Part shown: piece by piece, positions 1 through 64,000 of the stretch
How the letters are laid out: the number at the start of each line of letters is the position of its first letter
Numbering within the stretch: the stretch's first letter is position 1
NCBI GenBank assembly: GCA_026399075.1
Contig: JAPLRR010000077.1
Location: 111,555-175,554 of the forward strand
DNA from: Methylococcales bacterium
GTDB taxonomy: Bacteria; Pseudomonadota; Gammaproteobacteria; Methylococcales; Methylomonadaceae
DNA length: 64,000 bases
Direction of reading: 5' to 3'
Notes under the pieces: model-generated
What the model saw: the letters and a program-made list of their open reading frames with translations, nothing else
What the model was told of the DNA's origin: nothing
Databases searched by the model: none
Program-made: the position numbers and the translations under genes

Positions 1-743
1 GCCAGCGCCGTGGCCATGCTGTCACCCAGTTTGTAAAAAAAGATGAAAGCCAGGACTAAGCAGGCTGACTTTACCCCGTTGCGGTTGATAAATTCTTGAA
101 ATGGCTCCACTACGGCAGCCCTGAGGGTTTTCGGCGCACCGGGCTTAAGTGCGGGCTCACTGACCAACAGTGTCATACAAAGGCCTGGCAGCATAAACAA
201 AGCGGTCAATAGAAACACTTGTTGCCAAGGCAAGTGGTCAGCCAAAATCAGTGATAAAGACCCCGGTATCAAGCCCGCTATTTTGTATGCGTTGACATGG
301 ATAGCGTTACCTATCCCCAATTCGGCATCCAGCAATAATTCACGCCGGTAAGCATCCAGCACTATGTCTTGTGAGGCGCTAAAAAATGCCACGACCAAAG
401 CCAAATAGGCAATAAACCATAAGTTTTGGGTAGGATGAAGCAAGCCAAATAATGGTATTGACAGCATTAATGCCATTTGTGAGATGAATAGCCAACCTCG
501 GCGTCGCCCTAGCGGCGGACTATAGCGGTCAAACAGCGGCGACCAAAGGAATTTCCAGGTAAATGGCAGTTGGATCAGGGCAAACAAGCCGATGACTTTT
601 AGATCTACACCCTCAGAACGTAACCAAGCGGGTAGCAGGGCAATGAGGATGTACAATGGCAGACCGGAGCTAAACCCGGTGCAAATGCAAATTAGCATGT
701 GCTTGTTGAGCAGCACTTGCCGGATATGGGGGCTATCGGCCAC
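1..743 (-). CDS. AmpG-like MFS permease (3' end cut by window edge)
   Basis: Major facilitator superfamily inner-membrane transporter resembling AmpG, which imports anhydromuropeptides for peptidoglycan recycling. I translated it by hand because it is missing from the ORF track: a GTG start at 743 is preceded by AGGGA, and the frame stays open to base 1, giving about 247 residues. Visible signs are the N-terminal GFSSGLPL segment, the loop-2 motif SPLFDRYSPPLGRRRGW typical of AmpG permeases, and a run of hydrophobic helices. The C-terminal half lies outside the window. The exact substrate is inferred from family resemblance; a generic MFS transporter is the alternative. Confidence 0.8.
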   Translation of the reverse strand, partial: MADSPHIRQVLLNKHMLICICTGFSSGLPLYILIALLPAWLRSEGVDLKVIGLFALIQLPFTWKFLWSPLFDRYSPPLGRRRGWLFISQMALMLSIPLFGLLHPTQNLWFIAYLALVVAFFSASQDIVLDAYRRELLLDAELGIGNAIHVNAYKIAGLIPGSLSLILADHLPWQQVFLLTALFMLPGLCMTLLVSEPALKPGAPKTLRAAVVEPFQEFINRNGVKSACLVLAFIFFYKLGDSMATAL

Positions 744-841
744 AAAATGTCCCTAACAATTAAGTTCGTTACTATGGATGGGCTATGCAAAAGAACGCAT
801 ATTGCTTTGTTTACTGATTAAAGCCTTGACGTTTCCACTAG

Positions 842-896
842 GCCATAATAAAAAGGCCGTGGGTTAATTGCTAACCCACGGCCTTTTTATTATGGC
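842..896. terminator. bidirectional hairpin terminator downstream of nhaD
   Basis: Two perfect 25-nt arms (842-866 and 872-896) flank a 5-nt loop ATTGC. The stem holds GGCCGTGGGTTA and is flanked by A-rich and T-rich tracts on the two sides, so it can terminate in both directions. It lies just beyond the nhaD stop codon. Confidence 0.85.
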
Positions 897-929
897 AACG
901 CCGCACCAGCAGTGCGGCGTTGCAAGCTA

Positions 930-2288
930 TCAACCGTTGATCAGATAATGGGCAACGATACTGGCTGCGTAACCCGCAGCAATCGCAGGAGTCCATTTCA
1001 AGTGGCTGAAAAAGGTGTATTTATGGTCTGATTGACCCATTAAGGCAACGCCCGCCGCAGAGCCTACTGACAGCAAAGAGCCGCCTACACCCGCAGTCAG
1101 GGTCACTAACAGCCATTGGTATAAGTCCATATCCAAGTTCATGTTCAATACGGCAAACATAACAGGGATGTTATCAACAATCGCAGAAATCACACCCACT
1201 AAAATGTTGGCGGTGGTTGCGCCCAAGCCGTCATACATGGCGCCTGAAAGCAATTCAAGATAACCGATATAGCCTAAACCGCCCACGGCAAACACTACGC
1301 CAAAGAAAAACAATAAGGTGTCCCATTCTGCATGGCGCACTTTGTTGAAAATGTCAAAGCCTTCGTCGCCTTCAACGCAATAGTTTTTCTTTAAGTAGTA
1401 ACCGTAAAGCATTAGCACTGAAAGGCCGGCCATCATGCCCATGAAGGGTGGTAAATGCAGGCCTTGTTTAAAGCTGACCGCAGTGACAATGGTCAATAAA
1501 AATAAGCCGCAAATTTGTAGGGCACCGGGCTTGAGTTGCACCGCTTCCTCAGAAGATGCCTTGGGTTGTTCATCGGGTACGGCAAAGTACATGACTGCCG
1601 CGGGTACGCCATAGTTGACCAATGAAGGGATAAACAGCTTGAAGAAATCGAAGAACTCGGCATAGCCCGCTTGCCAAACCATTAAGGTGGTGATGTCGCC
1701 GAAAGGGCAGAAAGCGCCGCCGGCATTAGCTGCAACCACAAGGTTTACAAAACCGATGCTAATGAATTTTTCATTATCTGCACCGACTGCCAACACTACC
1801 GCACCAACCAATAAGGCTGCTGTCAGGTTGTCCGCGACTGCCGATAAAAAGAATGTGATGATGCCAGTGATCAAAAACAATTTGCGGTAGCCAAATTGCC
1901 GCCTTACCAGCCATGAGCGCAAGGCTTCAAACACATTGCGTTCAGCCATTGAATTGATATAAGTCATGGCGACCAATAAAAATAACATTAGCTCGGCATA
2001 TTCTTTCAAATTGTATTCGAAAGCTTCGTGCAAGGCTTCAACTGAAACCCCTTTTTGTGTGGCTAAAATAGCCGCGTGTGCCCAGATGATGGCGGCAGCA
2101 AGAATAACGGGCTTGGATTTACGCAAATGGGTAAATTCTTCGGCCATTACAAAGCCATAGGCAATGACAAAAATGAGCACGGTAAATATGCCGCGCTCAG
2201 TCCCCGTCATACCTAGGCTTTCAAAGCCACCCGCCATTGCCATTTGCGGCATCAGCAATATTGATAAAAAAATTAATAAAAATCGCAC
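930..2288 (-). CDS. nhaD: NhaD-type Na+/H+ antiporter
   Basis: Inner-membrane sodium/proton antiporter of the NhaD (ion transporter superfamily) type, used for sodium and alkali tolerance. The 452-residue product begins with a hydrophobic leader ending in AMAGG, followed by about a dozen hydrophobic helices. Family hallmarks are ITFFLSAVADNLTAALLVGA (about 140-160), the segment ANAGGAFCPFGDITTLMVW (about 190), and a second SAIVDNIPVM motif near 365, which together resemble the two-fold repeat of this superfamily. The GTG start at 2288 has a strong AGGGGG ribosome site. It stands alone and ends at a strong hairpin terminator. Confidence 0.9.
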   Translation of the reverse strand: MRFLLIFLSILLMPQMAMAGGFESLGMTGTERGIFTVLIFVIAYGFVMAEEFTHLRKSKPVILAAAIIWAHAAILATQKGVSVEALHEAFEYNLKEYAELMLFLLVAMTYINSMAERNVFEALRSWLVRRQFGYRKLFLITGIITFFLSAVADNLTAALLVGAVVLAVGADNEKFISIGFVNLVVAANAGGAFCPFGDITTLMVWQAGYAEFFDFFKLFIPSLVNYGVPAAVMYFAVPDEQPKASSEEAVQLKPGALQICGLFLLTIVTAVSFKQGLHLPPFMGMMAGLSVLMLYGYYLKKNYCVEGDEGFDIFNKVRHAEWDTLLFFFGVVFAVGGLGYIGYLELLSGAMYDGLGATTANILVGVISAIVDNIPVMFAVLNMNLDMDLYQWLLVTLTAGVGGSLLSVGSAAGVALMGQSDHKYTFFSHLKWTPAIAAGYAASIVAHYLING

Positions 2289-2552
2289 GAAAATATCCCC
2301 CTAAATCTTTTATAGTTATAAAGCACAACAAATTTTAACTGTTAATGTTATCACCAACTCGCAACAATGTCATTTTACAGTAAGCCTCTTTATGGCCAAG
2401 CCATAACTGACGCTTGGTCGGAAAGCGTTAATTTTTTGGCTATAGGGTTTAAGTATGCCCCGAAAATAAGGCCTCCATTCGAATTGTTCCCTATAATGAA
2501 ATGATGAGTTGCTTGGGTGGTTTGTTATACGCTGTAAGCCCTAGTTCGGCGG

Positions 2553-4784
2553 TTACTCAAACTCCAAGCCATCCACCCGTTGAAAGCCTCTAGGCAGCGC
2601 CAAGCCGCGGTTGGCGCGATTACCCGAGTAATGGGCTATGTCTGCGGCTTTGAGGCTTACAAAACGTTTGCCAGATAATATTTTTAAGGCCTTATTTTGT
2701 GGTATTGCCAAGACCGCAACGACATAATCTTTCGTGGATTCCAAGTCGGCCGTGGGTATCTGGATCAGTTTATTGCCTTTGCCACGCGCCAAGGCAGGTA
2801 ATTCAGACACTGGGAAAATTAATAATCGGCCTTGCAAGGTTGCAACGGCCAGTAAATCAGAGTCATCAGAAATCGGCACTGGTTTTAAGGTTTTTGCGCC
2901 TTCGGGTAGGGTGATCAGCAATTTGCCTGCTTTATTTTTACTTAACAGCTCTTTTAATTGCACCCTGAACCCATAGCCAAAATGGCTGGACAATACATAC
3001 CAGTCATCGGCGTTGCCGCTTAGCAAATGGGTAAACAAGGCACCCGCTGGCGGGTTAAGGCGGCCAGTAAGGGGCTCGCCTTGCGTTCTGGCCGATGGTA
3101 AATCGTGGCTGGACGTACTGTAAGCGCGGCCTGTGGAGTCCAAGATATAAACAGGCTGGGTGGAGCGGCCTTTAACGGCATCTAAAAAACCATCCCCAGA
3201 GCGGTAACTTAAACTTTCAACGTCAATATCATGGCCTTTTGCGGCCCGTATCCAGCCTTTTTGGGACAGGATGATGGTGAGCGGTTCATTGCTGATTAAT
3301 GCGGTGGTCTCCAACGCTACAGCAGCGCCCCGTTCGACTATTGGCGAACGGCGCTCGTCGCCAAATTGCTCGGCATCGCGTTCAAGTTCTTTTCTGATCA
3401 AGCGGTTTAATAAGAGTGTTGAACCCAATGTTTTTTCCAGGGCTGCCCGTTCTTTTTCCAAGGCATCTTGTTCGCCCCGGATTTTCATTTCTTCGAGTTT
3501 GGCCAGATGGCGTAGTTTTAATTCGAGTATGGCCTCGGCCTGGATGTCAGTTAAGCCGAAACGCGCCATTAACACCGGTTTGGGATGTTCCTCATTGCGG
3601 ATAATGGCAATGACTTCGTCGATATTCAAATAGGCAATTAGTAAACCGTCCAAGATATGCAGTCGTGCCAACACTTTGTCCAAACGATGTTGCAAACGTC
3701 GGCGTACGGTCTCTGTTCGGAAAGCTAGCCATTCCACCAAGATTTCCCTAAGCCCTTTGACCTGCGGCCTGCCATCCATGCCGATCATGTTCATATTGAC
3801 GCGGTAGCTTTTTTCCAGGTCGGTGGTGGTAAATAAATGCGACATCACCGCATCCACATCAATGCGTTTGGATTTGGGGATGATCAATAAGCGGCAGGGG
3901 TTTTCATGGTCTGATTCATCCCGCAGGTCTTCAATCATCGGCAGTTTTTTGGCTAGCATCAGGGCGGCAATTTGTTCCATCAATTTTGCCCCCGACACTT
4001 GGTGTGGTAGCGCAGTGATGATGATATTGCCGTCTTCTTGCTCATAAATGGCGCGCATTTTTATCGAGCCGCCGCCATTTAGATACATTTTTTGGATGTC
4101 TTCGGGTGCGGTGACAATTTCGGCATTGGTCGGATAATCAGGACCTTTGACGTGCTTAAACAAATCTTCGGCGGTGCTATTTGGTTCATCCAATAACTGT
4201 ATGCAGGCCGCCGCCACTTCCCTAAGGTTATGTGGCGGTATGTCGGTTGCCATGCCCACGGCAATGCCCATCGTGCCATTCAGCAAAATATTCGGTAGCC
4301 GGGCAGGCAATAACACCGGTTCTTTTAAGGTTGCGTCAAAATTGTCTGACCACTCCACCGTGCCTTGCCCCAATTCACTAAGTAAAGTATTGGCATAAGC
4401 GGTCAGGCGCGACTCGGTATAACGCATGGCGGCAAAGGATTTTGGGTCGTCTGGCGAGCCCCAATTTCCTTGCCCATCAACCAAAGGATAACGGTAAGAA
4501 AAATTCTGCGCCATCAACACCATGGCTTCATAGCAGGCGGAATCACCATGCGGGTGATATTTGCCCAAGACATCACCGACGGTGCGTGCAGATTTTTTAT
4601 ATTTGGCCAGGGCCGTCAAGCCCAGTTCGGACATGGCGTAAACAATGCGCCGTTGCACGGGTTTTAAGCCATCGGCGATATGTGGCAAGGCGCGGTCAAG
4701 GATTACATACATGGAATAATCCAAGTAGGCTTTCTCGGCAAACTCCTTTAAGGGGAGTTGTTCAAAATTTTCTGCTAGTCCCAC
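2553..4784 (-). CDS. parC: DNA topoisomerase IV subunit A
   Basis: The A subunit of topoisomerase IV, which with ParE decatenates daughter chromosomes. The 743-residue length is normal for ParC and shorter than GyrA. The winged-helix domain carries the [12 protein letters not shown] quinolone region, with Ser82 and Glu86 in the usual sensitive-type positions, and AAMRYTE with the catalytic Tyr122. A tower and coiled-coil region follows, then a degenerate C-terminal beta-pinwheel without a clear GyrA box. The GTG start at 4784 directly abuts the TAA of the upstream thioesterase gene, so the two are probably translationally coupled. Confidence 0.93.
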
Positions 4785-5282
4785 TTAAAGCTCATCCTCT
4801 GATAGTTCGATAATTAGTGCACGGTTCTTTTCCAAGCTTTCTTGGCGCATTTTTCTGCGCATTTCTGCTGCGGCATAATGTTTTTTGTCGGCTTCAGTTT
4901 CCAATTGCAAACGGGGTACTTCAACTGATTTGCCATGTTCGTCGATAGCCACCATCGTAAAATAGCACGAGGTGGTATGCCTTTTTTCATTGGTCCTTAA
5001 GTGTTCAGCAATCACTTTAACCCCGACTTCCATGGAAGAGCGCCCCACATGGTTAACTTGGGCGCAAAAAGTCACCAGTTCGCCGACATTTACTTGTTGC
5101 TTGAAAAAAACCTGATCCAGTGCCGCCGTCACCACATAGTTTTTACAATATTTTGCTGCACAGGCATAAGCCACTTGGTCCAGCAGTTTTAACAGGGAGC
5201 CACCATGTACATTCCCGGAAAAATTTGCCATATCAGGGGTCATTAGCACAGTCATTGTTAGGGATTTTTCTTGTTTAGTCAT
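4785..5282 (-). CDS. YciA-like acyl-CoA thioesterase (hotdog fold)
   Basis: Cytoplasmic acyl-CoA thioester hydrolase, 165 residues, with a single hotdog domain. The segment MTPDMANFSGNVHGGSLLKLLDQ near the N terminus is the typical start of the YciA/BACH group, with Asn-x-His-Gly-Gly and a catalytic Asp on the long helix. VNVGELVTFCAQVNHVGRSSMEVGV is the central strand region. It is the first gene of a pair with parC, separated by no bases. Substrate range cannot be read from sequence. The C-terminal tail is charged (NRALIIELSEDEL). Confidence 0.87.
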   Translation of the reverse strand: MTKQEKSLTMTVLMTPDMANFSGNVHGGSLLKLLDQVAYACAAKYCKNYVVTAALDQVFFKQQVNVGELVTFCAQVNHVGRSSMEVGVKVIAEHLRTNEKRHTTSCYFTMVAIDEHGKSVEVPRLQLETEADKKHYAAAEMRRKMRQESLEKNRALIIELSEDEL

Positions 5283-5869
5283 TATTTTGTCACGTAAAGG
5301 CCAGTATTGTCATGGTTAGGGAAGAGTTGCCATCTGGCTCAAGTTAGTTGTCGGTTATTTGTCAGTGTTAAATTATAACGTTTATTTGCCTAGCCTTCGT
5401 CATTAACGCTTTTTGGGTGGTACTGGGTAACCAAAAAGGTTAGGAAATCAGCCCAAGGGTTGGCCTATTACGGTTGTTAAGAAGGGATGCGGCAATGCTG
5501 GTTTTTTCCGGGGCTGAATACCTCTGGAGTCGATATTAATGTATTAAAAATACACCTTTAGTTGTTATTGACTTTGACTCATTTCCCCTTAAAAATTGAT
5601 TGACTTGGACTAAAGTGTAAGCGTATTTTAACAGCCTAAAGCAGCGGTTTTTGTTATTAACCATATACTTGGCATGGTAATAATTAATGGGGATGGTTGG
5701 GTGCAACGACGGGCTATACGAATGACAAACGGCCACATCGTCTGGTTTGTTTCCCCAAACCTGGTTTTATTCTTTAACATTATTAGACAGGAGAGCATAA
5801 AAATAGCACACAGTCACAAAGTAGTGGCCGATAATTTTAACAATAGTAATGTTTTGAGGAGTAGACAGC
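5283..5869. other. long intergenic region upstream of the cytochrome operon
   Basis: This stretch of 587 bases has no supported gene; the two ORFs listed in it lack ribosome sites and protein-like composition. A weak sigma70-like pair, TTGACT and TATTTT about 18 bases apart, lies near 5600-5630 on the plus strand and could drive the leader ORF and cytochrome. A short inverted repeat TTTTTGG/CCAAAAA sits near 5410-5437. Confidence 0.4.
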
Positions 5870-5944
5870 ATGAATAATCCAGCATCTGTTATAACACTCG
5901 CGCTTTTAACAGCGGGTCGCGTTTTAAGGGGGACGGGCAAATGA
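5870..5944 (+). CDS. 24-aa leader peptide overlapping the cytochrome start
   Basis: A 24-codon ORF (begins MNNPASVITL, ends RGTGK) too short for the ORF track. It has a good ribosome site, GAGGAG, eleven bases before its ATG, and its TGA stop overlaps the ATG of the downstream cytochrome gene in the arrangement ATGA. That geometry suggests translational coupling, with the leader setting the translation rate of the large cytochrome. There is no signal peptide and no run of one amino acid that would suggest classical attenuation. The peptide sequence is not recognised. Confidence 0.5.
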   Translation: MNNPASVITLALLTAGRVLRGTGK

Positions 5945-8496
5945 ACATCATAAAATCAGTTAAAGTGCTTGCCTTGGTGGGGGCAGGTTTTGTCGGGCTT
6001 TTAGGCTACAGCAGCAGTGGCATGGCCTTTTTTAAAGAATCCCCTTGTGGCAAAGGGGCGGGCAATGTTTTGGATGAGGCGATGTGTGTAGGCCGCAGCG
6101 CGGAGAGTATGCCCGGCGCTGACGAAGATTATTTTAAGGATATGGATTATGGTATCACTAAAAATCCTAAGGCCGTTGCCGAAACTTTGGCGCCTTTTGT
6201 TCCGGGCATAAGCCCAGAGGCAGCCGCGAAGGCCGCTGCCATCGGGCGTAACAATTGGATAGTCTGGACTGCTGGTAATGACCGCTTTTGGAATAAGCTA
6301 GGTTATGAAAGCCGTGGCAACTTGGATTTTTTAAAAACCTTGTCCAACCATCCCAGTTTAAAGTTTAGCCGTAGCAATCGTTGGCAGTATTTGGGCTTAG
6401 TCAACGAACCTTGTTTTTCCAAACCCACCAGTGGGCGTGAAGACCGTTATGGTTTGTGGTTAGATGTTCGGTCTAAAGATTGCCCTGCCGATCCGTTTGA
6501 AAATGAAAAGAAATATCCCGGGGTCAAAATTGGCGCACGCGGCAAAAATATCCCTGCAGGTTCATATTATGGTTATGCCACAGGTATCGTTGGGGTGCGT
6601 TTGTTCCCCAATCCTGACTTTGATGAAAAAGCGCAAAAGGCATGGGATCCTAAACGCTATTACACGGATCCCAGCTATTACAATAATAAGGATTTGGTGC
6701 GGCCTTACCGCGTCGGTATGTCCTGTGGATTTTGCCATGTTGGGCCTAACCCCACCAACCCGCCGTTAGATCCCGAAAACCCCAAATGGGAAAACCTTAA
6801 CTCCAACCCCGGTGCGCAATATTTCTGGATTGACCGTATTTTTACGTGGGATGCGGAGCCTAGCAGCTTTCCCTATCAACTGTTTGGCACGTCCCGTCCT
6901 GGGGCATTGGACACCTCATTAGTGTCTACCGATTACATTAACAATCCCCGCACTATGAATGCCGTTTATAGCTTGGCGGCACGCTTGGTAAACGCCAAAA
7001 AGTTTAGTACTGAAAAGTTGGCTGGTGGCGGCTTGGACAACAAGCAGCTGAATGATTATGTGCCTGCTGGAACCCCATTGACCAACTTTTATAAAGCGCC
7101 TGACACCGTTTGGACTCCGCATGTGTTAAAAGACGGTTCGGACTCAGTCGGTGCCTTGGGTGCATTGAACCGTGTGTTTATTAATATTGGCTTGTTTAGT
7201 GAAGAATGGCTGGAGCATTTCCAACCTTTGATTGGCGGTAAGCCGATTACACCGATTAAGGTGAAGGATGGCCGTAAGAACTCCACTTACTGGCAAGCAA
7301 ATGAGGCACAAACCGCGAATTTGGCCTTGTTCTTCTTAGCGACTGCACAACCTGATTATCTGAAAAATGCACCGGATGGCAGCAAACATTTGTCTTCCGA
7401 TGCGGCACAATTGGAAAAAGGCAAAACGGTGTTTGCTGAAACCTGCGCACGTTGCCACTCTAGCAAACTGCCAGAAAAAACCTATAGCTACTTCCCCAAC
7501 AGCTGTGCAGGAAAAGATTATCTGAGCTGCTGGAATAAATATTGGGATTGGACGCAGACGGATGAGTTCAAAAAAGAAATGAAGCAAATCGCGGCTAAAG
7601 ATGATTTTATTAAAGACAACTTTTTGTCCACTGAATTGCGGGTTCCCGTTACGCTGTTAGAAACCAACGCCTGTAGCCCCTTGGCGACCAATGCCATAGG
7701 CGGCAATATTTGGGACAACTATTCGTCACAATCCTACAAAGACTTGCCTTCTGTTGGCAAATTCACCGTGCATCACCCCTTTACCGGCAAACCTTGGGAA
7801 TATGACATGCCGGCAGGCGGACGTGGATATACCCGGCCAGCCTCGTTAATTAGCTTGTGGTCTACTGCACCTTTTTTGCTGAACAACAGCGTTGGTAATT
7901 TTAATTCTAGCCCTTCTGTTGAAGGCCGTTTGCAATCATTTGACAGTTCAATCGAGCAAATGCTCTGGCCTGAAAAACGTAAAGGCAATATCCAGTATCA
8001 AACCAAGTCAGGGAAAATGTTGCCTGGTTGGGTTGATAAAACTACTGCAAGCAGTTATTTGCGCATTCCTTCCGGCTATGTGCCCAAACTGTTGGAAGGA
8101 CTGGTTGGTGTCATTAGCGGCGGCAAGTTTGTGGGTGAGCAAGGCATAGAAATTGGCCCTATCCCTAAAGGTACGCCGATTAACTTTTTAAGCAACATCG
8201 ATTTGGACAGGCGTGATGGCATTATTGACAGGGTCAAACACGATGCGGATTTGTTGAAATTGTTCCTCAAACTCAAAGGGGATCTGATCGCGTTGCCTAA
8301 AAACGCCACGGATGAACAAGCCGGAAAAGTATTTGCCAACTTGGTTGAGCCATTGATTAAGGCCAGCAAATGCCCTGACTATATTGTCAACCGTGGACAT
8401 TATTTTGGTACTGATTATTTCCAAGACACCAAAAAAGAACCTGGCTTAAGTGATGAAGATAAGAAAGCGTTGATCGCGTTCCTAAAAACCCTTTAA
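5941..8496 (+). CDS. large secreted di-haem cytochrome c (RoxA/CcP-like region)
   Basis: An 851-residue exported c-type cytochrome. The N terminus is a signal peptide (lysines, then hydrophobic core, ending near SSSGMAFF). Two covalent haem sites are visible: CGFCH at about residue 262 and CARCH at about 502. Near residue 631 the segment RPASLISLWSTAPFLLNNSV matches the conserved RP-x-IWATAPYLHNGSVP region of di-haem peroxidase and RoxA-like proteins. Overall length is greater than RoxA (about 650-680). The downstream GMC oxidoreductase suggests it acts as periplasmic electron acceptor, or carries out an oxygenase or peroxidase reaction in the same pathway. Substrate unknown. Its start overlaps a small leader ORF. 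Confidence 0.8.
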   Translation: MNIIKSVKVLALVGAGFVGLLGYSSSGMAFFKESPCGKGAGNVLDEAMCVGRSAESMPGADEDYFKDMDYGITKNPKAVAETLAPFVPGISPEAAAKAAAIGRNNWIVWTAGNDRFWNKLGYESRGNLDFLKTLSNHPSLKFSRSNRWQYLGLVNEPCFSKPTSGREDRYGLWLDVRSKDCPADPFENEKKYPGVKIGARGKNIPAGSYYGYATGIVGVRLFPNPDFDEKAQKAWDPKRYYTDPSYYNNKDLVRPYRVGMSCGFCHVGPNPTNPPLDPENPKWENLNSNPGAQYFWIDRIFTWDAEPSSFPYQLFGTSRPGALDTSLVSTDYINNPRTMNAVYSLAARLVNAKKFSTEKLAGGGLDNKQLNDYVPAGTPLTNFYKAPDTVWTPHVLKDGSDSVGALGALNRVFINIGLFSEEWLEHFQPLIGGKPITPIKVKDGRKNSTYWQANEAQTANLALFFLATAQPDYLKNAPDGSKHLSSDAAQLEKGKTVFAETCARCHSSKLPEKTYSYFPNSCAGKDYLSCWNKYWDWTQTDEFKKEMKQIAAKDDFIKDNFLSTELRVPVTLLETNACSPLATNAIGGNIWDNYSSQSYKDLPSVGKFTVHHPFTGKPWEYDMPAGGRGYTRPASLISLWSTAPFLLNNSVGNFNSSPSVEGRLQSFDSSIEQMLWPEKRKGNIQYQTKSGKMLPGWVDKTTASSYLRIPSGYVPKLLEGLVGVISGGKFVGEQGIEIGPIPKGTPINFLSNIDLDRRDGIIDRVKHDADLLKLFLKLKGDLIALPKNATDEQAGKVFANLVEPLIKASKCPDYIVNRGHYFGTDYFQDTKKEPGLSDEDKKALIAFLKTL

Positions 8497-8506
8497 GCCG
8501 TTAATG

Positions 8507-8536
8507 ATCGCTGCGTTTTACGCACGATAATTTTTT
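8507..8536 (+). terminator. possible attenuating hairpin after the cytochrome gene
   Basis: A short imperfect stem, ATCG-CTGCG and CGCA-CGAT around TTTTA, is followed by AATTTTTTC. It could reduce read-through from the cytochrome gene into the GMC gene. A direct repeat TACGCCTAGG (8542-8551 and 8583-8592) follows in the same spacer. Confidence 0.45.
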
Positions 8537-8609
8537 CTTTTTACGCCTAGGCCGTGTTGCTGCCCATAATGGGTAGTGACGCTACGCCTAGGTATGTTGG
8601 AGGCCAAAA

Positions 8610-10472
8610 ATGACTGAAACGAATTTTGACTATATAGTGGTTGGTTCTGGTGCAGGGGGCGGTACGGTAGCCGCAAGATTGGCAGAAGGTGGGAAAACTG
8701 TCCTCGTCCTTGAGGCGGGCGGTGATCCACGTACCCTCAAAGGCGGCGATTTACCCAATCCTGATGAAAACCGTTTGCCTGATGACTATGATGTGCCCGT
8801 TTTCCACACTTTTTCCACTGAAAACGAGGCGATGAAATGGGATTACTTTGTGCGCCATTACGGCAACCAGGCGACTCAGGAGCAAGACCCCAAATTTACT
8901 AAAGCAGAAAATGGTGTGTTGTATCCACGCGCGGGATGCTTAGGCGGATGTACAGCGCATAATGCCATGATAACGGTGTATCCCCACAATGCGGATTGGG
9001 ACGAGGTGGCGGAGCTGACGGGTGATGATTCTTGGCGTGCCGATAATATGCGTAACTACTTTGAGGGCATGGAAAATTGCCACCATCGTCCTTTTTACCG
9101 CTTATTGGCTATGCTGGGCATTAACCCATCGCGCCATGGCTTTAAAGGCTGGTTCCAAACTGAAGCGGCATTACCCCTGAAGGCCTTGGCCAAAGACGAA
9201 GTTTTGGTTAAGACAATTCTGGAATCCGCGAAACAGGCGATTGATCATTTGCCTAACCTTTTTGAACGCTTGAAATGGTTTTTTGCCGGCGGTTTGGCTG
9301 ACCCGAATGATTGGCCTTTAGTGCAGGAAAACGCCACAGGTTTACGTTACCCACCGCTGGCCACCAAAAATGGTAGGCGCCATAGTACGCGTGAACGCTT
9401 ATTGGATGTGCAAAAGCGGCATCCTGGCAGGTTGACCATAGAGCTGGACGCATTGGTCACTAAAGTTATTTTGGATGATGATAATCGCGCTATTGGTGTG
9501 GAGTATCTAAAAGGCGAAAAGCTCTACCGCGCCCACCAGGACCCGAGTAGGGCGGCTGGTGAGTTGCATAGCGTGTATGGGACAGAAGTGATTCTGGCCG
9601 GTGGTGCTTACAACACGCCCCAATTGCTGATGTTGTCCGGAATTGGCCCTAAGGAAGAGTTGGGAAAACACCGTATTCCCGTAAAGTTGGATTTGCCCGG
9701 CGTAGGTACCAATCTGCAAGACCGTTATGAGGTCGGTGTGGTCAACCGTATGCACCAAGATTGGGAAGTGCTTAAAGATGCCAAATACGCCGCAGGCGAT
9801 CCCCAGTACGAGGAGTGGGAAAATCAGCATCAAGGGGTTTACACCACTAATGGCGCGGTATTGGCGATTATAAAACGGTCTATGGAAGAGCAGCCTTTGC
9901 CAGACTTGTTTTGTTTTGCCGTGTTAGGTAAGTTTAAAGGGTATTTTCCAGGCTATTCAAAGCTGATCAAAGATCATTTGAACTACCTGACCTGGGCGGT
10001 GCTTAAGGCGCATACGATTAACCGCGCAGGCGAAGTCCGGCTGGCTTCCACTGATCCTAGGGATAGGCCGTATATCAATTTTCGTTATTTTGAAGAAGGC
10101 AGTGACACTGAGGGCACCGATCTGGATGCGGTTGTGGCAGGAATCCGGTTTGTACGCAAATTGACCGCCCCGCTAATTACCCAAGGCATCATTGCCGAAG
10201 AGGAGCTGCCAGGCCCATCGGTGCAAAGTGACCGTGAGTTGCAAGATTATGTCAGACATAACGCGTGGGGGCATCATGCCTCTTGTACTTGCCCTATAGG
10301 TCGTGATGACGATCCGATGGCGGTATTGGATAGCAATTTTAAGGTGCGTGGCATAAAAGGGCTGCGGGTTGTGGATGCGTCTGTTTTTCCGCGTATCCCC
10401 GGATTTTTCATTGTGAGTTCCATTTACATGATAGGGGAGAAAGCGGCTGATGTTATCCTCAAAGGCAAGTAG
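8610..10472 (+). CDS. GMC-family FAD oxidoreductase
   Basis: Flavin-dependent alcohol or sugar oxidoreductase of the glucose-methanol-choline family, 620 residues. The FAD-binding Rossmann motif VVGSGAGGGTVAARLAEGG and a following LVLEAGG acid are at the N terminus. GGCTAHNAM near residue 115 is the second GMC signature area, and GGAYNTPQLLMLSGIGP the PROSITE-type signature. NAWGHHASCTCPIG near 550 carries the active-site His, and the C-terminal FAD loop is VVDASVFPRIPG. It follows the secreted cytochrome by 113 bases with its own GGAGG site. No signal or Tat motif is visible, so how it meets a periplasmic cytochrome is unclear. Substrate is not predictable. Confidence 0.88.
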   Translation: MTETNFDYIVVGSGAGGGTVAARLAEGGKTVLVLEAGGDPRTLKGGDLPNPDENRLPDDYDVPVFHTFSTENEAMKWDYFVRHYGNQATQEQDPKFTKAENGVLYPRAGCLGGCTAHNAMITVYPHNADWDEVAELTGDDSWRADNMRNYFEGMENCHHRPFYRLLAMLGINPSRHGFKGWFQTEAALPLKALAKDEVLVKTILESAKQAIDHLPNLFERLKWFFAGGLADPNDWPLVQENATGLRYPPLATKNGRRHSTRERLLDVQKRHPGRLTIELDALVTKVILDDDNRAIGVEYLKGEKLYRAHQDPSRAAGELHSVYGTEVILAGGAYNTPQLLMLSGIGPKEELGKHRIPVKLDLPGVGTNLQDRYEVGVVNRMHQDWEVLKDAKYAAGDPQYEEWENQHQGVYTTNGAVLAIIKRSMEEQPLPDLFCFAVLGKFKGYFPGYSKLIKDHLNYLTWAVLKAHTINRAGEVRLASTDPRDRPYINFRYFEEGSDTEGTDLDAVVAGIRFVRKLTAPLITQGIIAEEELPGPSVQSDRELQDYVRHNAWGHHASCTCPIGRDDDPMAVLDSNFKVRGIKGLRVVDASVFPRIPGFFIVSSIYMIGEKAADVILKGK

Positions 10473-10495
10473 GCAGGGGCATTGTTATTAGGCAT

Positions 10496-10524
10496 AAAAA
10501 AGGCAGCGTAAAGCTGCCTTTTTT
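10496..10524. terminator. bidirectional terminator between GMC gene and rplS
   Basis: The stem AAAAAAGGCAGC (10496-10507) pairs perfectly with GCTGCCTTTTTT (10513-10524) around a 5-nt loop. It separates convergent genes and works in both directions. Confidence 0.9.
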
Positions 10525-10547
10525 AATTTGACCTAAGCAAAAGCCGA

Positions 10548-10889
10548 TTAAAGCTTTTCTTTAATACGTGCTGCTTTACCAGTCAAATCACGCAAGTAAT
10601 ACAGTTTGGCACGACGGACGTCACCACGGCGCTTAACAGTAATTTCGCTGATAATAGGGCTGTGTGTTTGAAAAACACGCTCAACGCCTGTGCCATGGGA
10701 AATCTTTCTCACAGTGAAGGCGGAGTTTAAACCACGGTTGCGCTTTGCAATCACAATGCCTTCAAAAGCCTGGATTCTTTCGCGCTCGCCTTCTTTTACC
10801 TTAACCTGGACAACAACCGTGTCACCTGCGCCAAAGTCAGGAATTTGTCTTAGTTGTTCTTGTTCCAATACATCAATAATATTGCTCAT
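10548..10889 (-). CDS. rplS: 50S ribosomal protein L19
   Basis: Ribosomal protein L19, at the interface of the two subunits. I set the start at the ATG giving [13 protein letters not shown] (113 residues, usual length) rather than the longer track ORF, whose 19 extra residues overlap trmD and have no family support. Core signatures are [32 protein letters not shown] and [13 protein letters not shown], followed by the basic tail [17 protein letters not shown]. It is last in the rpsP-rimM-trmD-rplS operon and is followed by a bidirectional terminator. Confidence 0.96.
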
Positions 10890-10899
10890 TACCACACCC

Positions 10900-11634
10900 T
10901 CAAACTTCATTTTTAAATTGTTGCAGCAGCTGTTCCTGTTCCGCACTTAAATTTTTATTTTTTAACAAATCCGGCCGTCTTTGCCAAGTCCTGCCTAAGG
11001 CTTGCTTCATACGCCAACAGGCTATATCCGCATGATTGCCACTTAATAAAACATCCGGTACTAAATATCCTTCGAGTTGTTCTGGCCTAGTAAAATGTGG
11101 ATAGTCCAATAAACCATCCATATAAGAATCTTGCTTGGCCGATTCTTCATGGCCCAACACACCCGGCAACAAACGGGTAATGGCATCAATGACGATCAAT
11201 GCCGCGAGTTCACCGCCACTAATCACATAGTCACCGATAGACCATTCGTCATCACAATCCAGTTGGACAAAGCGCTCATCCACGCCTTCATAACGCCCCG
11301 CAACCAATATCAATTGCGAAATTCCGCAGGCTTCTGATAAAAGGGCTTGGGTTATAGGTTTGCCTTGCGGGCTCAAGTAAACGACTTTTGTACTGCCAGT
11401 TGCCGTTTGTTTAGCGTCCATAACGGCATCGTGCAAGGGCTGGTGTTTCATCACCATGCCCGGACCACCACCATAAGGGCGATCATCAACGGTTTTGTGT
11501 TTGTCAGCAGTATAATCCCTAGGGTTCCACGTCGACAGGCTTACTATTTTGCGCTCTATTGCCCGGCCAGTTACACCATAACTTGCAGCCGAGATAACCA
11601 TTTCGGGAAATAAAGTGACAACATCAAATTGCAT
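10900..11634 (-). CDS. trmD: tRNA (guanine-37-N1)-methyltransferase
   Basis: SPOUT-class enzyme that methylates G37 of tRNAs using S-adenosylmethionine, protecting the reading frame. The 244-residue product has the normal length and landmarks: FPEMV at the N terminus, [18 protein letters not shown], the knot region [12 protein letters not shown] and the [14 protein letters not shown] loop. The DYPHFTRPE catalytic region is also present. It lies between rimM (6 bases upstream) and rplS (10 bases to its start), as in other Gammaproteobacteria. Confidence 0.96.
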
Positions 11635-11640
11635 TGGGCA

Positions 11641-12141
11641 TCAGAAATCTGGATCCCAATCGACAACCATTTTACCGGCATCCAAGTCTATGTTGATTAT
11701 AGTCTGGCCTTGTAGAAACGGGATGGCCCGCTCACGTTCGCCTTTTACAACAACAACATCATTTGCACCTGTTTCCAGTAAACTGTCAACAATGCCAAGC
11801 TGGACACCCAAATTGGTTTCAACTGCCAAACCTACCAAGTCAGACCAATAATATTCACCTTTTGCCGCTTTCGGCAATTGTAAGGGTGTTATAAAAATGT
11901 CCCAACCCATTAGGCTTGCGGCTTGATCCCTGTCATCCACCCCATCAAGCCTGGCCACTACAGCCTTGCCTTGCAACTGGCCATCAATAACCTCAACGAC
12001 TTTGGATTCGTTGCCTTTTTTGATTAGCCAAGGGGAGTAATTCAGAATATTTTCCCTAATATCGGTAAAAGAAAATACCTTAACCCATCCTTTAATGCCA
12101 AAAACGCCGGATATTTTTCCAACGTTAATTTCCTGCTGCAT
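11641..12141 (-). CDS. rimM: 16S rRNA processing protein RimM
   Basis: Ribosome maturation factor that binds S19 and assists 30S head assembly. The N-terminal RimM barrel contains VGKISGVFGIKGWVKVFSFTD; the C-terminal PRC-like barrel contains YYWSDLVGLAV, GIVDSLLETGANDVVVV and the ending RAIPFLQGQTI. I chose the ATG at 12141 (166 residues) because the track start at 12147 is a TTG two codons earlier. Neither has a strong ribosome site, and the gene begins 10 bases after rpsP, which points to coupling. Confidence 0.94.
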   Translation of the reverse strand: MQQEINVGKISGVFGIKGWVKVFSFTDIRENILNYSPWLIKKGNESKVVEVIDGQLQGKAVVARLDGVDDRDQAASLMGWDIFITPLQLPKAAKGEYYWSDLVGLAVETNLGVQLGIVDSLLETGANDVVVVKGERERAIPFLQGQTIINIDLDAGKMVVDWDPDF

Positions 12142-12151
12142 GGACAACAGC

Positions 12152-12403
12152 TTATGCAGCTGCTTTAAGTGCGTCTTTAATTAATTTTGCAACGCGCTCA
12201 GAAGGTTGTGCGCCATTGGCTTTCCAATACTCAACCCGCTCATTGTCCAAACGTAATTTTTCTTCATTACCACGTGCAAGCGGGTTAAAAAAGCCTACCC
12301 GTTCAATGTAACGGCCATCACGGCCACTTCTGCTATCGGTTACAACAACGTGATAAAAGGGGCGATTCTTTGCGCCGCCTCTTGAAAGACGAATGGTTAC
12401 CAT
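12152..12403 (-). CDS. rpsP: 30S ribosomal protein S16
   Basis: Ribosomal protein S16, 83 residues, the usual length. [41 protein letters not shown] is the canonical N-terminal block. The ATG is preceded by GAGGAAATTAG. It is the first gene of the rpsP-rimM-trmD-rplS operon, and the spacer upstream holds a plausible promoter. Confidence 0.97.
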
Positions 12404-12445
12404 CTAATTTCCTCAAAAAAACATTTAGTCATTGTTAATCCAACT

Positions 12446-12473
12446 ATTTTACGCGAATTTCAGCATAAGTGAA
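12446..12473 (-). promoter_or_regulatory. candidate promoter of the rpsP operon
   Basis: On the minus strand TTCACT (12468-12473) and TAAAAT (12446-12451) are separated by 16 bases, about 43 bases before the rpsP start. The fit is moderate and is supported mainly by position. Confidence 0.4.
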
Positions 12474-12545
12474 GAATAAATTGGCTAGAACCAAAAAACT
12501 TCTTCCTACATTGCACCTAAGCAACTGTTCTAGCAATAGAAGCCC

Positions 12546-13901
12546 TTATCTTCTCATGCCGCGTACATTGCTTTTTATGCCGCGTATCATATTGGCCATA
12601 TTGCCTGATTTGAACTTTTTCATCATTTTCTGCATCATCAGAAATTGTTTTAGGATACGGTTCACATCTTGCAGTTGCTGCCCACAGCCGGCCGCTATGC
12701 GTTTTTTCCGGTTGCCTTTTATCAAATCAGGATAGCGCCTTTCCTGCATCGTCATGGAACCAATAACCGCAATTTGGCGGGCAAGCTCCTTGTCGTTGAT
12801 TTTATCCTTCATTTCTTGGGGGACATTGCTCATGCCGGGCAATTTGTCCAACATGGAACTGACCCCGCCCATGCTCTGCATTTGTTGCAATTGCTCGCGG
12901 AAATCTTCCAGATCGAAGCCTTTGCCTTTTTGCATTTTTTTGGCAAATTTTTCGGCTTTTTGTTTGTCGACTTTTTGCTCAATCTCTTCAATCAGACTCA
13001 GCATATCCCCCATGCCTAAAATACGGGAGGCGATACGATCAGGGTGAAAGGCTTCCAAGGCGCTGGTTTTTTCGCCAACACCAATAAATTTGATGGGTTT
13101 GCCAGTAATATGGCGGATAGACAATGCCGCACCGCCACGGGCATCGCCATCGGCTTTGGTTAGGATAACGCCAGTTAATGGTAGGGCATCATTAAAGGCT
13201 TTGGCAGTGATCGCGGCATCTTGCCCGGTCATGCTGTCAACAACAAATAAAGTTTCAATGGGGTTAATCGCCGCATGTAATGCTTTAATCTCACCCATCA
13301 TTTCATCATCAATATGCAAACGGCCTGCGGTATCGATAATAATGACGTCAAGGAATTTTTTCTTGGCGGCTTCAATTGCATTTTTGGCAATTTCCACTGG
13401 GTTTTGTGTTAAGTCGCTGTCAAAAAAATCCAGGTTAAGTTCGTTTGCCAGCATCTGCAACTGCTTAATGGCCGCAGGGCGATAAACGTCCGCACTGACC
13501 ACGCCGACTTTTTTCTTTTGGTTTTCTTGTAGCCAGCGGCCCAATTTGGCCACGGTTGTGGTTTTACCGGCACCTTGTAAGCCCGCCATCAAAATGACCG
13601 CAGGGGGCACGGCATTAAGGTTAAGCCCTTCATTTGCCGCGCCCATGACCTTGACCAGTTCGGACTGCACCAGTTTGATCATGGATTGGCCAGGTGACAG
13701 GCTAGCCTGTACTTCCTGGCCTAAGGCACCTTCTTTGACACGCTCAATAAAGTCCGTAACAACCGGTAGCGAGACATCAGCCTCAAGCAAGGCCAGGCGC
13801 ACTTCGCCGAGTGTTTCCTTGATATTGTCTTCAGTCAGGCGACCCTGACCCTTAAGTTTTTTAAGTGTAATACTTAATCGATCGGTTAAATTATCAAACA
13901 T
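12546..13901 (-). CDS. ffh: signal recognition particle protein Ffh
   Basis: SRP54 GTPase that, with 4.5S RNA, targets nascent inner-membrane proteins. The 451 residues show the N domain, the G domain with GLQGAGKTTTVAKLG (P loop, about 107-120), DTAGRLHIDDEMM and TKADGDARGGAALS, and the methionine-rich M domain at the end (GMGDML, MQERRYPDLIKGNRKKRIAAGCG, then MMQKMMKKF). It sits upstream of rpsP in the same direction with a 142-base spacer, the usual gammaproteobacterial order. Confidence 0.97.
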   Translation of the reverse strand: MFDNLTDRLSITLKKLKGQGRLTEDNIKETLGEVRLALLEADVSLPVVTDFIERVKEGALGQEVQASLSPGQSMIKLVQSELVKVMGAANEGLNLNAVPPAVILMAGLQGAGKTTTVAKLGRWLQENQKKKVGVVSADVYRPAAIKQLQMLANELNLDFFDSDLTQNPVEIAKNAIEAAKKKFLDVIIIDTAGRLHIDDEMMGEIKALHAAINPIETLFVVDSMTGQDAAITAKAFNDALPLTGVILTKADGDARGGAALSIRHITGKPIKFIGVGEKTSALEAFHPDRIASRILGMGDMLSLIEEIEQKVDKQKAEKFAKKMQKGKGFDLEDFREQLQQMQSMGGVSSMLDKLPGMSNVPQEMKDKINDKELARQIAVIGSMTMQERRYPDLIKGNRKKRIAAGCGQQLQDVNRILKQFLMMQKMMKKFKSGNMANMIRGIKSNVRGMRR

Positions 13902-14088
13902 AGTGAGGTCTTTATTGTTTAATCTAAGGAAACTACCCGCCAGAACAAATGCGCTAGGACTATTTAATCGGATATATTACCATATCCATTAAGACCTTTG
14001 CACCCGTTGCAATGGCCGGACACCAAACTCTAAAGATTAGGTAAACCTTGCCGTATCCGATACGCCTCCTGCCCCCACACATAAGACC

Positions 14089-14886
14089 ATGAACACCACA
14101 ACACTCATCGCTACCTTGTCAATCAGCGTCTATCTGGTAAGTACCGGGCTTATCATCCGGCAAATTGACCGCAGCCGGATGCAGCGTAACGGGCTCTATT
14201 TGGCATGGCTGGCTGTTTGTACGCATTTTTTATATACCGCCTTAGTATTTCACCAGAATGGTGGTTTTGACTTTAGCTTTTTTAGCACTGGCTCGTTGAT
14301 AGCCATGATTGTGGTGTTTCTGTTATTGATTGCTGCACTTAACAAGCCAGTACAAGCCTTGGGCATCGCCTTATTCCCGCTGGCGGCCGGCATGTTGTTA
14401 CTGGCCCTGAATTTTGCTGACCAGACTCCGCAGCCATCCCAGTACGGTTGGGCCATGAGCACGCATATCCTGACCTCCATCATTGCCTTTAGCCTGTTTA
14501 ATATCGCTGCGCTACAAGCCATTTTGCTCGCCTTGCAAGACCAACAACTAAAAAGCCATCCACCTAAACGCTTCATCCAGTCTTTGCCGCCACTACAAAC
14601 CATGGAATCTTTGTTGTTTCAAATGTTGGCGACAGGGGTGGTGTTTTTGACCATTTCATTGGTCAGTGGCTTTTTATTTATAGAGGATTTGTTTGCCCAG
14701 CACTTGGTGCATAAAACGGTTTTGTCGCTATTGGCATGGGTTATCTTTACTGGCCTGTTGATAGGCCGCAGACGTTTTGGATGGCGCGGGCAAACCGCCA
14801 TAAAGTGGACTTTAATCGGTTTTGTCCTGCTGCTTTTGGCCTATTTTGGCAGTAAGTTGGTGCTGGAGTTGATCTTACACCGATAG
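14089..14886 (+). CDS. ypjD: YpjD/CcsA-like cytochrome c assembly membrane protein
   Basis: Integral inner-membrane protein of 265 residues with about eight hydrophobic helices, in the CcsA/HemX-like cytochrome c assembly superfamily. Helpful residues are WAMSTHILTSIIAFSLFNIAALQA in the middle (about 122-145, with a conserved His) and LVHKTVLSLLAWVIFTGLLIGR near the end (second His). The full WWD motif of true CcsA is not seen. Its divergent position next to ffh is a conserved arrangement in Gammaproteobacteria and is the main reason for the name. The biochemical role is not established from sequence. Confidence 0.8.
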   Translation: MNTTTLIATLSISVYLVSTGLIIRQIDRSRMQRNGLYLAWLAVCTHFLYTALVFHQNGGFDFSFFSTGSLIAMIVVFLLLIAALNKPVQALGIALFPLAAGMLLLALNFADQTPQPSQYGWAMSTHILTSIIAFSLFNIAALQAILLALQDQQLKSHPPKRFIQSLPPLQTMESLLFQMLATGVVFLTISLVSGFLFIEDLFAQHLVHKTVLSLLAWVIFTGLLIGRRRFGWRGQTAIKWTLIGFVLLLLAYFGSKLVLELILHR

Positions 14887-14909
14887 GGCAGGGCGGTGAG
14901 CGCCCTGCC
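14887..14909. terminator. GC-rich hairpin between convergent genes
   Basis: GGCAGGGCG (14887-14895) pairs perfectly with CGCCCTGCC (14901-14909) around GTGAG, one base after the ypjD stop. There is no T-tract, so it may be a pause or Rho-associated structure, or a dispersed repeat unit. Confidence 0.55.
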
Positions 14910-14931
14910 GGATATGGCGAACAAAGTGATC

Positions 14932-15555
14932 TTACGGATTAAGCGCCGAGTCCCTATCTTGCCTTATGGTTTTAGCGATTTCCGCACCGAGTTTGGCAAG
15001 GCACTGGCTTTGGGCTTTTACCATCACATTGTAATCCGTCATCGAGGCGGGGGATTGATAGCTTGAGCGCCTGTCCAGCGCGGGTTTGTCCTTGCGTTTA
15101 ACTGTCCACTGCGCCACTAATCGGCTTTGGCCTTTTGCATCCACATTAAACTCCAGTATATCAATGCTGACTTGATAATCCAGGGCTTGGCGTTGTGGCC
15201 AAGGATAGCGGATTATCCGGTCTGTGCCCAACTGGCCGGGCAGCGATTTAAGCAGTGCAAGGGCAATGTTTTGGTCTAGGCGTTCTGCCCAGCGGTGGTC
15301 TTCGGAGAGTTGGTATTGGTTGTCGGTGACGGCAACCACCATCTGCGGGCGATCCAAATATTCCGGGATGCGGATGGGCCCCAAGCCCACCAGCGGTGGC
15401 CCTTCGGAATTGGCGACCACAAGTGTGGTGATGCCAACATCGGCATTAAGCCGATAAAACTGTACCGGTTTGCTGTCGCGTGCGCAGCCGTTTAACAAGC
15501 CCGCCAAAACCAACAGCCATGCCAATTTATGTATGCCATCAACTCCAAATGCCAT
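14932..15555 (-). CDS. PqiC/DUF330-type ABC transport auxiliary lipoprotein
   Basis: Exported lipoprotein of 207 residues. The N terminus has a hydrophobic stretch ending in the lipobox LLNGC, so it is probably lipidated and anchored in a membrane facing the periplasm. The rest (QFYRLNADVG, LVGLGPIRIPEYLDRPQMVV, WAERLDQNIALALL) matches the YmbA/PqiC family that accompanies MCE transporters. An AGGAG ribosome site lies within the last codons of the upstream MCE gene. It is the last gene of the four-gene lipid transport operon and probably links the MCE protein to the outer membrane. Confidence 0.85.
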   Translation of the reverse strand: MAFGVDGIHKLAWLLVLAGLLNGCARDSKPVQFYRLNADVGITTLVVANSEGPPLVGLGPIRIPEYLDRPQMVVAVTDNQYQLSEDHRWAERLDQNIALALLKSLPGQLGTDRIIRYPWPQRQALDYQVSIDILEFNVDAKGQSRLVAQWTVKRKDKPALDRRSSYQSPASMTDYNVMVKAQSQCLAKLGAEIAKTIRQDRDSALNP

Positions 15556-15561
15556 AGTCTA

Positions 15562-16581
15562 TTACTCCTTTCCGTAAATTAGTGAGTCGGGGTGGCGTTC
15601 AAGGTAATCGGTCAAATCCTTGGTGGATTGGGCAGCAGCACGCAACGCTTCCAGCGATTGCCACAAAGGCGCATCCGGTGCTGTCAGCGCTTCCACTGAA
15701 CCCAATGTGTGTTTAGATTCGTGTAGTACGTCAGTGGCTGTCTCCAGTGCAGTGGTGGCATTGTTAAGCGCTTTCTCGGTGGAGGCCATGACTGGCCGCA
15801 AGTCGCGGGAAAAATCTTTGACTAATGCACGCGTTTCTATGGCTGTGCTGTTCAGGTTGCCTAATAATGGGATGAGGTTGCGGTTGACATTCGCCATCAG
15901 TTTTTCTGTTTCATTCAGGCTTTTGGTGAGTGCTAGGCGATTATTTTTGAGCTCGTCAGAGGTCATTATTTTGCGCACTTCTTTCATGGTGACAGCCAAG
16001 TCATTAATGATGTCTTCTAGTGGCAATTGGCGTAATTTGGTCAGCATCTCATCAGCCGTATTTTTGATCTGGTCAACGGTAGTCGGGACTGATGGCAGTT
16101 CTGCTAAGTCTTTATAATGTAGCCCAGTTAAAATAATCGGTTTGTCGCGAAAAAAATTTAATTCGACATACAATAAACCCGTTAGCAAGCTTTGAGTTTG
16201 CAGTTGGGCTTTAAGCCCGGAATCTATGAGTCGCTTGGCATTTTCTTGGCGTTGTTTAAGCGTGGCGGCGGCTTTAAACGGCTGGCCGTCAGCATCCAGC
16301 ACCACCGCTGGGTCAATTTCGATTACCACGGGTTTGGAAATCCGTGAAAATTTAGGGTCAATCTCCAAGGTAATTTCCTTAACCGTCCCTATTTGCACAC
16401 CTTGTAATTTGACGGGTGCCCCTACGTTCAGGCCGTTTAATGCACCATCGAAATAAATGACATATTCAGTCTTCGTTTTGAGCAACTGCCCGCCGCCAAA
16501 AATTAGTACGGCCGCTATCAGCAGCGCCAGTGAACCCACCAAAAATGCGCCTATGGTGTAAGGATTAACAGGTTTACTCAT
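15562..16581 (-). CDS. MlaD-like MCE-domain protein
   Basis: Periplasmic lipid-binding protein anchored by one N-terminal helix (YTIGAFLVGSLALLIAAVLIFGG), followed by a single MCE domain. The domain is recognised by FDGALNGLNVGAPVKLQGVQIGTVKEI (about 45-70) and LTGLLYVELNF near 140. The C-terminal 180 residues are long and helical, rich in Leu, Thr and Asn (NETEKLMANVNRNLIPLL and similar), consistent with the needle-like helices of this family. At 339 residues it is longer than E. coli MlaD. It works with the ATPase and permease encoded upstream, although 232 bases holding an inverted repeat separate it from the ATPase gene. Confidence 0.87.
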   Translation of the reverse strand: MSKPVNPYTIGAFLVGSLALLIAAVLIFGGGQLLKTKTEYVIYFDGALNGLNVGAPVKLQGVQIGTVKEITLEIDPKFSRISKPVVIEIDPAVVLDADGQPFKAAATLKQRQENAKRLIDSGLKAQLQTQSLLTGLLYVELNFFRDKPIILTGLHYKDLAELPSVPTTVDQIKNTADEMLTKLRQLPLEDIINDLAVTMKEVRKIMTSDELKNNRLALTKSLNETEKLMANVNRNLIPLLGNLNSTAIETRALVKDFSRDLRPVMASTEKALNNATTALETATDVLHESKHTLGSVEALTAPDAPLWQSLEALRAAAQSTKDLTDYLERHPDSLIYGKE

Positions 16582-16665
16582 AATTCATACAATCCTAATT
16601 TTGAGGTGGTTGTTTGGGCAATAAGGCTTAGGTTAATAATGGCGCGGCGCGGCTTGGCGTTTGAT

Positions 16666-16786
16666 GGGATTTAGTGGGTAAGCCATGCAGCGGGACTATG
16701 AAAAGCCCGTCCGATTAGTCCAAAGGCTAGCGAGGGGTTATAACCCACACCGCACTGAGTATAGCAGTGTTTACCCGCTAAATCCC
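16666..16786. repeat. 121-bp inverted-repeat element inside the Mla-like operon
   Basis: GGGATTTAGTGGGTAA (16666-16681) and TTACCCGCTAAATCCC (16771-16786) form a 16-bp inverted repeat with one mismatch around an 89-base centre. It fills much of the unusual 232-base gap between the ATPase and MCE genes. It could be a small mobile remnant or a long RNA hairpin. Confidence 0.6.
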
Positions 16787-16813
16787 TGTAGTCTATATGT
16801 TATTGTTTAAATG

Positions 16814-17590
16814 TCAGGTTGTTGCATTCGTTGTTTGGATTTCGGATTTGCCCCGGGTCAGAAAACGGATAACCTTAGGGTCGCGCGATTCATTGAGCAA
16901 TTGCTGGGGTGGGCCGCTGGCAATCATGGTTTTGGTTTCAGGGTCAAGAAACACCGAATTGGTGCCGATGGCAAAAATACTGGCCAGTTCGTGGGTTACC
17001 ATGACAATGGTGGCACCCAGATTGTCACGCAAGCTACGGATTAAATCGTCCAGCAACTTGGCACTGACTGGATCCAAGCCTGCCGAAGGCTCATCAAAAA
17101 ACAAAATCTCCGGATCTAAGGCCATGGCCCGTGCTAGCCCGGCACGTTTTTGCATACCCCCGCTGATTTCCGAAGGATAAAAATCCTCAAAGCCCGCCAG
17201 CCCCACCAAGGCCAGCTTATAGGACACAATTTGCCGTATCCGCTGGGCACCCAGACGGGTATGCTCGGCGATAGGCAAGGCCACATTCTCGGCCAAGGTC
17301 ATGGAACTAAGCAGCGCCCCGCTTTGAAATAACACCCCCGTGCGTTGCAACAGCCTTTTCCGGGAATTATCGTCGGCACTTACCAGGCTTACGTCACCAT
17401 ACAAGACATCACCTTTGGCCGGGCGTTGTAAACCAATCAAGTGCATCAACAAGGTGCTTTTGCCGCAACCGCTACCGCCCATGATGATAAAAATATCGCC
17501 TTGGTTAATGGTAAAGTCCAAGTCACGCTGAATGACAAAATCGCCGTAGGCCATTGTCATCCCTTTAATGGTGAGGCAGGGGGTAGCCAT
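16814..17590 (-). CDS. MlaF-like ABC transporter ATPase
   Basis: Cytoplasmic ATPase driving lipid transport across the envelope, 258 residues. Walker A is GGSGCGKST (about 37-45), the Q-loop region is TGVLFQSGAL, the signature is EISGGMQKRAGLARA in the MlaF form, Walker B is EILFFDEPSAGLDP, and the switch His is in VTHEL. It starts 3 bases after the permease stop codon. It closely resembles the MlaF/Ttg2A group rather than amino-acid importers. Confidence 0.92.
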   Translation of the reverse strand: MATPCLTIKGMTMAYGDFVIQRDLDFTINQGDIFIIMGGSGCGKSTLLMHLIGLQRPAKGDVLYGDVSLVSADDNSRKRLLQRTGVLFQSGALLSSMTLAENVALPIAEHTRLGAQRIRQIVSYKLALVGLAGFEDFYPSEISGGMQKRAGLARAMALDPEILFFDEPSAGLDPVSAKLLDDLIRSLRDNLGATIVMVTHELASIFAIGTNSVFLDPETKTMIASGPPQQLLNESRDPKVIRFLTRGKSEIQTTNATT

Positions 17591-17593
17591 GAT

Positions 17594-18742
17594 TTAAATG
17601 CCCAAGCGGTTGCACATCACCGTCATCAAGGAGTCGGCGATTACAATAAAAACAATGCCAGTCACCACGGCAGAGGTGGCGGCATCACCCACTGCCGAGG
17701 CACTGCGTCCGCATTGCATTCCGCGCATACAGCCGGACAAGGCAATCAACACCCCAAACACCGCGCATTTGCCGATGCCTATCCCCAAGTCGGGCAAATG
17801 GATAGCTCCTGCCGTGCGGTTGAGATATTCCACCAAGGACACGTCAAAAAAATTCACCGTCACCAGCGCACCGCCAACGATGCCCATCAAGTCGGCATAC
17901 AAACATAGCAAGGGCATAATTAGAATAAGTGCCAGTATGCGCGGCAGAACCAAGAATTCCATAGGCACAAAACCCATGGTTTTCAAGGCATCAATTTCAC
18001 TATTGACTTGCATGGTGCCCAACTGCGCGGCATAAGCCGCACCCGTGCGGCCTGACATAATAATGGCGGCCATCAAACCGCCCATTTCCCGGGTCATACC
18101 CAAACCCACCAAATCAGCAATATAAATCTGTGCACCAAACAAAGCCAGCTGCACCGCGCCCACAAACGCCAAGATCAAACCCACCAACAAACTAATCAGC
18201 GTTACGATAGGCAATGCCGAAGGCCCGCAATCTTGGATGTGCATCCATAAATCAACCCAGCGAAACCGTGCCTTACCCCTCGCCAAAGCTAAAACACTCA
18301 GCGCTGTTTCGCCAATAAAAGCGATTAGGGCATTCGCATCGCCAGCAATACGCAAACCGCCTTTGCCAATGAGGGTAAGCCAAGGGGTTTTTTGTTCATG
18401 CCGCCGTGCCCCCGCCCTTTCAGGTACGGCATAGACTAGGGTCAATAAGCCCTGGACACCTTCAGGCAAGGTAGTAGTGTCAACCTCAATCCCCTGTTCG
18501 GTGCCATAGTCAATCAAACGTATCAACTCAGTCATCAACAAACTGTCCCATCGTCCTAGGGTTTCCGTTGAGAACGCCAGCCGCTTAATGCCCGTCCCTG
18601 CATCCAGTTGCGCCAATACGGCATCTAGCGCCGGTGGCGTGGCATCCAACACCCAATCGCCCACCATAGAAGCTTCCAGTGTATGTTCTTTAAGGCTGGC
18701 CTTAATGTCACACGGAACGATGTTTGCGGTCATAACTGTCAT
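17594..18742 (-). CDS. MlaE-family permease with N-terminal STAS-like extension
   Basis: Inner-membrane permease of an MCE lipid transporter. I start it at MTVMTANIVPCDI (382 residues); the track ORF adds 55 residues that run into the insertion sequence. The first 110 residues are soluble and STAS-like (LEASMVGDWVLDATPPALDAVLAQL, LAFSTETLGRWDSLLMTELIRLI). The MlaE core follows: FVGAVQLALFGAQIYIADLVGLGMTREMGGLMAAIIMSGRTGAAYAAQLGTM. STAS-MlaE fusions are a known variant in which the separate MlaB protein is absent. The ISAs1 copy ends here only about 97 bases upstream, so native promoter spacing may be altered. Confidence 0.88.
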   Translation of the reverse strand: MTVMTANIVPCDIKASLKEHTLEASMVGDWVLDATPPALDAVLAQLDAGTGIKRLAFSTETLGRWDSLLMTELIRLIDYGTEQGIEVDTTTLPEGVQGLLTLVYAVPERAGARRHEQKTPWLTLIGKGGLRIAGDANALIAFIGETALSVLALARGKARFRWVDLWMHIQDCGPSALPIVTLISLLVGLILAFVGAVQLALFGAQIYIADLVGLGMTREMGGLMAAIIMSGRTGAAYAAQLGTMQVNSEIDALKTMGFVPMEFLVLPRILALILIMPLLCLYADLMGIVGGALVTVNFFDVSLVEYLNRTAGAIHLPDLGIGIGKCAVFGVLIALSGCMRGMQCGRSASAVGDAATSAVVTGIVFIVIADSLMTVMCNRLGI

Positions 18743-18829
18743 GATGGGGATTGAAAGGGTGTGGCTTGTGTGGATAAGGACTACTGGGCTAACTTTACCA
18801 TAACCGCCGGATATTATCATTAGTGGCCT

Positions 18830-18839
18830 TGCTTTATGG
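18830..18839. repeat. left 10-bp target-site duplication of the ISAs1 element
   Basis: TGCTTTATGG directly precedes the left end of the insertion sequence and recurs immediately after the right end. Confidence 0.92.
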
Positions 18840-20047
18840 CAGGGCAACCTCATTAAAAAGTAGCCATTAAACAAGCAGAACCAAGATAATGGCAGAATAA
18901 GCAACAATCGAGGAATCGGAAGAAATGGAATTTTTAGATATTTTTGGACAGCTCGATGATCCCCGCATTGATCGGAAAAAGCTGCATCCCATGCCGGAAA
19001 TACTGCTATTGACGTTGTGCGCAGTCATTTGTGGGGCGGAAAGCTGGGATGACATAGAGATGTTTGGCAAAGCAAAGTTGGATTTTTTACGTCAGTATCT
19101 GCCGTATGAGCATGGCGTACCGAGCGATGACACCGTGCGGCGCTTTTTCCGCGCCATTGATAGCACACAATTCCAGCGTTTGTTTGTGGAATGGATTCGG
19201 ATATGGTTAAGTCCTGAGGTGGCGGGAAAAGTAGTGGCCATTGATGGTAAAACACTGCGCGGTAGCCATGGTGCCGGGCAATCGCCGATACACTTGGTAT
19301 CCGCTTTTGCTAGCGAAGCGGGGATCGTGTTAGGACAAGTTAAGACCCATGAAAAATCCAATGAGATTACCGCCATCCCTGAACTTTTGGAGTGGTTGGA
19401 TTTACGCGGGGCCATCGTGACCATTGACGCCATGGGCTGTCAAAAGGCCATCGCCGAGAAAATCATCGCTAAAGAGGGCGATTACCTATTGGCGCTTAAA
19501 GGCAACCAAAGCAGCCTGCATGATGACGTCCGCCTGCATTTCGAGCAACCCGCCCCCGCCTCGCTGGCCCGGATGACGTGTGCCGAGAGTGTTGATAAGG
19601 GGCATGGTCGCCTCGAAGTCCGGCGGTGTCGGGTGAGTGCCGATATTGCTTGGCTTAGGGAACGTCACCCTGAATGGAAAAATTTCAACAGCATCGTCGC
19701 GATTGACAGTGAGCGGATCACCGGCGACACGACGACCCGGGAACCCCGTCACTTTATCAGCAGTTCGCTGGTCTCCGCAGAGCAGATGCTGGCCGCCGTG
19801 CGGATGCACTGGGGTATCGAAAATCAGTTACATTGGGTGCTGGATATGTCTTTTGGCGAAGATCAAAGTCGTATTCGCAAGGGCAATGCCCCAGCCAATG
19901 TTGCTATTATCCGCCATGCGGCGTTGAACATGATACGACAGGCCCAAAAGAAACGGTTGTCCATCAAACGCATGCGTAAAGCGGCTGGCTGGGATGATTC
20001 GGTCTTAACTGATATTTTGGCTCAGGTTTTTTAATGAGGTAGCCCTG
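18840..20047 (+). mobile_element. complete ISAs1-family insertion sequence, 1208 bp
   Basis: The element begins CAGGGCAACCTCATTAAAAA and ends with the inverse of CAGGGCTACCTCATTAAAAA, giving 20-bp terminal inverted repeats with one mismatch. Each end is flanked by the 10-bp direct repeat TGCTTTATGG, the duplication size known for ISAs1. One intact transposase gene fills it. The intact ends, intact transposase and perfect duplication indicate a recent insertion. It landed between the Mla-like operon and the SIR2-HerA locus. Confidence 0.95.
18925..20034 (+). CDS. ISAs1-family (H-repeat-like) transposase
   Basis: Transposase of 369 residues, the normal size. The N-terminal domain MEFLDIFGQLDDPRIDRKKLHPMPEILLL is typical of the family, and a DDE-type catalytic core follows. 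Catalytic-region landmarks are KVVAIDGKTLRGS (first Asp), AIVTIDAMGCQKAIAEKI (second Asp) and HWGIENQLHWVLDMSFGEDQSRIR (Glu region). The stop codon lies just before the right terminal repeat. The reading frame is intact and looks functional. Confidence 0.95.
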   Translation: MEFLDIFGQLDDPRIDRKKLHPMPEILLLTLCAVICGAESWDDIEMFGKAKLDFLRQYLPYEHGVPSDDTVRRFFRAIDSTQFQRLFVEWIRIWLSPEVAGKVVAIDGKTLRGSHGAGQSPIHLVSAFASEAGIVLGQVKTHEKSNEITAIPELLEWLDLRGAIVTIDAMGCQKAIAEKIIAKEGDYLLALKGNQSSLHDDVRLHFEQPAPASLARMTCAESVDKGHGRLEVRRCRVSADIAWLRERHPEWKNFNSIVAIDSERITGDTTTREPRHFISSSLVSAEQMLAAVRMHWGIENQLHWVLDMSFGEDQSRIRKGNAPANVAIIRHAALNMIRQAQKKRLSIKRMRKAAGWDDSVLTDILAQVF

Positions 20048-20057
20048 TGCTTTATGG
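20048..20057. repeat. right 10-bp target-site duplication of the ISAs1 element
   Basis: Second copy of TGCTTTATGG, immediately after the right terminal repeat. Confidence 0.92.
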
Positions 20058-20323
20058 TCACTATATGCCTGTGCATCATCACATCAGCCCTCTGCCATAA
20101 AAGGCGTGGGAACAGAACGATTACCAGTTTTTATAAAACGCGTCAGCCTCAAATTTAACAAACGCCTCGGTTTTTACTTACGGGTGGCTATTAACTGAGA
20201 ATGTTCAGCTTTTGGATGTCGGAGCATTTTTTGCCTGGGTCATTTGGATGCGACATGGAAAGATTTTTCCCATTATCAATCTAGCTTTTCTTAATCGCCA
20301 ACTGCTTTTGGGGAGGCGAACGT

Positions 20324-20536
20324 TTAGACTCTAGCGTACCGATAAGTGCCTTTAATATACTGCGCTAAATATTGGCCTTTTGATCCGGCAGTTCTCATAT
20401 CATTAAATACAACCTCGGGTATATCAAAATATTCGTAAAGCGACCCATTCTTAAATTCGACTCTGAGAACCCGATTAGACTCTTCGTAGCCAAAACTTGA
20501 AATATTTGAAGATTCTGGGGTATTAATCATGTTCAT
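20324..20536 (-). CDS. KTSC-domain small protein, third gene of the SIR2-HerA operon
   Basis: A 70-residue protein made almost entirely of a KTSC domain: SSFGYEESNRVLRVEFKNGSLYEYFDIPEVVFNDMRTAGSKGQYLAQYIKG. KTSC domains occur alone in phages and accessory loci, and their function is poorly known. The ATG shares one base with the TAA stop of the HerA gene (TAATG), so it is likely translated by coupling and belongs to the same transcript. A second in-frame ATG lies two codons later. It could be an accessory or regulatory part of the defence system, or a passenger. Confidence 0.8.
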   Translation of the reverse strand: MNMINTPESSNISSFGYEESNRVLRVEFKNGSLYEYFDIPEVVFNDMRTAGSKGQYLAQYIKGTYRYARV

Positions 20537-22455
20537 TATTTTTCTCCGACTTCATCAGTAACTTGATTTTTTGTATTGCGTTTATCAGCTGTAGTATGTT
20601 GATAATGTGGGCTCTGTTTACGCCATTGCAAGACCATGTCCGCATAATTTTTGGGGTCACGGGGTAAGTTCCAAGCCCCCGCATCACCATGTCCATCTGT
20701 ATTTTTTCGAACCACAACGTTTGGGTCGTAGCTGTCTGGTCGCTTTTCTAGCGGTGGCGGTGTAATCAATGTTCGAACCGGAAGACTTACCGCTTCCCCG
20801 ACAATAATGGCTTCCCCCGTTCTTAATATGGGCAACATTTCAAAAAGCCCTTTCAAATTGTCCGAAGCAGCCCCTGTAATATGGCTTCTGTCAGTATCGT
20901 TTGCTAAACGCATGGCAAACAGTGTGCCGCATTGCGAAAGAATAGTTGCGTCAATTTCCGATGGTCGCTGACTTACAATCATCATGCCTACACCATATTT
21001 TCTCCCTTCCTTGGCGATGCGTCGAACTGCGGTAGCGGCTGAATCAGCGTTGTCTTTAGATAGATAAGCATGAGCTTCTTCCAATACTATTAACAAAGGC
21101 CGAAGTCTGCCGCCTTCCGGGAGGTTTCTAGCCCAGAAAATTGCATCGTAAAGAATGCGTAATAATGCACCGATGAGATCATTCAATATCGATGAAGGGA
21201 TGCCCGATAAGTCAAGTATTGCTATTGGGTGATCACCACCTATCCAATCTTCTAATAGCGTATCCAAATCTTGTTGAGTTTTACCTTCAATATCAGGTAA
21301 CCAATCTCCCGGTTGAAATAGGAATGCCATTCGAGGATCTTTTAATTTTGATGCTAATCCGGCGAGTTGCTGGCGTAAATTTAAGTTAGATTGATTAGAG
21401 TGATGAATTTGACTATCTTTTTCGCCAGAGTTTTTTACTGTTCGATAATTAGGCGCGCTAACTGTCATTGCATCACCAAGCAATGGCAGTTCATTTTGAT
21501 CCAATACGTATGCAGGTTCTAATTCATCAAGCGAAACTCCTTGTTTAAACCATACCGTCTTATGTTCTCTTTGATGCAATTCAAACCAAAGCTTATGAAG
21601 ACAAAATGGAATTGGCGTATCAACAGTAATTCGGCTTGCATCAACGCCATTCCTAGGTTGATGTGATAGTGAATCTTTCTTTAAATGGACAATCAAATCA
21701 GCAATGGTAGCCGTTTGTGTATCGTTTAAATTGCCAAAAGCAAGGTGTTTTAATTCGTCAAAACTCAATGCCCAAAAAGGCAGGAATAGCGATTTTTGCT
21801 TTTTTCTTGCTTCTGCATCAACACGAAATACTGATGCCCGATCTGAAAGGGCTGTTCCATATTCACCATGAATATCCAACACGATAATGCGTGCCGAAGG
21901 ATAACGGTCAGCATCCGATAAAGCATTCAACAATCCTGCAACTGTTGTTGATTTACCAGAACCTGTCGTCCCAACAACCGCCGAGTGCCGTGTTATCAAT
22001 TTGTTGATATTGACTAAAGCAGGAATAGATTCTGCGCTAGCTAAATGCCCTACCTTTACAAAGTCTTCTGGGTCTCCCGCACCATAAATGGCAATTAAAT
22101 CGGCTTCGGTAACAATATAAACCCGATCATCAATAGTTGGATGCTGGGAAACACCTCTTTGAAAATGTCCGCCTCGTTGGCCTTCCCCGACTATTTGTAC
22201 TTTTAACCAACGGTTGCCATAGGTCTTTTGCTCTTGCTCACGTTCGGGAGCTGCCCCCGCACCGACTTGAGAGACAACACCGTATAAATCGACAAAACCC
22301 AATGGAATGCGGACAAAACTACCCACTTGACCAATGCGATAACCCTCGCCATGAACAAAGCTTAAGCCAGTAATTGTTTCGCTACTCATTTCAACGGTAA
22401 TGGTTGCGCCAAACACATCTTGTACTGTGCCAATAAAAGTAGGATCACGGCGCAT
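20536..22455 (-). CDS. HerA-type hexameric ATPase of a SIR2-HerA defence system
   Basis: HerA/FtsK-superfamily ATPase, 639 residues. An N-terminal HAS-barrel-like region (FIGTVQDVFGATITVEMSSETITG) is followed by the motor core with Walker A GTTGSGKST (about 162-170), Walker B LLIVLEEAHAYL and a sensor-like MMIVSQRPSEIDATILSQCGT. It starts one base after the stop of the SIR2-domain gene, and a KTSC gene overlaps its end. SIR2-HerA pairs are a known antiphage system (also called Nezha) in which the HerA hexamer assembles with the SIR2 NADase. There is no nearby NurA gene, which argues against a housekeeping end-resection role. Confidence 0.9.
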   Translation of the reverse strand: MRRDPTFIGTVQDVFGATITVEMSSETITGLSFVHGEGYRIGQVGSFVRIPLGFVDLYGVVSQVGAGAAPEREQEQKTYGNRWLKVQIVGEGQRGGHFQRGVSQHPTIDDRVYIVTEADLIAIYGAGDPEDFVKVGHLASAESIPALVNINKLITRHSAVVGTTGSGKSTTVAGLLNALSDADRYPSARIIVLDIHGEYGTALSDRASVFRVDAEARKKQKSLFLPFWALSFDELKHLAFGNLNDTQTATIADLIVHLKKDSLSHQPRNGVDASRITVDTPIPFCLHKLWFELHQREHKTVWFKQGVSLDELEPAYVLDQNELPLLGDAMTVSAPNYRTVKNSGEKDSQIHHSNQSNLNLRQQLAGLASKLKDPRMAFLFQPGDWLPDIEGKTQQDLDTLLEDWIGGDHPIAILDLSGIPSSILNDLIGALLRILYDAIFWARNLPEGGRLRPLLIVLEEAHAYLSKDNADSAATAVRRIAKEGRKYGVGMMIVSQRPSEIDATILSQCGTLFAMRLANDTDRSHITGAASDNLKGLFEMLPILRTGEAIIVGEAVSLPVRTLITPPPLEKRPDSYDPNVVVRKNTDGHGDAGAWNLPRDPKNYADMVLQWRKQSPHYQHTTADKRNTKNQVTDEVGEK

Positions 22456-22456
22456 T

Positions 22457-23680
22457 TTAAATGGCCTCGGAATTATCAGTTGGCAAATTAACGTGATCGA
22501 ATTGTTTGCCTAACTGAAGATCAAGAAAATTTCCAAAATGTATAAAATCACCAAGCAAAAACTCGATAGGCATTTCGCCATCTTTTTTAACACTGACATC
22601 GTGCAAAGGGTGACTTGTTTGTTCATCAACATGCCAGCTCGACTCAATGCCACCCAACACAGCTCCATCACCCGCAAGTAAACTTAGATTGGGGTGCAGC
22701 TTCGCTTTTTTGATAGCTTCTGGATAGTTGCTTTTTGGCCCGTACAATAAGGCAAAACAAACTGCTGTCGGGTTGCTTCTCAGCCCATTTAAAATCACCT
22801 CATTAAGATGCTGATCGATAAATGAATAACCACAAGTAAACAACACTGCTTGTCCGCGTGATAAAAATGCCCTAAGCCTGTCTTGCATTGCAAGATAAGG
22901 CATACGCCTACTTTGGGCATATTTTAGATGTGATGGGTAAATCATTTGTCTTTTACCCTCGTCGTTTGCCTCTAAATGTAATTCTTGGCGAATCACTTCT
23001 TCAAGTTCTCCTTCCCTATTTGCTATGCTCCACCAGTTTATTGAGCCGTGTACTTTCCATAATCTAGCCCATCGTGATGGTAGCGTTTCGTTTTCCATTG
23101 CAGTTAAATCAAAAAAAGCCTGCCGAGCGCCTACAAAACCGTCGAAGTACGGTATTTTGTGTTTTTCTAACGCCTGCTCGATTAACAAATCATAATTTGG
23201 CGTAAAAAGCTCTATCGGATGTGCGCGAGGTATGCCTTGTATCCATTTTGCCAATTGGTGATAGGGCGTATCCGCTTCTGGCAGTATTGCGTTGACTTGT
23301 TGTGTGGTTATTTTGCAAATTTCAGTGTCAAGTTCAGCGAGTATTGATTCAGTAAGTCCATCAATATCACCTTTTTTAACCACATCTTGAAGGCTTCGGA
23401 GATGGCTTAATATGTCTTCAATAGTGGCATTTTCGCTGAGTCTGTTAGCAAGTATTTGGTAATTGTCCTTATGGCGCTCGTCCGTTGACAATTTTTCCGA
23501 AACGTATTTTGTTAATCCGCGAATATCCGGTATTAATGGTTTTTTAGCACTATCCGCATCAATCTGAATTGAATATGGACATCCTGCCCCTAATAAAAAG
23601 GCTATCCGCATTTTGTCGGGTGACAAAACTTGTTGAAGCAGTGAAGATTGGCGATAGGGACAATGAGTATTACTCTTCAT
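22457..23680 (-). CDS. SIR2-domain NADase of a SIR2-HerA defence system
   Basis: SIR2-like protein of 407 residues, probably an NAD+-degrading effector causing abortive infection. The nucleotide-binding motif FLLGAGCPYS is at about 28-36, TPNYDLLIEQAL is near 164, and WKVHGSINWW, near 210, contains the catalytic His. VLFTCGYSFIDQHLNEVIL is the later conserved GYS region. The C-terminal 80 residues may contact HerA. Size and gene order match known SIR2-HerA pairs. NADase activity is inferred from the family. Confidence 0.9.
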   Translation of the reverse strand: MKSNTHCPYRQSSLLQQVLSPDKMRIAFLLGAGCPYSIQIDADSAKKPLIPDIRGLTKYVSEKLSTDERHKDNYQILANRLSENATIEDILSHLRSLQDVVKKGDIDGLTESILAELDTEICKITTQQVNAILPEADTPYHQLAKWIQGIPRAHPIELFTPNYDLLIEQALEKHKIPYFDGFVGARQAFFDLTAMENETLPSRWARLWKVHGSINWWSIANREGELEEVIRQELHLEANDEGKRQMIYPSHLKYAQSRRMPYLAMQDRLRAFLSRGQAVLFTCGYSFIDQHLNEVILNGLRSNPTAVCFALLYGPKSNYPEAIKKAKLHPNLSLLAGDGAVLGGIESSWHVDEQTSHPLHDVSVKKDGEMPIEFLLGDFIHFGNFLDLQLGKQFDHVNLPTDNSEAI

Positions 23681-23689
23681 AATGGGTTA

Positions 23690-23965
23690 TTTACCTTCAG
23701 CTTCGGTATTTTCTTTAACGTTATATCTATCATACCAAGTCTTCAAAGCCAGCGTTGTCAAAATCCACGCTTTTCACAGGCTGCTTCAAATTCAATGCCA
23801 TCTTAATGTTCTTTGGTGGTGAATTTTATATGCCAGCCTGTCAAGTTTTTATGATTTCCCGCACGCACGATCCAGTATTATGGCGCGAATTCGCCGATCA
23901 TTTCCTCTGCGCTTAAATCAACCACTGGCACACGCTTTATTGGCTGCCATTTATTATTGCAGAAT
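23690..23965 (-). pseudogene. possible decayed gene upstream of the SIR2 gene
   Basis: The spacer between umuC and the SIR2 gene reads as protein-like fragments broken by stops and frameshifts. On the minus strand one frame gives RVPVVDLSAEEMIGEFAP, stop, YWIVRAGNHKNLTGWHIKF, stop, GIEFEAACEKRGF; a second frame then gives ALKTWYDRYNVKENTEAEGK and a stop just before the SIR2 start. No family is recognised. It may be a dead gene of the same island. This reading rests on composition alone. Confidence 0.3.
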
Positions 23966-24081
23966 AAATAGCAACAATACGGTTTTGGGTCAAATTGGCG
24001 TAATGGTCATCAAATGGCGTATATCTTATGTCAATCTAGTTTTATGTGCATTAACCCGCTAAGGAATAAGGCGCACGGTTA

Positions 24082-25365
24082 TTATTGGCACGTCACTTTG
24101 GGCAAGTCCCGCCAACTCGTTGTGTACTGCGGTGAAACAGCGCCTTGCGACGAGGTGGATGCTACCAAGCCGGTGGCTGCTAGTGTGATGGCGTGGGGGA
24201 AGCGGCGGTTGACCTGATCCATGGCCGACATTAATGCGGTGTTGTTAACACGGTTTGGGTCTGCCCCAAACGGCGCGAATAAGTCCAATTGCTGTTTTTC
24301 GGTGATGGGCTGGAAGTGGTCCAGTTGGATGCCGGCTTTTTGGTAGTGGTAACCGGGTTTAAAAATCGCGGCCAGCAGTTGTCGGGTGACGGTAAGCAAA
24401 TGGCGGGTATCTTGGCTAGGCAGGGCCAGGTGTTGGCTGGCGGCGCGTTCGTAATGCGGGGCATCGGGTTTGAACGGGCTAGTGCGGATAAATACCGTTA
24501 CCCGGTGGCTTAAGGCTTGTTGATGCCGGAGTTTTTCAGCGGCGCGGGCACAAAACCGCGCCAAGGCCCGCATCAAGCCCTCGAAATCAGTTATTGGCTG
24601 TTTAAAACTGCGGGAGCAAATAATCTGCTGTTTGTCAGGCGCAATCTCATCTAGCGCCAAACAAGATGTACCGTTTAATTCCATGACGGTGCGCGCCAAC
24701 ACCACAGTAAACAGCGTGTGGATACGTTTTTCGGGTTGTCTGGCCAAGTCCCATGCGCTATGTATTCCTAGTTTGTCGAGCTTTGCGCCTGTGCGCCTGC
24801 CGATTCCCCAGACTTCGCCGACGGGCACAATGCGCAGTAGTTTTTCGCGGCGTTCAGGATCTGACAAATCCACCACACCTTGGGTTTTTGGCCATTTTTT
24901 GGCAGCAAAATTTGCCAGTTTGGCCAGTGTTTTGGTGGGGCCCATGCCTACGCAGACAGGAATGCCCGTGGCCCTGAACACCGCTTTTTTGATCAACAGG
25001 CCGTAAGCAATGGGGTCTGATGGGCAAACGCCAGTCAAATCCAAAAACGCTTCGTCAATGGAATACACTTCCATGCTGGGGGCAAATGCTTCCAAGGTTG
25101 CCATCACCCGTGCTGACATATTGGCATACAGCGTGTAATTGGATGAAAACAGGTGGATTTTGTGCCGATTAACCAGCTGTTGCACTTGAAACAGCGGCAC
25201 GCCCATTTTAATGCCCAAATCTTTGACCTCTTTGCTGCGGGCAACAATACAGCCATCGTTATTGCTCAACACCGCCACGGGCTTGCCGATTAAATCAGGC
25301 CGAAAAACGCGTTCGCAGCTCACATAAAAATTATTGCAATCGACTAAGGCGATACGTGTCTGCAT
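24082..25365 (-). CDS. umuC: DNA polymerase V catalytic subunit UmuC
   Basis: Y-family translesion polymerase. I start it at the ATG giving MQTRIALVDCNNFYVSCERVF (427 residues), since the track ORF adds 12 residues that overlap umuD in another frame. Catalytic acids are in ALVDCNNFYVSCE and YSIDEAFLDLTG; VARSKEVKDLGIKMGVP, VGMGPTKTLAKLANF and VWGIGRRTGAKLDKLGI complete the UmuC pattern. Its ATG overlaps the umuD stop (TAATG). The last 60 residues carry a QLDLFAPFGAD motif resembling a beta-clamp binding site. Confidence 0.95.
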   Translation of the reverse strand: MQTRIALVDCNNFYVSCERVFRPDLIGKPVAVLSNNDGCIVARSKEVKDLGIKMGVPLFQVQQLVNRHKIHLFSSNYTLYANMSARVMATLEAFAPSMEVYSIDEAFLDLTGVCPSDPIAYGLLIKKAVFRATGIPVCVGMGPTKTLAKLANFAAKKWPKTQGVVDLSDPERREKLLRIVPVGEVWGIGRRTGAKLDKLGIHSAWDLARQPEKRIHTLFTVVLARTVMELNGTSCLALDEIAPDKQQIICSRSFKQPITDFEGLMRALARFCARAAEKLRHQQALSHRVTVFIRTSPFKPDAPHYERAASQHLALPSQDTRHLLTVTRQLLAAIFKPGYHYQKAGIQLDHFQPITEKQQLDLFAPFGADPNRVNNTALMSAMDQVNRRFPHAITLAATGLVASTSSQGAVSPQYTTSWRDLPKVTCQ

Positions 25366-25793
25366 TACAGGGCATGGATGACGTTGGTCACTACGCCCCA
25401 AATCACCATTTCCAAGTCTTCATGGACGGCAATATCCGGGTAGGCCGGGTTTTCTGCCCGCAACTGCCATTGCCCGTTGCCGCGCGCCAAGCGTTTTACG
25501 GTCAGCTCGCCGTTTAACGCGCAAATGACGATCTTTCCGGCTACTGGCTCCAAGGAGCGGTCTACGACCAAAATGTCATCGGGGTGTATGCCTGCACCCA
25601 GCATGGATTCGCCTTGGGCGCGGACAAAAAAGGTTGCGGCGGGTTTTTGCACCAGCAATTCGTTTAAATCCAAGGTTTTTTCAACATAATCATCGGCAGG
25701 TGAAGGGAAACCAGCCGCCACTTTGCCGCTAAACAAGGGCAGGGGCAGACGCAGGGGGCGTGGGTTAGGCAATAGCAGGGTAAAGGAAGTCAT
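25365..25793 (-). CDS. umuD: SOS mutagenesis protein UmuD
   Basis: LexA-like self-cleaving subunit of polymerase V, 142 residues. The probable cleavage site is Ala27-Gly28 (GKVAAGFPSP), the nucleophile Ser63 is in GESMLGAG and the general base Lys100 is in NGELTVKRLARG, with spacing equal to E. coli UmuD. It is transcribed divergently from lexA across 125 bases. The promoter reads TTGTAA, 17 bases, TAGAAT, and its -35 lies inside a large palindrome, so LexA control is very likely. Confidence 0.94.
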   Translation of the reverse strand: MTSFTLLLPNPRPLRLPLPLFSGKVAAGFPSPADDYVEKTLDLNELLVQKPAATFFVRAQGESMLGAGIHPDDILVVDRSLEPVAGKIVICALNGELTVKRLARGNGQWQLRAENPAYPDIAVHEDLEMVIWGVVTNVIHAL

Positions 25794-25858
25794 GGATAAA
25801 GCGCGCCTGAAGAAGGGGAAATAAGTTTTCTGTTTTCTTTTTGTTCTCTTTTTCTTGC

Positions 25859-25887
25859 ATTCTAATTTATTTTTGGTAAGCTTACAA
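25859..25887 (-). promoter_or_regulatory. umuDC promoter
   Basis: On the minus strand the -35 TTGTAA (25882-25887) and the -10 TAGAAT (25859-25864) are 17 bases apart. The -35 overlaps the palindromic operator candidate. Confidence 0.6.
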
Positions 25888-25891
25888 AAAA
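25870..25891. promoter_or_regulatory. palindromic operator between lexA and umuDC, candidate LexA box
   Basis: A 22-base palindrome with one mismatched pair, centred on GTAAGCTTAC (25876-25885) with T-rich and A-rich flanks. It is the only strong palindrome in the 125-base divergent region and overlaps the umuD -35. It does not match the CTGT-N8-ACAG box of E. coli. Confidence 0.6.
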
Positions 25892-25918
25892 ATTAAGCGC
25901 TTTAAGGGGCCGCAAGCA

Positions 25919-26545
25919 ATGGATGTATTAACCCGCCGACAACGGGAAATTTTTAATTTTCTACGTGACAACACGGGCGGGTTTGCCTACCCGCCGAGTT
26001 TGGATGAACTGTGTGCGGCGCTGGGTATGGCCTCGCGCGGCTCATTGTACAAGCACATCATGGCCTTGATTGAGGCGGGTTTGGTGGAGCCTTTTACCGG
26101 CAATAAACAAGGCGGTGTCCGCCTTTGCGCAGCGGCGCAGATTGACGGGGACAACCCGGAACAAGGTTTGCCCTTTATCGGCATTATTGCCGCAGGCAAG
26201 CCGATTGAAGCCTTGGCAACCACGGACTATATGACTGTGCCGGATGCCCTAAAAACCAACAAGCCCTGCTATGTGTTGCAGGTTAAAGGTGACTCAATGA
26301 TAGATGCTGGCATTTTTGACGGTGACTGGGTGGTCATTGAACAACGTGATTATGCCAACAACGGTGAGATAGTGGTCGCCTTGATAGAAGATGCCGAAGC
26401 AACACTGAAATATATTGAGCAAAGCGCAACACAAGTGTTGTTGCTGCCAGCCAATACCACTATGACCGCGCTATCCTACCGCCCTGAGCAAGTTAAAATA
26501 CAAGGCGTGTTGGTTGGGCAAATGCGCAGTTATCGTTCCCATTAA
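25919..26545 (+). CDS. lexA: LexA-type SOS repressor (variant DNA-binding domain)
   Basis: Repressor of 208 residues. The N-terminal winged helix has the LexA start LTRRQREIFNFLRDN and a recognition region SLDELCAALGMASRGSLYKHIMALIEAG, which differs from the E. coli type. Self-cleavage parts are intact: Ala92-Gly93 (IAAGKPIEA), Ser126 in KGDSMIDAG and Lys163 in EATLKYIE. It is divergent from umuDC and is followed by a small ORF and a DnaQ-Cho nuclease, an SOS-like set. It may be a second, locus-specific LexA, because the chromosome is not fully visible here. Confidence 0.9.
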   Translation: MDVLTRRQREIFNFLRDNTGGFAYPPSLDELCAALGMASRGSLYKHIMALIEAGLVEPFTGNKQGGVRLCAAAQIDGDNPEQGLPFIGIIAAGKPIEALATTDYMTVPDALKTNKPCYVLQVKGDSMIDAGIFDGDWVVIEQRDYANNGEIVVALIEDAEATLKYIEQSATQVLLLPANTTMTALSYRPEQVKIQGVLVGQMRSYRSH

Positions 26546-26575
26546 ATACCATTATTTAAAACGAGGAGAGCCATT

Positions 26576-26710
26576 ATGCAACGTAAAATCCACATGCACG
26601 ACCAAGTGTTCAATAAAGTTGAGGACATCATGAACCACTACAAAAGAAACCCATTGGAAGATTTGGTGCGGATATTTAAACAATTGATGAAACAGGCATC
26701 GGTCATTTGA
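26576..26710 (+). CDS. 44-aa basic helical protein in the lexA operon
   Basis: A small ORF missing from the ORF track. Its ATG at 26576 has an excellent ribosome site (GAGGAG, 7 bases before). The product (MQRKIHMHDQ..., ending KQASVI) is 44 residues, basic, with no Cys and probably helical. It begins 30 bases after lexA and lies upstream of the DnaQ-Cho fusion gene, so it is probably SOS-induced with them. The sequence is not recognised. Confidence 0.6.
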   Translation: MQRKIHMHDQVFNKVEDIMNHYKRNPLEDLVRIFKQLMKQASVI

Positions 26711-26729
26711 TGATGCAGCCCTACCGCGA

Positions 26730-26773
26730 CCACCAACAAGTGGCTGATTTTGGCCTGATAACCTTGTTGGTGG
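26730..26773 (+). promoter_or_regulatory. hairpin just upstream of the dnaQ-cho fusion start
   Basis: CCACCAACAAG (26730-26740) pairs perfectly with CTTGTTGGTGG (26763-26773) around 22 bases and ends 16 bases before the TTG start of the nuclease gene. It has no T-tract, so it is more likely a translational or RNA-stability element than a terminator. A 24-codon ORF (26710-26784) runs through it and is probably incidental. Confidence 0.5.
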
Positions 26774-26789
26774 CGCTATCTTAAGCGCC

Positions 26790-28154
26790 TTGCCACGGTT
26801 GGCGTTTGTTGACCTGGAAACCACAGGTGCCAACGCGACAATAGACCGCATCACTGAAATCGGCGTGGTGCTGGTGGACGGGCAGGGCGTACAGGAGTGG
26901 AGCCAGCTAATCCAGCCACAAACACGTATTCCGGCCTTCATAGAGCAACTGACGGGTATCAGTAACGCAATGGTGGCTGATGCACCGTGTTTTGAACACA
27001 TTGCCGCAGAACTGGACACGCTGCTGCAAGGCTGTTTGTTTATTGCCCACAATGCCCGTTTTGATTATGGCTTCTTAAAAAATGAATTTAAACGCGTAGG
27101 GATTAACTTTAGGCCGACGGTTTTGTGTACGGTCAAATTATCCAGGGCTTTGTTTCCTGAATATCGGCACCACAACCTTGATAGTCTGATTACCCGCCAT
27201 GGCTTGATAGTGACAGCCCGACACCGGGCGTTGGGGGATGCCCAGCTGATACATCAGTTTTGGCAACAGCTCCATGTGACATTCGATGCTACCGTAATCG
27301 CTGAAACCGTACAAAAGCTGATAGGGCGCTCTAGCTTGCCTTCCCATATCGACCGCTCCCTGATAGACGATTTGCCGGAATCCCCCGGCGTGTATTTGTT
27401 CTACGGCGAAAACGGTTTGCCGCTGTATATCGGCAAAAGCATCAATATCCGGCAACGGGTCTTGGCGCATTTTTCAGCTGACCACAGCCACGGTAAAGAA
27501 ATGAGCTTGTCACAGCAACTGCGCCGCATCGACTGGATAGAAACAGCCGGTGAATTGGGTGCATTGTTGATGGAGGCAAAGCTGATAAAAACCTTGCAAC
27601 CCACCCATAACCACCGTTTACGGCGTAAAAATGCCTTGTGTGCCTGGCAATTGCAACAGCAAGCCGAACAATTGCGCCCGGTATTGGTGTGGGCTGATGA
27701 ATTGGGTTTTGGGGTGCAAGACAACTTATACGGGCTTTACCCCAACCAACGTGATGCACAAAAGGCGTTGCACAGCATTGCCGAACAAAACCAATTGTGC
27801 CTAGGGGCCTTGGGTCTGGAAAAGACCGCTAAAGGGCGGCCTTGTTTTGCCCGGCAATTAAAAAAATGCCACGGTGCTTGTGTTGGTTTGGAAGCGCCAC
27901 TGGCCCATTCCGCGCGTTTGTTGGTGGCAATGGACAAGCTCAAAATCGCCACCTGGCCGTATCAAGGCGCGGTGGGCATACAAGAAGGCAGTGATTTACA
28001 CATTATCGACCATTGGTGTTACTTGGGCACGGCCAAACAGGAGGCAGACGTGCACGATGTGATGGCTGCCAGCCGCCCAAGTTTTGATAAGGACACCTAC
28101 GCCATACTGAGCAAGGCGTTAAAGAAACTGGGTCGTGTGGTGACGATTGCTTAG
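26790..28154 (+). CDS. DnaQ-like 3'-5' exonuclease fused to Cho/UvrC-type GIY-YIG nuclease
   Basis: Two nucleases in one 454-residue chain. The N-terminal DEDDh exonuclease has FVDLETTGANATIDRITEIGVV (Exo I), AHNARFDYGFLKNEF (Exo II) and RHRALGDAQLIHQF (Exo III His/Asp). The second half begins SPGVYLFYGENGLPLYIGKSINIRQRVLAHF, a GIY-YIG domain as in UvrC and Cho, and includes EAKLIKTLQPTHN. A CARQ-like Cys segment (CFARQLKKCHGACVG) follows. Such fusions are known and are annotated as excinuclease Cho in several bacteria. The TTG start directly gives the exonuclease strand. Position after lexA suggests SOS-regulated repair. Confidence 0.9.
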   Translation: MPRLAFVDLETTGANATIDRITEIGVVLVDGQGVQEWSQLIQPQTRIPAFIEQLTGISNAMVADAPCFEHIAAELDTLLQGCLFIAHNARFDYGFLKNEFKRVGINFRPTVLCTVKLSRALFPEYRHHNLDSLITRHGLIVTARHRALGDAQLIHQFWQQLHVTFDATVIAETVQKLIGRSSLPSHIDRSLIDDLPESPGVYLFYGENGLPLYIGKSINIRQRVLAHFSADHSHGKEMSLSQQLRRIDWIETAGELGALLMEAKLIKTLQPTHNHRLRRKNALCAWQLQQQAEQLRPVLVWADELGFGVQDNLYGLYPNQRDAQKALHSIAEQNQLCLGALGLEKTAKGRPCFARQLKKCHGACVGLEAPLAHSARLLVAMDKLKIATWPYQGAVGIQEGSDLHIIDHWCYLGTAKQEADVHDVMAASRPSFDKDTYAILSKALKKLGRVVTIA

Positions 28155-28224
28155 TGGCGGTAGCAACGCCAAAATGTTTGGCATGAGGTTGTGTAAACCC
28201 TATCCCGTGTATTCTGTAAAATAA

Positions 28225-28260
28225 GGCCGATCCTATGTATTGATGGTTTAACAATCGGCC
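28225..28260. terminator. possible hairpin between convergent genes
   Basis: GGCCGAT (28225-28231) and ATCGGCC (28254-28260) form a 7-bp inverted repeat around 22 bases, between the convergent nuclease and barrel genes. The stem is short and has no T-tract. Confidence 0.35.
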
Positions 28261-28277
28261 CCATTTATTGCAATGCC

Positions 28278-28955
28278 TTAAAATCCAATCCTGATGCCAG
28301 CAACTGCTTGATGGTCGCCGACCGAATAATGTACGCCGCTGAAGGTTGATGAATCAGGGGAGAGGGTAGTATCAGCGCCACCAAAATAGCGGTATTTTAA
28401 ATCAAAGCTAATCCGGTCATCCAGCTTGTAATTAACGCCTGCGCCCACTTGCCAAGCAAAATCCAGATCATTTGACAAATCGACATTATTTGATTTTAAA
28501 CTCAAATGATACCCACCCAAGCCACCGGTTAGAAAAGGGGTGAAAGCGCTGCTGTTTTTAAAATCGTAATAGCCATTGACTAAAAACGCCATGCGTTCCC
28601 GTTGTCCGTTAAGCTTACCTGAATTATGGTAATAATAACTTCCCGAGGTGAATGTTTCATTATAGCTATTTCTGTCATTGCCTTGATATAAACCTTCAAA
28701 TTCCACACGGAAAGGCTCGGCAATCCGATAACCTAATGCGATACTTGCCACGTAACCAGGGTCATAATCCTCCTTACTTGAATAGGAGTCGCAGCCAAAA
28801 CTATAGCAGCGGGATTCACTCCGTTTATAGTCTGTTGCAAAGGCCGCACCAGCATTAAATTGGACATAGGCTTTGTGCTCATCTGCGATGGCAGAAGCAG
28901 AAATCAGCAGGCCAGCAATCAGCCAGGCAGATTGGGGTTTTAGTAAAGGATACAT
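28278..28955 (-). CDS. outer-membrane beta-barrel protein (OmpA/OmpX-like porin fold)
   Basis: Exported protein of 225 residues. I start it at MYPLLKPQSAW, which has a GGAG ribosome site and a signal peptide ending in ASAIADE; the track ORF adds 52 unlikely residues. The mature part has alternating strands (VASIALGYRIAEPFRVEFEGLYQG, FAWQVGAGVNYKLDDRISFDLKYRYFGG) and ends HQAVAGIRIGF, a typical barrel terminus with final Phe. An early pair of cysteines (CYSFGC) is unusual and may be a loop disulfide. It belongs to the outer-membrane beta-barrel family; function unknown. Confidence 0.85.
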   Translation of the reverse strand: MYPLLKPQSAWLIAGLLISASAIADEHKAYVQFNAGAAFATDYKRSESRCYSFGCDSYSSKEDYDPGYVASIALGYRIAEPFRVEFEGLYQGNDRNSYNETFTSGSYYYHNSGKLNGQRERMAFLVNGYYDFKNSSAFTPFLTGGLGGYHLSLKSNNVDLSNDLDFAWQVGAGVNYKLDDRISFDLKYRYFGGADTTLSPDSSTFSGVHYSVGDHQAVAGIRIGF

Positions 28956-29681
28956 AGCTTGCTCCAAAGATTGGGATGGTAAGAATTTACCTAAAAGGAG
29001 CATGCCGCCACGAAGATGACGATGAATACGACGTAAAATCAACGAATGATTACTTGCTGCGCTGGAAAAGCTTGCACCCAAAAGCCGGCTGCAAAAACGG
29101 TAACTTCTCAATATTGGCAGGATAAAGACCTGCGAGGTTTATAAAACCTCGCAGGTCTGCCGCTATTGCTTGCCTACAACTAATGAGAAGTTACCAAAAA
29201 CGCAAGTAAATCATTGAAAATATGGGTGTCCATTGTGTTCTACGTGGTTGTGCCGCTAAATTTAGGATTAACTGTGCTGAACAATCCGGGTTTCCGTAGG
29301 CTGATAGTGCCTTGCTGTTTGTTTTTTTATTAGGCATGTAAAAGTCCGGCGCCAGTCCAGCCGCGACAGTATGCGGGGCGAGGATGAACGGGGGCTGAAT
29401 GGGAAAAGGATTAAACCGAGAATACAGCAAGCCGTTGTCCCGATGTGGCAAAGTGGAATCGGGGATTTATTGGTATAGCGCTATTGCGGTTGAGCGTGTG
29501 AATATTGAAACCAGCGGTGAGGCCAATCCAGAAGCCGTGTTGGGTGTGGTTCCGTGAATGCTAGATGATTGAGGTTACAAGGCCAACTGGATTTTAAAGG
29601 CTTCAAAATTCAGTTGGCCTAAAATGGATGTCGCACGGTAAAATGGCATCCTTAGTTCATCCACTGTACAGGAAAATTGTG
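28956..29681. other. gene-poor spacer with a MITE-like repeat and a coding remnant
   Basis: There is no supported gene in 726 bases. It holds the inverted-repeat element at 29099-29195. Near 29455-29557 a plus-strand stretch reads GIYWYSAIAVERVNIETSGE up to a stop, which looks like the tail of a lost gene but matches no family I can name. The 86-aa minus-strand ORF in the track has no ribosome site and overlaps the repeat. Confidence 0.4.
29099..29195. repeat. MITE-like 97-bp element with nested inverted repeats
   Basis: The ends GGTAACTTCTCA (29099-29110) and TGAGAAGTTACC (29184-29195) are perfect 12-bp inverted repeats. Inside is a perfect 15-bp stem, AGACCTGCGAGGTTT (29126-29140) with AAACCTCGCAGGTCT (29144-29158). 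AAAAAC is found directly outside both ends and may be a 6-bp target duplication. There is no coding capacity, so it would be a non-autonomous element. Confidence 0.7.
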
Positions 29682-29858
29682 ATGCAAGCTGTTGATGCAC
29701 CTACCTGCGAAAACTCTGAATTTTTCCAAACCACCAAAGAACAACGCGCTCAGCTGTTGATAAAAGCCAATATCCTTGATAAGGACGGCTATTATGTGGA
29801 GCGTTTTTTTTCGGCGGAAACCATCAAAAAAGATAAGGCCAAACGCCAGGACAAATAA
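29682..29858 (+). CDS. small upstream partner of ART-like toxin, putative antitoxin
   Basis: A 58-residue acidic-basic protein. I use the ATG at 29682 (MQAVDAPTCENSEFF) because AGGAAAATTGTG precedes it; the track ORF adds 18 residues without a ribosome site. The product has a helical middle (TTKEQRAQLLIKANILDKDG) and a lysine-rich tail. It ends two bases before the start of a gene with ADP-ribosyltransferase motifs. The small-gene-first arrangement and near overlap resemble a toxin-antitoxin operon. The sequence itself matches no antitoxin family that I recognise. Confidence 0.6.
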   Translation: MQAVDAPTCENSEFFQTTKEQRAQLLIKANILDKDGYYVERFFSAETIKKDKAKRQDK

Positions 29859-29860
29859 GC

Positions 29861-30457
29861 TTGTATTCATCAAAACCAGCCTATGTTTTTGGTTTTCATG
29901 GTCTTGAAGAAGAAGCTGGCAAAAAAATTTTAATGGGCGAAGACACTTTGCGTCATAGCACAAACAGCTATGATTGGCTTGGTCACGGTGTTTATTTCTG
30001 GGAAAACAGCTACGAACGCGCTTGGCAATTTGCTAATGAGAAGCGCAACCCAAAAATTGAAAAGCCTTTTGTGCTAGGTGCTATCATTGACCTTGGCGTT
30101 TGTTTTGACCTTCTTGATAAGAAGTGGCTGGATTTTCTGGGTAAGGCTTATCTTGATATGGAAATCGCCTTGTTCGAGGCGGGCAAAGATTTACCTAGCA
30201 ATACTTCTTTCAATCAAAATGATTTTGATTTCAAAAAGCGCGAGCTTGATTGCGCGGTAATCCGTTATGCGGTTTTGTTAGCCCAAGAAGAACAAGGCAT
30301 AAGCTTCGATTCTGTCAGGGCGGCTTTTTGGGAAGGTGAGGAACTGTATCCCAATGCGGGATTTAAAACCCATAATCACATTCAACTATCCGTAATAAAT
30401 CCAAACGGCATTAAAGGGCTGTTTATGCCTAGCGAAAAAGTTGATTCGGGTAGGTAA
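29861..30457 (+). CDS. PARP-like ADP-ribosyltransferase-fold protein, putative toxin
   Basis: A 198-residue protein. FGFHG (His13) and YDWLGHGVYFWENSYERAWQFA (Tyr45) follow the H-Y pattern of PARP-type ADP-ribosyltransferases, in which HG is followed by an LGKGIYFA-like strand and a helix with Ala. The third acid is not assigned; candidates lie in the C-terminal third (AFWEGEELYPNAGF). The start is TTG with AGGA upstream, next to a 58-aa gene. I infer an NAD-dependent toxin that modifies a cellular target. This protein group is usually annotated as hypothetical, so activity is unproven. Confidence 0.65.
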   Translation: MYSSKPAYVFGFHGLEEEAGKKILMGEDTLRHSTNSYDWLGHGVYFWENSYERAWQFANEKRNPKIEKPFVLGAIIDLGVCFDLLDKKWLDFLGKAYLDMEIALFEAGKDLPSNTSFNQNDFDFKKRELDCAVIRYAVLLAQEEQGISFDSVRAAFWEGEELYPNAGFKTHNHIQLSVINPNGIKGLFMPSEKVDSGR

Positions 30458-30577
30458 GGCCATTTGAGGCTTGTTGTGTAGCGGAGATTTTCTTAATGGC
30501 GGGTGTTCTGTGGTGCTTGCTGGTTAAAGTGTTATCATCAGCCTGATTACGGTCTGGTTTTAAACTGGCAGGACGTA

Positions 30578-30628
30578 AGAGACGCGATAAATCGCGTCTC
30601 TACAAGAGGCGGCGGGCATAATCCCGCC
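30578..30628. repeat. two tandem hairpins after the ART-like gene
   Basis: AGAGACGCGAT pairs with ATCGCGTCTCT (30578-30601, 2-nt loop), then GGCGGG pairs with CCCGCC (30611-30628). The first resembles the dispersed GTAGAGACGCGAT type of intergenic repeat. They may also act as a terminator between the convergent ART-like and typA genes. Confidence 0.6.
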
Positions 30629-30652
30629 ACCCTAGTCACCCAACGTTAATCC

Positions 30653-32464
30653 TTAGCTTTTAGCCGCCCGTTTCCGTTCGTTTTCAGTCAACAGCTTCTT
30701 ACGCAAGCGGATAGACTTGGGGGTGACTTCCACCAACTCATCTTCAGAAATAAATTCTAACGCTTGCTCTAAAGTGAGTTTTTGGATGCGTGCCAACACC
30801 AAGCTTTCGTCGGTGCCGGAGGCGCGGACGTTAGTTAGCTGTTTGGGTTTGCAAGGGTTGACGCACAAGTCGTTAGTGCGGGAATGCAAACCGACTAACA
30901 TGCCTTCGTAGACTTCGTCGCCATTGACCAACAGCAATTCGCCACGTTCTTGCAAAGGATGCAATGAATAAGTCACGGCTTTGCCGGCGACCATGGAAAT
31001 CATAACGCCGCGCATACGGTTGCCGACTTCGCCGGCTTTCATTGGGCCGTAATGGTCAAATACATGGTAGAGTAAACCGGAACCTGAGGTGGCGGTCATA
31101 AATTCGGTTTGGAAGCCGATCAGGCCGCGTGACGGCATCATGTATTCCAAGCGGATGCGGCCTTTGCCATCGGGTACCATGTTGGTGAGGTCGCCTTTGC
31201 GGTCACCCAGTTTTTCCATGATCGTGCCTTGGTGTTCTTCTTCCACCTCGATTGTGACCATTTCAAAGGGTTCGCATTTTTTGCCGTCAATTTCCTTGAT
31301 GATAACTTCAGGGCGTGACACGCCCATTTCAAAGCCTTCACGGCGCATGTTTTCAATCAACACCGACAAATGCAATTCACCACGGCCTGAGACTTTAAAT
31401 TTGTCTGGGTCGCCAGTGTCTTCGACTTTTAAGGCGACGTTATGTTGCAGTTCTTTTTCCAGACGGTCACGGATTTGGCGGGTGGTGACAAATTTGCCTT
31501 CTTTGCCCGCAAACGGTGAGTTGTTGACTTGGAAAGTCATGGTCACAGTCGGTTCATCCACTGATAAAGGCGGCATGATTTCGACGCTGTCGGGGTGGCA
31601 TATCGTGTCGGAAATTTCCAGTTTTTCGATACCTGCGAAGGCGATGATGTCACCTGCACGCGCTTCAGCGACTTCGACGCGCTCTAGGCCATGGAAGCCG
31701 TAAATTTGCAGCATACGGCACTTGCGTTCCACGCCTTCGCGGTTGACGACCACTAAAGGTTGGTTGGGCTTAATGGTGCCGCGTTGGATGCGGCCTATGC
31801 CGATAACGCCAACATAAGTGTTGTAGTCTAAGCTGGACACTTGCATTTGGAACGGGCCGTCGATGTTAACCGGTGGTGGGCTAACTTTGGCGACGATGGT
31901 TTCAAATAGCGGGGTCATGTCACCGCCAGTGATGTTGTGTTCCAAGCCAGCATAGCCATTGATCGCGGAGGCATAAACAATCGGGAAATCCAGCTGTTCG
32001 TCAGTTGCTCCCAAGCGGTCGAACAAATCAAAGGTTTGGTCTACCACCCAATCAGGGCGTGCGCCTGGGCGGTCAATTTTGTTGATGACGACGATGGGTT
32101 TTAAGCCTAAGGCAAAGGCTTTTTGGGTGACGAAACGGGTTTGTGGCATCGGGCCGTCTACGGCATCAACCAGCAATAGCACTGAATCGACCATCGACAA
32201 TACGCGTTCGACTTCGCCGCCAAAATCAGCATGGCCTGGGGTGTCCACAATGTTGATGTGGTAGCCGTTCCAATCCAGTGCGGTGTTTTTGGCCAGAATT
32301 GTGATGCCACGCTCTTTTTCAATATCGTTGGAGTCCATGATACGTTCAGTCACTTTGGTGTGGGCGGCGAACGTACCTGACTGTTGCAATAATTTGTCAA
32401 CCAAGGTCGTCTTACCATGGTCAACGTGGGCAATAATGGCGATGTTTCTTAATTTTTCAATCAC
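30653..32464 (-). CDS. typA: ribosome-associated GTPase TypA/BipA
   Basis: Translational GTPase of the elongation factor superfamily, 603 residues, involved in 50S assembly and stress or cold growth. G1 is [17 protein letters not shown] (about 9-25), G2 is [13 protein letters not shown]3 is [15 protein letters not shown] and G4 is [10 protein letters not shown]. The domain typical of TypA contains [21 protein letters not shown], and the unique C-terminal domain has [11 protein letters not shown] and the HSRTNDL stretch. It stands alone, convergent with the ART-like gene. Confidence 0.97.
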
Positions 32465-32699
32465 TTTGTGTACTCTAAGGGTTTAATAAAATAGGTTTAA
32501 GGGCGGTTTGGCCACTTGGGTGGCAGGATGCCTTGCTAGGGGCCTCGCCGCATAAGGTTATATAAGTAAAGTATCTGGGCAGTTGTGGAGGCCGCACTTT
32601 TGGGGTGGATGCGCGTAAAGTCACCTTTAAACGCCAGCCAATCAATTAAGGCGGCAGCAATCCCTTAAGGCCGTTGTACCTTGCAAAGGTGGGGCTTGT

Positions 32700-33092
32700 T
32701 TAACTTTGCTGCCAAGGCAGGCCACAAAACCGCCAACCACTCAGCTTGCCCCGGTGTTTTTGGGTATCTAGTGCGCCTTCAAATCCATCCAGGATATTGA
32801 TGGGCCGTAGATAACCGGCTGCTTGTAATGCGGCCGCCGCGTCTAAAGAGCGTTGTCCGCTACGGCACAGCAATAATATAGGCGCGGTTTTGTCGCTGAC
32901 GAGGTGTTGGACTTCGGTGACAAAGTTTGGGTTTAACTGCATGTTAGGGGCTTCTTTCCAAGCAATATGCACGGCGCCTAGCGGATGCCCGACAAAACTG
33001 TGTTCCATTTTTGTCCGCACATCGACCAGTACGGCATGTGGGTTTTCTTGTAACAAAGCCCAGGCTTCGGCGGGTGTTAAGTTTTCTATCAT
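32700..33092 (-). CDS. rhodanese-domain protein
   Basis: Single-domain rhodanese of 130 residues when started at MIENLTPAEAWALL, whose ATG overlaps the stop of the upstream methyltransferase gene (ATGA); the track start is four codons earlier. The active-site loop is LLLCRSGQRSLDAAAAL with the catalytic Cys. VLVDVRTKMEHSFVGHPLGAVHI is the conserved N-terminal block. It probably transfers sulfur, but the acceptor is unknown. The tail GKLSGWRFCGLPW is typical of GlpE-like small rhodaneses in Proteobacteria. Confidence 0.88.
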   Translation of the reverse strand: MIENLTPAEAWALLQENPHAVLVDVRTKMEHSFVGHPLGAVHIAWKEAPNMQLNPNFVTEVQHLVSDKTAPILLLCRSGQRSLDAAAALQAAGYLRPINILDGFEGALDTQKHRGKLSGWRFCGLPWQQS

Positions 33093-33679
33093 TGGGTAAA
33101 CCATTGGTGTCGTTTTTGACCGATAAACTGGGCTTCATTCCTTAAACCTTGTTGTTTATTGCCGAGCAGTGCGTTTTCTTGGTAAAAAACCACTCTTAAC
33201 GGCGAGAACAGTGTCAGCAGCTCGTTTTCAGTCAATAGGTAATCGGGGTTGTTAGGGGGGCTAGGCGTGGCTTTTTCTTGGGTAAAAGTTTGATAAAAAA
33301 GCAATCCATCCGGTTTAAGTGCATCTATTATCGCATCACTTAAGCCACGGTCAAGAAATCGGCTTACAACAATGACATCAAAGCCTAATCCAGCAAAACT
33401 ATCGGGGCTGATATTTTGCTGGCAAGCGCTGACATTCAGCCCCCTGTGGCGCGAATAAGCGTTGAGCTTATTGATGGCGACAGTTGAAATATCCCAGGCA
33501 GTCACCGCCAAGTGCTGTTGGGCCAAAAAAACCGCATTAGCGCCTAAGCCGCAGGCCAAATCCAGCGCCGTGCCATTTTCCGGCAACAAAAAGCGGTGTT
33601 CGGCCAATACTGCCACTGCGGGATAGTCGTCTGGGCCAAGCAGGCTATAGTGCAAGTCCCAACGGCTGGCAGTATCCAC
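33089..33679 (-). CDS. TehB-like SAM-dependent methyltransferase
   Basis: Class I methyltransferase of 196 residues. Motif I is ALDLACGLGANAVFLAQ, followed by VTAWDISTVAINKLNAY; DVIVVSRFLDRGLSDAIIDALKPDGLLFYQTF is the post-I and motif III region. It resembles the TehB/tellurite-resistance family that methylates metalloids or small thiols. The GTG start shares one base with the LysR stop codon, and its own stop overlaps the rhodanese ATG, so the three genes form a tightly packed operon. Substrate not known. Confidence 0.84.
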   Translation of the reverse strand: MDTASRWDLHYSLLGPDDYPAVAVLAEHRFLLPENGTALDLACGLGANAVFLAQQHLAVTAWDISTVAINKLNAYSRHRGLNVSACQQNISPDSFAGLGFDVIVVSRFLDRGLSDAIIDALKPDGLLFYQTFTQEKATPSPPNNPDYLLTENELLTLFSPLRVVFYQENALLGNKQQGLRNEAQFIGQKRHQWFTQ

Positions 33680-34587
33680 TATTCAGTCCCTGGCATACTT
33701 ACCCGATGTTCCAGCCATGCCTGCAAAAAATCCATAAAACTTTTGACTTTGGCCGATAAATATTTTCGGTGCGGATAGACCGCATGTATATCTAATGGGG
33801 GGAGTGGGTAGTTTTCCAAAACCACTTTAAGCGTGCCGTTTTCTATATCTTTGCCAACGATATAAGTGGGTAGCATGACCAATCCTAAGCCATTAATGGC
33901 CGCAATACGGATGGGATAGGCCGAGTTGGTCTGCATCCTGCCTGAAACTGTGACCACTTTGTAGCCGGATTCGCTTTTAAATTGCCATTTATTGCGGGGC
34001 GCTATCGCCCAATTGACCAAGCAACTGTGTCCTGCCAAGTCTTCAGGTGTTTTGGGTATGCCATGTTTTTGCAAATAATCGGGTGAGCCGCAGACTACCA
34101 ATGAGGAACTGGCCAGTTTTCGGGCCACCATGCTGGTGTCATCTAAGGCACCCAAGAAAATGGCGACATCAATGCCTTCGTCAATCAAATCACCAGGACT
34201 GCCTTGTAAAATCATTTCAACGGTTAAATCGGGGTGCAGTTTTAAGAACTCTGCCACGGCACGCGCAATGTGGGTGGCCCCGATAGCAGGTGGCGCACTG
34301 ATTTTTAGTAGCCCCCTGGGTTCAGTCTGCAAATGGGTGACGGCAATTTCCATTTCTTCAACGTCATGCAGCACCTGCTGGCAGCGTTCAAGATAGGAAA
34401 TGCCGACATCGGTCAAGCTTAAGCTGCGGGTGGTACGGTTAATCAAGCGTGTCCCCAGGCTGCCTTCAAGCTGCATAATATGTTTGGTGGCCATTGCCCT
34501 GGAAATGCCCAATTCACGCGCCCCCCCGGCAAAACTTCCGGCCCTGGCAACACGGACGAAAACGGTCATGCTCGTTAATTTATCCAT
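33679..34587 (-). CDS. LysR-family transcriptional regulator
   Basis: LysR-type regulator of 302 residues. The N-terminal winged helix is MDKLTSMTVFVRVARAGSFAGGARELGISRAMATKHIMQLEGSLGTRLINRTTRSLSLTDVG, and an effector domain of about 200 residues follows (ISAPPAIGATHIARAVAEFLKLHPDL). It heads the LysR-methyltransferase-rhodanese operon and is divergent from a 50-aa membrane protein gene. A TTTC-N7-GAAA dyad in the intergenic region could be its binding site. The effector is unknown. Confidence 0.92.
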   Translation of the reverse strand: MDKLTSMTVFVRVARAGSFAGGARELGISRAMATKHIMQLEGSLGTRLINRTTRSLSLTDVGISYLERCQQVLHDVEEMEIAVTHLQTEPRGLLKISAPPAIGATHIARAVAEFLKLHPDLTVEMILQGSPGDLIDEGIDVAIFLGALDDTSMVARKLASSSLVVCGSPDYLQKHGIPKTPEDLAGHSCLVNWAIAPRNKWQFKSESGYKVVTVSGRMQTNSAYPIRIAAINGLGLVMLPTYIVGKDIENGTLKVVLENYPLPPLDIHAVYPHRKYLSAKVKSFMDFLQAWLEHRVSMPGTE

Positions 34588-34688
34588 TTAAACCTCGCTA
34601 TTTGGATTGCAAGGCGGCCTGTTGGACATTAGCCTTAAGCCTTGCGTTCTGTTTACATTTAGCCAATAAAAACCTTGACTTTTATAGA

Positions 34689-34707
34689 TGTTTCGAAAAT
34701 AGAAACA
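34689..34707. promoter_or_regulatory. LysR-type dyad TGTTTC-N7-GAAACA
   Basis: A perfect 6-bp inverted repeat separated by 7 bases, with the T-N11-A layout of LysR-family sites. Its centre is about 65 bases before the inferred start site of the downstream small gene, the typical activator position. Confidence 0.55.
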
Positions 34708-34728
34708 ATCCATTTATTATTTGGCATA

Positions 34729-34756
34729 TTGTATCCCAAAAATATCCCTGTATAGT
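34729..34756 (+). promoter_or_regulatory. promoter of the 50-aa membrane protein gene
   Basis: The -35 TTGTAT (34729-34734) and the -10 TATAGT (34751-34756) are 16 bases apart. Transcription would start near 34763, giving a leader of about 77 bases. Confidence 0.55.
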
Positions 34757-34839
34757 AGCAACCATGTAACAAAGCAACAAAGTTTGTAATGCCGCAACAA
34801 ATCGGTATAAAAATTTTTAAACTTTTATAGGACACTCTA

Positions 34840-34992
34840 ATGAACAACTTCAACAAAGACATCGTTATTGGTTTGATCTTTATCGCCGGTATTTGGAGTT
34901 TCATTTCCGGTCAATTCATTATCTCAACCGTTTTGTTCGCCAGCGCAGCCATTTACAGCAACATTGTGATGCGTTCAAAACTAAACGGCTAA
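34840..34992 (+). CDS. 50-aa small membrane protein
   Basis: A small gene missing from the ORF track, beginning MNNFNKDIVI and ending RSKLNG. The ribosome site AGGA lies 8 bases before the ATG. It has two short hydrophobic segments (IGLIFIAGIWSFISG and FIISTVLFASAAIYS), so it probably inserts in the membrane as a hairpin. A sigma70-type promoter, a LysR-like dyad upstream and a strong intrinsic terminator downstream make it a free-standing transcription unit. No family is recognised. It may be the target of the divergent LysR regulator. Confidence 0.7.
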   Translation: MNNFNKDIVIGLIFIAGIWSFISGQFIISTVLFASAAIYSNIVMRSKLNG

Positions 34993-35069
34993 GTGCAACC
35001 AGTTAACTACCTCCTGGTGTTATACCCCCCAAGCAGTTCCTCCTCATAAACGCTCTGCTTGATTTCTCA

Positions 35070-35104
35070 CCTCCCATTGCTCAAGCGATGGGAGGTTTTT
35101 TTTT
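35070..35104 (+). terminator. intrinsic terminator of the small membrane protein gene
   Basis: CCTCCCATTGC and GCGATGGGAGG form an 11-bp stem (one T-G wobble) with loop TCAA, followed by a run of T residues. It lies between convergent genes. Confidence 0.92.
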
Positions 35105-35133
35105 GCCCGATAGTTTTAAGTCTGGACTAGTAC

Positions 35134-37110
35134 TTAACTCGGCGGTAAATCTTCTGGCCTTAACGCTGCTTTACGGTTCCACACCAAATCGCCAATTTCG
35201 CACTGCGGCACAAAACCCGCCACAGCCTGTTTTAATACGCCGCGAACACATTCAAAATCATCATCTTGGCTTGCTTGTGCCAGAGTTTCAAGCATTTTTT
35301 CCAGTTCAGGCCACGGGATGACCTGCTCTTTGGCGCGCATAATCCTAGGGTGGCTGGTTTCTGAAACATTGTCACCAATCAACAATTCCTCATAAAGTTT
35401 TTCGCCGGGTCTTAAACCGGTAAATTTGATTTCTATCTCGCCCAGCGGGTGGTCTTGGTCTTTTATTCCCAGTCCGCTTAAATGTATCATCCGTTTTGCC
35501 AAATCAAGAATCTGAATTGGCTCGCCCATGTCCAAGACAAACACATCGCCGCCGTGGCTTAACGCCCCGGCTTGAATGACCAACTGGGATGCTTCCGGGA
35601 TAGTCATAAAATAGCGGATTATTCTGGCATCAGTGACGGTGACAGGCCCGCCCCTGGCTATCTGTTCCCTAAACAACGGCACCACCGAACCCGAAGAGCC
35701 TAACACATTCCCAAACCGCACCATGGTGAACCGGGTTTGGTGCTTGCTTCCCGCGCCTAAGCTTAGCGCCTGTAAAATCAGTTCGGCAAAACGTTTGGTT
35801 GCCCCCATCGTGTTGGTTGGCCTAACGGCCTTGTCTGTTGAGATTAGCACAAACAGCTCGACGTTAGCATTGATTGCCGCTTGGGCAGCATGCAAAGTGC
35901 CAAAGATATTGTTCCAGATGGCGGCACCGGGATTTTTTTCCACCATCGGCACATGCTTGTAGGCGGCGGCATGATAAATGGTTTGCACTTTAAAAACGGT
36001 ACAGATTTGTTCCAGGCGCTTTGCGTCCGTTACTGAACCCAGAATCGTGATGATTTCAATTGGCTTGGCATTTTTGGCCAAACTTAATAAATGGTTCAAT
36101 TCTTTTTCGGTGGCGTACAGCCCGAATTCACTTAATTCGAACAGTATCAAGGCCACAGGCTGCAACTGGATGATTTGTCGGCATAGCTCCGAACCGATGG
36201 AGCCGCCCGCACCGGTCACCATGACCACTTTCCCATAAATGGTGGCATCCAATAAGGCTTGGTCAGGTGCTACCGGATGGCGGCCCAGTAGGTCGGCAAT
36301 ATCCACTTCCTGTAGCGTGTCCACAGTAACCCGCCCTTGGGCAATATCGGACAAGCCGGGCATGGACATCACGTGGACGGCATAAGGTTCCAGCAAACGG
36401 ATTAGCTCACTGATACGCGCGCGGTTAGCTGAAGGCATGGCCAGCAGCACATCAGAAACCTGATGCCTGTCGATCAAATAACTTAAGGAACTTAGCGGAT
36501 AAATACGCAGACCATTGGCTTTTCTCCGATGTAATAAAATGTCGTCATCAATAAACGCCACAGGGCGAAAATCGCGGCCATGCGACAAGGCTGAGGCCAG
36601 CTGGACACCTGCACTACCCGCACCATAAATCACCACATTTTTTTTCCGCAGTTCATTGGCACTACGGCCACCGCCTAAACGGAAATAGGTTTCTCCTAGC
36701 CACCAACGCGCAAAAAAACGGCTGCTACCAACCAGCAGCAGCACAATCAGCCAATTAAGCGGCGAGACTGTCCGGGGGATCACTTTAATGCCAGATTCAT
36801 ACAACACAAATGCAAACACCAGCGCATACAGCGTAGTCGCTTGCACTATGGTCCACAGGGCGCGGATTTCAATGTAGCGGATAATGGCGCGGTATAAGCC
36901 TAAGCGGATAAAAATAGGGATGGCCAGCAATGGGGATACGGCGAACAAATACCACTCCGCGCCTTTGGGCACATACCATACGCCCCAACGTAATGAAAAC
37001 GCTGACCACAATGAAAACAAAACAAAAAACACATCTGTGCTGACCAAAATGATGGCCTTGTTCCGTCGCTGTAGACCAATAAACCAATGTGCCAAGCGTA
37101 CTTGTATCAT
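35134..37110 (-). CDS. WbpM/FlaA1-like nucleotide-sugar 4,6-dehydratase (membrane form)
   Basis: Membrane-anchored UDP-GlcNAc-type 4,6-dehydratase, 658 residues. Four N-terminal hydrophobic helices, a CoA-binding-like Rossmann segment (VVIYGAGSAGVQLASAL, about 150) and then the SDR domain with MVTGAGGSIGSELCRQI (near 290) and TNTMGATKRFAE. The catalytic Met in place of the usual Tyr is typical of this group (MxxxK). The product commonly feeds QuiNAc, FucNAc or bacillosamine synthesis for O-antigen. Its ATG overlaps the end of the WecA-like gene (ATGA), so the two are coupled. Confidence 0.92.
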   Translation of the reverse strand: MIQVRLAHWFIGLQRRNKAIILVSTDVFFVLFSLWSAFSLRWGVWYVPKGAEWYLFAVSPLLAIPIFIRLGLYRAIIRYIEIRALWTIVQATTLYALVFAFVLYESGIKVIPRTVSPLNWLIVLLLVGSSRFFARWWLGETYFRLGGGRSANELRKKNVVIYGAGSAGVQLASALSHGRDFRPVAFIDDDILLHRRKANGLRIYPLSSLSYLIDRHQVSDVLLAMPSANRARISELIRLLEPYAVHVMSMPGLSDIAQGRVTVDTLQEVDIADLLGRHPVAPDQALLDATIYGKVVMVTGAGGSIGSELCRQIIQLQPVALILFELSEFGLYATEKELNHLLSLAKNAKPIEIITILGSVTDAKRLEQICTVFKVQTIYHAAAYKHVPMVEKNPGAAIWNNIFGTLHAAQAAINANVELFVLISTDKAVRPTNTMGATKRFAELILQALSLGAGSKHQTRFTMVRFGNVLGSSGSVVPLFREQIARGGPVTVTDARIIRYFMTIPEASQLVIQAGALSHGGDVFVLDMGEPIQILDLAKRMIHLSGLGIKDQDHPLGEIEIKFTGLRPGEKLYEELLIGDNVSETSHPRIMRAKEQVIPWPELEKMLETLAQASQDDDFECVRGVLKQAVAGFVPQCEIGDLVWNRKAALRPEDLPPS

Positions 37111-38117
37111 GCCAGCTCCCTTTTCCCCGCCTTAAAGTAAATAGCCAGCGCAATCAGCGGCAAATAGGCCAGCAATAAACCTAAGCCAGCATTTAAGCCA
37201 CCTAGCCCCACCCATAAGGCCCAAGGGATGAGCCAGCAGAGATTAATGGTGGTGACGGCCAAGGTGACGGTCTTGTGCGAGCCATAACGGCGGGAAGCAT
37301 ATTGATAGGCATGGCTGCGGTGCGCCTCGTAAACTTTTTCACCTTGCACTAGGCGGTGTAATAATGTCCAAGTTGCATCGACAATAAATACGCCCAATAA
37401 AATTAACCACGCCCAAAAAAGCTGGGGGGCTACGCTAGCCGCCTGAATGGAAAAAAGCCCCAAGACGATGCCTAAAAAGCCACTGCCGGCATCTCCCATA
37501 AAAATTTTGGCGGGTGGAAAATTCCACACTAAAAAACCCAGCACAGCAGCGGCCAGTAATGACAAGGCTGATCCGTCCGCTATCGGGTTGGGCTGTAGCA
37601 TTAACAACAACACCCCGCCCAAGCAGACTGACAGTGCCTCGATGCTTGCCAAGCCGTCAATGCCATCCATAAAATTATAGAGGTTCAGCAGCCAAACCAA
37701 ATACAACAGCGCCAATAAGTGGCCTATCCAAAGGGGAATGCCCAGCGTGGCCAAGGATGGCATACCACCTAAACAATACAAGCCCCAAGCGGCGGCACAA
37801 AAGTGGGCCAATAAACGCCAACGGGCGGCAATATGGCCACGGTCATCAAAAAAACCGACTATTGCGATGCCCACACCAGCCCCTAGCATAGCCCATACGA
37901 CATTCCACGCCAGCGTTGCCGTAAGGCCAAGCATGGGCAAGCCCAGCAAAAAAACGATGACTATCGCCAAACCGCCTCCGCGTGGCGTAGGCAAACTGTG
38001 CGAGCTACGCGCATTGGGAATGTCCAGCAATTGACGGGCTAGGGCATAGCGCCGGAACCAACCAGTCAGCAACCACGAAGCCCCGCTGGCCAGAAAAAAA
38101 ATAAGGATGTTATTCAT
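37107..38117 (-). CDS. WecA/WbpL-like undecaprenyl-phosphate sugar-1-phosphate transferase
   Basis: Polytopic glycosyltransferase family 4 enzyme, 336 residues, that starts glycan synthesis by placing a sugar phosphate on undecaprenyl phosphate. Catalytic loops are visible: RSSHSLPTPRGGGLAIV, NLYNFMDGIDGLASIEA with the DG motif, GDAGSGFLGIVLG and HRSHAYQYASRRYGSH near the end. It resembles WbpL-type proteins, suggesting a QuiNAc or FucNAc start sugar, in agreement with the adjacent 4,6-dehydratase. It is separated from the upstream epimerase gene by 235 bases containing a hairpin repeat. Confidence 0.9.
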   Translation of the reverse strand: MNNILIFFLASGASWLLTGWFRRYALARQLLDIPNARSSHSLPTPRGGGLAIVIVFLLGLPMLGLTATLAWNVVWAMLGAGVGIAIVGFFDDRGHIAARWRLLAHFCAAAWGLYCLGGMPSLATLGIPLWIGHLLALLYLVWLLNLYNFMDGIDGLASIEALSVCLGGVLLLMLQPNPIADGSALSLLAAAVLGFLVWNFPPAKIFMGDAGSGFLGIVLGLFSIQAASVAPQLFWAWLILLGVFIVDATWTLLHRLVQGEKVYEAHRSHAYQYASRRYGSHKTVTLAVTTINLCWLIPWALWVGLGGLNAGLGLLLAYLPLIALAIYFKAGKRELA

Positions 38118-38261
38118 TGTTAGGTAGGGACAATTAAATTATTCTCGATTGGGGGCGTTAAACACCAGCGAGTGGGTTATAGGACTACCTGCTTAATGCA
38201 GTATAAAAACTCTGTAATTCAGCCCCCCGTTTTGGAAAAGCTAGGTTAGGGGTGATCTTAT

Positions 38262-38305
38262 TAGATAAATCCCCCTAGATCCCCATTTTTCAAATGGGGG
38301 GGCTT
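38262..38305. repeat. C/G-rich hairpin repeat between wecA-like and epimerase genes
   Basis: TTAGATAAATCCCCCTAGAT is followed by CCCCATTT-TTC-AAATGGGG. It resembles the aatccccct...cccc-type palindromic repeats dispersed in many proteobacterial genomes. Confidence 0.5.
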
Positions 38306-38352
38306 GCGATGGGGCTTAATAGTTACAATAACTTTTGTTTACTTTTTAAACG

Positions 38353-39303
38353 CTATTGCTTGTTCAAATACGCCAGCGCCGTAAGGCGTAAGCCCTCGTC
38401 CACAGATAATGGTGGATGCCAGTCTAACAGGGTGCAGGTTTTGGTAATATCCACTTGCAATGAGCCGCATAGCCGTTGTGCAACTGCCGATTTGCCCAAA
38501 ATTTTGGCAGCGCTTAGCAGTAGCCAAGGGGGGCAGGGCAACAGTTTGGCTGTTTTTCCTAAGGCCATCGCCATGCGCCTTAATAATTCTGAGGTGGACA
38601 AGTCCTCGCCGTCAGACACTAAAAAAGTTTGGTTGGCCGCCGCCGGATGTTGGATGCAGGTGATAATTAAGGCCACCAGATTATCTAAAGCCACTAGACT
38701 GCGTTTATTGTTAATACTGCCTAGCGGTAACGGCAGGCCACGGTGCAAGCCGCGCATCATGCTGAGAAAATTGGCTTTTACGCCAGGCCCATAGACTAGC
38801 GGCGGGCGGATGATGGCCACCGCCATGCCGGATGTTTCGGCCAGCAAGCGCAGCGCTGTTTCTGCTTCATGTTTGGAAATGCCATAGGCATCAATCGGTG
38901 CTGGCATATCATCGGCGGTAAAAGGTTGCCCCGGCTTTGTTGCTTCGCCATTGACCTTAATTGAGCTGATGAACACAAAGCGTTTAACACCCGCTTTTGC
39001 AGCTTGCTGGGCAAGGTTTAGTGTGGCATCCACGTTAATTCTACGAAACTCCGCCAAGGGATCAAGGGCTGTATCTGCCATCACATGCACACGCGCGGCA
39101 AGATGGACAACAACATCACAACCTGCCAAGGCAGTTTGCCAATCGGTGAGGGGGGAAATGTCTCCGATTAGGCAAGAGCTTACACCGTCTGTGAGTTGAT
39201 GGGCGCTACGCAGCGCCGCCAGTACCTGAAAATCCGCTTGCAGCGCAGCGGTGCATAGCGCCCGGCCAACAAACCCGTTGGCGCCAGTAACCAAAATTTT
39301 CAT
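38353..39303 (-). CDS. NAD-dependent epimerase/dehydratase (WbpV/GalE-like)
   Basis: Extended short-chain dehydrogenase of 316 residues. Nucleotide binding is in VTGANGFVGRALC at the N terminus, the catalytic Tyr-x3-Lys is in YGISKHEAE (about 145-150), and FISSIKVNGE supplies the preceding Ser. It likely reduces or epimerises a UDP- or GDP-hexosamine, for example making FucNAc or QuiNAc next to WbpM and WbpL homologues. It overlaps the upstream glycosyltransferase gene by 4 bases (ATGA). Confidence 0.9.
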   Translation of the reverse strand: MKILVTGANGFVGRALCTAALQADFQVLAALRSAHQLTDGVSSCLIGDISPLTDWQTALAGCDVVVHLAARVHVMADTALDPLAEFRRINVDATLNLAQQAAKAGVKRFVFISSIKVNGEATKPGQPFTADDMPAPIDAYGISKHEAETALRLLAETSGMAVAIIRPPLVYGPGVKANFLSMMRGLHRGLPLPLGSINNKRSLVALDNLVALIITCIQHPAAANQTFLVSDGEDLSTSELLRRMAMALGKTAKLLPCPPWLLLSAAKILGKSAVAQRLCGSLQVDITKTCTLLDWHPPLSVDEGLRLTALAYLNKQ

Positions 39304-40436
39304 AAGGCCAATAACTCCTGATAAAGCTGTAAAGTTTGTCCAATAACCCGTTCGATGGAAAATTCGGCTTCGACTAGCTCCCGACCACGGGCACCCATAG
39401 TTTGGCGTAAGACCTTATCCGCTATCAAACGCCGTATCGCCAAAGCCAAGGCATCCACGTCTTTGGCAGGTACCAATAACCCGTTTTCTTCATGGCGGAC
39501 AATTTCCCGGCAGCCAGGGACATCGGTGGCGACTATGGGGCGGCCACAGGCCGCCGCTTCAATCAATACTTTGGGCACACCTTCGCCATAGCTGGTTGGC
39601 AAACACACAATATGCGCTTGAGCCAAGACCTGTGGCATATCATCCCGCCGTCCCCACCATTCAATGATGCCAAGTTCATGCCACTGTTCCAGTTGCGCGT
39701 CGGGTATGGAGGCTGGATTTTCAGGGTCGCCGACCCCCACCAAAGCAAATCGGGCTATAACACCTAGTGCATTTACCTGCTGTGCCGCTGCAACAAATTC
39801 AGCCACCCCCTTATCCCACAGTAAGCGTGAAGCCAATATCACCAGTGGTATGCCTGCTGTTTCCGGCATAGGGGTGAAAACGTGGGTGTCCACGCCCGAG
39901 CCACGGATAAGTGTGGCACGTTCTGGTGCCAAAAGCTTACGCCCGACTAGCAGACCTTGGTCATCAGGGTTCTGGAATATGACTTGCGAACGCGACCGGT
40001 TGAGCAACAGCCGGAAGGCGGTTTCAACCAGCGGGCGTAGCACACGGGCCAGTAAGCGTTTTGAAACGAATAAAAAACCTAAGCCAGCCAAGGCATTGAC
40101 CACCGCAGGCACACCTGCTAACCGGGCCGCCAGTGAGCCATACAACACCGGTTTAAGCGCAACATGATGGACTATATCCGGCTTATGTTTGCGGTAGATG
40201 GCCAGCAATTGCCAGATAACCGCCAATTCCTTGAAAGGGTTACGGCTGCGCCGCGAGAGTTCGATAGGGATTAGCTTCAACCCATGGCTGCGTATCAGGT
40301 CGCCATGGCGGTTTACCCGGGTCACAACCAACACCTCAAAACCGGCTTGCTGGGCAGCGACGGCCAATGCCAGGCGATGTGAGCAGAAATACCAGTCTTC
40401 GGTGACAAAATAGAGGAGCTTAGGAGGGTTGTTCAT
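39300..40436 (-). CDS. glycosyltransferase family 4 protein (PglA-like)
   Basis: GT-B fold transferase of 378 residues. The N-terminal domain has YFVTEDWYFCSHRLALAVAAQQAG and IVHHVALKPVLYGSLAAR, and the C-terminal nucleotide-sugar domain has WWGRRDDMPQVLAQAHIVCLPTSYGEGVPKVLIEAAACGRPIVATDVPGCREIV with the conserved EGxPxxLxEA-type Glu. It resembles PglA and WbpT-type transferases that add the second sugar of an O-unit. Its ATG overlaps the fusion gene upstream (ATGA). Confidence 0.9.
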   Translation of the reverse strand: MNNPPKLLYFVTEDWYFCSHRLALAVAAQQAGFEVLVVTRVNRHGDLIRSHGLKLIPIELSRRSRNPFKELAVIWQLLAIYRKHKPDIVHHVALKPVLYGSLAARLAGVPAVVNALAGLGFLFVSKRLLARVLRPLVETAFRLLLNRSRSQVIFQNPDDQGLLVGRKLLAPERATLIRGSGVDTHVFTPMPETAGIPLVILASRLLWDKGVAEFVAAAQQVNALGVIARFALVGVGDPENPASIPDAQLEQWHELGIIEWWGRRDDMPQVLAQAHIVCLPTSYGEGVPKVLIEAAACGRPIVATDVPGCREIVRHEENGLLVPAKDVDALALAIRRLIADKVLRQTMGARGRELVEAEFSIERVIGQTLQLYQELLAL

Positions 40437-42580
40437 GCCGCGTATCTATAAGTAAATGGTTTTGCCAGTAAAGCGCCTAACACTAGCCAAAAAATCCGTT
40501 GATAAAAAATTTCATGTGCCAAGCCAAATATTGCAAAAACGGCCAACAGTAATAATAAACTACGGTTTGCCGGGGAGGTTTTGAGGGAAACCAAGCCTTG
40601 GCGGACGAGCATATAAAACACCCAAGCCAACACGGTTAAACCCAGTAGCCCCAATTCAGCCAGTATCCATAAGGGGGTGCTATGGATAACTTGGGGATGG
40701 CCTAGCCAAGCGGTGCTTTGCGCAAAAAACACACCTAAGCCTGCACCTAACAAGGGTGATTGCAGCCATAACTCCCAGCCATGGACTAAAGTGACCCAGC
40801 GTTCCGTGTTGCTGTCGTCGGTGGAAAAAAAGCTTTGCACCCCGCCAGAGCCTTGGGCTAACAGCCAAACGCCCAGCCAGTAGGCAATGGCCAGCCCTAT
40901 TCCCCAGAAGACTATTTTGCGGTCAGACCAAGGGCTTAACCCTGCCAGCACTAATACGGCCAATACGCCCATGCCAGCCCGCGACCCTGTCCATACCACG
41001 CCCACCAGTAGGATGCCAAGTAATGCCGGGATCAGGATAGTCCGTTTTGATTTTTTGCCGCTGTCCCTATGTTTGCCATAAACATTTATATAGCCTAACA
41101 GCAAAGCAATGGAGGCCAATAACTGAAATGCAAATGCGTTGCGGTTACCTGCGTAGCCTTCAAAATTATAAGCAAGATATACCCCAGTATCCATTCCCCA
41201 AACCACTAACAGCCTGAGCGCCATTTGCACAATAATGACCATCGCCGCCGTTGCAATCAAAGTGTCGGCAAAGCGCCGCAGCCCGTGCTTGCCAGCATGG
41301 GCCACCAACAAATAACCGGCGGCGAGATAACCCAATAAAATCAACCAGCCTATCAGCCGTCCGGCCAAGGCCCATTGGGTGACACCAATTAGCATCCAAC
41401 CGCGGGCAAAAGCGAATAACAATAAGCTTGTGATGGCCGCCAAGCCTAGGTTAAAACGGGATATGCGCCAGCCCGGCAGTTCACGGGCAAATAAAGAGTG
41501 TAGTGCAACAGCAGCCAATGCCAGAATGGCAAAAGGATCGGCCAAGTTCAAGTTGGCCACGCCGCCCGGCAGGGTAATGTGGGCCTGAAAAAATACCGCC
41601 ACAGCGGTTATCATCCCTATCATCCACGCGGCAATTTTTTCGATGTCCGCTACAGAATGGACTATCGGTTTGGGGGGGGATTTGAGTGGTAACATTTCGG
41701 CCTTTTTAAGTGAAAAAGGTGCGGTCATCAGGATGACCAAGGTCGAGCATAAGCCAACCATGATAGAAACCGTCAATGCGTCTGCTGAGGCAACACCCAG
41801 TTTGCCCAACACATACACCGCCGCCATTTCGCGTACGCCCCAGCCACCCACGGAAATCGGCATGGCGGCAGCGAAGCTGATTATCGCAGCGGCGGCAAAC
41901 AAATGGGTAAAATCGATAGCAGGGTCTACGGCCATAATGCCGACTACAAAGCAAAACTGAGTTAAAATCACGCCGGTTAAGGTAATGCCTGTGATTTCAG
42001 CTACCCTGCCCAGGTTGCGCCAAGACAAGGCTTGGTTGGTGAGCGTGGCTTCAAACAAAGAACGTCCTAGCCAAAGGCTCAGTAAGCCGCCACCTGTGGC
42101 AACCAAAAAAATTTCACCCAGGGAAATACGTGACATAAACTCGGCAATGGCCTGGTCACCCAATAGATAAATGGCACCAACTGCACACAATACGCCGCTG
42201 ACCAAGGCCAAAATGACCCGTTCATAAGCGGCAAGTGCGGACATCACAATGGACTGTATCCCATAATTGCGCAGCACGGCCTGGCGTCCTAGCACTTGCC
42301 CGAACAAGGAAATCATAAATAAGCCAGCAACATGGCCGGAAATGCTGGCGCGTGAGGCTACTTTCCAAGGCAGTGTGATACCAAAATGTAACAGCACCCG
42401 CCAAAAACGAAAGGACACCACAAACAAGTTGACCAAAAATAACAGCAAAATACTGCCAGAAGCCCAGAACGGGAAGTTTGCAAGACGGGAAAATACATTT
42501 TCAACGCCAGAAAACCATAACGCTAAGCCCAGCAGTGACAAAGAAACCAAGGTTATAAGAATACGGCGTGGTGATAGCAT
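40433..42580 (-). CDS. flippase-like (LPG-synthase TM) domain fused to O-antigen ligase/polymerase-like domain
   Basis: A 715-residue polytopic protein. The first 300 residues look like the lysylphosphatidylglycerol synthase transmembrane (UPF0104) family, with FRFWRVLLHFGITLPW and AAAMPISVGGWGVREMAAVYVLG. After a short soluble linker (KSPPKPIVHSVADIEKIA) the remaining 400 residues resemble WaaL/Wzy proteins: GSRAGMGVLAVLVLAGLS, NTERWVTLVHGWELWLQSPLLGAG and HSTPLWILAELGLLGL. Each half is normally a separate gene. The fusion may couple lipid-linked chain handling to ligation or polymerisation. Confidence 0.8.
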   Translation of the reverse strand: MLSPRRILITLVSLSLLGLALWFSGVENVFSRLANFPFWASGSILLLFLVNLFVVSFRFWRVLLHFGITLPWKVASRASISGHVAGLFMISLFGQVLGRQAVLRNYGIQSIVMSALAAYERVILALVSGVLCAVGAIYLLGDQAIAEFMSRISLGEIFLVATGGGLLSLWLGRSLFEATLTNQALSWRNLGRVAEITGITLTGVILTQFCFVVGIMAVDPAIDFTHLFAAAAIISFAAAMPISVGGWGVREMAAVYVLGKLGVASADALTVSIMVGLCSTLVILMTAPFSLKKAEMLPLKSPPKPIVHSVADIEKIAAWMIGMITAVAVFFQAHITLPGGVANLNLADPFAILALAAVALHSLFARELPGWRISRFNLGLAAITSLLLFAFARGWMLIGVTQWALAGRLIGWLILLGYLAAGYLLVAHAGKHGLRRFADTLIATAAMVIIVQMALRLLVVWGMDTGVYLAYNFEGYAGNRNAFAFQLLASIALLLGYINVYGKHRDSGKKSKRTILIPALLGILLVGVVWTGSRAGMGVLAVLVLAGLSPWSDRKIVFWGIGLAIAYWLGVWLLAQGSGGVQSFFSTDDSNTERWVTLVHGWELWLQSPLLGAGLGVFFAQSTAWLGHPQVIHSTPLWILAELGLLGLTVLAWVFYMLVRQGLVSLKTSPANRSLLLLLAVFAIFGLAHEIFYQRIFWLVLGALLAKPFTYRYAA

Positions 42581-43104
42581 CAGCGTTAATTATAGGTTGA
42601 ACGGAGTGTTTGCTTTAGGGGAGGGCATCAACTTTAATGGCTGACGCAGTTACGTATAGTCAAGATTGAATGTCCATGGCAAATGACAAGGATAAGTCGG
42701 TGTCCCTAAGTTTCTTAACAACTACACCTGCGTGGGGGACGGTTTAGCCGCCCCACCTTTGTAAAAATATTTTTACACCACTACTTAGCAGGATGTTGTT
42801 ATGTAGCCATTGAGGACTTGTAAAAAGCGTGTTGTTTAGAAAAGCGCTTCGGCCATTACCCCTGATGATGGCGCTTATGCCAGAGTCCACCTACCTTTGC
42901 CGGATTGCGCAGGTAACAATCCAGCTGTCCAGCGTGTCTTCCTATCGCCTAGTGGTAGGCGCGTTGTGTGTTGGTCAGGTGAGGTTTAATGCCTAGCGCC
43001 TTGCTGTTTAAGCCCTGAAAAATAGCCAACCCACGAAAATCTTGCGGACGCTGGTATACCCTTAATAAAAGTCGGCATTATATAGCCTATCCGCTAACAA
43101 AGCA
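42581..43104. other. intergenic region with short palindromes
   Basis: There is no supported gene in 524 bases. It contains the perfect 18-base palindrome TGTAAAAATATTTTTACA (42760-42777), a GC-rich dyad just before it (GGGGACGG/CCGCCCC) and a small hairpin CGCCTA-GTGG-TAGGCG near 42946-42961. The region separates two blocks of the polysaccharide locus and may carry the promoter of the flippase/ligase-fusion block. Confidence 0.5.
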
Positions 43105-45039
43105 TCATTGCTGCTCAAGCCATGCTTGAAACATCAACACGTCCCACAAGTAATAATGCCAATTGCGTTTGCCGGACAAATGCTCAGCCCATTTGGCTTG
43201 TACCAGTTGGGGATTAAAATAGCCTTCTTGGCGTAGCCGGTCTTCATTCAGCAGAGATTCAGCCCAATCGCGCAAAGGCCCGCGCAACCAGACATCAATG
43301 GGGACGCCAAAGCCCATTTTTGGCCGTTCGATGAGTGTTTTAGGGACATGTTTATAGAGCACTTCGCGCAAAGCCCATTTGCCGACACCTTCACGCAGTT
43401 TGTATTCCAAAGGCAAACGCCATGCGAACTCAACCACCCGATGGTCCAAAAATGGCACCCGTGTTTCCAACGAAACGCCCATGGCCGCCCGATCGACTTT
43501 GGTTAAAATATCATCCGGCAAATAGCTCAGCATATCCAAGGCCATCATGCGCTCGATGTCGGTTGGGGTGGCAGGCTGCAAGCTTGGGTTGGTCAATAGG
43601 GTCAGTGGCTCGGTGGCGCCTAGGACAAGGCTGGCAGGGTCTTTCCAATGGGAAATAAGATCCAAATAAAGTTCGTCTATGGTTTGGTAGCTCAGCACAC
43701 CAGAGCCTTTGTGCAGTTTGTCGCCGAGATTTAAGTGCTTGAAACGTTCCGGTGCCAGATTCATAAAAGGGCTGGCCAATCGGTTCCAAGCACTGGGGGA
43801 TAACCGCGTTAGGCTATACGCAATGGCTTGTCTTACTGCCAAGGGCAACCGCGAAATCTTGCCCCACAAATGATGGGTCTGCAAATAACGGTTATAGCCA
43901 CAAAACAACTCGTCGCCCGCATCGCCGGACAAGGACACGGTGACATGTTGGCGTGCCATTTCTGCCACTAAAAACGTGGGGATTTGGGAAGAGTCTGAGA
44001 AGGGCTCGTCGTACAGGGTAGGCAATTTGGGGATGACATTCATGGCATCTTGTGCCGTGACATAGAGTTCGGTATGTTCAGTACCCAAATGCTGGGCAAC
44101 CGCCTTGGCGTAGTGGGCCTCATTGTAAGTGGCTTCATTAAAGCCAATGGCAAAGGTTTTCACGGGGCGGCTGGATTGCGCTTGCATCAAAGCAACAATG
44201 GCTGATGAATCAACCCCGCCAGAAAGGAATGCCCCTAATGGCACATCCGCCACCATTTGTTGGCCCACTGCCTGCATCAACACAGCTTCCAATTCGGCGA
44301 CCGCTTGCGTAGCTGTACCTGTAAAAGGGGTGGCAAGCCCGGTGGTCACACAGTCTTTGCCTGACCAGTAAGTGCTGATTTGGGGTTCCCGCTGGTTAGT
44401 GGATACCGTTAGCCAGCAACCTGGCTGAAGTTTATGGATGCCTTGCCAGATGGAATAGGGGGCGGGGATATAGTTGTAGCGCATCAATAACGCCAGCGCA
44501 TCCCGATTGATGTCGGCAGTAAAGGCAGGGTGCGCTTTTAGGGCCTTAAGCTCGGAGCCAAATAAAAAGCTAGTGCCTTGCCAGCCATAATACAGTGGCT
44601 TTTCCCCTAAGCGGTCACGGGCTAAGGTTAATGTTTGCTTATGTTTATCCCATAAGGCAAACGCAAACATACCCACGCATTTTTTTAGGGTTGCCTCTAT
44701 GCCCCAAGCGGCGCAGGCCGCCAATAGGGTTTCAGTGTCGGAATGCCCGCGCCACGCCTGGCCCGCCAAGGCCGAACGCAGTTCATTGTGGTTATAGATC
44801 TCGCCATTAAAAGCAATCACAAACCGCCCACACCCCGACTCCATCGGTTGATGGCCCGCAGGTGACAAATCCAATATCGACAAGCGCCGGTGGCTAAGCC
44901 CGATGCCAGTCGCGGCATCCCACCATTCGCCGCCATCATCGGGGCCACGGTGGATAATGGCCAATCCCATGGCTTTTAGTATGGGCAATGGTTGGTCGGG
45001 AAAATGATTGCTGTGTAAAAAACCTGAGAATCCGCACAT
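43105..45039 (-). CDS. asnB: glutamine-dependent asparagine synthetase family protein
   Basis: Class B asparagine synthetase, 644 residues when started at MCGFSGFLHS so that Cys2 becomes the N-terminal nucleophile; the track ORF adds 12 residues. The amidotransferase domain includes LSHRRLSILD and FNGEIYNHNELR. The synthetase domain has the PP-loop LSGGVDSSAIVAL (about 260) and SLSGDAGDELFCGYNRY. In polysaccharide loci such enzymes often amidate uronic acids rather than make free asparagine, so the true substrate may be a sugar acid. Confidence 0.88.
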   Translation of the reverse strand: MCGFSGFLHSNHFPDQPLPILKAMGLAIIHRGPDDGGEWWDAATGIGLSHRRLSILDLSPAGHQPMESGCGRFVIAFNGEIYNHNELRSALAGQAWRGHSDTETLLAACAAWGIEATLKKCVGMFAFALWDKHKQTLTLARDRLGEKPLYYGWQGTSFLFGSELKALKAHPAFTADINRDALALLMRYNYIPAPYSIWQGIHKLQPGCWLTVSTNQREPQISTYWSGKDCVTTGLATPFTGTATQAVAELEAVLMQAVGQQMVADVPLGAFLSGGVDSSAIVALMQAQSSRPVKTFAIGFNEATYNEAHYAKAVAQHLGTEHTELYVTAQDAMNVIPKLPTLYDEPFSDSSQIPTFLVAEMARQHVTVSLSGDAGDELFCGYNRYLQTHHLWGKISRLPLAVRQAIAYSLTRLSPSAWNRLASPFMNLAPERFKHLNLGDKLHKGSGVLSYQTIDELYLDLISHWKDPASLVLGATEPLTLLTNPSLQPATPTDIERMMALDMLSYLPDDILTKVDRAAMGVSLETRVPFLDHRVVEFAWRLPLEYKLREGVGKWALREVLYKHVPKTLIERPKMGFGVPIDVWLRGPLRDWAESLLNEDRLRQEGYFNPQLVQAKWAEHLSGKRNWHYYLWDVLMFQAWLEQQ

Positions 45040-45134
45040 AGTAATTGGTATTATAAATTGAAGGATAGGGTGCATTAGCTCAAACGCCTACTAGGCGTGA
45101 GCTTGGAAACAGTGGGCCTTAGCCCCGGCAAACC

Positions 45135-46271
45135 TTATGATGCCTTGAGGAGTTGCCGATAAAATTGTTCATAAGCCTGCACGACTTGGATGATGTCAAA
45201 ATAAGCCGCCACCCGTTGCCGAGCCTGATTGCCTAAAGCTTGGCGTTGTTCCGCTGGTAAAGTCAGCAGCGCTGCCAAGTTAGCGGCAAGTGCGGGGTTA
45301 TCATCGGGGTTTACCACCCGGCCTGTGTCGGCGACAATGTAGGCCGAATCGCCAACATCAGTCACTACACAAGGTACGCCGCAGGCCATGGCTTCACCTA
45401 ACACATTCGGGAAGGCTTCGCCATAAGTGGAAGCCGAGGCCAGTACATCCAGTGCGGCCATTATTTCAGGTATATCCTGCCTCAAACCCAAAAAATGGCT
45501 GGAATCGATAATACCCGCAGCGGTCGCCGCCTGCACTAGGCTGGTATTATGGTCATCAACACCATTGCCGGCCAGTATAAAGTGCACGTTTGGCAGCTGC
45601 TGGTGCAACAGGCCGGCCGCCTGGCAAAAGCCAAGGTGGTTTTTTTGGGGGTCATAGCGGCCTATTAAACCCACCAGCAAGGCATCGTCAGCCAAATCGA
45701 GTTCTTTGCGCAGCCGTACCCGAGCCTCATAGTCCGGCTTGAAGCGGCTTAAATCAAAGCCATTGGGGATAACGGCCATTTTTTCAGGCGCGTAACCGAT
45801 AGCTTCATGGATTAGCCGTGCTTGTTCTGAGCAAGACAAAATACGGGTAGGTAGGCTATGCGATAGCCAAGCACACAACTTAACAATAAACCGCACACTA
45901 AACTTGGTTTTGGTGGCATCCAAATCACTGTTGCGTAAGCACCAAGCGATGGTTTTGGCACCCGCCAACCTAGCTGCCAAGCCGCCCAACAGATCAGCAT
46001 GGTACATCCAAGTATGCACGACATCCGGCTGGAACGCTTTAATTAGTCGGATTAGCCGGAAAAAGGTCGGGATATCCGAAAATTTACCCCGTAAATTGAT
46101 GGCCTGCACAGGGATGCCTAAGGCCTCAATCGCAGGGGCAAGTGCGCCGGGGCCGGTCAGGGAGATCACTAAAGGCTCAAAACGCTGGCGATCCAGATGG
46201 GTCAATACCTTAAGCAGCATCATCTCCGCGCCGCCTGTACCCAGGCCAGTGGTAATAAATAAAATGCGCAT
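45135..46271 (-). CDS. glycosyltransferase family 4 protein
   Basis: GT-B transferase of 378 residues from the ATG at 46271, whose A is shared with the stop of the upstream glycosyltransferase gene; the track begins one codon earlier at TTG. The N terminus ILFITTGLGTGGAEMMLLKVL is classic for GT4. HTWMYHADLLGGLAARLAG and the C-terminal ALDVLASASTYGEAFPNVLGEAMACGVPCVVTDVGDSAYIV identify donor binding. It is similar in layout to the neighbouring gene 46271-47392, suggesting an old duplication. Confidence 0.9.
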   Translation of the reverse strand: MRILFITTGLGTGGAEMMLLKVLTHLDRQRFEPLVISLTGPGALAPAIEALGIPVQAINLRGKFSDIPTFFRLIRLIKAFQPDVVHTWMYHADLLGGLAARLAGAKTIAWCLRNSDLDATKTKFSVRFIVKLCAWLSHSLPTRILSCSEQARLIHEAIGYAPEKMAVIPNGFDLSRFKPDYEARVRLRKELDLADDALLVGLIGRYDPQKNHLGFCQAAGLLHQQLPNVHFILAGNGVDDHNTSLVQAATAAGIIDSSHFLGLRQDIPEIMAALDVLASASTYGEAFPNVLGEAMACGVPCVVTDVGDSAYIVADTGRVVNPDDNPALAANLAALLTLPAEQRQALGNQARQRVAAYFDIIQVVQAYEQFYRQLLKAS

Positions 46272-47392
46272 CAAACCAAACCTAAAGCGCTTTCGGTGCG
46301 CATCAGCAACTTGTCCAAGGAAAATTCTTGTTCGACCCTAAGGTGGGCTTGTTTGCCCAGTTCCGCAAGGCTGGCTTTGTCCAGTTCAAGCAATTGTAAC
46401 AAGCCGTCTGCCAGCAATGTGGGGTTAGCGGCAGGCACCAACACACCAGTGTCGCCAATAATCCAAGCAGAATCGCCGACATCGGTGGCAACACAAGGCC
46501 GCCCGCAGGCCATGGCTTCAGCGATGGTATTAGAAAAACCTTCGCTTAAAGAGGAAGAAACCGAAATGTCCAATGCGCTATAAGCCGCAGCCATGTCATG
46601 GCAGGGACCTGCCCAAATTAGGCGCTCGCCCAAGTCTTCTGATTGCTTTTGTAGGGACAGGCCATAATCACTGGCACCGCTGCCTATACAAACCAAGCGC
46701 ACATTCGGGTGGGCATTAAGCACCAAACGGCCCGCAGCAATAAAATTGCCGTGGTCTTTCATGGCATCTAAGCGACCGACTAAGCCAACCAAGACTTCAT
46801 TATCGGCAAGACCCCATTGGGCCCTTAGATGTTGCCGTCCTTGTGCATTGAAATGAAAGCGTTGGGTGTCTATCCCATTGGGGACGACGGTGATGGTGTC
46901 ACTGCGGAAACCATTCGCCACGGCATACTGTTTACCGGCATTAGAATTGGCAATCACTAAATCCGCATAGCGGGAAGCGAGGCATTCAAAACGGTAAGTT
47001 AGGCGCGACAGCCAATCATAGCGGGACAAATCCATATTGGAGGCGCGGACACCCCACACGATGCGGGTGTTGGGCAGCCACGGTTTCAGCAGCACAGACA
47101 ACAGGTTGGGGACAGTCAGGTAACTATGGAGCAACTGCGGCTGGGCTTTACGGTGCACGCGCACTAAGCGGCTTAAAAAAGGCACTATATCCCAACGTCC
47201 AGTTTTGTTAAGGCTGATTAAAGAAATACCGGCTGCGACCAGTTCCGCCTCAAATTCACCGCCCGCATAAAAAACCACCACGCTGACAGCATGGCCTTGT
47301 TGCTTAAGCCCGATGGCGAGGGCAAGCAATTGGCGTTCAGCCCCCCCTATGTGTAGGGAGCGGGCTAGAAAAAATACGGGTGGGGCTGACAA
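46271..47392 (-). CDS. glycosyltransferase family 4 protein
   Basis: GT-B transferase of 373 residues, starting at a TTG with GAGGC upstream. FLARSLHIGGAERQLLALAIGL is the acceptor-side N terminus, and SSSLSEGFSNTIAEAMACGRPCVATDVGDSAWIIGDTG the donor-side signature. It shares this ending with the next gene (EAMACGxPCVxTDVGDSA). It is part of the glycan assembly operon; the linkage it forms cannot be predicted. Confidence 0.9.
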   Translation of the reverse strand: MSAPPVFFLARSLHIGGAERQLLALAIGLKQQGHAVSVVVFYAGGEFEAELVAAGISLISLNKTGRWDIVPFLSRLVRVHRKAQPQLLHSYLTVPNLLSVLLKPWLPNTRIVWGVRASNMDLSRYDWLSRLTYRFECLASRYADLVIANSNAGKQYAVANGFRSDTITVVPNGIDTQRFHFNAQGRQHLRAQWGLADNEVLVGLVGRLDAMKDHGNFIAAGRLVLNAHPNVRLVCIGSGASDYGLSLQKQSEDLGERLIWAGPCHDMAAAYSALDISVSSSLSEGFSNTIAEAMACGRPCVATDVGDSAWIIGDTGVLVPAANPTLLADGLLQLLELDKASLAELGKQAHLRVEQEFSLDKLLMRTESALGLV

Positions 47393-47576
47393 GTTATGCC
47401 TCGATCATCAACAAATGCAACATTATAACTTACCTCGCCCTGAAAGCCGATTTAAGCGAAATCCTGTGCCGACATAAGGCAGTTTGAACACGCGTGTAAA
47501 CTGCCGTTTCCGGCGAACAACTAATAGGCGGCGGGGAAAATAAGCTACCGATAGCTTGGCTGCGATTCCAAAGTGT

Positions 47577-48551
47577 CTAATTGCTAGCCTTTGGTTGGCG
47601 TTGTGCTGCCCAACGCTGAAATTTCCTGAATAAAATTCGAAAAACTACCCAAGGGTCTTTTAACAAAGCGCTGAGAAACAATTTGCCATCCAGTGTCTTG
47701 TACTCCCTTAATAAGGCAGTGGCGGCGGCCAAGTCCACCCATGCCAATTTGTTGCGTATCGGCTTTTCGTAAGCCTTGCCCAAGTAGTCCAATAGTCCCA
47801 GATACAAGGTATAGCGCAAGTCATGTTGTTTGAGGGGGTGGATAGGGGTTTTGGTGATGCCGTTGTCGTGGTGGCGATAAGTGGCGCGTTTTTTGGTGTC
47901 GTAATAACAAGGCCCTTGGCTTGCGGTGAGCAATTCCAAAGCGATGTCCCGGCCAGTGATCTGGAAAAAAAATGCGGGTATTGGTGAGGGGATGGCGCTT
48001 TTCCTGATCATCAGGCTGAGTGTCGGGATAAAATGCTCACGTAAGATGTCGTCAAAATAATGCACTGATTTTAAAACGGGCGCAAAAGGGCTGTAGATTT
48101 GTTTTGCCACCGTGTTATCAATAATATTCACGGCATGTGCAGCCATCGAAAATTCAGGATGGCAGCTTAAATAATCGGCTTGGGATTGTAGCTTGGATGG
48201 GTCAGTCCAAAAATCATCCCCTTCACAAATGGCGATATAATCGCCTTGAGCATGGGCCAGCGCATTTAAAAAGGGGGATGCGCCCTTGGAATATTGATTT
48301 TCTTTCTGAAATATCGGTTTGATGAGGTGTGGGTAGCTTTCAACATAAGACTGGACTATCGTTGCCGTGTTATCCGTAGAGACATCTTCATGAATAATGA
48401 TTTCAAAGGGAAACGTGGTTTCTTGCAGTAAAAAACCATTAATGGCCTCTTTAATATAACCTTCATGATTAAAAGTGGCGCAAATAATGCTCACTAAAGG
48501 TTTTTTGTCTGACCAGCTGGCCATTATGTCATGTTCGTTTTTAGGGATCAT
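47577..48551 (-). CDS. glycosyltransferase family 2 protein
   Basis: GT-A fold transferase with PLVSIICATFNHEGYIKEAINGFLLQETTFPFEIIIHEDVSTDNTATIV at its start, followed by ICEGDDFWTDPSKLQSQADYL, the DxD-type region. I favour the ATG at 48551, which overlaps the flippase stop (ATGA) and gives 324 residues; the track start at 48608 would add 19 residues and overlap by 61 bases. The C terminus is basic (RKFQRWAAQRQPK). Confidence 0.87.
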   Translation of the reverse strand: MIPKNEHDIMASWSDKKPLVSIICATFNHEGYIKEAINGFLLQETTFPFEIIIHEDVSTDNTATIVQSYVESYPHLIKPIFQKENQYSKGASPFLNALAHAQGDYIAICEGDDFWTDPSKLQSQADYLSCHPEFSMAAHAVNIIDNTVAKQIYSPFAPVLKSVHYFDDILREHFIPTLSLMIRKSAIPSPIPAFFFQITGRDIALELLTASQGPCYYDTKKRATYRHHDNGITKTPIHPLKQHDLRYTLYLGLLDYLGKAYEKPIRNKLAWVDLAAATALLREYKTLDGKLFLSALLKDPWVVFRILFRKFQRWAAQRQPKASN

Positions 48552-50083
48552 ATAGTATTTTTGTGGTGTTTTAAAATGGATGCCCTCAACAATTTGCGTT
48601 TTTGCCATAGTTGCATTGTAAAAAATAATCCGATATTGGCGCTAATCGTGAAGCCTACTACAAAGCTTAAGAATGCCGCCAAGGCAATTCTGCCTTGAAG
48701 ATCGATGACATCCATCACTATGGAAAAAAATGTCAGACATAAACCGGTAAGCAATAGCCGAGGTAGAAGATCTATAAACAACCACCGGAAATGCAAGCCG
48801 GGTGCCAAACGGTGGTGAACTATGCTCGGAAAAATAAAAAACGTGACCAAGCGTAAGGCAAACCACGCATAGGCTACACCCAGTGCACCATAATGGTTGG
48901 CAGCATAAATGAGTATAGGCAACTGGGCAATGGCATTTATGGTTGAATTGATAACATGCAGGCGCAGTTTGCCATAGGCATATTGTAGATAATATTGGAA
49001 TGCGGCTATTGCTAAAATGCCATTGCCTAAAATGAACCATTTTAACATCGGGCCACCCCATTCCGCAGCCGCGGCATCACCCGTCCATGCAAAAAGTACC
49101 TGATTGGCAAATAGGGCAATAGTCCCTGCAATCGGAAAAATCAGGGTAGCAACTAGCTGTGTGGCTTTGCGGTAAAGCCCCAGCATGGCGGTTTCATTGC
49201 CCTGCGACAACAACAAAGTTATGCGTGGCAATAAGGCTTGGCTGACGGGGTTGGTGAGTGTCAACAAACCATTGGCAATCACCCCGACCAAAGAATAATA
49301 GCCATATTCTTTGAGCGGCAGCAAATGTGAGAGTATTAATTTATCGGCTTGGGTGAGGAGTATCCATAAGCCTGAAGTGTAGGCAATGCTGCCAGTGAAC
49401 GGTAGCACTGCTTTTAAGGTCGGCCATGAAAAACCATAAGACTGAGGTTGGGCCTTAGGCAGTAGTTTATAAAATTTGACGCTCAGCACCGCCAGTTCAA
49501 CTAGGCTGACCGCCAGTTGAAATTCAAAAAAATGCGTAGCTTGCTGTGTCACCCAGCGTAGCAGGCCGTAGACCAAGACATAACGTAAGCTGGCAATAAC
49601 GATATTAGCTGCATTCAACCACACCATTTGTTCCATGCCCTGGATACCGCCCCGATAGAGCGAACCAAACCAGCGCAAGCCAATGATGATGCCCATTAGG
49701 GTAATGCAATAAGACACGTCCGCTTGTGGCAGGGTTTTCACCGTCAACCATTGGCTGGCTATCCACGGGGCAGCTAGGTTAATGCCAATCCCTATGCCTA
49801 GCGAAAGCACTGCAAAAACTACTTCTATGCTACGCAGCAATTGGCGCAACTTGCTCAAGTCATTGCCCACAAGTCCACGCTCATGGGCGCAATGCCGAGC
49901 TAAGGTAGGCGACAAACCCATGTCCAATAGTGCTAGCCACGCACCCATCACGGTAAAAAAACCTACTAAACCATAAGCCTCCCCACCCAAATAGGTGAGG
50001 TAAAAAGGCAGCATGAAGATACCAATTAGCGTGGTATAGCCTTGGCCGATGTAATTGGCGATAGTGTTTTTCTTTAAGCTCAA
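48548..50083 (-). CDS. Wzx-like polysaccharide flippase (MATE/MOP superfamily)
   Basis: Polytopic membrane protein of 511 residues with about 12-14 hydrophobic helices, starting from TTG. The N terminus NTIANYIGQGYTTLIGIFMLPFYLTYLGGEAYGLVGFFTVM is typical of RfbX/Wzx proteins, as is LLTLTNPVSQALLPRITLLLSQG. It probably flips the undecaprenyl-linked repeat unit to the periplasm, supporting a Wzx/Wzy-type route for this locus. Confidence 0.87.
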   Translation of the reverse strand: MSLKKNTIANYIGQGYTTLIGIFMLPFYLTYLGGEAYGLVGFFTVMGAWLALLDMGLSPTLARHCAHERGLVGNDLSKLRQLLRSIEVVFAVLSLGIGIGINLAAPWIASQWLTVKTLPQADVSYCITLMGIIIGLRWFGSLYRGGIQGMEQMVWLNAANIVIASLRYVLVYGLLRWVTQQATHFFEFQLAVSLVELAVLSVKFYKLLPKAQPQSYGFSWPTLKAVLPFTGSIAYTSGLWILLTQADKLILSHLLPLKEYGYYSLVGVIANGLLTLTNPVSQALLPRITLLLSQGNETAMLGLYRKATQLVATLIFPIAGTIALFANQVLFAWTGDAAAAEWGGPMLKWFILGNGILAIAAFQYYLQYAYGKLRLHVINSTINAIAQLPILIYAANHYGALGVAYAWFALRLVTFFIFPSIVHHRLAPGLHFRWLFIDLLPRLLLTGLCLTFFSIVMDVIDLQGRIALAAFLSFVVGFTISANIGLFFTMQLWQKRKLLRASILKHHKNTI

Positions 50084-50169
50084 GGTAGTTAGTTAAATGG
50101 TCTAGGATAGCAATTAGTTAGAATTAAGCAAACAAGTATAGAGTACGAAGTTGGTAAGGCGACACAAGA

Positions 50170-50203
50170 TTCCCTCTCCCTTTGGGAGAGGGTTAGGGTG
50201 AGG
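50170..50203. repeat. palindromic intergenic repeat of the ccctctccc type
   Basis: CCCTCTCCC-TTT-GGGAGAGGG followed by TTAGGGTGAGGGG. This motif is a common dispersed intergenic repeat in many proteobacteria. Confidence 0.75.
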
Positions 50204-50242
50204 GGTATTTCAAATGTCGCTTTACCAGCTTCGGCTCCTATA

Positions 50243-50331
50243 GCAAGTAGCCACGATGCAGCAAAGCGTGAATCGAGTGCTTGTAGGCTTCGGCAACTGG
50301 GATTCCAAAGCGTTGCGTCGAGGCTACTTGC
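50243..50331. repeat. GCAAGTAGCC repeat, copy A (holds the methyltransferase stop)
   Basis: GCAAGTAGCCACGATGCA and TGCGTCGAGGCTACTTGC are inverted repeats (16 of 18 matching) around a GCAAAGCG/GGATTCC core, a structure of the widespread gtagcc...gatgcagc...ggaatc type. The TAG stop of the methyltransferase gene lies within its right end. Confidence 0.7.
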
Positions 50332-51172
50332 TTTTAATCAACACAAACTCATTACAACCCGAACCACCTGCACAAGTCTTAAGTGTGTTTAGCCCAAACC
50401 CCCGCCCCTCAAAGAAATCGATGATTTCTTCCGGTTTGGCAACTTCAAAAGGATAGCCGCCTATCCAATCAACAATATCCCGCCAGGCGGACATCCCACG
50501 GGAGCCGCCGTAGTTGTTCCAAGACTTTAGCGGATTGCCATGTAAGGCATCACGGATAAAAGTCAGGCTCCATTGCCTTAGCAAGGAATAAACTTTAAGC
50601 GGAAAGCGCAGGGATGGATATTTGTTGTATAAGCGTTTAAGCATTGTCCAACGGCGGCTTGCTGCACCTTGGTCATTGTAGATGGCGATAAATAAAAGGC
50701 CGCCCCCTTTTACCTTGGGGGCAGCATTGCCTAATGCCTGCCACATTGCCCCGGTGTGATGCAAGACACCCCAGGAATAGACAATATCAAACGTACCGAG
50801 CTTAGCCAGATAATCAGCATCTAACACAGAGCCCGTTTCCACCACCCAATCCGGGTCATCGGGAAAATAACGTTGTTTAAGTTCCGCCGTACATGCATAA
50901 GATTGTGGGTCGTAGTCAAAAGAGTGCACCTTAGCACCCAGCCTTTTTGCCGCAAGGCTAAACAAACCGCTGCCTGAGCCTATATCCAGAAAGGTTTTTC
51001 CGCTTAGGTCCGTTAGGCCTAGCATTTCCTTCAGGGAGCGTTCGGCCTCAATTATCCGCTGGTCATCCAGCAACAAAAGGAATTGCGCCCAATTTTCACC
51101 AAATGTAAAGCGGTTGCCACTTGCCACTTCATCGGCATGTTGTTCTATTTCGCCCAAACTATGGCCCCTCAA
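50324..51172 (-). CDS. SAM-dependent methyltransferase
   Basis: Class I methyltransferase of 282 residues. Motif I is TFLDIGSGSGLFSLAAKRLGA (about 58-78), then VHSFDYDPQSYACTAEL and FDIVYSWGVLHHTGAMWQALGNAAPKVKGGGLLFIAIYND. The C-terminal 100 residues hold GGSRGMSAWRDIVDWIGGYPFEVAKPEEI, seen in methyltransferases of surface glycan loci. The TTG start has no clear ribosome site. Its last three codons and stop come from repeat copy A. Confidence 0.86.
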   Translation of the reverse strand: MRGHSLGEIEQHADEVASGNRFTFGENWAQFLLLLDDQRIIEAERSLKEMLGLTDLSGKTFLDIGSGSGLFSLAAKRLGAKVHSFDYDPQSYACTAELKQRYFPDDPDWVVETGSVLDADYLAKLGTFDIVYSWGVLHHTGAMWQALGNAAPKVKGGGLLFIAIYNDQGAASRRWTMLKRLYNKYPSLRFPLKVYSLLRQWSLTFIRDALHGNPLKSWNNYGGSRGMSAWRDIVDWIGGYPFEVAKPEEIIDFFEGRGFGLNTLKTCAGGSGCNEFVLIKSK

Positions 51173-51192
51173 AATAATTCATTGTAGTGTTA

Positions 51193-51282
51193 AACAAGAA
51201 GCCAGGATGCAGCAAAGCGAAATCGTTGGTTTTCACCCTGCGATAAGCCCAGTTCCACTGCTTTCCAGCAAGGCTACTTGTT
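51193..51282. repeat. GCAAGTAGCC repeat, copy B (holds the pyruvyl transferase stop)
   Basis: AACAAGAAGCC (51193-51203) and GGCTACTTGTT (51272-51282) are inverted with one mismatch, and the internal GGATGCAGCAAAGCG matches copy A. The TAG stop of the next gene lies at its right end. Confidence 0.68.
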
Positions 51283-52359
51283 AGTTTCAATTTGCCCTAT
51301 AGGATCAGGAAACGCAGTATGAATAGTGCTACTGGTTTCTTTCCATAATAAATCTAGCCGATTTGTTAGATGGTTATAAATTACCTGTCTATCAGCAAGG
51401 GCAAGATCCACTAGATCTAAGACTTTACTAGGTAAATCGGCATCCATGACATCTACATTGTATTTCCCCATCCCAATTAACTCCATTAACTCACGGTGTT
51501 TGTGATGATTTTCTAAAGATATGGTGGGGACACCAAATGATAGAGGGACTATTTGCCCATGCCCCCGCATAGCGATTACACAACTTGCGTACTGGTAATA
51601 ACCAAATGTTTTTTCTACTTTGTCGAATGCAAGATCAGAAAAAGGCCAAATACTTACATTATCCAAACCTTTGGCGACATCTTCTGAAATAGCGATATCA
51701 TCAAAAACATGAGGGGTAAAGACAACATGAAATTTCTTGGCAAGCTTTGCCGTCAGGACCCGCAGATTGTTTACAATGTCTTGATAATTATTCACACCAC
51801 CAAATCGGTGGGCTGGCTTATCGTTTGCCAGTTGAATGACAATATAATCAGTTGGAAGCTCAGCAGGCCTTTGGAAAGATTGGTTCCTACCTATCCAAAA
51901 ACCGGGGTCTGCAATAACTTTCGCGTCAATCGCTGTTTGATCATACAAACGTTCGTAGCTGCCGTCATTCCGAACTGAGAATAATCGGGCATGTTTTGCA
52001 GTTTCCCGAAGATGTGCAATCCCTCGTTCCGGTATGCCGTCCTCATCCTTAAAATAGTTATACCCAGCAGCATAAACGATAAATGGGATTTTTATTGTTT
52101 TTATTAGTTCTTTTTCTATTAACCAAAACCAACCTTGGGGCCAATGTGCCCCATGTATGATCCCACCACCACCGATTACCAACAAATCGTATTTTTGATT
52201 GATATTGTTGATGAAATACTCATCAAATACTTGGCCTTGTAGATTGACTTCTGCAATCAGATCAATCGGTATTAACTCCCTTAGTGCTTTTTTTAAGCCA
52301 TAACCAAGCGCATAATCGCCCAAGTTATGATTTAAACAATAAGCATGTAGTACTTTCAT
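51274..52359 (-). CDS. polysaccharide pyruvyl transferase family protein
   Basis: CsaB/WcaK-like enzyme of 361 residues that likely adds a pyruvyl ketal to a sugar. YCLNHNLGDYALGYGLKKAL and LLVIGGGGIIHGAHWPQGWFW near the N terminus are typical, as are RLFSVRNDGSYERLYDQTAIDAKVIADPGFWIG and CVIAMRGHGQIVPLSFGVPTISLENHHKH in the second half. The gene ends in intergenic repeat copy B, which supplies the stop codon. Confidence 0.88.
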   Translation of the reverse strand: MKVLHAYCLNHNLGDYALGYGLKKALRELIPIDLIAEVNLQGQVFDEYFINNINQKYDLLVIGGGGIIHGAHWPQGWFWLIEKELIKTIKIPFIVYAAGYNYFKDEDGIPERGIAHLRETAKHARLFSVRNDGSYERLYDQTAIDAKVIADPGFWIGRNQSFQRPAELPTDYIVIQLANDKPAHRFGGVNNYQDIVNNLRVLTAKLAKKFHVVFTPHVFDDIAISEDVAKGLDNVSIWPFSDLAFDKVEKTFGYYQYASCVIAMRGHGQIVPLSFGVPTISLENHHKHRELMELIGMGKYNVDVMDADLPSKVLDLVDLALADRQVIYNHLTNRLDLLWKETSSTIHTAFPDPIGQIETNK

Positions 52360-52367
52360 ATTTTCAC

Positions 52368-53657
52368 CTAAAAAATTTCGGATTGCTCGGTTAGCATTTC
52401 GATCATGCTACAATCAAATGTTGGTATATTGCAATTTATGGACACATCCATTCGCTCCGCAAAGCTGTCATCTACAAAGATTGCATCTTTACAGCCAATA
52501 TAGGCAGATTTTTTTTCTGCGGCACTTAAATGGATAAGGTTGTCAAACAGGTTGGTCAGGCGGAACTTTGATAAGGTCTGATGCAAATCGCCCCCATGCC
52601 TGGTTAGTAAAATAATTTGTTTTCCATCGTTTATACACTGGAAAACAAGTTTTATTGCAAGCGGATTGACTTTGTCATTGACAATCAACGTGTCATCAAG
52701 GTCGATGTACAGTGTGGAAAATTTTACAGAATGGTGATAGCGATTTCCAAGCGCTCGGTCAAGCTCCACAACTCCGGCATTTTGTTTTATATGGATTTCT
52801 AGGCGTTCCTCTTCAAAAATGCTCAATAGCGGGAAATTCACACCGGAAACCCGATGGGTAGCCATTGATCCCGCGATGCGGGGGGCAACTTCAAGCAGTG
52901 TTAACTCCCCATCTACAGCACGCTTTAGTTGGAAGAACCATGCCCCATGGAGCGCAAGTATGTGGTTAATTGTGCTTGCTATTTTCCAGGCTTCTGGCAA
53001 GTCTACCATTATCGTATTTACTGCAATACCATTACGCATTCGGCGGCGGGTGCGGGCACTGGCAAATAATACACCTTTATCACGGTCTGAAAAACAATCT
53101 ACGGTGTATTCTTCCCCGGGCAAATATTCACAGATGATCGGCTTAGGTATTGAATTAAGTGCGGCAAGTAAATGTGATGGTTCATCGACCCTAACAATAC
53201 CAAATGAACCTTGCCCACAATCTGGCTTAATTAAAACGGGGAAATCGTCAATTTCATCTGTTGAGCCATAGATTTTGGGGACACGGATGCTGCCTTGAAG
53301 TGCCTGATAGGTTGCGAGCTTAGAACGGGTAGTTTCACACGCATACAAAGGGGACGAAATCACCTTGGCAGGCAGCAGTTGTTCGGCTCTTTGGCTTAAG
53401 GCAACGATAATGTCGTCGTATGCTGGAAATATGTAGTCAATACTTAATGATTGGCAAAGATAAATGAGCTGGTCTAGCCAATCTGGTTCAATGATGCTAG
53501 GGATAATATGATATTCCTGAAAGACAAATTTAGCATGGTTAGAAATATCCTGCCCGGCACCAAATAACCTCACCTCTTTACAATACTTAAGGGCATGGAA
53601 AATCTCAAGCCCAATCTCAGTTCCAGCTGGAAAAATCAAGACATTGCGTTGTCTCAT
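52368..53657 (-). CDS. ATP-grasp ligase fused to HAD-superfamily phosphatase domain
   Basis: Two-domain enzyme of 429 residues. The first 300 residues are ATP-grasp: FPAYDDIIVALSQRAEQL, PVLIKPDCGQGSFGIVRVDEP (ATP-binding Lys) and CEYLPGEEYTVDCFSDRDKG, followed by LTLLEVAPRIAGSMATH. The last 120 residues are HAD-like: LYIDLDDTLIVNDK (nucleophile Asp), ILLTRHGG (Thr) and AIFVDDSFAERM (acidic pair). An amide or ester ligation to a sugar plus phosphate removal is plausible. The fusion is less common than the separate domains. Confidence 0.85.
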   Translation of the reverse strand: MRQRNVLIFPAGTEIGLEIFHALKYCKEVRLFGAGQDISNHAKFVFQEYHIIPSIIEPDWLDQLIYLCQSLSIDYIFPAYDDIIVALSQRAEQLLPAKVISSPLYACETTRSKLATYQALQGSIRVPKIYGSTDEIDDFPVLIKPDCGQGSFGIVRVDEPSHLLAALNSIPKPIICEYLPGEEYTVDCFSDRDKGVLFASARTRRRMRNGIAVNTIMVDLPEAWKIASTINHILALHGAWFFQLKRAVDGELTLLEVAPRIAGSMATHRVSGVNFPLLSIFEEERLEIHIKQNAGVVELDRALGNRYHHSVKFSTLYIDLDDTLIVNDKVNPLAIKLVFQCINDGKQIILLTRHGGDLHQTLSKFRLTNLFDNLIHLSAAEKKSAYIGCKDAIFVDDSFAERMDVSINCNIPTFDCSMIEMLTEQSEIF

Positions 53658-53790
53658 ACTATGTATTCCTTTGCAATCGTTATAGTTTTATGAACCTGGG
53701 TTTGCCCTAAGCGCGCATTGCACAGCAATCCCCAATACATTAGAAACACCTGGGTCAGGTAGCATACCAAGTTAAGCGTCACAGATAGGC

Positions 53791-54954
53791 CTACATCAAG
53801 ACCCTAATAATAGAGGTCACTATATCAATCATAAATTCGTCAATCGTTGGTCCCGTCGGTAAAACTACAACCTGATCCGCGATTAGTTGGGTTTGTGGGA
53901 GCAATAGCCCTGCATGTGGGTAAAATTCACGGTAGGGCTTCATATTGTGGCAGCCCGGCCAAAAATATTTACGCGCCAGGACATTTTCGGCATGTAAGGT
54001 TTGAATGATTTGGTCGCGGCTAACTGGGCACTCCTCGCCCACTTCAATAACCACATATTGGAAATTGTTCTGTTCGTCTTCATCATACGGGAGCAAGGTG
54101 AGTCCCGGTAAACCCGATAAACCAGTGGCATAAGCGTGGTAATTGCGCCGGTTGGCGGCAATCACGCTGTCGATGGCATCCAGATTAACCAAGCCCATCG
54201 CCGCAGCAACTTCAATCATTTTGCCGTTAGTGCCAGGGTGGATGACATTATCCAAGCCGGCAAAGCCAAAGTTACGCATCAAGCGCATGGTTTCCGCGAG
54301 TTCGTCATCGTTGGTGACGACCGCCCCGCCTTCAAAGGTATTAAAAAACTTGGTGGCATGGAAGCTAAACACTTCACAGCGGCCAAAATTACCGATTTTT
54401 TGGCCGTGGTGTGAGCAACTAAACGCATGGGCGGCATCAAACATTACTTGTAGGCCGTGCTTATCGGCAATGGCTTGCAGATCTTCGACGGGCGCTGCAC
54501 GTCCCCAAAGATGCACACCAATAATGCCCGTGGTGCGTGGCGTAACCATGCGCTCTACGGCAACCGGGTCAAGGTTGTGCGTTAGCGGGTCTATATCGGC
54601 AAACACCGGGGTGATGCCTTGCCAGCTTAAGGCATGGGCGGTGGCAATAAAGGTATACGACGGCACTATCACTTCGCCTTGCAAACCTAAGGCGCGGATG
54701 GCAATCTCTAAGGCTACGGTGCCGTTACACATGGCCACGCAATGCTTGGCGCCCAAATAATTGGCAACCCGCTGTTCAAAAGCTTGTACCAACGGGCCGT
54801 TGTTGCTTAGCCAGCGGGACTCAAACATCGCATCGACGTAGCTGTTGAAAGCCTCACGGCTGCCGATGTTTGGGCGGCCTACATGCAGCACTTGGTCAAA
54901 AGCCGCTGGTGCGCCATTAATGGCAAGGTCTTGTTTGGATAAAATGGCTTTCAT
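53791..54954 (-). CDS. DegT/DnrJ/EryC1/StrS-family sugar aminotransferase
   Basis: PLP-dependent aminotransferase of 387 residues for 4-keto or 3-keto nucleotide sugars. The pyridoxal Lys lies in FSFHATKFFNTFEGGAVVTND (about 185-205), and AIEIAIRALGLQGEVIVPSYTFIATAHAL and FDAAHAFSCSHHGQ are the fold markers. It is the most upstream gene of the minus-strand glycan operon and probably makes an amino sugar from a keto intermediate. Confidence 0.93.
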   Translation of the reverse strand: MKAILSKQDLAINGAPAAFDQVLHVGRPNIGSREAFNSYVDAMFESRWLSNNGPLVQAFEQRVANYLGAKHCVAMCNGTVALEIAIRALGLQGEVIVPSYTFIATAHALSWQGITPVFADIDPLTHNLDPVAVERMVTPRTTGIIGVHLWGRAAPVEDLQAIADKHGLQVMFDAAHAFSCSHHGQKIGNFGRCEVFSFHATKFFNTFEGGAVVTNDDELAETMRLMRNFGFAGLDNVIHPGTNGKMIEVAAAMGLVNLDAIDSVIAANRRNYHAYATGLSGLPGLTLLPYDEDEQNNFQYVVIEVGEECPVSRDQIIQTLHAENVLARKYFWPGCHNMKPYREFYPHAGLLLPQTQLIADQVVVLPTGPTIDEFMIDIVTSIIRVLM

Positions 54955-55010
54955 TAATCGCTTATTTGGGGGTCTGGCTGGGTGGTTAGATAGGGTTAGC
55001 TAGTAGCCTC

Positions 55011-55036
55011 GATTCTGTTTTGGGGCATCGAGGCGA
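55011..55036. repeat. short palindromic repeat GCCTCGAT/ATCGAGGC
   Basis: GTAGCCTCGATTCTG... followed by ATCGAGGCGACC forms an 8-bp stem and resembles a partial copy of the GCAAGTAGCC repeats at 50.2 and 51.2 kb. Confidence 0.5.
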
Positions 55037-55063
55037 CCTGCCCACTCGGCAAAGCTGGTTTTG

Positions 55064-55480
55064 CTAGCTCATCGCCATGGGTTGGCGTAAAAAATCGACA
55101 ATAAATTGATAGCCTTGCTGGTCTACTAGCGCTAAAACCAAGGCCATATCAACAGTCATGTACTCATGCAAAATACGGTTGCGTAGACCGATTGCGGCAT
55201 TCCATTGTTGTAGTTGTTCATTGCTGAGCATTTTTTTAGTGTGCAGTCTGGCAAAGGCATCATAAGCAGAAACAGGGACGGGTTCGTTTAATGCTTTCAG
55301 TAACTGTTTGGCTTTTCCTATGGCGTTTTCAACTAATACTTGCAAACCGTGTAGTGTACCATTTTGCTCTAGCTTACTGAGTGTTTGCCCATGCTTAAGT
55401 TTTTCTTTGGCCTCTTGTAGAACGGCGCTTTGTTCTTCGGCAATACGGCAACATTCTGCATAGTATAAATCAAGCCGCAT
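55064..55480 (-). CDS. hepT: HepT-like HEPN toxin
   Basis: HEPN-fold ribonuclease of 138 residues starting at MRLDLYYAECC; the track ORF adds 44 residues from inside the antitoxin gene. The catalytic pattern R-x4-H-x-Y is visible as LRNRILHEY (Arg100, His105, Tyr107). It overlaps the upstream nucleotidyltransferase gene by 11 bases. The MntA-HepT system controls the toxin by AMP transfer to the Tyr near the active site; here Tyr107 fits that position. Confidence 0.87.
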   Translation of the reverse strand: MRLDLYYAECCRIAEEQSAVLQEAKEKLKHGQTLSKLEQNGTLHGLQVLVENAIGKAKQLLKALNEPVPVSAYDAFARLHTKKMLSNEQLQQWNAAIGLRNRILHEYMTVDMALVLALVDQQGYQFIVDFLRQPMAMS

Positions 55481-55868
55481 AACATTGATCCCAGTAATAC
55501 TCTTCCAATTCGCGCCAAGTGCGCTGCAAAAAATAATGCCATGCCAGCGTATCATCCCCTTTAAGGACGATGCCTTCTTCTGCGGCCACTGCACGCATGG
55601 TAAGCCGTGCACTGCTTAAATCAATCAAGTCGATGTTTTGCTCGGTTACGTTGAGTAGCTGTGCCAAGTTTCTCCGTAAGGTTTCTGTTTGCCCTAACAC
55701 TGACATGATGTCTGCACTAGGCTGGCGATGCCAACGGATGGCAATATCCCAATCACTGTTTGCATGGGCTTTGCCACTGGCTTGGCTGCCCACCAAAACC
55801 GCAAGCTCTAATTCTGGAATTTGTGCTAGGCCGTGTTTTAAGGCGGTTAATTGATCGGTATTGTGCAT
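55470..55868 (-). CDS. mntA: MntA-type nucleotidyltransferase antitoxin
   Basis: Minimal nucleotidyltransferase of 132 residues. The hallmark AVLVGSQASGKAHANSDWDIAIRW (GSx10DxD with Asp39 and Asp41) is intact. It is the first gene of the pair, overlapping hepT by 11 bases. It would neutralise HepT by adding AMP. The C-terminal part (NLAQLLNVTEQNIDLIDLS) is normal for the family. Confidence 0.88.
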   Translation of the reverse strand: MHNTDQLTALKHGLAQIPELELAVLVGSQASGKAHANSDWDIAIRWHRQPSADIMSVLGQTETLRRNLAQLLNVTEQNIDLIDLSSARLTMRAVAAEEGIVLKGDDTLAWHYFLQRTWRELEEYYWDQCYAA

Positions 55869-55904
55869 TATTTTGCGCTTAAAGTCGGGTGCGCATCGCG
55901 TACC

Positions 55905-56489
55905 CTACAACTCTTTATTATTCAGGAATTCCACCATATCATCGTTTTGTACCCGATGATATATGTCTTCTACTGATAAAGTTAAACCGATGGCTTCAAA
56001 AGTAACCTCATCGCCTAAAAAATAATGTTTGGGTATCCAGCCTTCGCTTTTTCTCATCACTTGGATATCGACAAAATCTTGTTCAATCAGGACATATTCC
56101 TTTAGGCTGGGGATGTTGATATAAGACATCAATTTAAGGGTTGTATCTTTCCTACGCGTGGATTTAGATAGAACTTCAACAATGATCGTCGGCGTTTCAG
56201 TAAAATAAGGCGTTGAATTATCAAACAGACAATCCACCATCACATCAGGATAAAAGAAATTTGAATTAATCTTTAGCTTCATGTCTGAACCAAAAGGTTC
56301 ACAAGGGTTGTTTTCCAAGTGATTGGCAAATTCTGATAAAACATTCACTGAGATTCTTTGATGATTGGCGCTGTTGCTAGCCATTGGGTAAACAACACCC
56401 TCTATTAGCTCATGTTTTACTTCACTAATGAGTTCCCCTTGCAAATAATCTTCTACACTGGTCAAACCAGTATTTTTTGGGGCTAACAT
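55905..56489 (-). CDS. Uma2-family (DUF820) nuclease-like protein
   Basis: PD-(D/E)xK-fold protein of 194 residues. Signature parts are TSVEDYLQGE, YPDVMVDCLF (catalytic Asp), TIIVEVLSKSTRRKDTTLKLMSY (Glu and Lys) and IPSLKEYVLIEQDFVDIQVMRK. Uma2 proteins are numerous in accessory regions; most have no known function. It lies between the MntA-HepT pair and tamA. Confidence 0.88.
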   Translation of the reverse strand: MLAPKNTGLTSVEDYLQGELISEVKHELIEGVVYPMASNSANHQRISVNVLSEFANHLENNPCEPFGSDMKLKINSNFFYPDVMVDCLFDNSTPYFTETPTIIVEVLSKSTRRKDTTLKLMSYINIPSLKEYVLIEQDFVDIQVMRKSEGWIPKHYFLGDEVTFEAIGLTLSVEDIYHRVQNDDMVEFLNNKEL

Positions 56490-56559
56490 CGTATTACTCC
56501 GGAATAGTTGGGGTATTTTACATTATAATTAAGGCTTGCCAATCAAACATACCCACTTC

Positions 56560-58302
56560 ATGCGCAATCCCAAGCGGCCTTTAGTCCTACGCATCAACCG
56601 ATGGTATTTATTGCTGTTGTTGGTTTTGGCCGTGCCTGGCGTTTTTGCTGAAGCCATTGTTTCAGGCGTGGACGGTAATGTTAAAGATAATGTCATGGTG
56701 ATGATGGCCTTGGACAATGAAACTTGCGCCACCCCAGAATGGAAAATACGCGGTTTGTACGATCAGGCCGATCTGGAAATTGATGAGGCTTTGCGGGCTT
56801 TGGGCTATTACCACGGCGTAGTAAAAAAATCCTTGGTTTTTGACAAGTCCTGCTGGCACGCCAAAATCCAAATCGACAAGGGCCCGCAAGTGCATATCCA
56901 CGACATCAGCATTACCTTTGACGGTATTGCCCAAAGCGATGCGGCCTTCCAAAAATTACACAAAAAATTGCTAAAAGCGACAGGCGATCCGCTAGACCAT
57001 AGCCAATACGAGAAAATGAAAGCCCGGATTGAGTCATTCGCGCAAGAACGGGGCTATTTGAAAGGCACGTTTACCGAAAAAAAACTCATTATCGATAAAA
57101 AGCTGAACCAAGCACACATCAAACTGGCATTTGCCGCTGGTAAGCGCATGGTTTTTGGTAAGGTGGTCATTGAACAAGACATCTTGGACGCGGATTTTGT
57201 AGAAAAATATATTTCGATAAATAGCGGTGATTTTTATACCAGCGAACAGTTGGCAAAAACCCATAACGACCTGTCAAAAAGCGGCTATTTTGATATGGTC
57301 GATATTCATCCTGAAGCCGAAACAGATGACCACACCGTGCCAGTCACGATTAAGCTGCATCCCAGAAAAAAACACCATTACGCGCTAGGTGTGGGTTATG
57401 ACACCGACATCGGGCCTTTGCTCAGCGGCGCTTACGAAAATCGGCGCTTGAATCGCCGTGGCCATTTTTTGACCTCAGAACTGGACCTTTCACCCATACT
57501 GTCTACCGCCGATATTGAATACAACATACCGTTAAAAAATCCGATCAGCGATTTTTTTAGCTTTGGCGCCGGCCTCAAACGGGAAGACACTGATAGTTTT
57601 AATACCCTGTCAGCAAAACTGTCCACACGCCTTAAACATGCCCTAGACAGTGGCTGGAAACAAACCCTGTTTTTGGATTTGGATTATGAAGATTTTACGA
57701 TCGGTTCGGTGACAACCCAGACGCTGTTGCTGGTGCCGGGGGGTAGTTGGTATAAATCGGTCTCCAATAAGCCCATGCGCCCGACTAAAGGTTATCGGGC
57801 AAAGATAGATGTTAGCGGCAGTTATAAAAACCCCATATCCGATGTCAGCTTTTTGCAAGGCGCTTTTTCAGGGACGTGGATGTACCCTTTGCCGTGGCGC
57901 AGTAAATTTATAGGTCGTACTGAATTGGGCGCCACTTTAGTGGATGATTTCGACCGGTTGCCCACGTCCTACCGTTTTTATGCCGGGGGTATCAACAGCA
58001 TCCGGGGCTATGCCTATAAAGAATTGGGGCCAAAAGATGATCAGGGTAATGTGATAGGCGGCAAGTTTTTGACAGTGTTGAGTTTTGAATATGAAAAAGC
58101 CGTGTATGGTGATTGGGGCGTTTCTGTCTTTTTGGATACAGGCGATGCGTTTAACCCCGATGACATCAAACTGAAATCTGGTGCGGGTTTGGGGGTGCGC
58201 TGGTATTCGCCATTTGGCCCGGTGCGGGTTGATTTTGCGGTACCGTTGAATGACTCAGATTCATCGTTCCAGATACATTTTGCCGCAGGCGCAAGAATAT
58301 GA
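56560..58302 (+). CDS. tamA: TamA outer-membrane translocation/assembly protein
   Basis: BamA/Omp85-superfamily outer-membrane protein. I prefer the ATG at 56560 (580 residues), which gives a standard signal peptide ending near PGVFAEA; the track uses a TTG eight codons upstream. Three POTRA-like segments follow (about 30-250) and then the beta-barrel with RLNRRGHFLTSELDLS, YRFYAGGINSIRGYAYKELGP (the RGF/Y loop) and the final FQIHFAAGARI. With TamB it inserts or supplies parts to the outer membrane. It overlaps tamB by 4 bases. Confidence 0.93.
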   Translation: MRNPKRPLVLRINRWYLLLLLVLAVPGVFAEAIVSGVDGNVKDNVMVMMALDNETCATPEWKIRGLYDQADLEIDEALRALGYYHGVVKKSLVFDKSCWHAKIQIDKGPQVHIHDISITFDGIAQSDAAFQKLHKKLLKATGDPLDHSQYEKMKARIESFAQERGYLKGTFTEKKLIIDKKLNQAHIKLAFAAGKRMVFGKVVIEQDILDADFVEKYISINSGDFYTSEQLAKTHNDLSKSGYFDMVDIHPEAETDDHTVPVTIKLHPRKKHHYALGVGYDTDIGPLLSGAYENRRLNRRGHFLTSELDLSPILSTADIEYNIPLKNPISDFFSFGAGLKREDTDSFNTLSAKLSTRLKHALDSGWKQTLFLDLDYEDFTIGSVTTQTLLLVPGGSWYKSVSNKPMRPTKGYRAKIDVSGSYKNPISDVSFLQGAFSGTWMYPLPWRSKFIGRTELGATLVDDFDRLPTSYRFYAGGINSIRGYAYKELGPKDDQGNVIGGKFLTVLSFEYEKAVYGDWGVSVFLDTGDAFNPDDIKLKSGAGLGVRWYSPFGPVRVDFAVPLNDSDSSFQIHFAAGARI

Positions 58303-61300
58303 AAAAACGCCTGATAGTGTTTATTGTTTTATTGGTGGTGCTGGCTGTGCCGCTAGGTTTGTGGGGGCTGGTTAGCACCGAATCGGGTAGCCAATGGCTA
58401 TTACGGAAAGTGATAGATGTGCTCCCGGCCCAGGTGTCGGTGGCAACGATTGAAGGCCGTTTACTAGACCGTTTGGTTTTGACCGATGTCCATTATCAAA
58501 CTGACACTGAAAACCTGAGCGTCAAGTCGTTTGTATTTACTTGGCAGGCGGACGCATTATTGCATGGCCAGCTAAAAATTGGGGATGTGCTGATCGATGG
58601 CGTAAATTTGGCGCTAAGTGAACCGAAAGATCCACCGCCACCCGGCAACTTTGACCTGAATGCCGAATTACCTTTGCCTGTGCAAATCAGTGTCGATAAT
58701 TTTCTGCTCACTAAGCTGGTTTTTAAAAAAGCCGACACCGAACAAGCGTTAGAAAAACTACACCTTAAAGCCAATACAGAAGATGGTTTGCTAAAAATTA
58801 CCGCCTTAGACCTTACGGCCCAGCCTATTATTGCCAATCTACAAGGGCAGGTGGCTTTAGGCAAGGGCTATGGTTTTGCCGTGACCACGCAGTGGCAACT
58901 TGATGGCGGGAAAAACGGCTTGTGGCAGGGGACAACTAAGCTGACAGGCGATATCAATAAACTGGTGTTTGATAACCAATTGGCAGCACCCTTTAAACTG
59001 GCGTTAAACGGTCAGTTGGACGATTTGCAAACCTCGCCGCGCATCAGTTCCAAGGCGGATTGGCAAAACCTGAAATGGCCGCTAGTCAATGCTCCCCCGC
59101 AGATACAAAGTAAGCAAGGCCGAGTGGAATTGACAGGCGGACTGGATGATTTTCAAGTGTTGCTCAATAGCCGTTTAAGCCAAGAGTATTTGCCGGAAGC
59201 CAGTTTGTCATTTAAGGGCAAAGGCAGTCAAACCAGCATGGCAATAGAAAAGCTGGCGCTGACGTCCAAAACCGGGGTGTTCCAAGTACAAGGCAAAGTG
59301 TCATGGAAAGATGCGCCAGATTTTGAATTGACGGCTAGCGGGCAAAATTTTAATCCCGGCATATTCATGCCTGAAATGGCAGGCAATTTGACCTTTAGCA
59401 GCCACCTTAAAGGTAAAATGGCGGCATCAGGATTACAACTGGCCGCAGATATTAACAATCTGTCTGGCAAGCTTAGGGGTTATCCAGTAGCAGCCAATGG
59501 CAAGCTGGTTTTAAATGGTGACCAGCTGCAAGTTGACACCCTGCGGCTTAGCTCAGGCCCCAATAAAATTGCGGTGCATGGCACTATGGGGCAAGCCCAG
59601 GCCCAGTTGACGGTTGATATGGACACCCCCGCCTTGGAAACGCTGTGGCCGGGCTTGGGTGGTAGCTTAAAAGGCGAGGGCGTACTGCAAGGCGCTTGGA
59701 AAAACCCGACCGTCAAGTTTCGGGCAGATGGCAAAGGGATACGTTTTGAAGGCCATAGTGTCGGGAAATTAGGGCTAGACATTGACTATTCCCAAGACAT
59801 CAGCAAAACCTCCAAAATTGCTTTATCCGCAAGCACCATCAAAACGGGTGAGCTGCAAATTGCCTCGGTGCAGCTGGATGGTGTGGGCAGTTTGCCCCAA
59901 CATCGCTTTACCATCGACGTCAATTCTGAACAGTTGGATGTGGCCACTGCTTTTACGGGCAGCTTGAAAGCAGAAAACTGGCAAGGCGATTTTTCAAAAT
60001 TGGATTTGGATTCCAAAGATTTGGGTTTATGGCAACTCAAAAAAAATCTGCTGCTGGGCATTAAAAAAGTTCCCGCTGGGGTTGATGTGGTTTTGGGGGA
60101 TAATTGCCTGGTACAAAAGTCGGCGTCCATTTGTACACAAGGCCGTTACATGGCTAACGGCGACTTGGGCGTGGATTTAAAAGTGGCAGATTTACCCACC
60201 GGATTGTTGGACAGTTATTTTCCTAAGGATATGCGCTTGATAGGCGTAGTCGATGCCGATGCCCATGTACAAAGCCAAAAAGGGGTGTATAGCGGGCATT
60301 ATCGGCTGGGAATGCCGCCATCGACTTTTTCAGTGCAGGATAAGGTGATTGCCTTGGGCACAACCGCCTTGTCCGGCACGATTAAAGGCAACACCGTATT
60401 GGCCGATTTGGATTTGGCACTGGCTGGCCAAGACTTTGTCCGCGCCCGTCTGCAACTGGACACCGGCAAAAGCCAAGCCCTTAGCGGCCAAGTATCAGCA
60501 TCAATGCGTGAATTTTCGGTGGTGGAGCTGTTTGTGCCGCAGCTGTCAGGGGTTAAAGGCCAGTTAAACGCCGATGTAAATTTGTCTGGAACCCTCCCTA
60601 AGCCGTTGGTGATGGGCAATATAGACCTGACCCAAGGGGCGTTTGATGTGGAAGGGCAGGGCGCAGGGCTTAGCGATATTAATCTCCATGTCGTGGCCAC
60701 AGCGGGGCGGGCCAACCGCATCCAGGTCAATGGCTCGCTGTTGCCAGCCTTGCTAAAGCCTGTAGGGGCAATCGGGCAAGTCCAATTAAAAGGTTTGGTT
60801 AATATCAATGCCGACATCCAGCAGCAAAACAGTTTGTTGTCTGGGGATTACAAAATTGAAAGTCCGCCAGTGACTATCCAATTACTAGCCGAAAATACCA
60901 CGACCAAATTACAATTAGGCGCGGGTGTGTTGTCTGGCACACTTGATGGCGACCTGGTTTCAGCGGAGCTGGATTTAAAACTGCTGGCCCAAGATTATCT
61001 CCGTGCCCGCTTACAGCTAAATACCGGCAAAGCGCAAACCCTGTCCGGCGACCTTAACGCCTCGGTGCTGGAATTGGCGGCCTTGAATGCGTTTGTGCCG
61101 CAATTGTCGCAAATTAAAGGCCAGTTAAGCGCAGACTTGAGTTTACAAGGCACCTTGCAAGAACCACAGGCCTCAGGCGCAATACGGTTTACTGGTGGGG
61201 CTTTTAATGTTGATGCCCTAGGTATCGGTTTGCGTGATATTAAGCTGCAAGCTTTGGGGAGTGGTGATGGCAACCAGCGTATTCAAGTTACAGGTTCAGT

Positions 61301-62303
61301 AAAATCCGGTGAAGGCGCGGTTAAGCTAGAGGGTTTTATTAGTTTACAAGCCGACGAAGGCCGACCTATAGAATTGACCCTAAAAGGCGACAATTTTGAA
61401 GTGGCCAAGCTCCCCGAAGCCCAAATAGCCATCACCCCAGATTTGGTATTTGCCATGGCCAACAATAAAGCCAAAATCACGGGTTTGGTCAAAGTGCCCA
61501 AGGCCATTTTTGTGCTGAAAGAACTGCCTGAAAGCGCCGTAAAAGTCAGTGCCGATGAAATTATCCTTGGCGAAGAAAAACCTGAAGTGCAGGTTTCCAC
61601 CCCGGTTGCCGTGGATGCGGATATAGACATCGCCTTAGGTAAGCAAGTCAGTTTTACTGGCCAAGGCCTGACCACCCACTTGGATGGCCGCTTAAAAATC
61701 ATCAAGTCCGGGGAGAAAATGGCCATGCACGGCACGGTGGACATGGTAAAAGCCCGTTACAAAAGTTATGGACAAGATTTGACCGTGCGTAAAGGCCGCT
61801 TCCAGTTTGACGGCCCAGTTGATAACCCGTGGTTGGATGTGGAAGCCATACGCTTGTCAAAAAGCAAAAAAGTGACTGCTGTCTTAAGCCTGAGCGGGCC
61901 GTTGAAAAAGCCCCAAACCCGCATTTCATCCGAGCCAGCCTTGCCGGAATCAGAAGCGCTGGCTTATTTGGTCACAGGCAACCCCTTAAACCAAGTCAGC
62001 AAATCAGAAGGCAATATGCTGGCCGCAGCCGCCTTGTCCTATGGCGGCGGCAAAGCCAGCTGGCTAACCGAAAAACTGGGCATTGATGAATTCGAGGTAC
62101 AAGAAGGCGAAACTTTGGAAGATACCCTAGTGACCGTCGGCGAATACCTGACCCCCGATTTTTATGTAGGCGCAAAAGTCGGCTTGTTCAACAAACAAGC
62201 GGCAATGGTTTTAAAACACAAACTGACCAATAACATCAACGTCGAAACCCAAGCCGGCACTTCACAGCGGGTTAAAATCAATTATGAGATTGATACGGAT
62301 TGA
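58299..62303 (+). CDS. tamB: TamB-like intermembrane lipid transport protein
   Basis: A 1334-residue AsmA/VPS13-like protein with one N-terminal membrane helix (LIVFIVLLVVLAVPLGLWGLV) and a very long repeated beta-structure. The C-terminal DUF490 domain contains YRSYGQDLTVRKGRFQFDGPV-like sequence (here KSYGQDLTVRKGRF), ALAYLVTGNPLNQVSKSEG and YLTPDFYVGAKVGLFNKQ. Two internal blocks of about 215 residues (near 680 and 860) are very similar, e.g. RLQLDTGKSQALSG and RLQLNTGKAQTLSG. It starts at ATGA overlap with tamA. Confidence 0.94.
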   Translation: MKKRLIVFIVLLVVLAVPLGLWGLVSTESGSQWLLRKVIDVLPAQVSVATIEGRLLDRLVLTDVHYQTDTENLSVKSFVFTWQADALLHGQLKIGDVLIDGVNLALSEPKDPPPPGNFDLNAELPLPVQISVDNFLLTKLVFKKADTEQALEKLHLKANTEDGLLKITALDLTAQPIIANLQGQVALGKGYGFAVTTQWQLDGGKNGLWQGTTKLTGDINKLVFDNQLAAPFKLALNGQLDDLQTSPRISSKADWQNLKWPLVNAPPQIQSKQGRVELTGGLDDFQVLLNSRLSQEYLPEASLSFKGKGSQTSMAIEKLALTSKTGVFQVQGKVSWKDAPDFELTASGQNFNPGIFMPEMAGNLTFSSHLKGKMAASGLQLAADINNLSGKLRGYPVAANGKLVLNGDQLQVDTLRLSSGPNKIAVHGTMGQAQAQLTVDMDTPALETLWPGLGGSLKGEGVLQGAWKNPTVKFRADGKGIRFEGHSVGKLGLDIDYSQDISKTSKIALSASTIKTGELQIASVQLDGVGSLPQHRFTIDVNSEQLDVATAFTGSLKAENWQGDFSKLDLDSKDLGLWQLKKNLLLGIKKVPAGVDVVLGDNCLVQKSASICTQGRYMANGDLGVDLKVADLPTGLLDSYFPKDMRLIGVVDADAHVQSQKGVYSGHYRLGMPPSTFSVQDKVIALGTTALSGTIKGNTVLADLDLALAGQDFVRARLQLDTGKSQALSGQVSASMREFSVVELFVPQLSGVKGQLNADVNLSGTLPKPLVMGNIDLTQGAFDVEGQGAGLSDINLHVVATAGRANRIQVNGSLLPALLKPVGAIGQVQLKGLVNINADIQQQNSLLSGDYKIESPPVTIQLLAENTTTKLQLGAGVLSGTLDGDLVSAELDLKLLAQDYLRARLQLNTGKAQTLSGDLNASVLELAALNAFVPQLSQIKGQLSADLSLQGTLQEPQASGAIRFTGGAFNVDALGIGLRDIKLQALGSGDGNQRIQVTGSVKSGEGAVKLEGFISLQADEGRPIELTLKGDNFEVAKLPEAQIAITPDLVFAMANNKAKITGLVKVPKAIFVLKELPESAVKVSADEIILGEEKPEVQVSTPVAVDADIDIALGKQVSFTGQGLTTHLDGRLKIIKSGEKMAMHGTVDMVKARYKSYGQDLTVRKGRFQFDGPVDNPWLDVEAIRLSKSKKVTAVLSLSGPLKKPQTRISSEPALPESEALAYLVTGNPLNQVSKSEGNMLAAAALSYGGGKASWLTEKLGIDEFEVQEGETLEDTLVTVGEYLTPDFYVGAKVGLFNKQAAMVLKHKLTNNINVETQAGTSQRVKINYEIDTD

Positions 62304-62444
62304 GGGGGGTTGTATTGAGTTCGTATTACCCGTTTGTGATGGGCTAACCGTTAAATAGGTATAAAGCTATTTACAAGCTATACCCGTATAACTTAAAGTA
62401 ACTATAATCTTGAAAGATAGCCTTTGGTAACCACTAAAACCAAC

Positions 62445-62657
62445 ATGAATAATATTCTTCCCTTTTCTCGCATAGCCAATAAATACCAAGAGAATGATGA
62501 AGTAGAAGCGGCTTTTATTGGCCTTTTAGACAAGCATTGTGATCAAAAAGGCACTGTAAAACCACTTCCAACGGATTTTATTGATCGTATTGAGCAGTTA
62601 AAAGCAAAAGCATTGGAAGCCAAGAAGAAGCAGGATAAGGTTTTGCTTGAAGGCTAG
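62445..62657 (+). CDS. 70-aa hypothetical charged protein
   Basis: A small protein, MNNILPFSRIANKYQENDEV onwards, ending in a lysine/glutamate-rich helix (IEQLKAKALEAKKKQDK). I use the ATG at 62445 rather than the track TTG seven codons earlier; neither has a strong ribosome site. It converges on the yhaV-like gene and the two ends overlap by 4 bases. No family is recognised. Confidence 0.5.
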   Translation: MNNILPFSRIANKYQENDEVEAAFIGLLDKHCDQKGTVKPLPTDFIDRIEQLKAKALEAKKKQDKVLLEG

Positions 62658-63133
62658 GGGCTTTTTTTGATACTGGATGCCTTTTTTTCTAAGTCTTCCC
62701 ATGTGCTGGGTGGATTGCCGTTTTTTAGCATGGCTTCAAACACCGTGTAAACATCCGTTTTTGCCCCGTCTTTCCTTAAGCTGGATTCATCATTGAACCA
62801 TGCGTAGATGATGGTTCTGCTGTCACTACGGAATTGGAAAAAAAGACGATACCTGCTCGGCAAATTATTTTTTTTCACTCTGCGCCAATGGCTGTGTTTT
62901 TTCCCAAGTGTGGCCCCTAAACGATATTTGACATCATTGGGATTCAGCGGAATCTTTCGGTAAATGTTGTCCTCAATGGCGAGTAGAAGCTTGTATTTTG
63001 GATGCTTATAAAAATGTCCAGGGTCTTTTTCGGCAAGTGCCTCAACTTCCTTAACCAGCTTGTCCAGTTGGTTTTCAAAAATATCAGTAAAATAAAGATT
63101 CCAGCCGTTGACTACCATCGCGTTGTCAAACAC
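62654..63133 (-). CDS. yhaV: YhaV-family ribonuclease toxin
   Basis: RelE-superfamily mRNA interferase of 159 residues, GTG start with AAGGGGG upstream. NGWNLYFTDIFENQLDKLVKEVEALAEKDPGHFYKHPKYKLLLAIEDNIYRKIP, GATLGKKHSHWRRVK, YRLFFQFRSDSRTIIYAWFNDESSLRKDGAKTDVYTVFEAMLKNG and PPSTWEDL follow the YhaV family closely. The normal antitoxin PrlF (SohA) is absent immediately upstream, where a Sel1-repeat gene is found instead. Confidence 0.88.
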   Translation of the reverse strand: MFDNAMVVNGWNLYFTDIFENQLDKLVKEVEALAEKDPGHFYKHPKYKLLLAIEDNIYRKIPLNPNDVKYRLGATLGKKHSHWRRVKKNNLPSRYRLFFQFRSDSRTIIYAWFNDESSLRKDGAKTDVYTVFEAMLKNGNPPSTWEDLEKKASSIKKSP

Positions 63134-63188
63134 TTTATGCCCCCTTTACTTGTTGCTCACCCTGTCACGCGTTCGGTTGCCCACACGG

Positions 63189-63914
63189 CTAAGCCCTCAA
63201 TAAATCACTATCTGGATCTTTTATTTGCATGATGAAAGCATTTTTCAATGCGGAGAAAAATAGGAATAAGCCATAGACAATATTTGCTAAACCATATTCC
63301 CCGCTCAGATACATGCCTGCCAAAGAGCGTCTAGCAAAAACGTGTCCTTGCATCGATGCCTTCTTAAAAAGCTTTAACGCTTCATCTCGATTTTGTTTAC
63401 AACCCGTCCCTTCTAAATACATGCAGCCCAAGCAGTACATGGCAGGGCTATAATCCTTTAAAGCGCCAATATTAAAAACTTCTTTTGCTTGTGCATAGTC
63501 ATTACTTTTTAAATAAAAATGCCCAAGATAATAAGTGGCTAGATCAGAACCATGATCAATGGCTCTTCGATACCATAAAATCACTTGATTCCCATCAGCC
63601 ACTACGCCATATCCATTTTCGTATGCCCAAGCAATGTAAATCATGCTCATCAAGGAGCCGCGAGTTGCCAAATCTTCAAGTAACTTAATCACATCTGGAT
63701 TTGGTACTGATTGAAGGCGATCATACGCTTTACTTAACGTTTCAATGTCAGGTTCTTCAAACATATAAAATTCCCCTGTGTGGCTCATAGGATGTGCTGA
63801 GGTACGAAGCGCATCGTTCGCGGTGAATAAGTGGGCTAATTTTTGGTGTACGTCGTTCCACTTAGGTAACTCGCAAAAAATACCCCACACTAATTTTTTA
63901 ACAATACTGTTCAA
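63189..63914 (-). CDS. Sel1-like repeat (TPR) protein
   Basis: A 241-residue solenoid protein. At least four Sel1-type repeats are visible, such as GSLMSMIYIAWAYENGYGVVADGNQVILWYRRAIDHG, SDLATYYLGHFYLKSNDYAQA, SPAMYCLGCMYLEGTGCKQNRDEALKLFKKASMQG and HVFARRSLAGMYLSGEYG. These mediate protein contacts. There is no signal peptide. It ends 55 bases before the yhaV gene on the same strand and may share its transcript. Confidence 0.85.
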   Translation of the reverse strand: MNSIVKKLVWGIFCELPKWNDVHQKLAHLFTANDALRTSAHPMSHTGEFYMFEEPDIETLSKAYDRLQSVPNPDVIKLLEDLATRGSLMSMIYIAWAYENGYGVVADGNQVILWYRRAIDHGSDLATYYLGHFYLKSNDYAQAKEVFNIGALKDYSPAMYCLGCMYLEGTGCKQNRDEALKLFKKASMQGHVFARRSLAGMYLSGEYGLANIVYGLFLFFSALKNAFIMQIKDPDSDLLRA

Positions 63915-64000
63915 AATCGATATATGCTACAAACACAATTTGACACATCGCAACCTAGAGCATGACCCATATATCTGAACAACATATTGCAACGATTAAA

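What the first reader, a model, noticed from the sequence alone, without database searches (positions are those of the whole stretch)
25870..25891. Non-canonical LexA operator candidate GTAAGCTTAC
A 22-base palindrome with one mismatched pair lies between divergent lexA and umuDC and covers the umuD -35 element. The lexA helix-turn-helix differs from the E. coli type, and no CTGT-N8-ACAG site is present. This suggests a LexA with a different DNA code.
Basis: partly seen in the sequence, partly recalled or inferred. Interest (0 to 1): 0.62.

Follow-up and report, generated by a model that had tools for sequence, protein, structure and literature searches.

The report
LexA operator beside the flagged palindrome
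This methane-oxidising bacterium's DNA-damage repressor LexA does appear to use a DNA code different from E. coli's, but its likely binding site is the neighbouring GTTTTCTTTTTGTTCTC repeat (a code known from Alphaproteobacteria), and the flagged palindrome GTAAGCTTAC is most likely a chance feature of two overlapping promoters.

Summary
The palindrome is real (25870-25891, 10 of 11 pairs), covers a umuD -35 candidate, and no CTGT-N8-ACAG box is present. It is probably not the LexA operator. Of 26 homologous lexA promoters only the window's has GTAAGCTTAC; most relatives keep TAAGAT, the lexA -10. The four other genomic copies lie inside unrelated ORFs. None of 24 further operator-type sites in relatives has it.

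What is conserved lies 21 bp away: GTTTTCTTTTTGTTCTC (25832-25848), an 11-bp direct repeat of the GTTC-N7-GTTC class known for Alphaproteobacteria. GTTY-N7-GTTC occurs upstream of lexA in 25/26 Methylobacter-clade, 11/11 more distant relatives and 40/44 alphaproteobacterial loci, but in 0/6 canonical LexA loci of the same order (which have CTGT-N8-ACAG in 4/6). A LexA tree groups the window protein with these, away from canonical LexA.

In this genome the motif occurs at no other promoter found, so LexA probably controls one divergent locus: umuDC on one side, lexA, a conserved 44-aa ORF and exonuclease-Cho on the other. recA lacks the motif. A GTTC-type LexA mini-regulon in Methylococcales is a modest novelty; binding is untested.

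The parts
25832..25848 (+). proposed LexA operator GTTTTCTTTTTGTTCTC (GTTY-N7-GTTC class, 11-bp direct repeat)
   Evidence: Mean information 1.85 bits/column against 1.31 for the palindrome and 0.74 for the whole alignment of 26 lexA promoters; same element at umuDC, exo-cho and other promoters of relatives; GTTY-N7-GTTC in 25/26 lexA promoters of the clade.
25827..25853 (+). 11-bp tandem repeat of unit TTTTTGTTCTC, 2.5 copies, containing the operator
   Evidence: Tandem Repeats Finder; up to four 11-bp units in relatives L010 and L022.
25870..25891 (.). the reported near-palindrome; most likely overlapping promoter elements, not an operator
25855..25860 (+). lexA -35 candidate TTGCAT
   Evidence: Conserved as TTGCAT or a close variant, 16-17 bp before TAAGAT, in most relatives; assigned by conservation, weak match to consensus.
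25877..25882 (+). lexA -10 candidate TAAGCT (TAAGAT in most relatives), the core of the palindrome
   Evidence: Alignment of 26 promoters.
25859..25887 (-). umuD promoter candidate TTGTAA-N17-TAGAAT
   Evidence: Consensus scan of the intergenic region; the two hexamers are largely conserved in the closest relatives.
25919..26545 (+). lexA, GTTC-type; putative cleavage site A-A-G-K, catalytic S (GDSM) and K (ATLKY) present
   Evidence: TIGR00498 159 bits, cut-off 111; Pfam LexA_DNA_bind and Peptidase_S24; only full-length LexA of the genome. Residues read from the translation.
26576..26710 (+). conserved 44-aa ORF of unknown function directly after lexA
   Evidence: Same ORF after lexA in nearly all Methylobacter-clade loci, and downstream of the operator in some loci without an intact lexA; no Pfam or NCBIfam match.
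26790..28154 (+). DnaQ-like exonuclease / Cho (UvrC-like GIY-YIG) fusion
   Evidence: NF007833 excinuclease Cho 285 bits plus RNase_T domain; has its own operator copy in relatives.
25365..25793 (-). umuD
   Evidence: NF007621 166 bits, cut-off 110.
24082..25368 (-). umuC (translesion DNA polymerase V subunit); ORF called from 25401, protein similarity starts near 25352
   Evidence: NF002955 476 bits, cut-off 431.

Best explanation
The LexA encoded here binds the direct repeat GTTTTCTTTTTGTTCTC at 25832-25848, a GTTC-N7-GTTC-class operator, and from it represses two divergent promoters: umuDC to the left (the operator lies just downstream of the predicted umuD start site, so a bound LexA would block initiation or escape) and lexA - 44-aa ORF - exonuclease-Cho to the right (the operator lies just upstream of the lexA -35). 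DNA damage, through RecA filament-stimulated LexA self-cleavage, would release both. The flagged palindrome is where the lexA -10 and the umuD -35 overlap and is symmetric mostly by accident in this one genome. Shown: the sequence conservation, its linkage to LexA type, its position and its scarcity elsewhere in the genome. Inferred: binding, cleavage and repression.
For: Alignment of 26 lexA-umuD intergenic regions: operator 1.85 bits/column, palindrome 1.31, whole alignment 0.74; palindrome pairs fall from 10/11 in the window to 3-9 in relatives. GTTY-N7-GTTC upstream of lexA in 25/26, 11/11 and 40/44 (Methylobacter clade, more distant Methylococcales-type, Alphaproteobacteria) against 0/6 for canonical LexA of the same order, which have CTGT-N8-ACAG in 4/6; chance of an exact site in shuffled upstreams 0.6%. 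Motif search in 61 genomes: 85 hits against 8 for the reversed control; about 15 of the hits are a coding match at the recA start. The other near-exact sites checked lie before umuDC, exo-cho or the lexA-ORF cassette. LexA tree: the window clade and alphaproteobacterial LexAs are separated from canonical LexAs (95/86).
Against: No binding data. The first half-site in the window is GTTT, not GTTC. The sequence is T-rich, so part of the conservation could reflect DNA bending or promoter upstream elements. Relatives share ancestry, so the 26 promoters are not independent; the alphaproteobacterial, canonical and exo-cho comparisons are the independent part. Four alphaproteobacterial and one clade promoter miss the pattern.
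Confidence: 0.88

Rival explanations
1. The palindrome GTAAGCTTAC with its T/A arms is the LexA operator.
For: Near-perfect 22-bp symmetry in the right place; the plasmid copy in Methylobacter sp. YRD-M1 keeps 9 of 11 pairs.
Against: 1 of 26 homologous promoters has it; absent from 24 further operator-type sites; the four other genomic copies are inside unrelated ORFs; its positions are explained by the lexA -10 and umuD -35.
Confidence: 0.04
2. Both elements matter: LexA binds the GTTC repeat as primary site and the promoter-overlapping near-palindrome as a weak second site that strengthens repression in this strain.
For: More distant relatives carry two GTTC-N7-GTTC sites around the lexA promoter, so two-site repression exists in the family.
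Against: The palindrome has no GTTC half-site; it is not conserved.
Confidence: 0.06
3. The T-rich 11-bp repeat is a promoter upstream element or intrinsic bend and LexA binds somewhere else.
For: The repeat is pyrimidine-rich and phased by 11 bp, next to the lexA -35.
Against: It matches the GTTC-N7-GTTC code found before most alphaproteobacterial lexA genes, tracks LexA type, and recurs at umuDC and exo-cho.
Confidence: 0.06

Closest known systems
Alphaproteobacterial LexA with its GTTC-N7-GTTC direct-repeat operator
   Same: Operator class and 11-bp half-site spacing; operator upstream of lexA; nearest LexA outside the gammaproteobacterial clade by similarity and tree; motif as reported in PMC8565304 and PMC3323433.
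   Different: The window LexA is in Methylococcales (Gammaproteobacteria), 35-39% identical; recognition region ASRGSLYKH against [AK]SKSGIHRL; half-site GTTT/GTTC in a T-rich 11-bp array; no recA site found.
Canonical gamma/betaproteobacterial LexA, CTGT-N8-ACAG
   Same: Same protein family and presumed RecA-triggered self-cleavage.
   Different: Different helix-turn-helix and no CTGT-N8-ACAG; other families of the same order have the canonical pair.
Bdellovibrio LexA, TTAC-N3-GTAA palindrome
   Same: Superficial likeness in letters to GTAA-GC-TTAC (motif from PMC3323433, PMC8565304).
   Different: Half-sites in the opposite order, other spacing; no conservation here.
Secondary lexA2-type regulators tied to mutagenesis cassettes (imuA-imuB-dnaE2 type)
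   Same: LexA next to, and apparently dedicated to, an error-prone polymerase cassette (comparison from general knowledge).
   Different: Here it is the only LexA found in the genome and is linked to umuDC and exo-cho.

Membership tests
LexA (TIGR00498) | full-length match above curated cut-off, with LexA_DNA_bind and Peptidase_S24 domains | tested here: met
   159.1 bits, cut-off 110.95; both Pfam domains over cut-off.
LexA (TIGR00498) | Ala-Gly cleavage site and Ser/Lys catalytic pair | tested here: met
   IIAAGKP, GDSM and TLKY read in the translation; activity not tested.
GTTC-N7-GTTC LexA/operator type (alphaproteobacterial kind) | GTTC-N7-GTTC upstream of lexA | tested here: met
   Window: GTTT-N7-GTTC, one mismatch. 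GTTY-N7-GTTC in 25/26 clade loci; exact form in 6/26 of the clade, 10/11 more distant relatives and 40/44 Alphaproteobacteria.
GTTC-N7-GTTC LexA/operator type (alphaproteobacterial kind) | LexA groups with alphaproteobacterial LexA rather than canonical LexA | tested here: met
   Split supported 95/86 in the tree, drawn with a midpoint root and long branches; sister group to, not inside, the alphaproteobacterial clade.
GTTC-N7-GTTC LexA/operator type (alphaproteobacterial kind) | LexA binds the site in vitro | not testable with these tools
   Needs gel shift.
Canonical LexA regulon | CTGT-N8-ACAG upstream of lexA | tested here: not met
   Absent even with 2 mismatches.
Typical SOS regulon | recA carries a LexA site | tested here: not met
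   No GTTC-type site matched in the genome outside the window locus except within ORFs or at control level; recA upstream read directly.

The most novel reading that the evidence does not exclude
In Methylobacter and relatives the SOS response has shrunk to a mobile, self-contained mutagenesis cassette: a GTTC-type LexA, sister to the alphaproteobacterial form, that regulates only itself, a new 44-aa protein, exonuclease-Cho and umuDC through tandem 11-bp half-sites, while recA and the rest of repair are outside its control. The 44-aa protein would be a new SOS-induced factor.
Probability: 0.45. Interest if true: 0.6.

Novelty: new variant of a known kind. Interest (0 to 1): 0.42.

Why it matters
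It would add a Gammaproteobacteria order to the map of LexA DNA codes, where two LexA types with different operators (CTGT-N8-ACAG and GTTC-N7-GTTC) are used by different families of one order and, in one genome (G044), occur together. That makes the switch between codes directly testable. It also corrects the operator position, so that mutational or reporter work on this promoter would target the right bases.

Tried and rejected
Palindrome as operator: rejected on conservation and genome distribution. Matches GCTTTCTTTTTGTTCTC at recA of relatives: rejected as operators, because they overlap the first codons of recA on the opposite strand (DENKKKA-type coding). Further sites in the own genome by a relaxed motif: 7 hits against 11 control hits, the examined ones inside ORFs except L223, for which no ORF was found by my criteria. 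A second LexA in the genome: none found (assembly 93% complete). Papers on LexA in Methylococcales: one unrelated hit.

Full report
Observation. The 22-bp near-palindrome is present as described, between umuD (minus) and lexA (plus). It covers a umuD -35 candidate (TTGTAA 25882-25887, N17, TAGAAT 25859-25864) and no CTGT-N8-ACAG is present. A near-palindrome of this quality is expected about once or twice per 64 kb of this composition; P is about 0.015 within this intergenic region.

Setting. The genome is 4.08 Mb in 111 contigs, 93% complete, with one full-length LexA. Nearest LexAs are from Methylobacter, Crenothrix and other Methylococcales, including a plasmid copy in Methylobacter sp. YRD-M1 (71.5% identity) and three copies in the Methylobacter psychrophilus genome. 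The identity of the host as a Methylobacter-like methanotroph is an inference from these.

The palindrome fails. The genome has five GTAAGCTTAC sites; the other four lie inside ORFs (SbmA/LolB-like, a specificity-subunit-like and another protein by eye). In 26 aligned lexA promoters only the window has it; the homologous positions read mostly GCTAAGATAAC, i.e. the lexA -10 (TAAGAT) 16-17 bp after TTGCAT, and pairing falls to 3-9 of 11. The outer T and A runs are kept in close relatives only, where they are also part of the umuD -35.

What is conserved. GTTYTCTTTTTGTTCTC, in the window 25832-25848, has 1.85 bits per column against 1.31 for the palindrome. It is part of an 11-bp tandem repeat, which has up to four units in relatives. 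In 61 genomes the motif gives 85 hits against 8 for the reversed control; about 15 of the 85 are a recA coding match. At the other sites examined the neighbours are umuD or umuC, the exonuclease-Cho fusion, or the 44-aa ORF without an intact lexA next to it; one site (L135) lies between umuD and an SRAP-like protein. None of these 24 promoters has the palindrome. A few, such as L138 and L137, are weaker or coding matches.

Link to LexA type. More distant relatives (55-61% identity) show unmistakable GTTC-N7-GTTC sites. Outside the Methylococcales-type clade the next LexAs are alphaproteobacterial. GTTY-N7-GTTC lies upstream of lexA in 25/26 clade loci, 11/11 more distant loci and 40/44 alphaproteobacterial loci, but 0/6 canonical LexA loci of the same order, which have CTGT-N8-ACAG in 4/6. 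Shuffled upstream regions give exact sites in 0.6%. A tree of 88 LexAs separates canonical LexAs from all GTTC-type ones with 95/86 support; the window clade is beside, not inside, the alphaproteobacterial clade, so vertical or ancient lateral origin is open; long branches limit the inference. The alphaproteobacterial motif is established in the literature (PMC8565304, PMC3323433). I found no paper on LexA operators in Methylococcales in the held library, which does not include most subscription journals.

Regulon. In the window genome the motif with up to 2 mismatches occurs here and once inside an ORF; a relaxed search is at control level. The recA upstream region has no such site on reading. 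So the regulon appears to be this one divergent locus: umuDC, and lexA - 44-aa ORF - exo-cho. Whether exo-cho is co-transcribed with lexA is an inference from order and spacing; in relatives exo-cho has its own operator.

Mechanism, with status. Sequence element and its association with LexA type: shown. Operator position relative to promoters: from predicted promoters. Binding, repression, cleavage-triggered release: inferred from the LexA family.

Noticed in passing
26576-26710: A 44-aa ORF (MQRKIHMHDQVFNKVEDIMNHYKRNPLEDLVRIFKQLMKQASVI) follows lexA in nearly all relatives and sits behind the same operator even where no intact lexA precedes it (L133, L227, L230); no Pfam or NCBIfam family.
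   Followed up: partly
26790-28154: DnaQ-like exonuclease fused to a Cho/UvrC-like nuclease, in the lexA operon here and alone behind its own operator in relatives (L121, L122, L124-L126, L129, L130).
   Followed up: partly
L058; L149, L150, L152: The lexA-umuDC cassette is on a 62-kb plasmid of Methylobacter sp. YRD-M1 and in three copies in Methylobacter psychrophilus Z-0021, suggesting mobility.
   Followed up: partly
L045 and L054 (genome G044): One genome of the same order carries both a GTTC-type and a canonical-type LexA.
   Followed up: no
L224 (genome G012): A near-complete genome of the same genus has umuD copies but no full-length LexA match; one umuD lies near an SRAP-like gene and integrase-like genes. 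How umuDC is regulated there is open.
   Followed up: no
L135: GTTCTCTACTTGTTCTC lies between divergent umuD and an SRAP (SOS response-associated peptidase)-like gene.
   Followed up: no
30579-30600: The only other 22-bp near-palindrome (at least 10 of 11 pairs) of the window.
   Followed up: no
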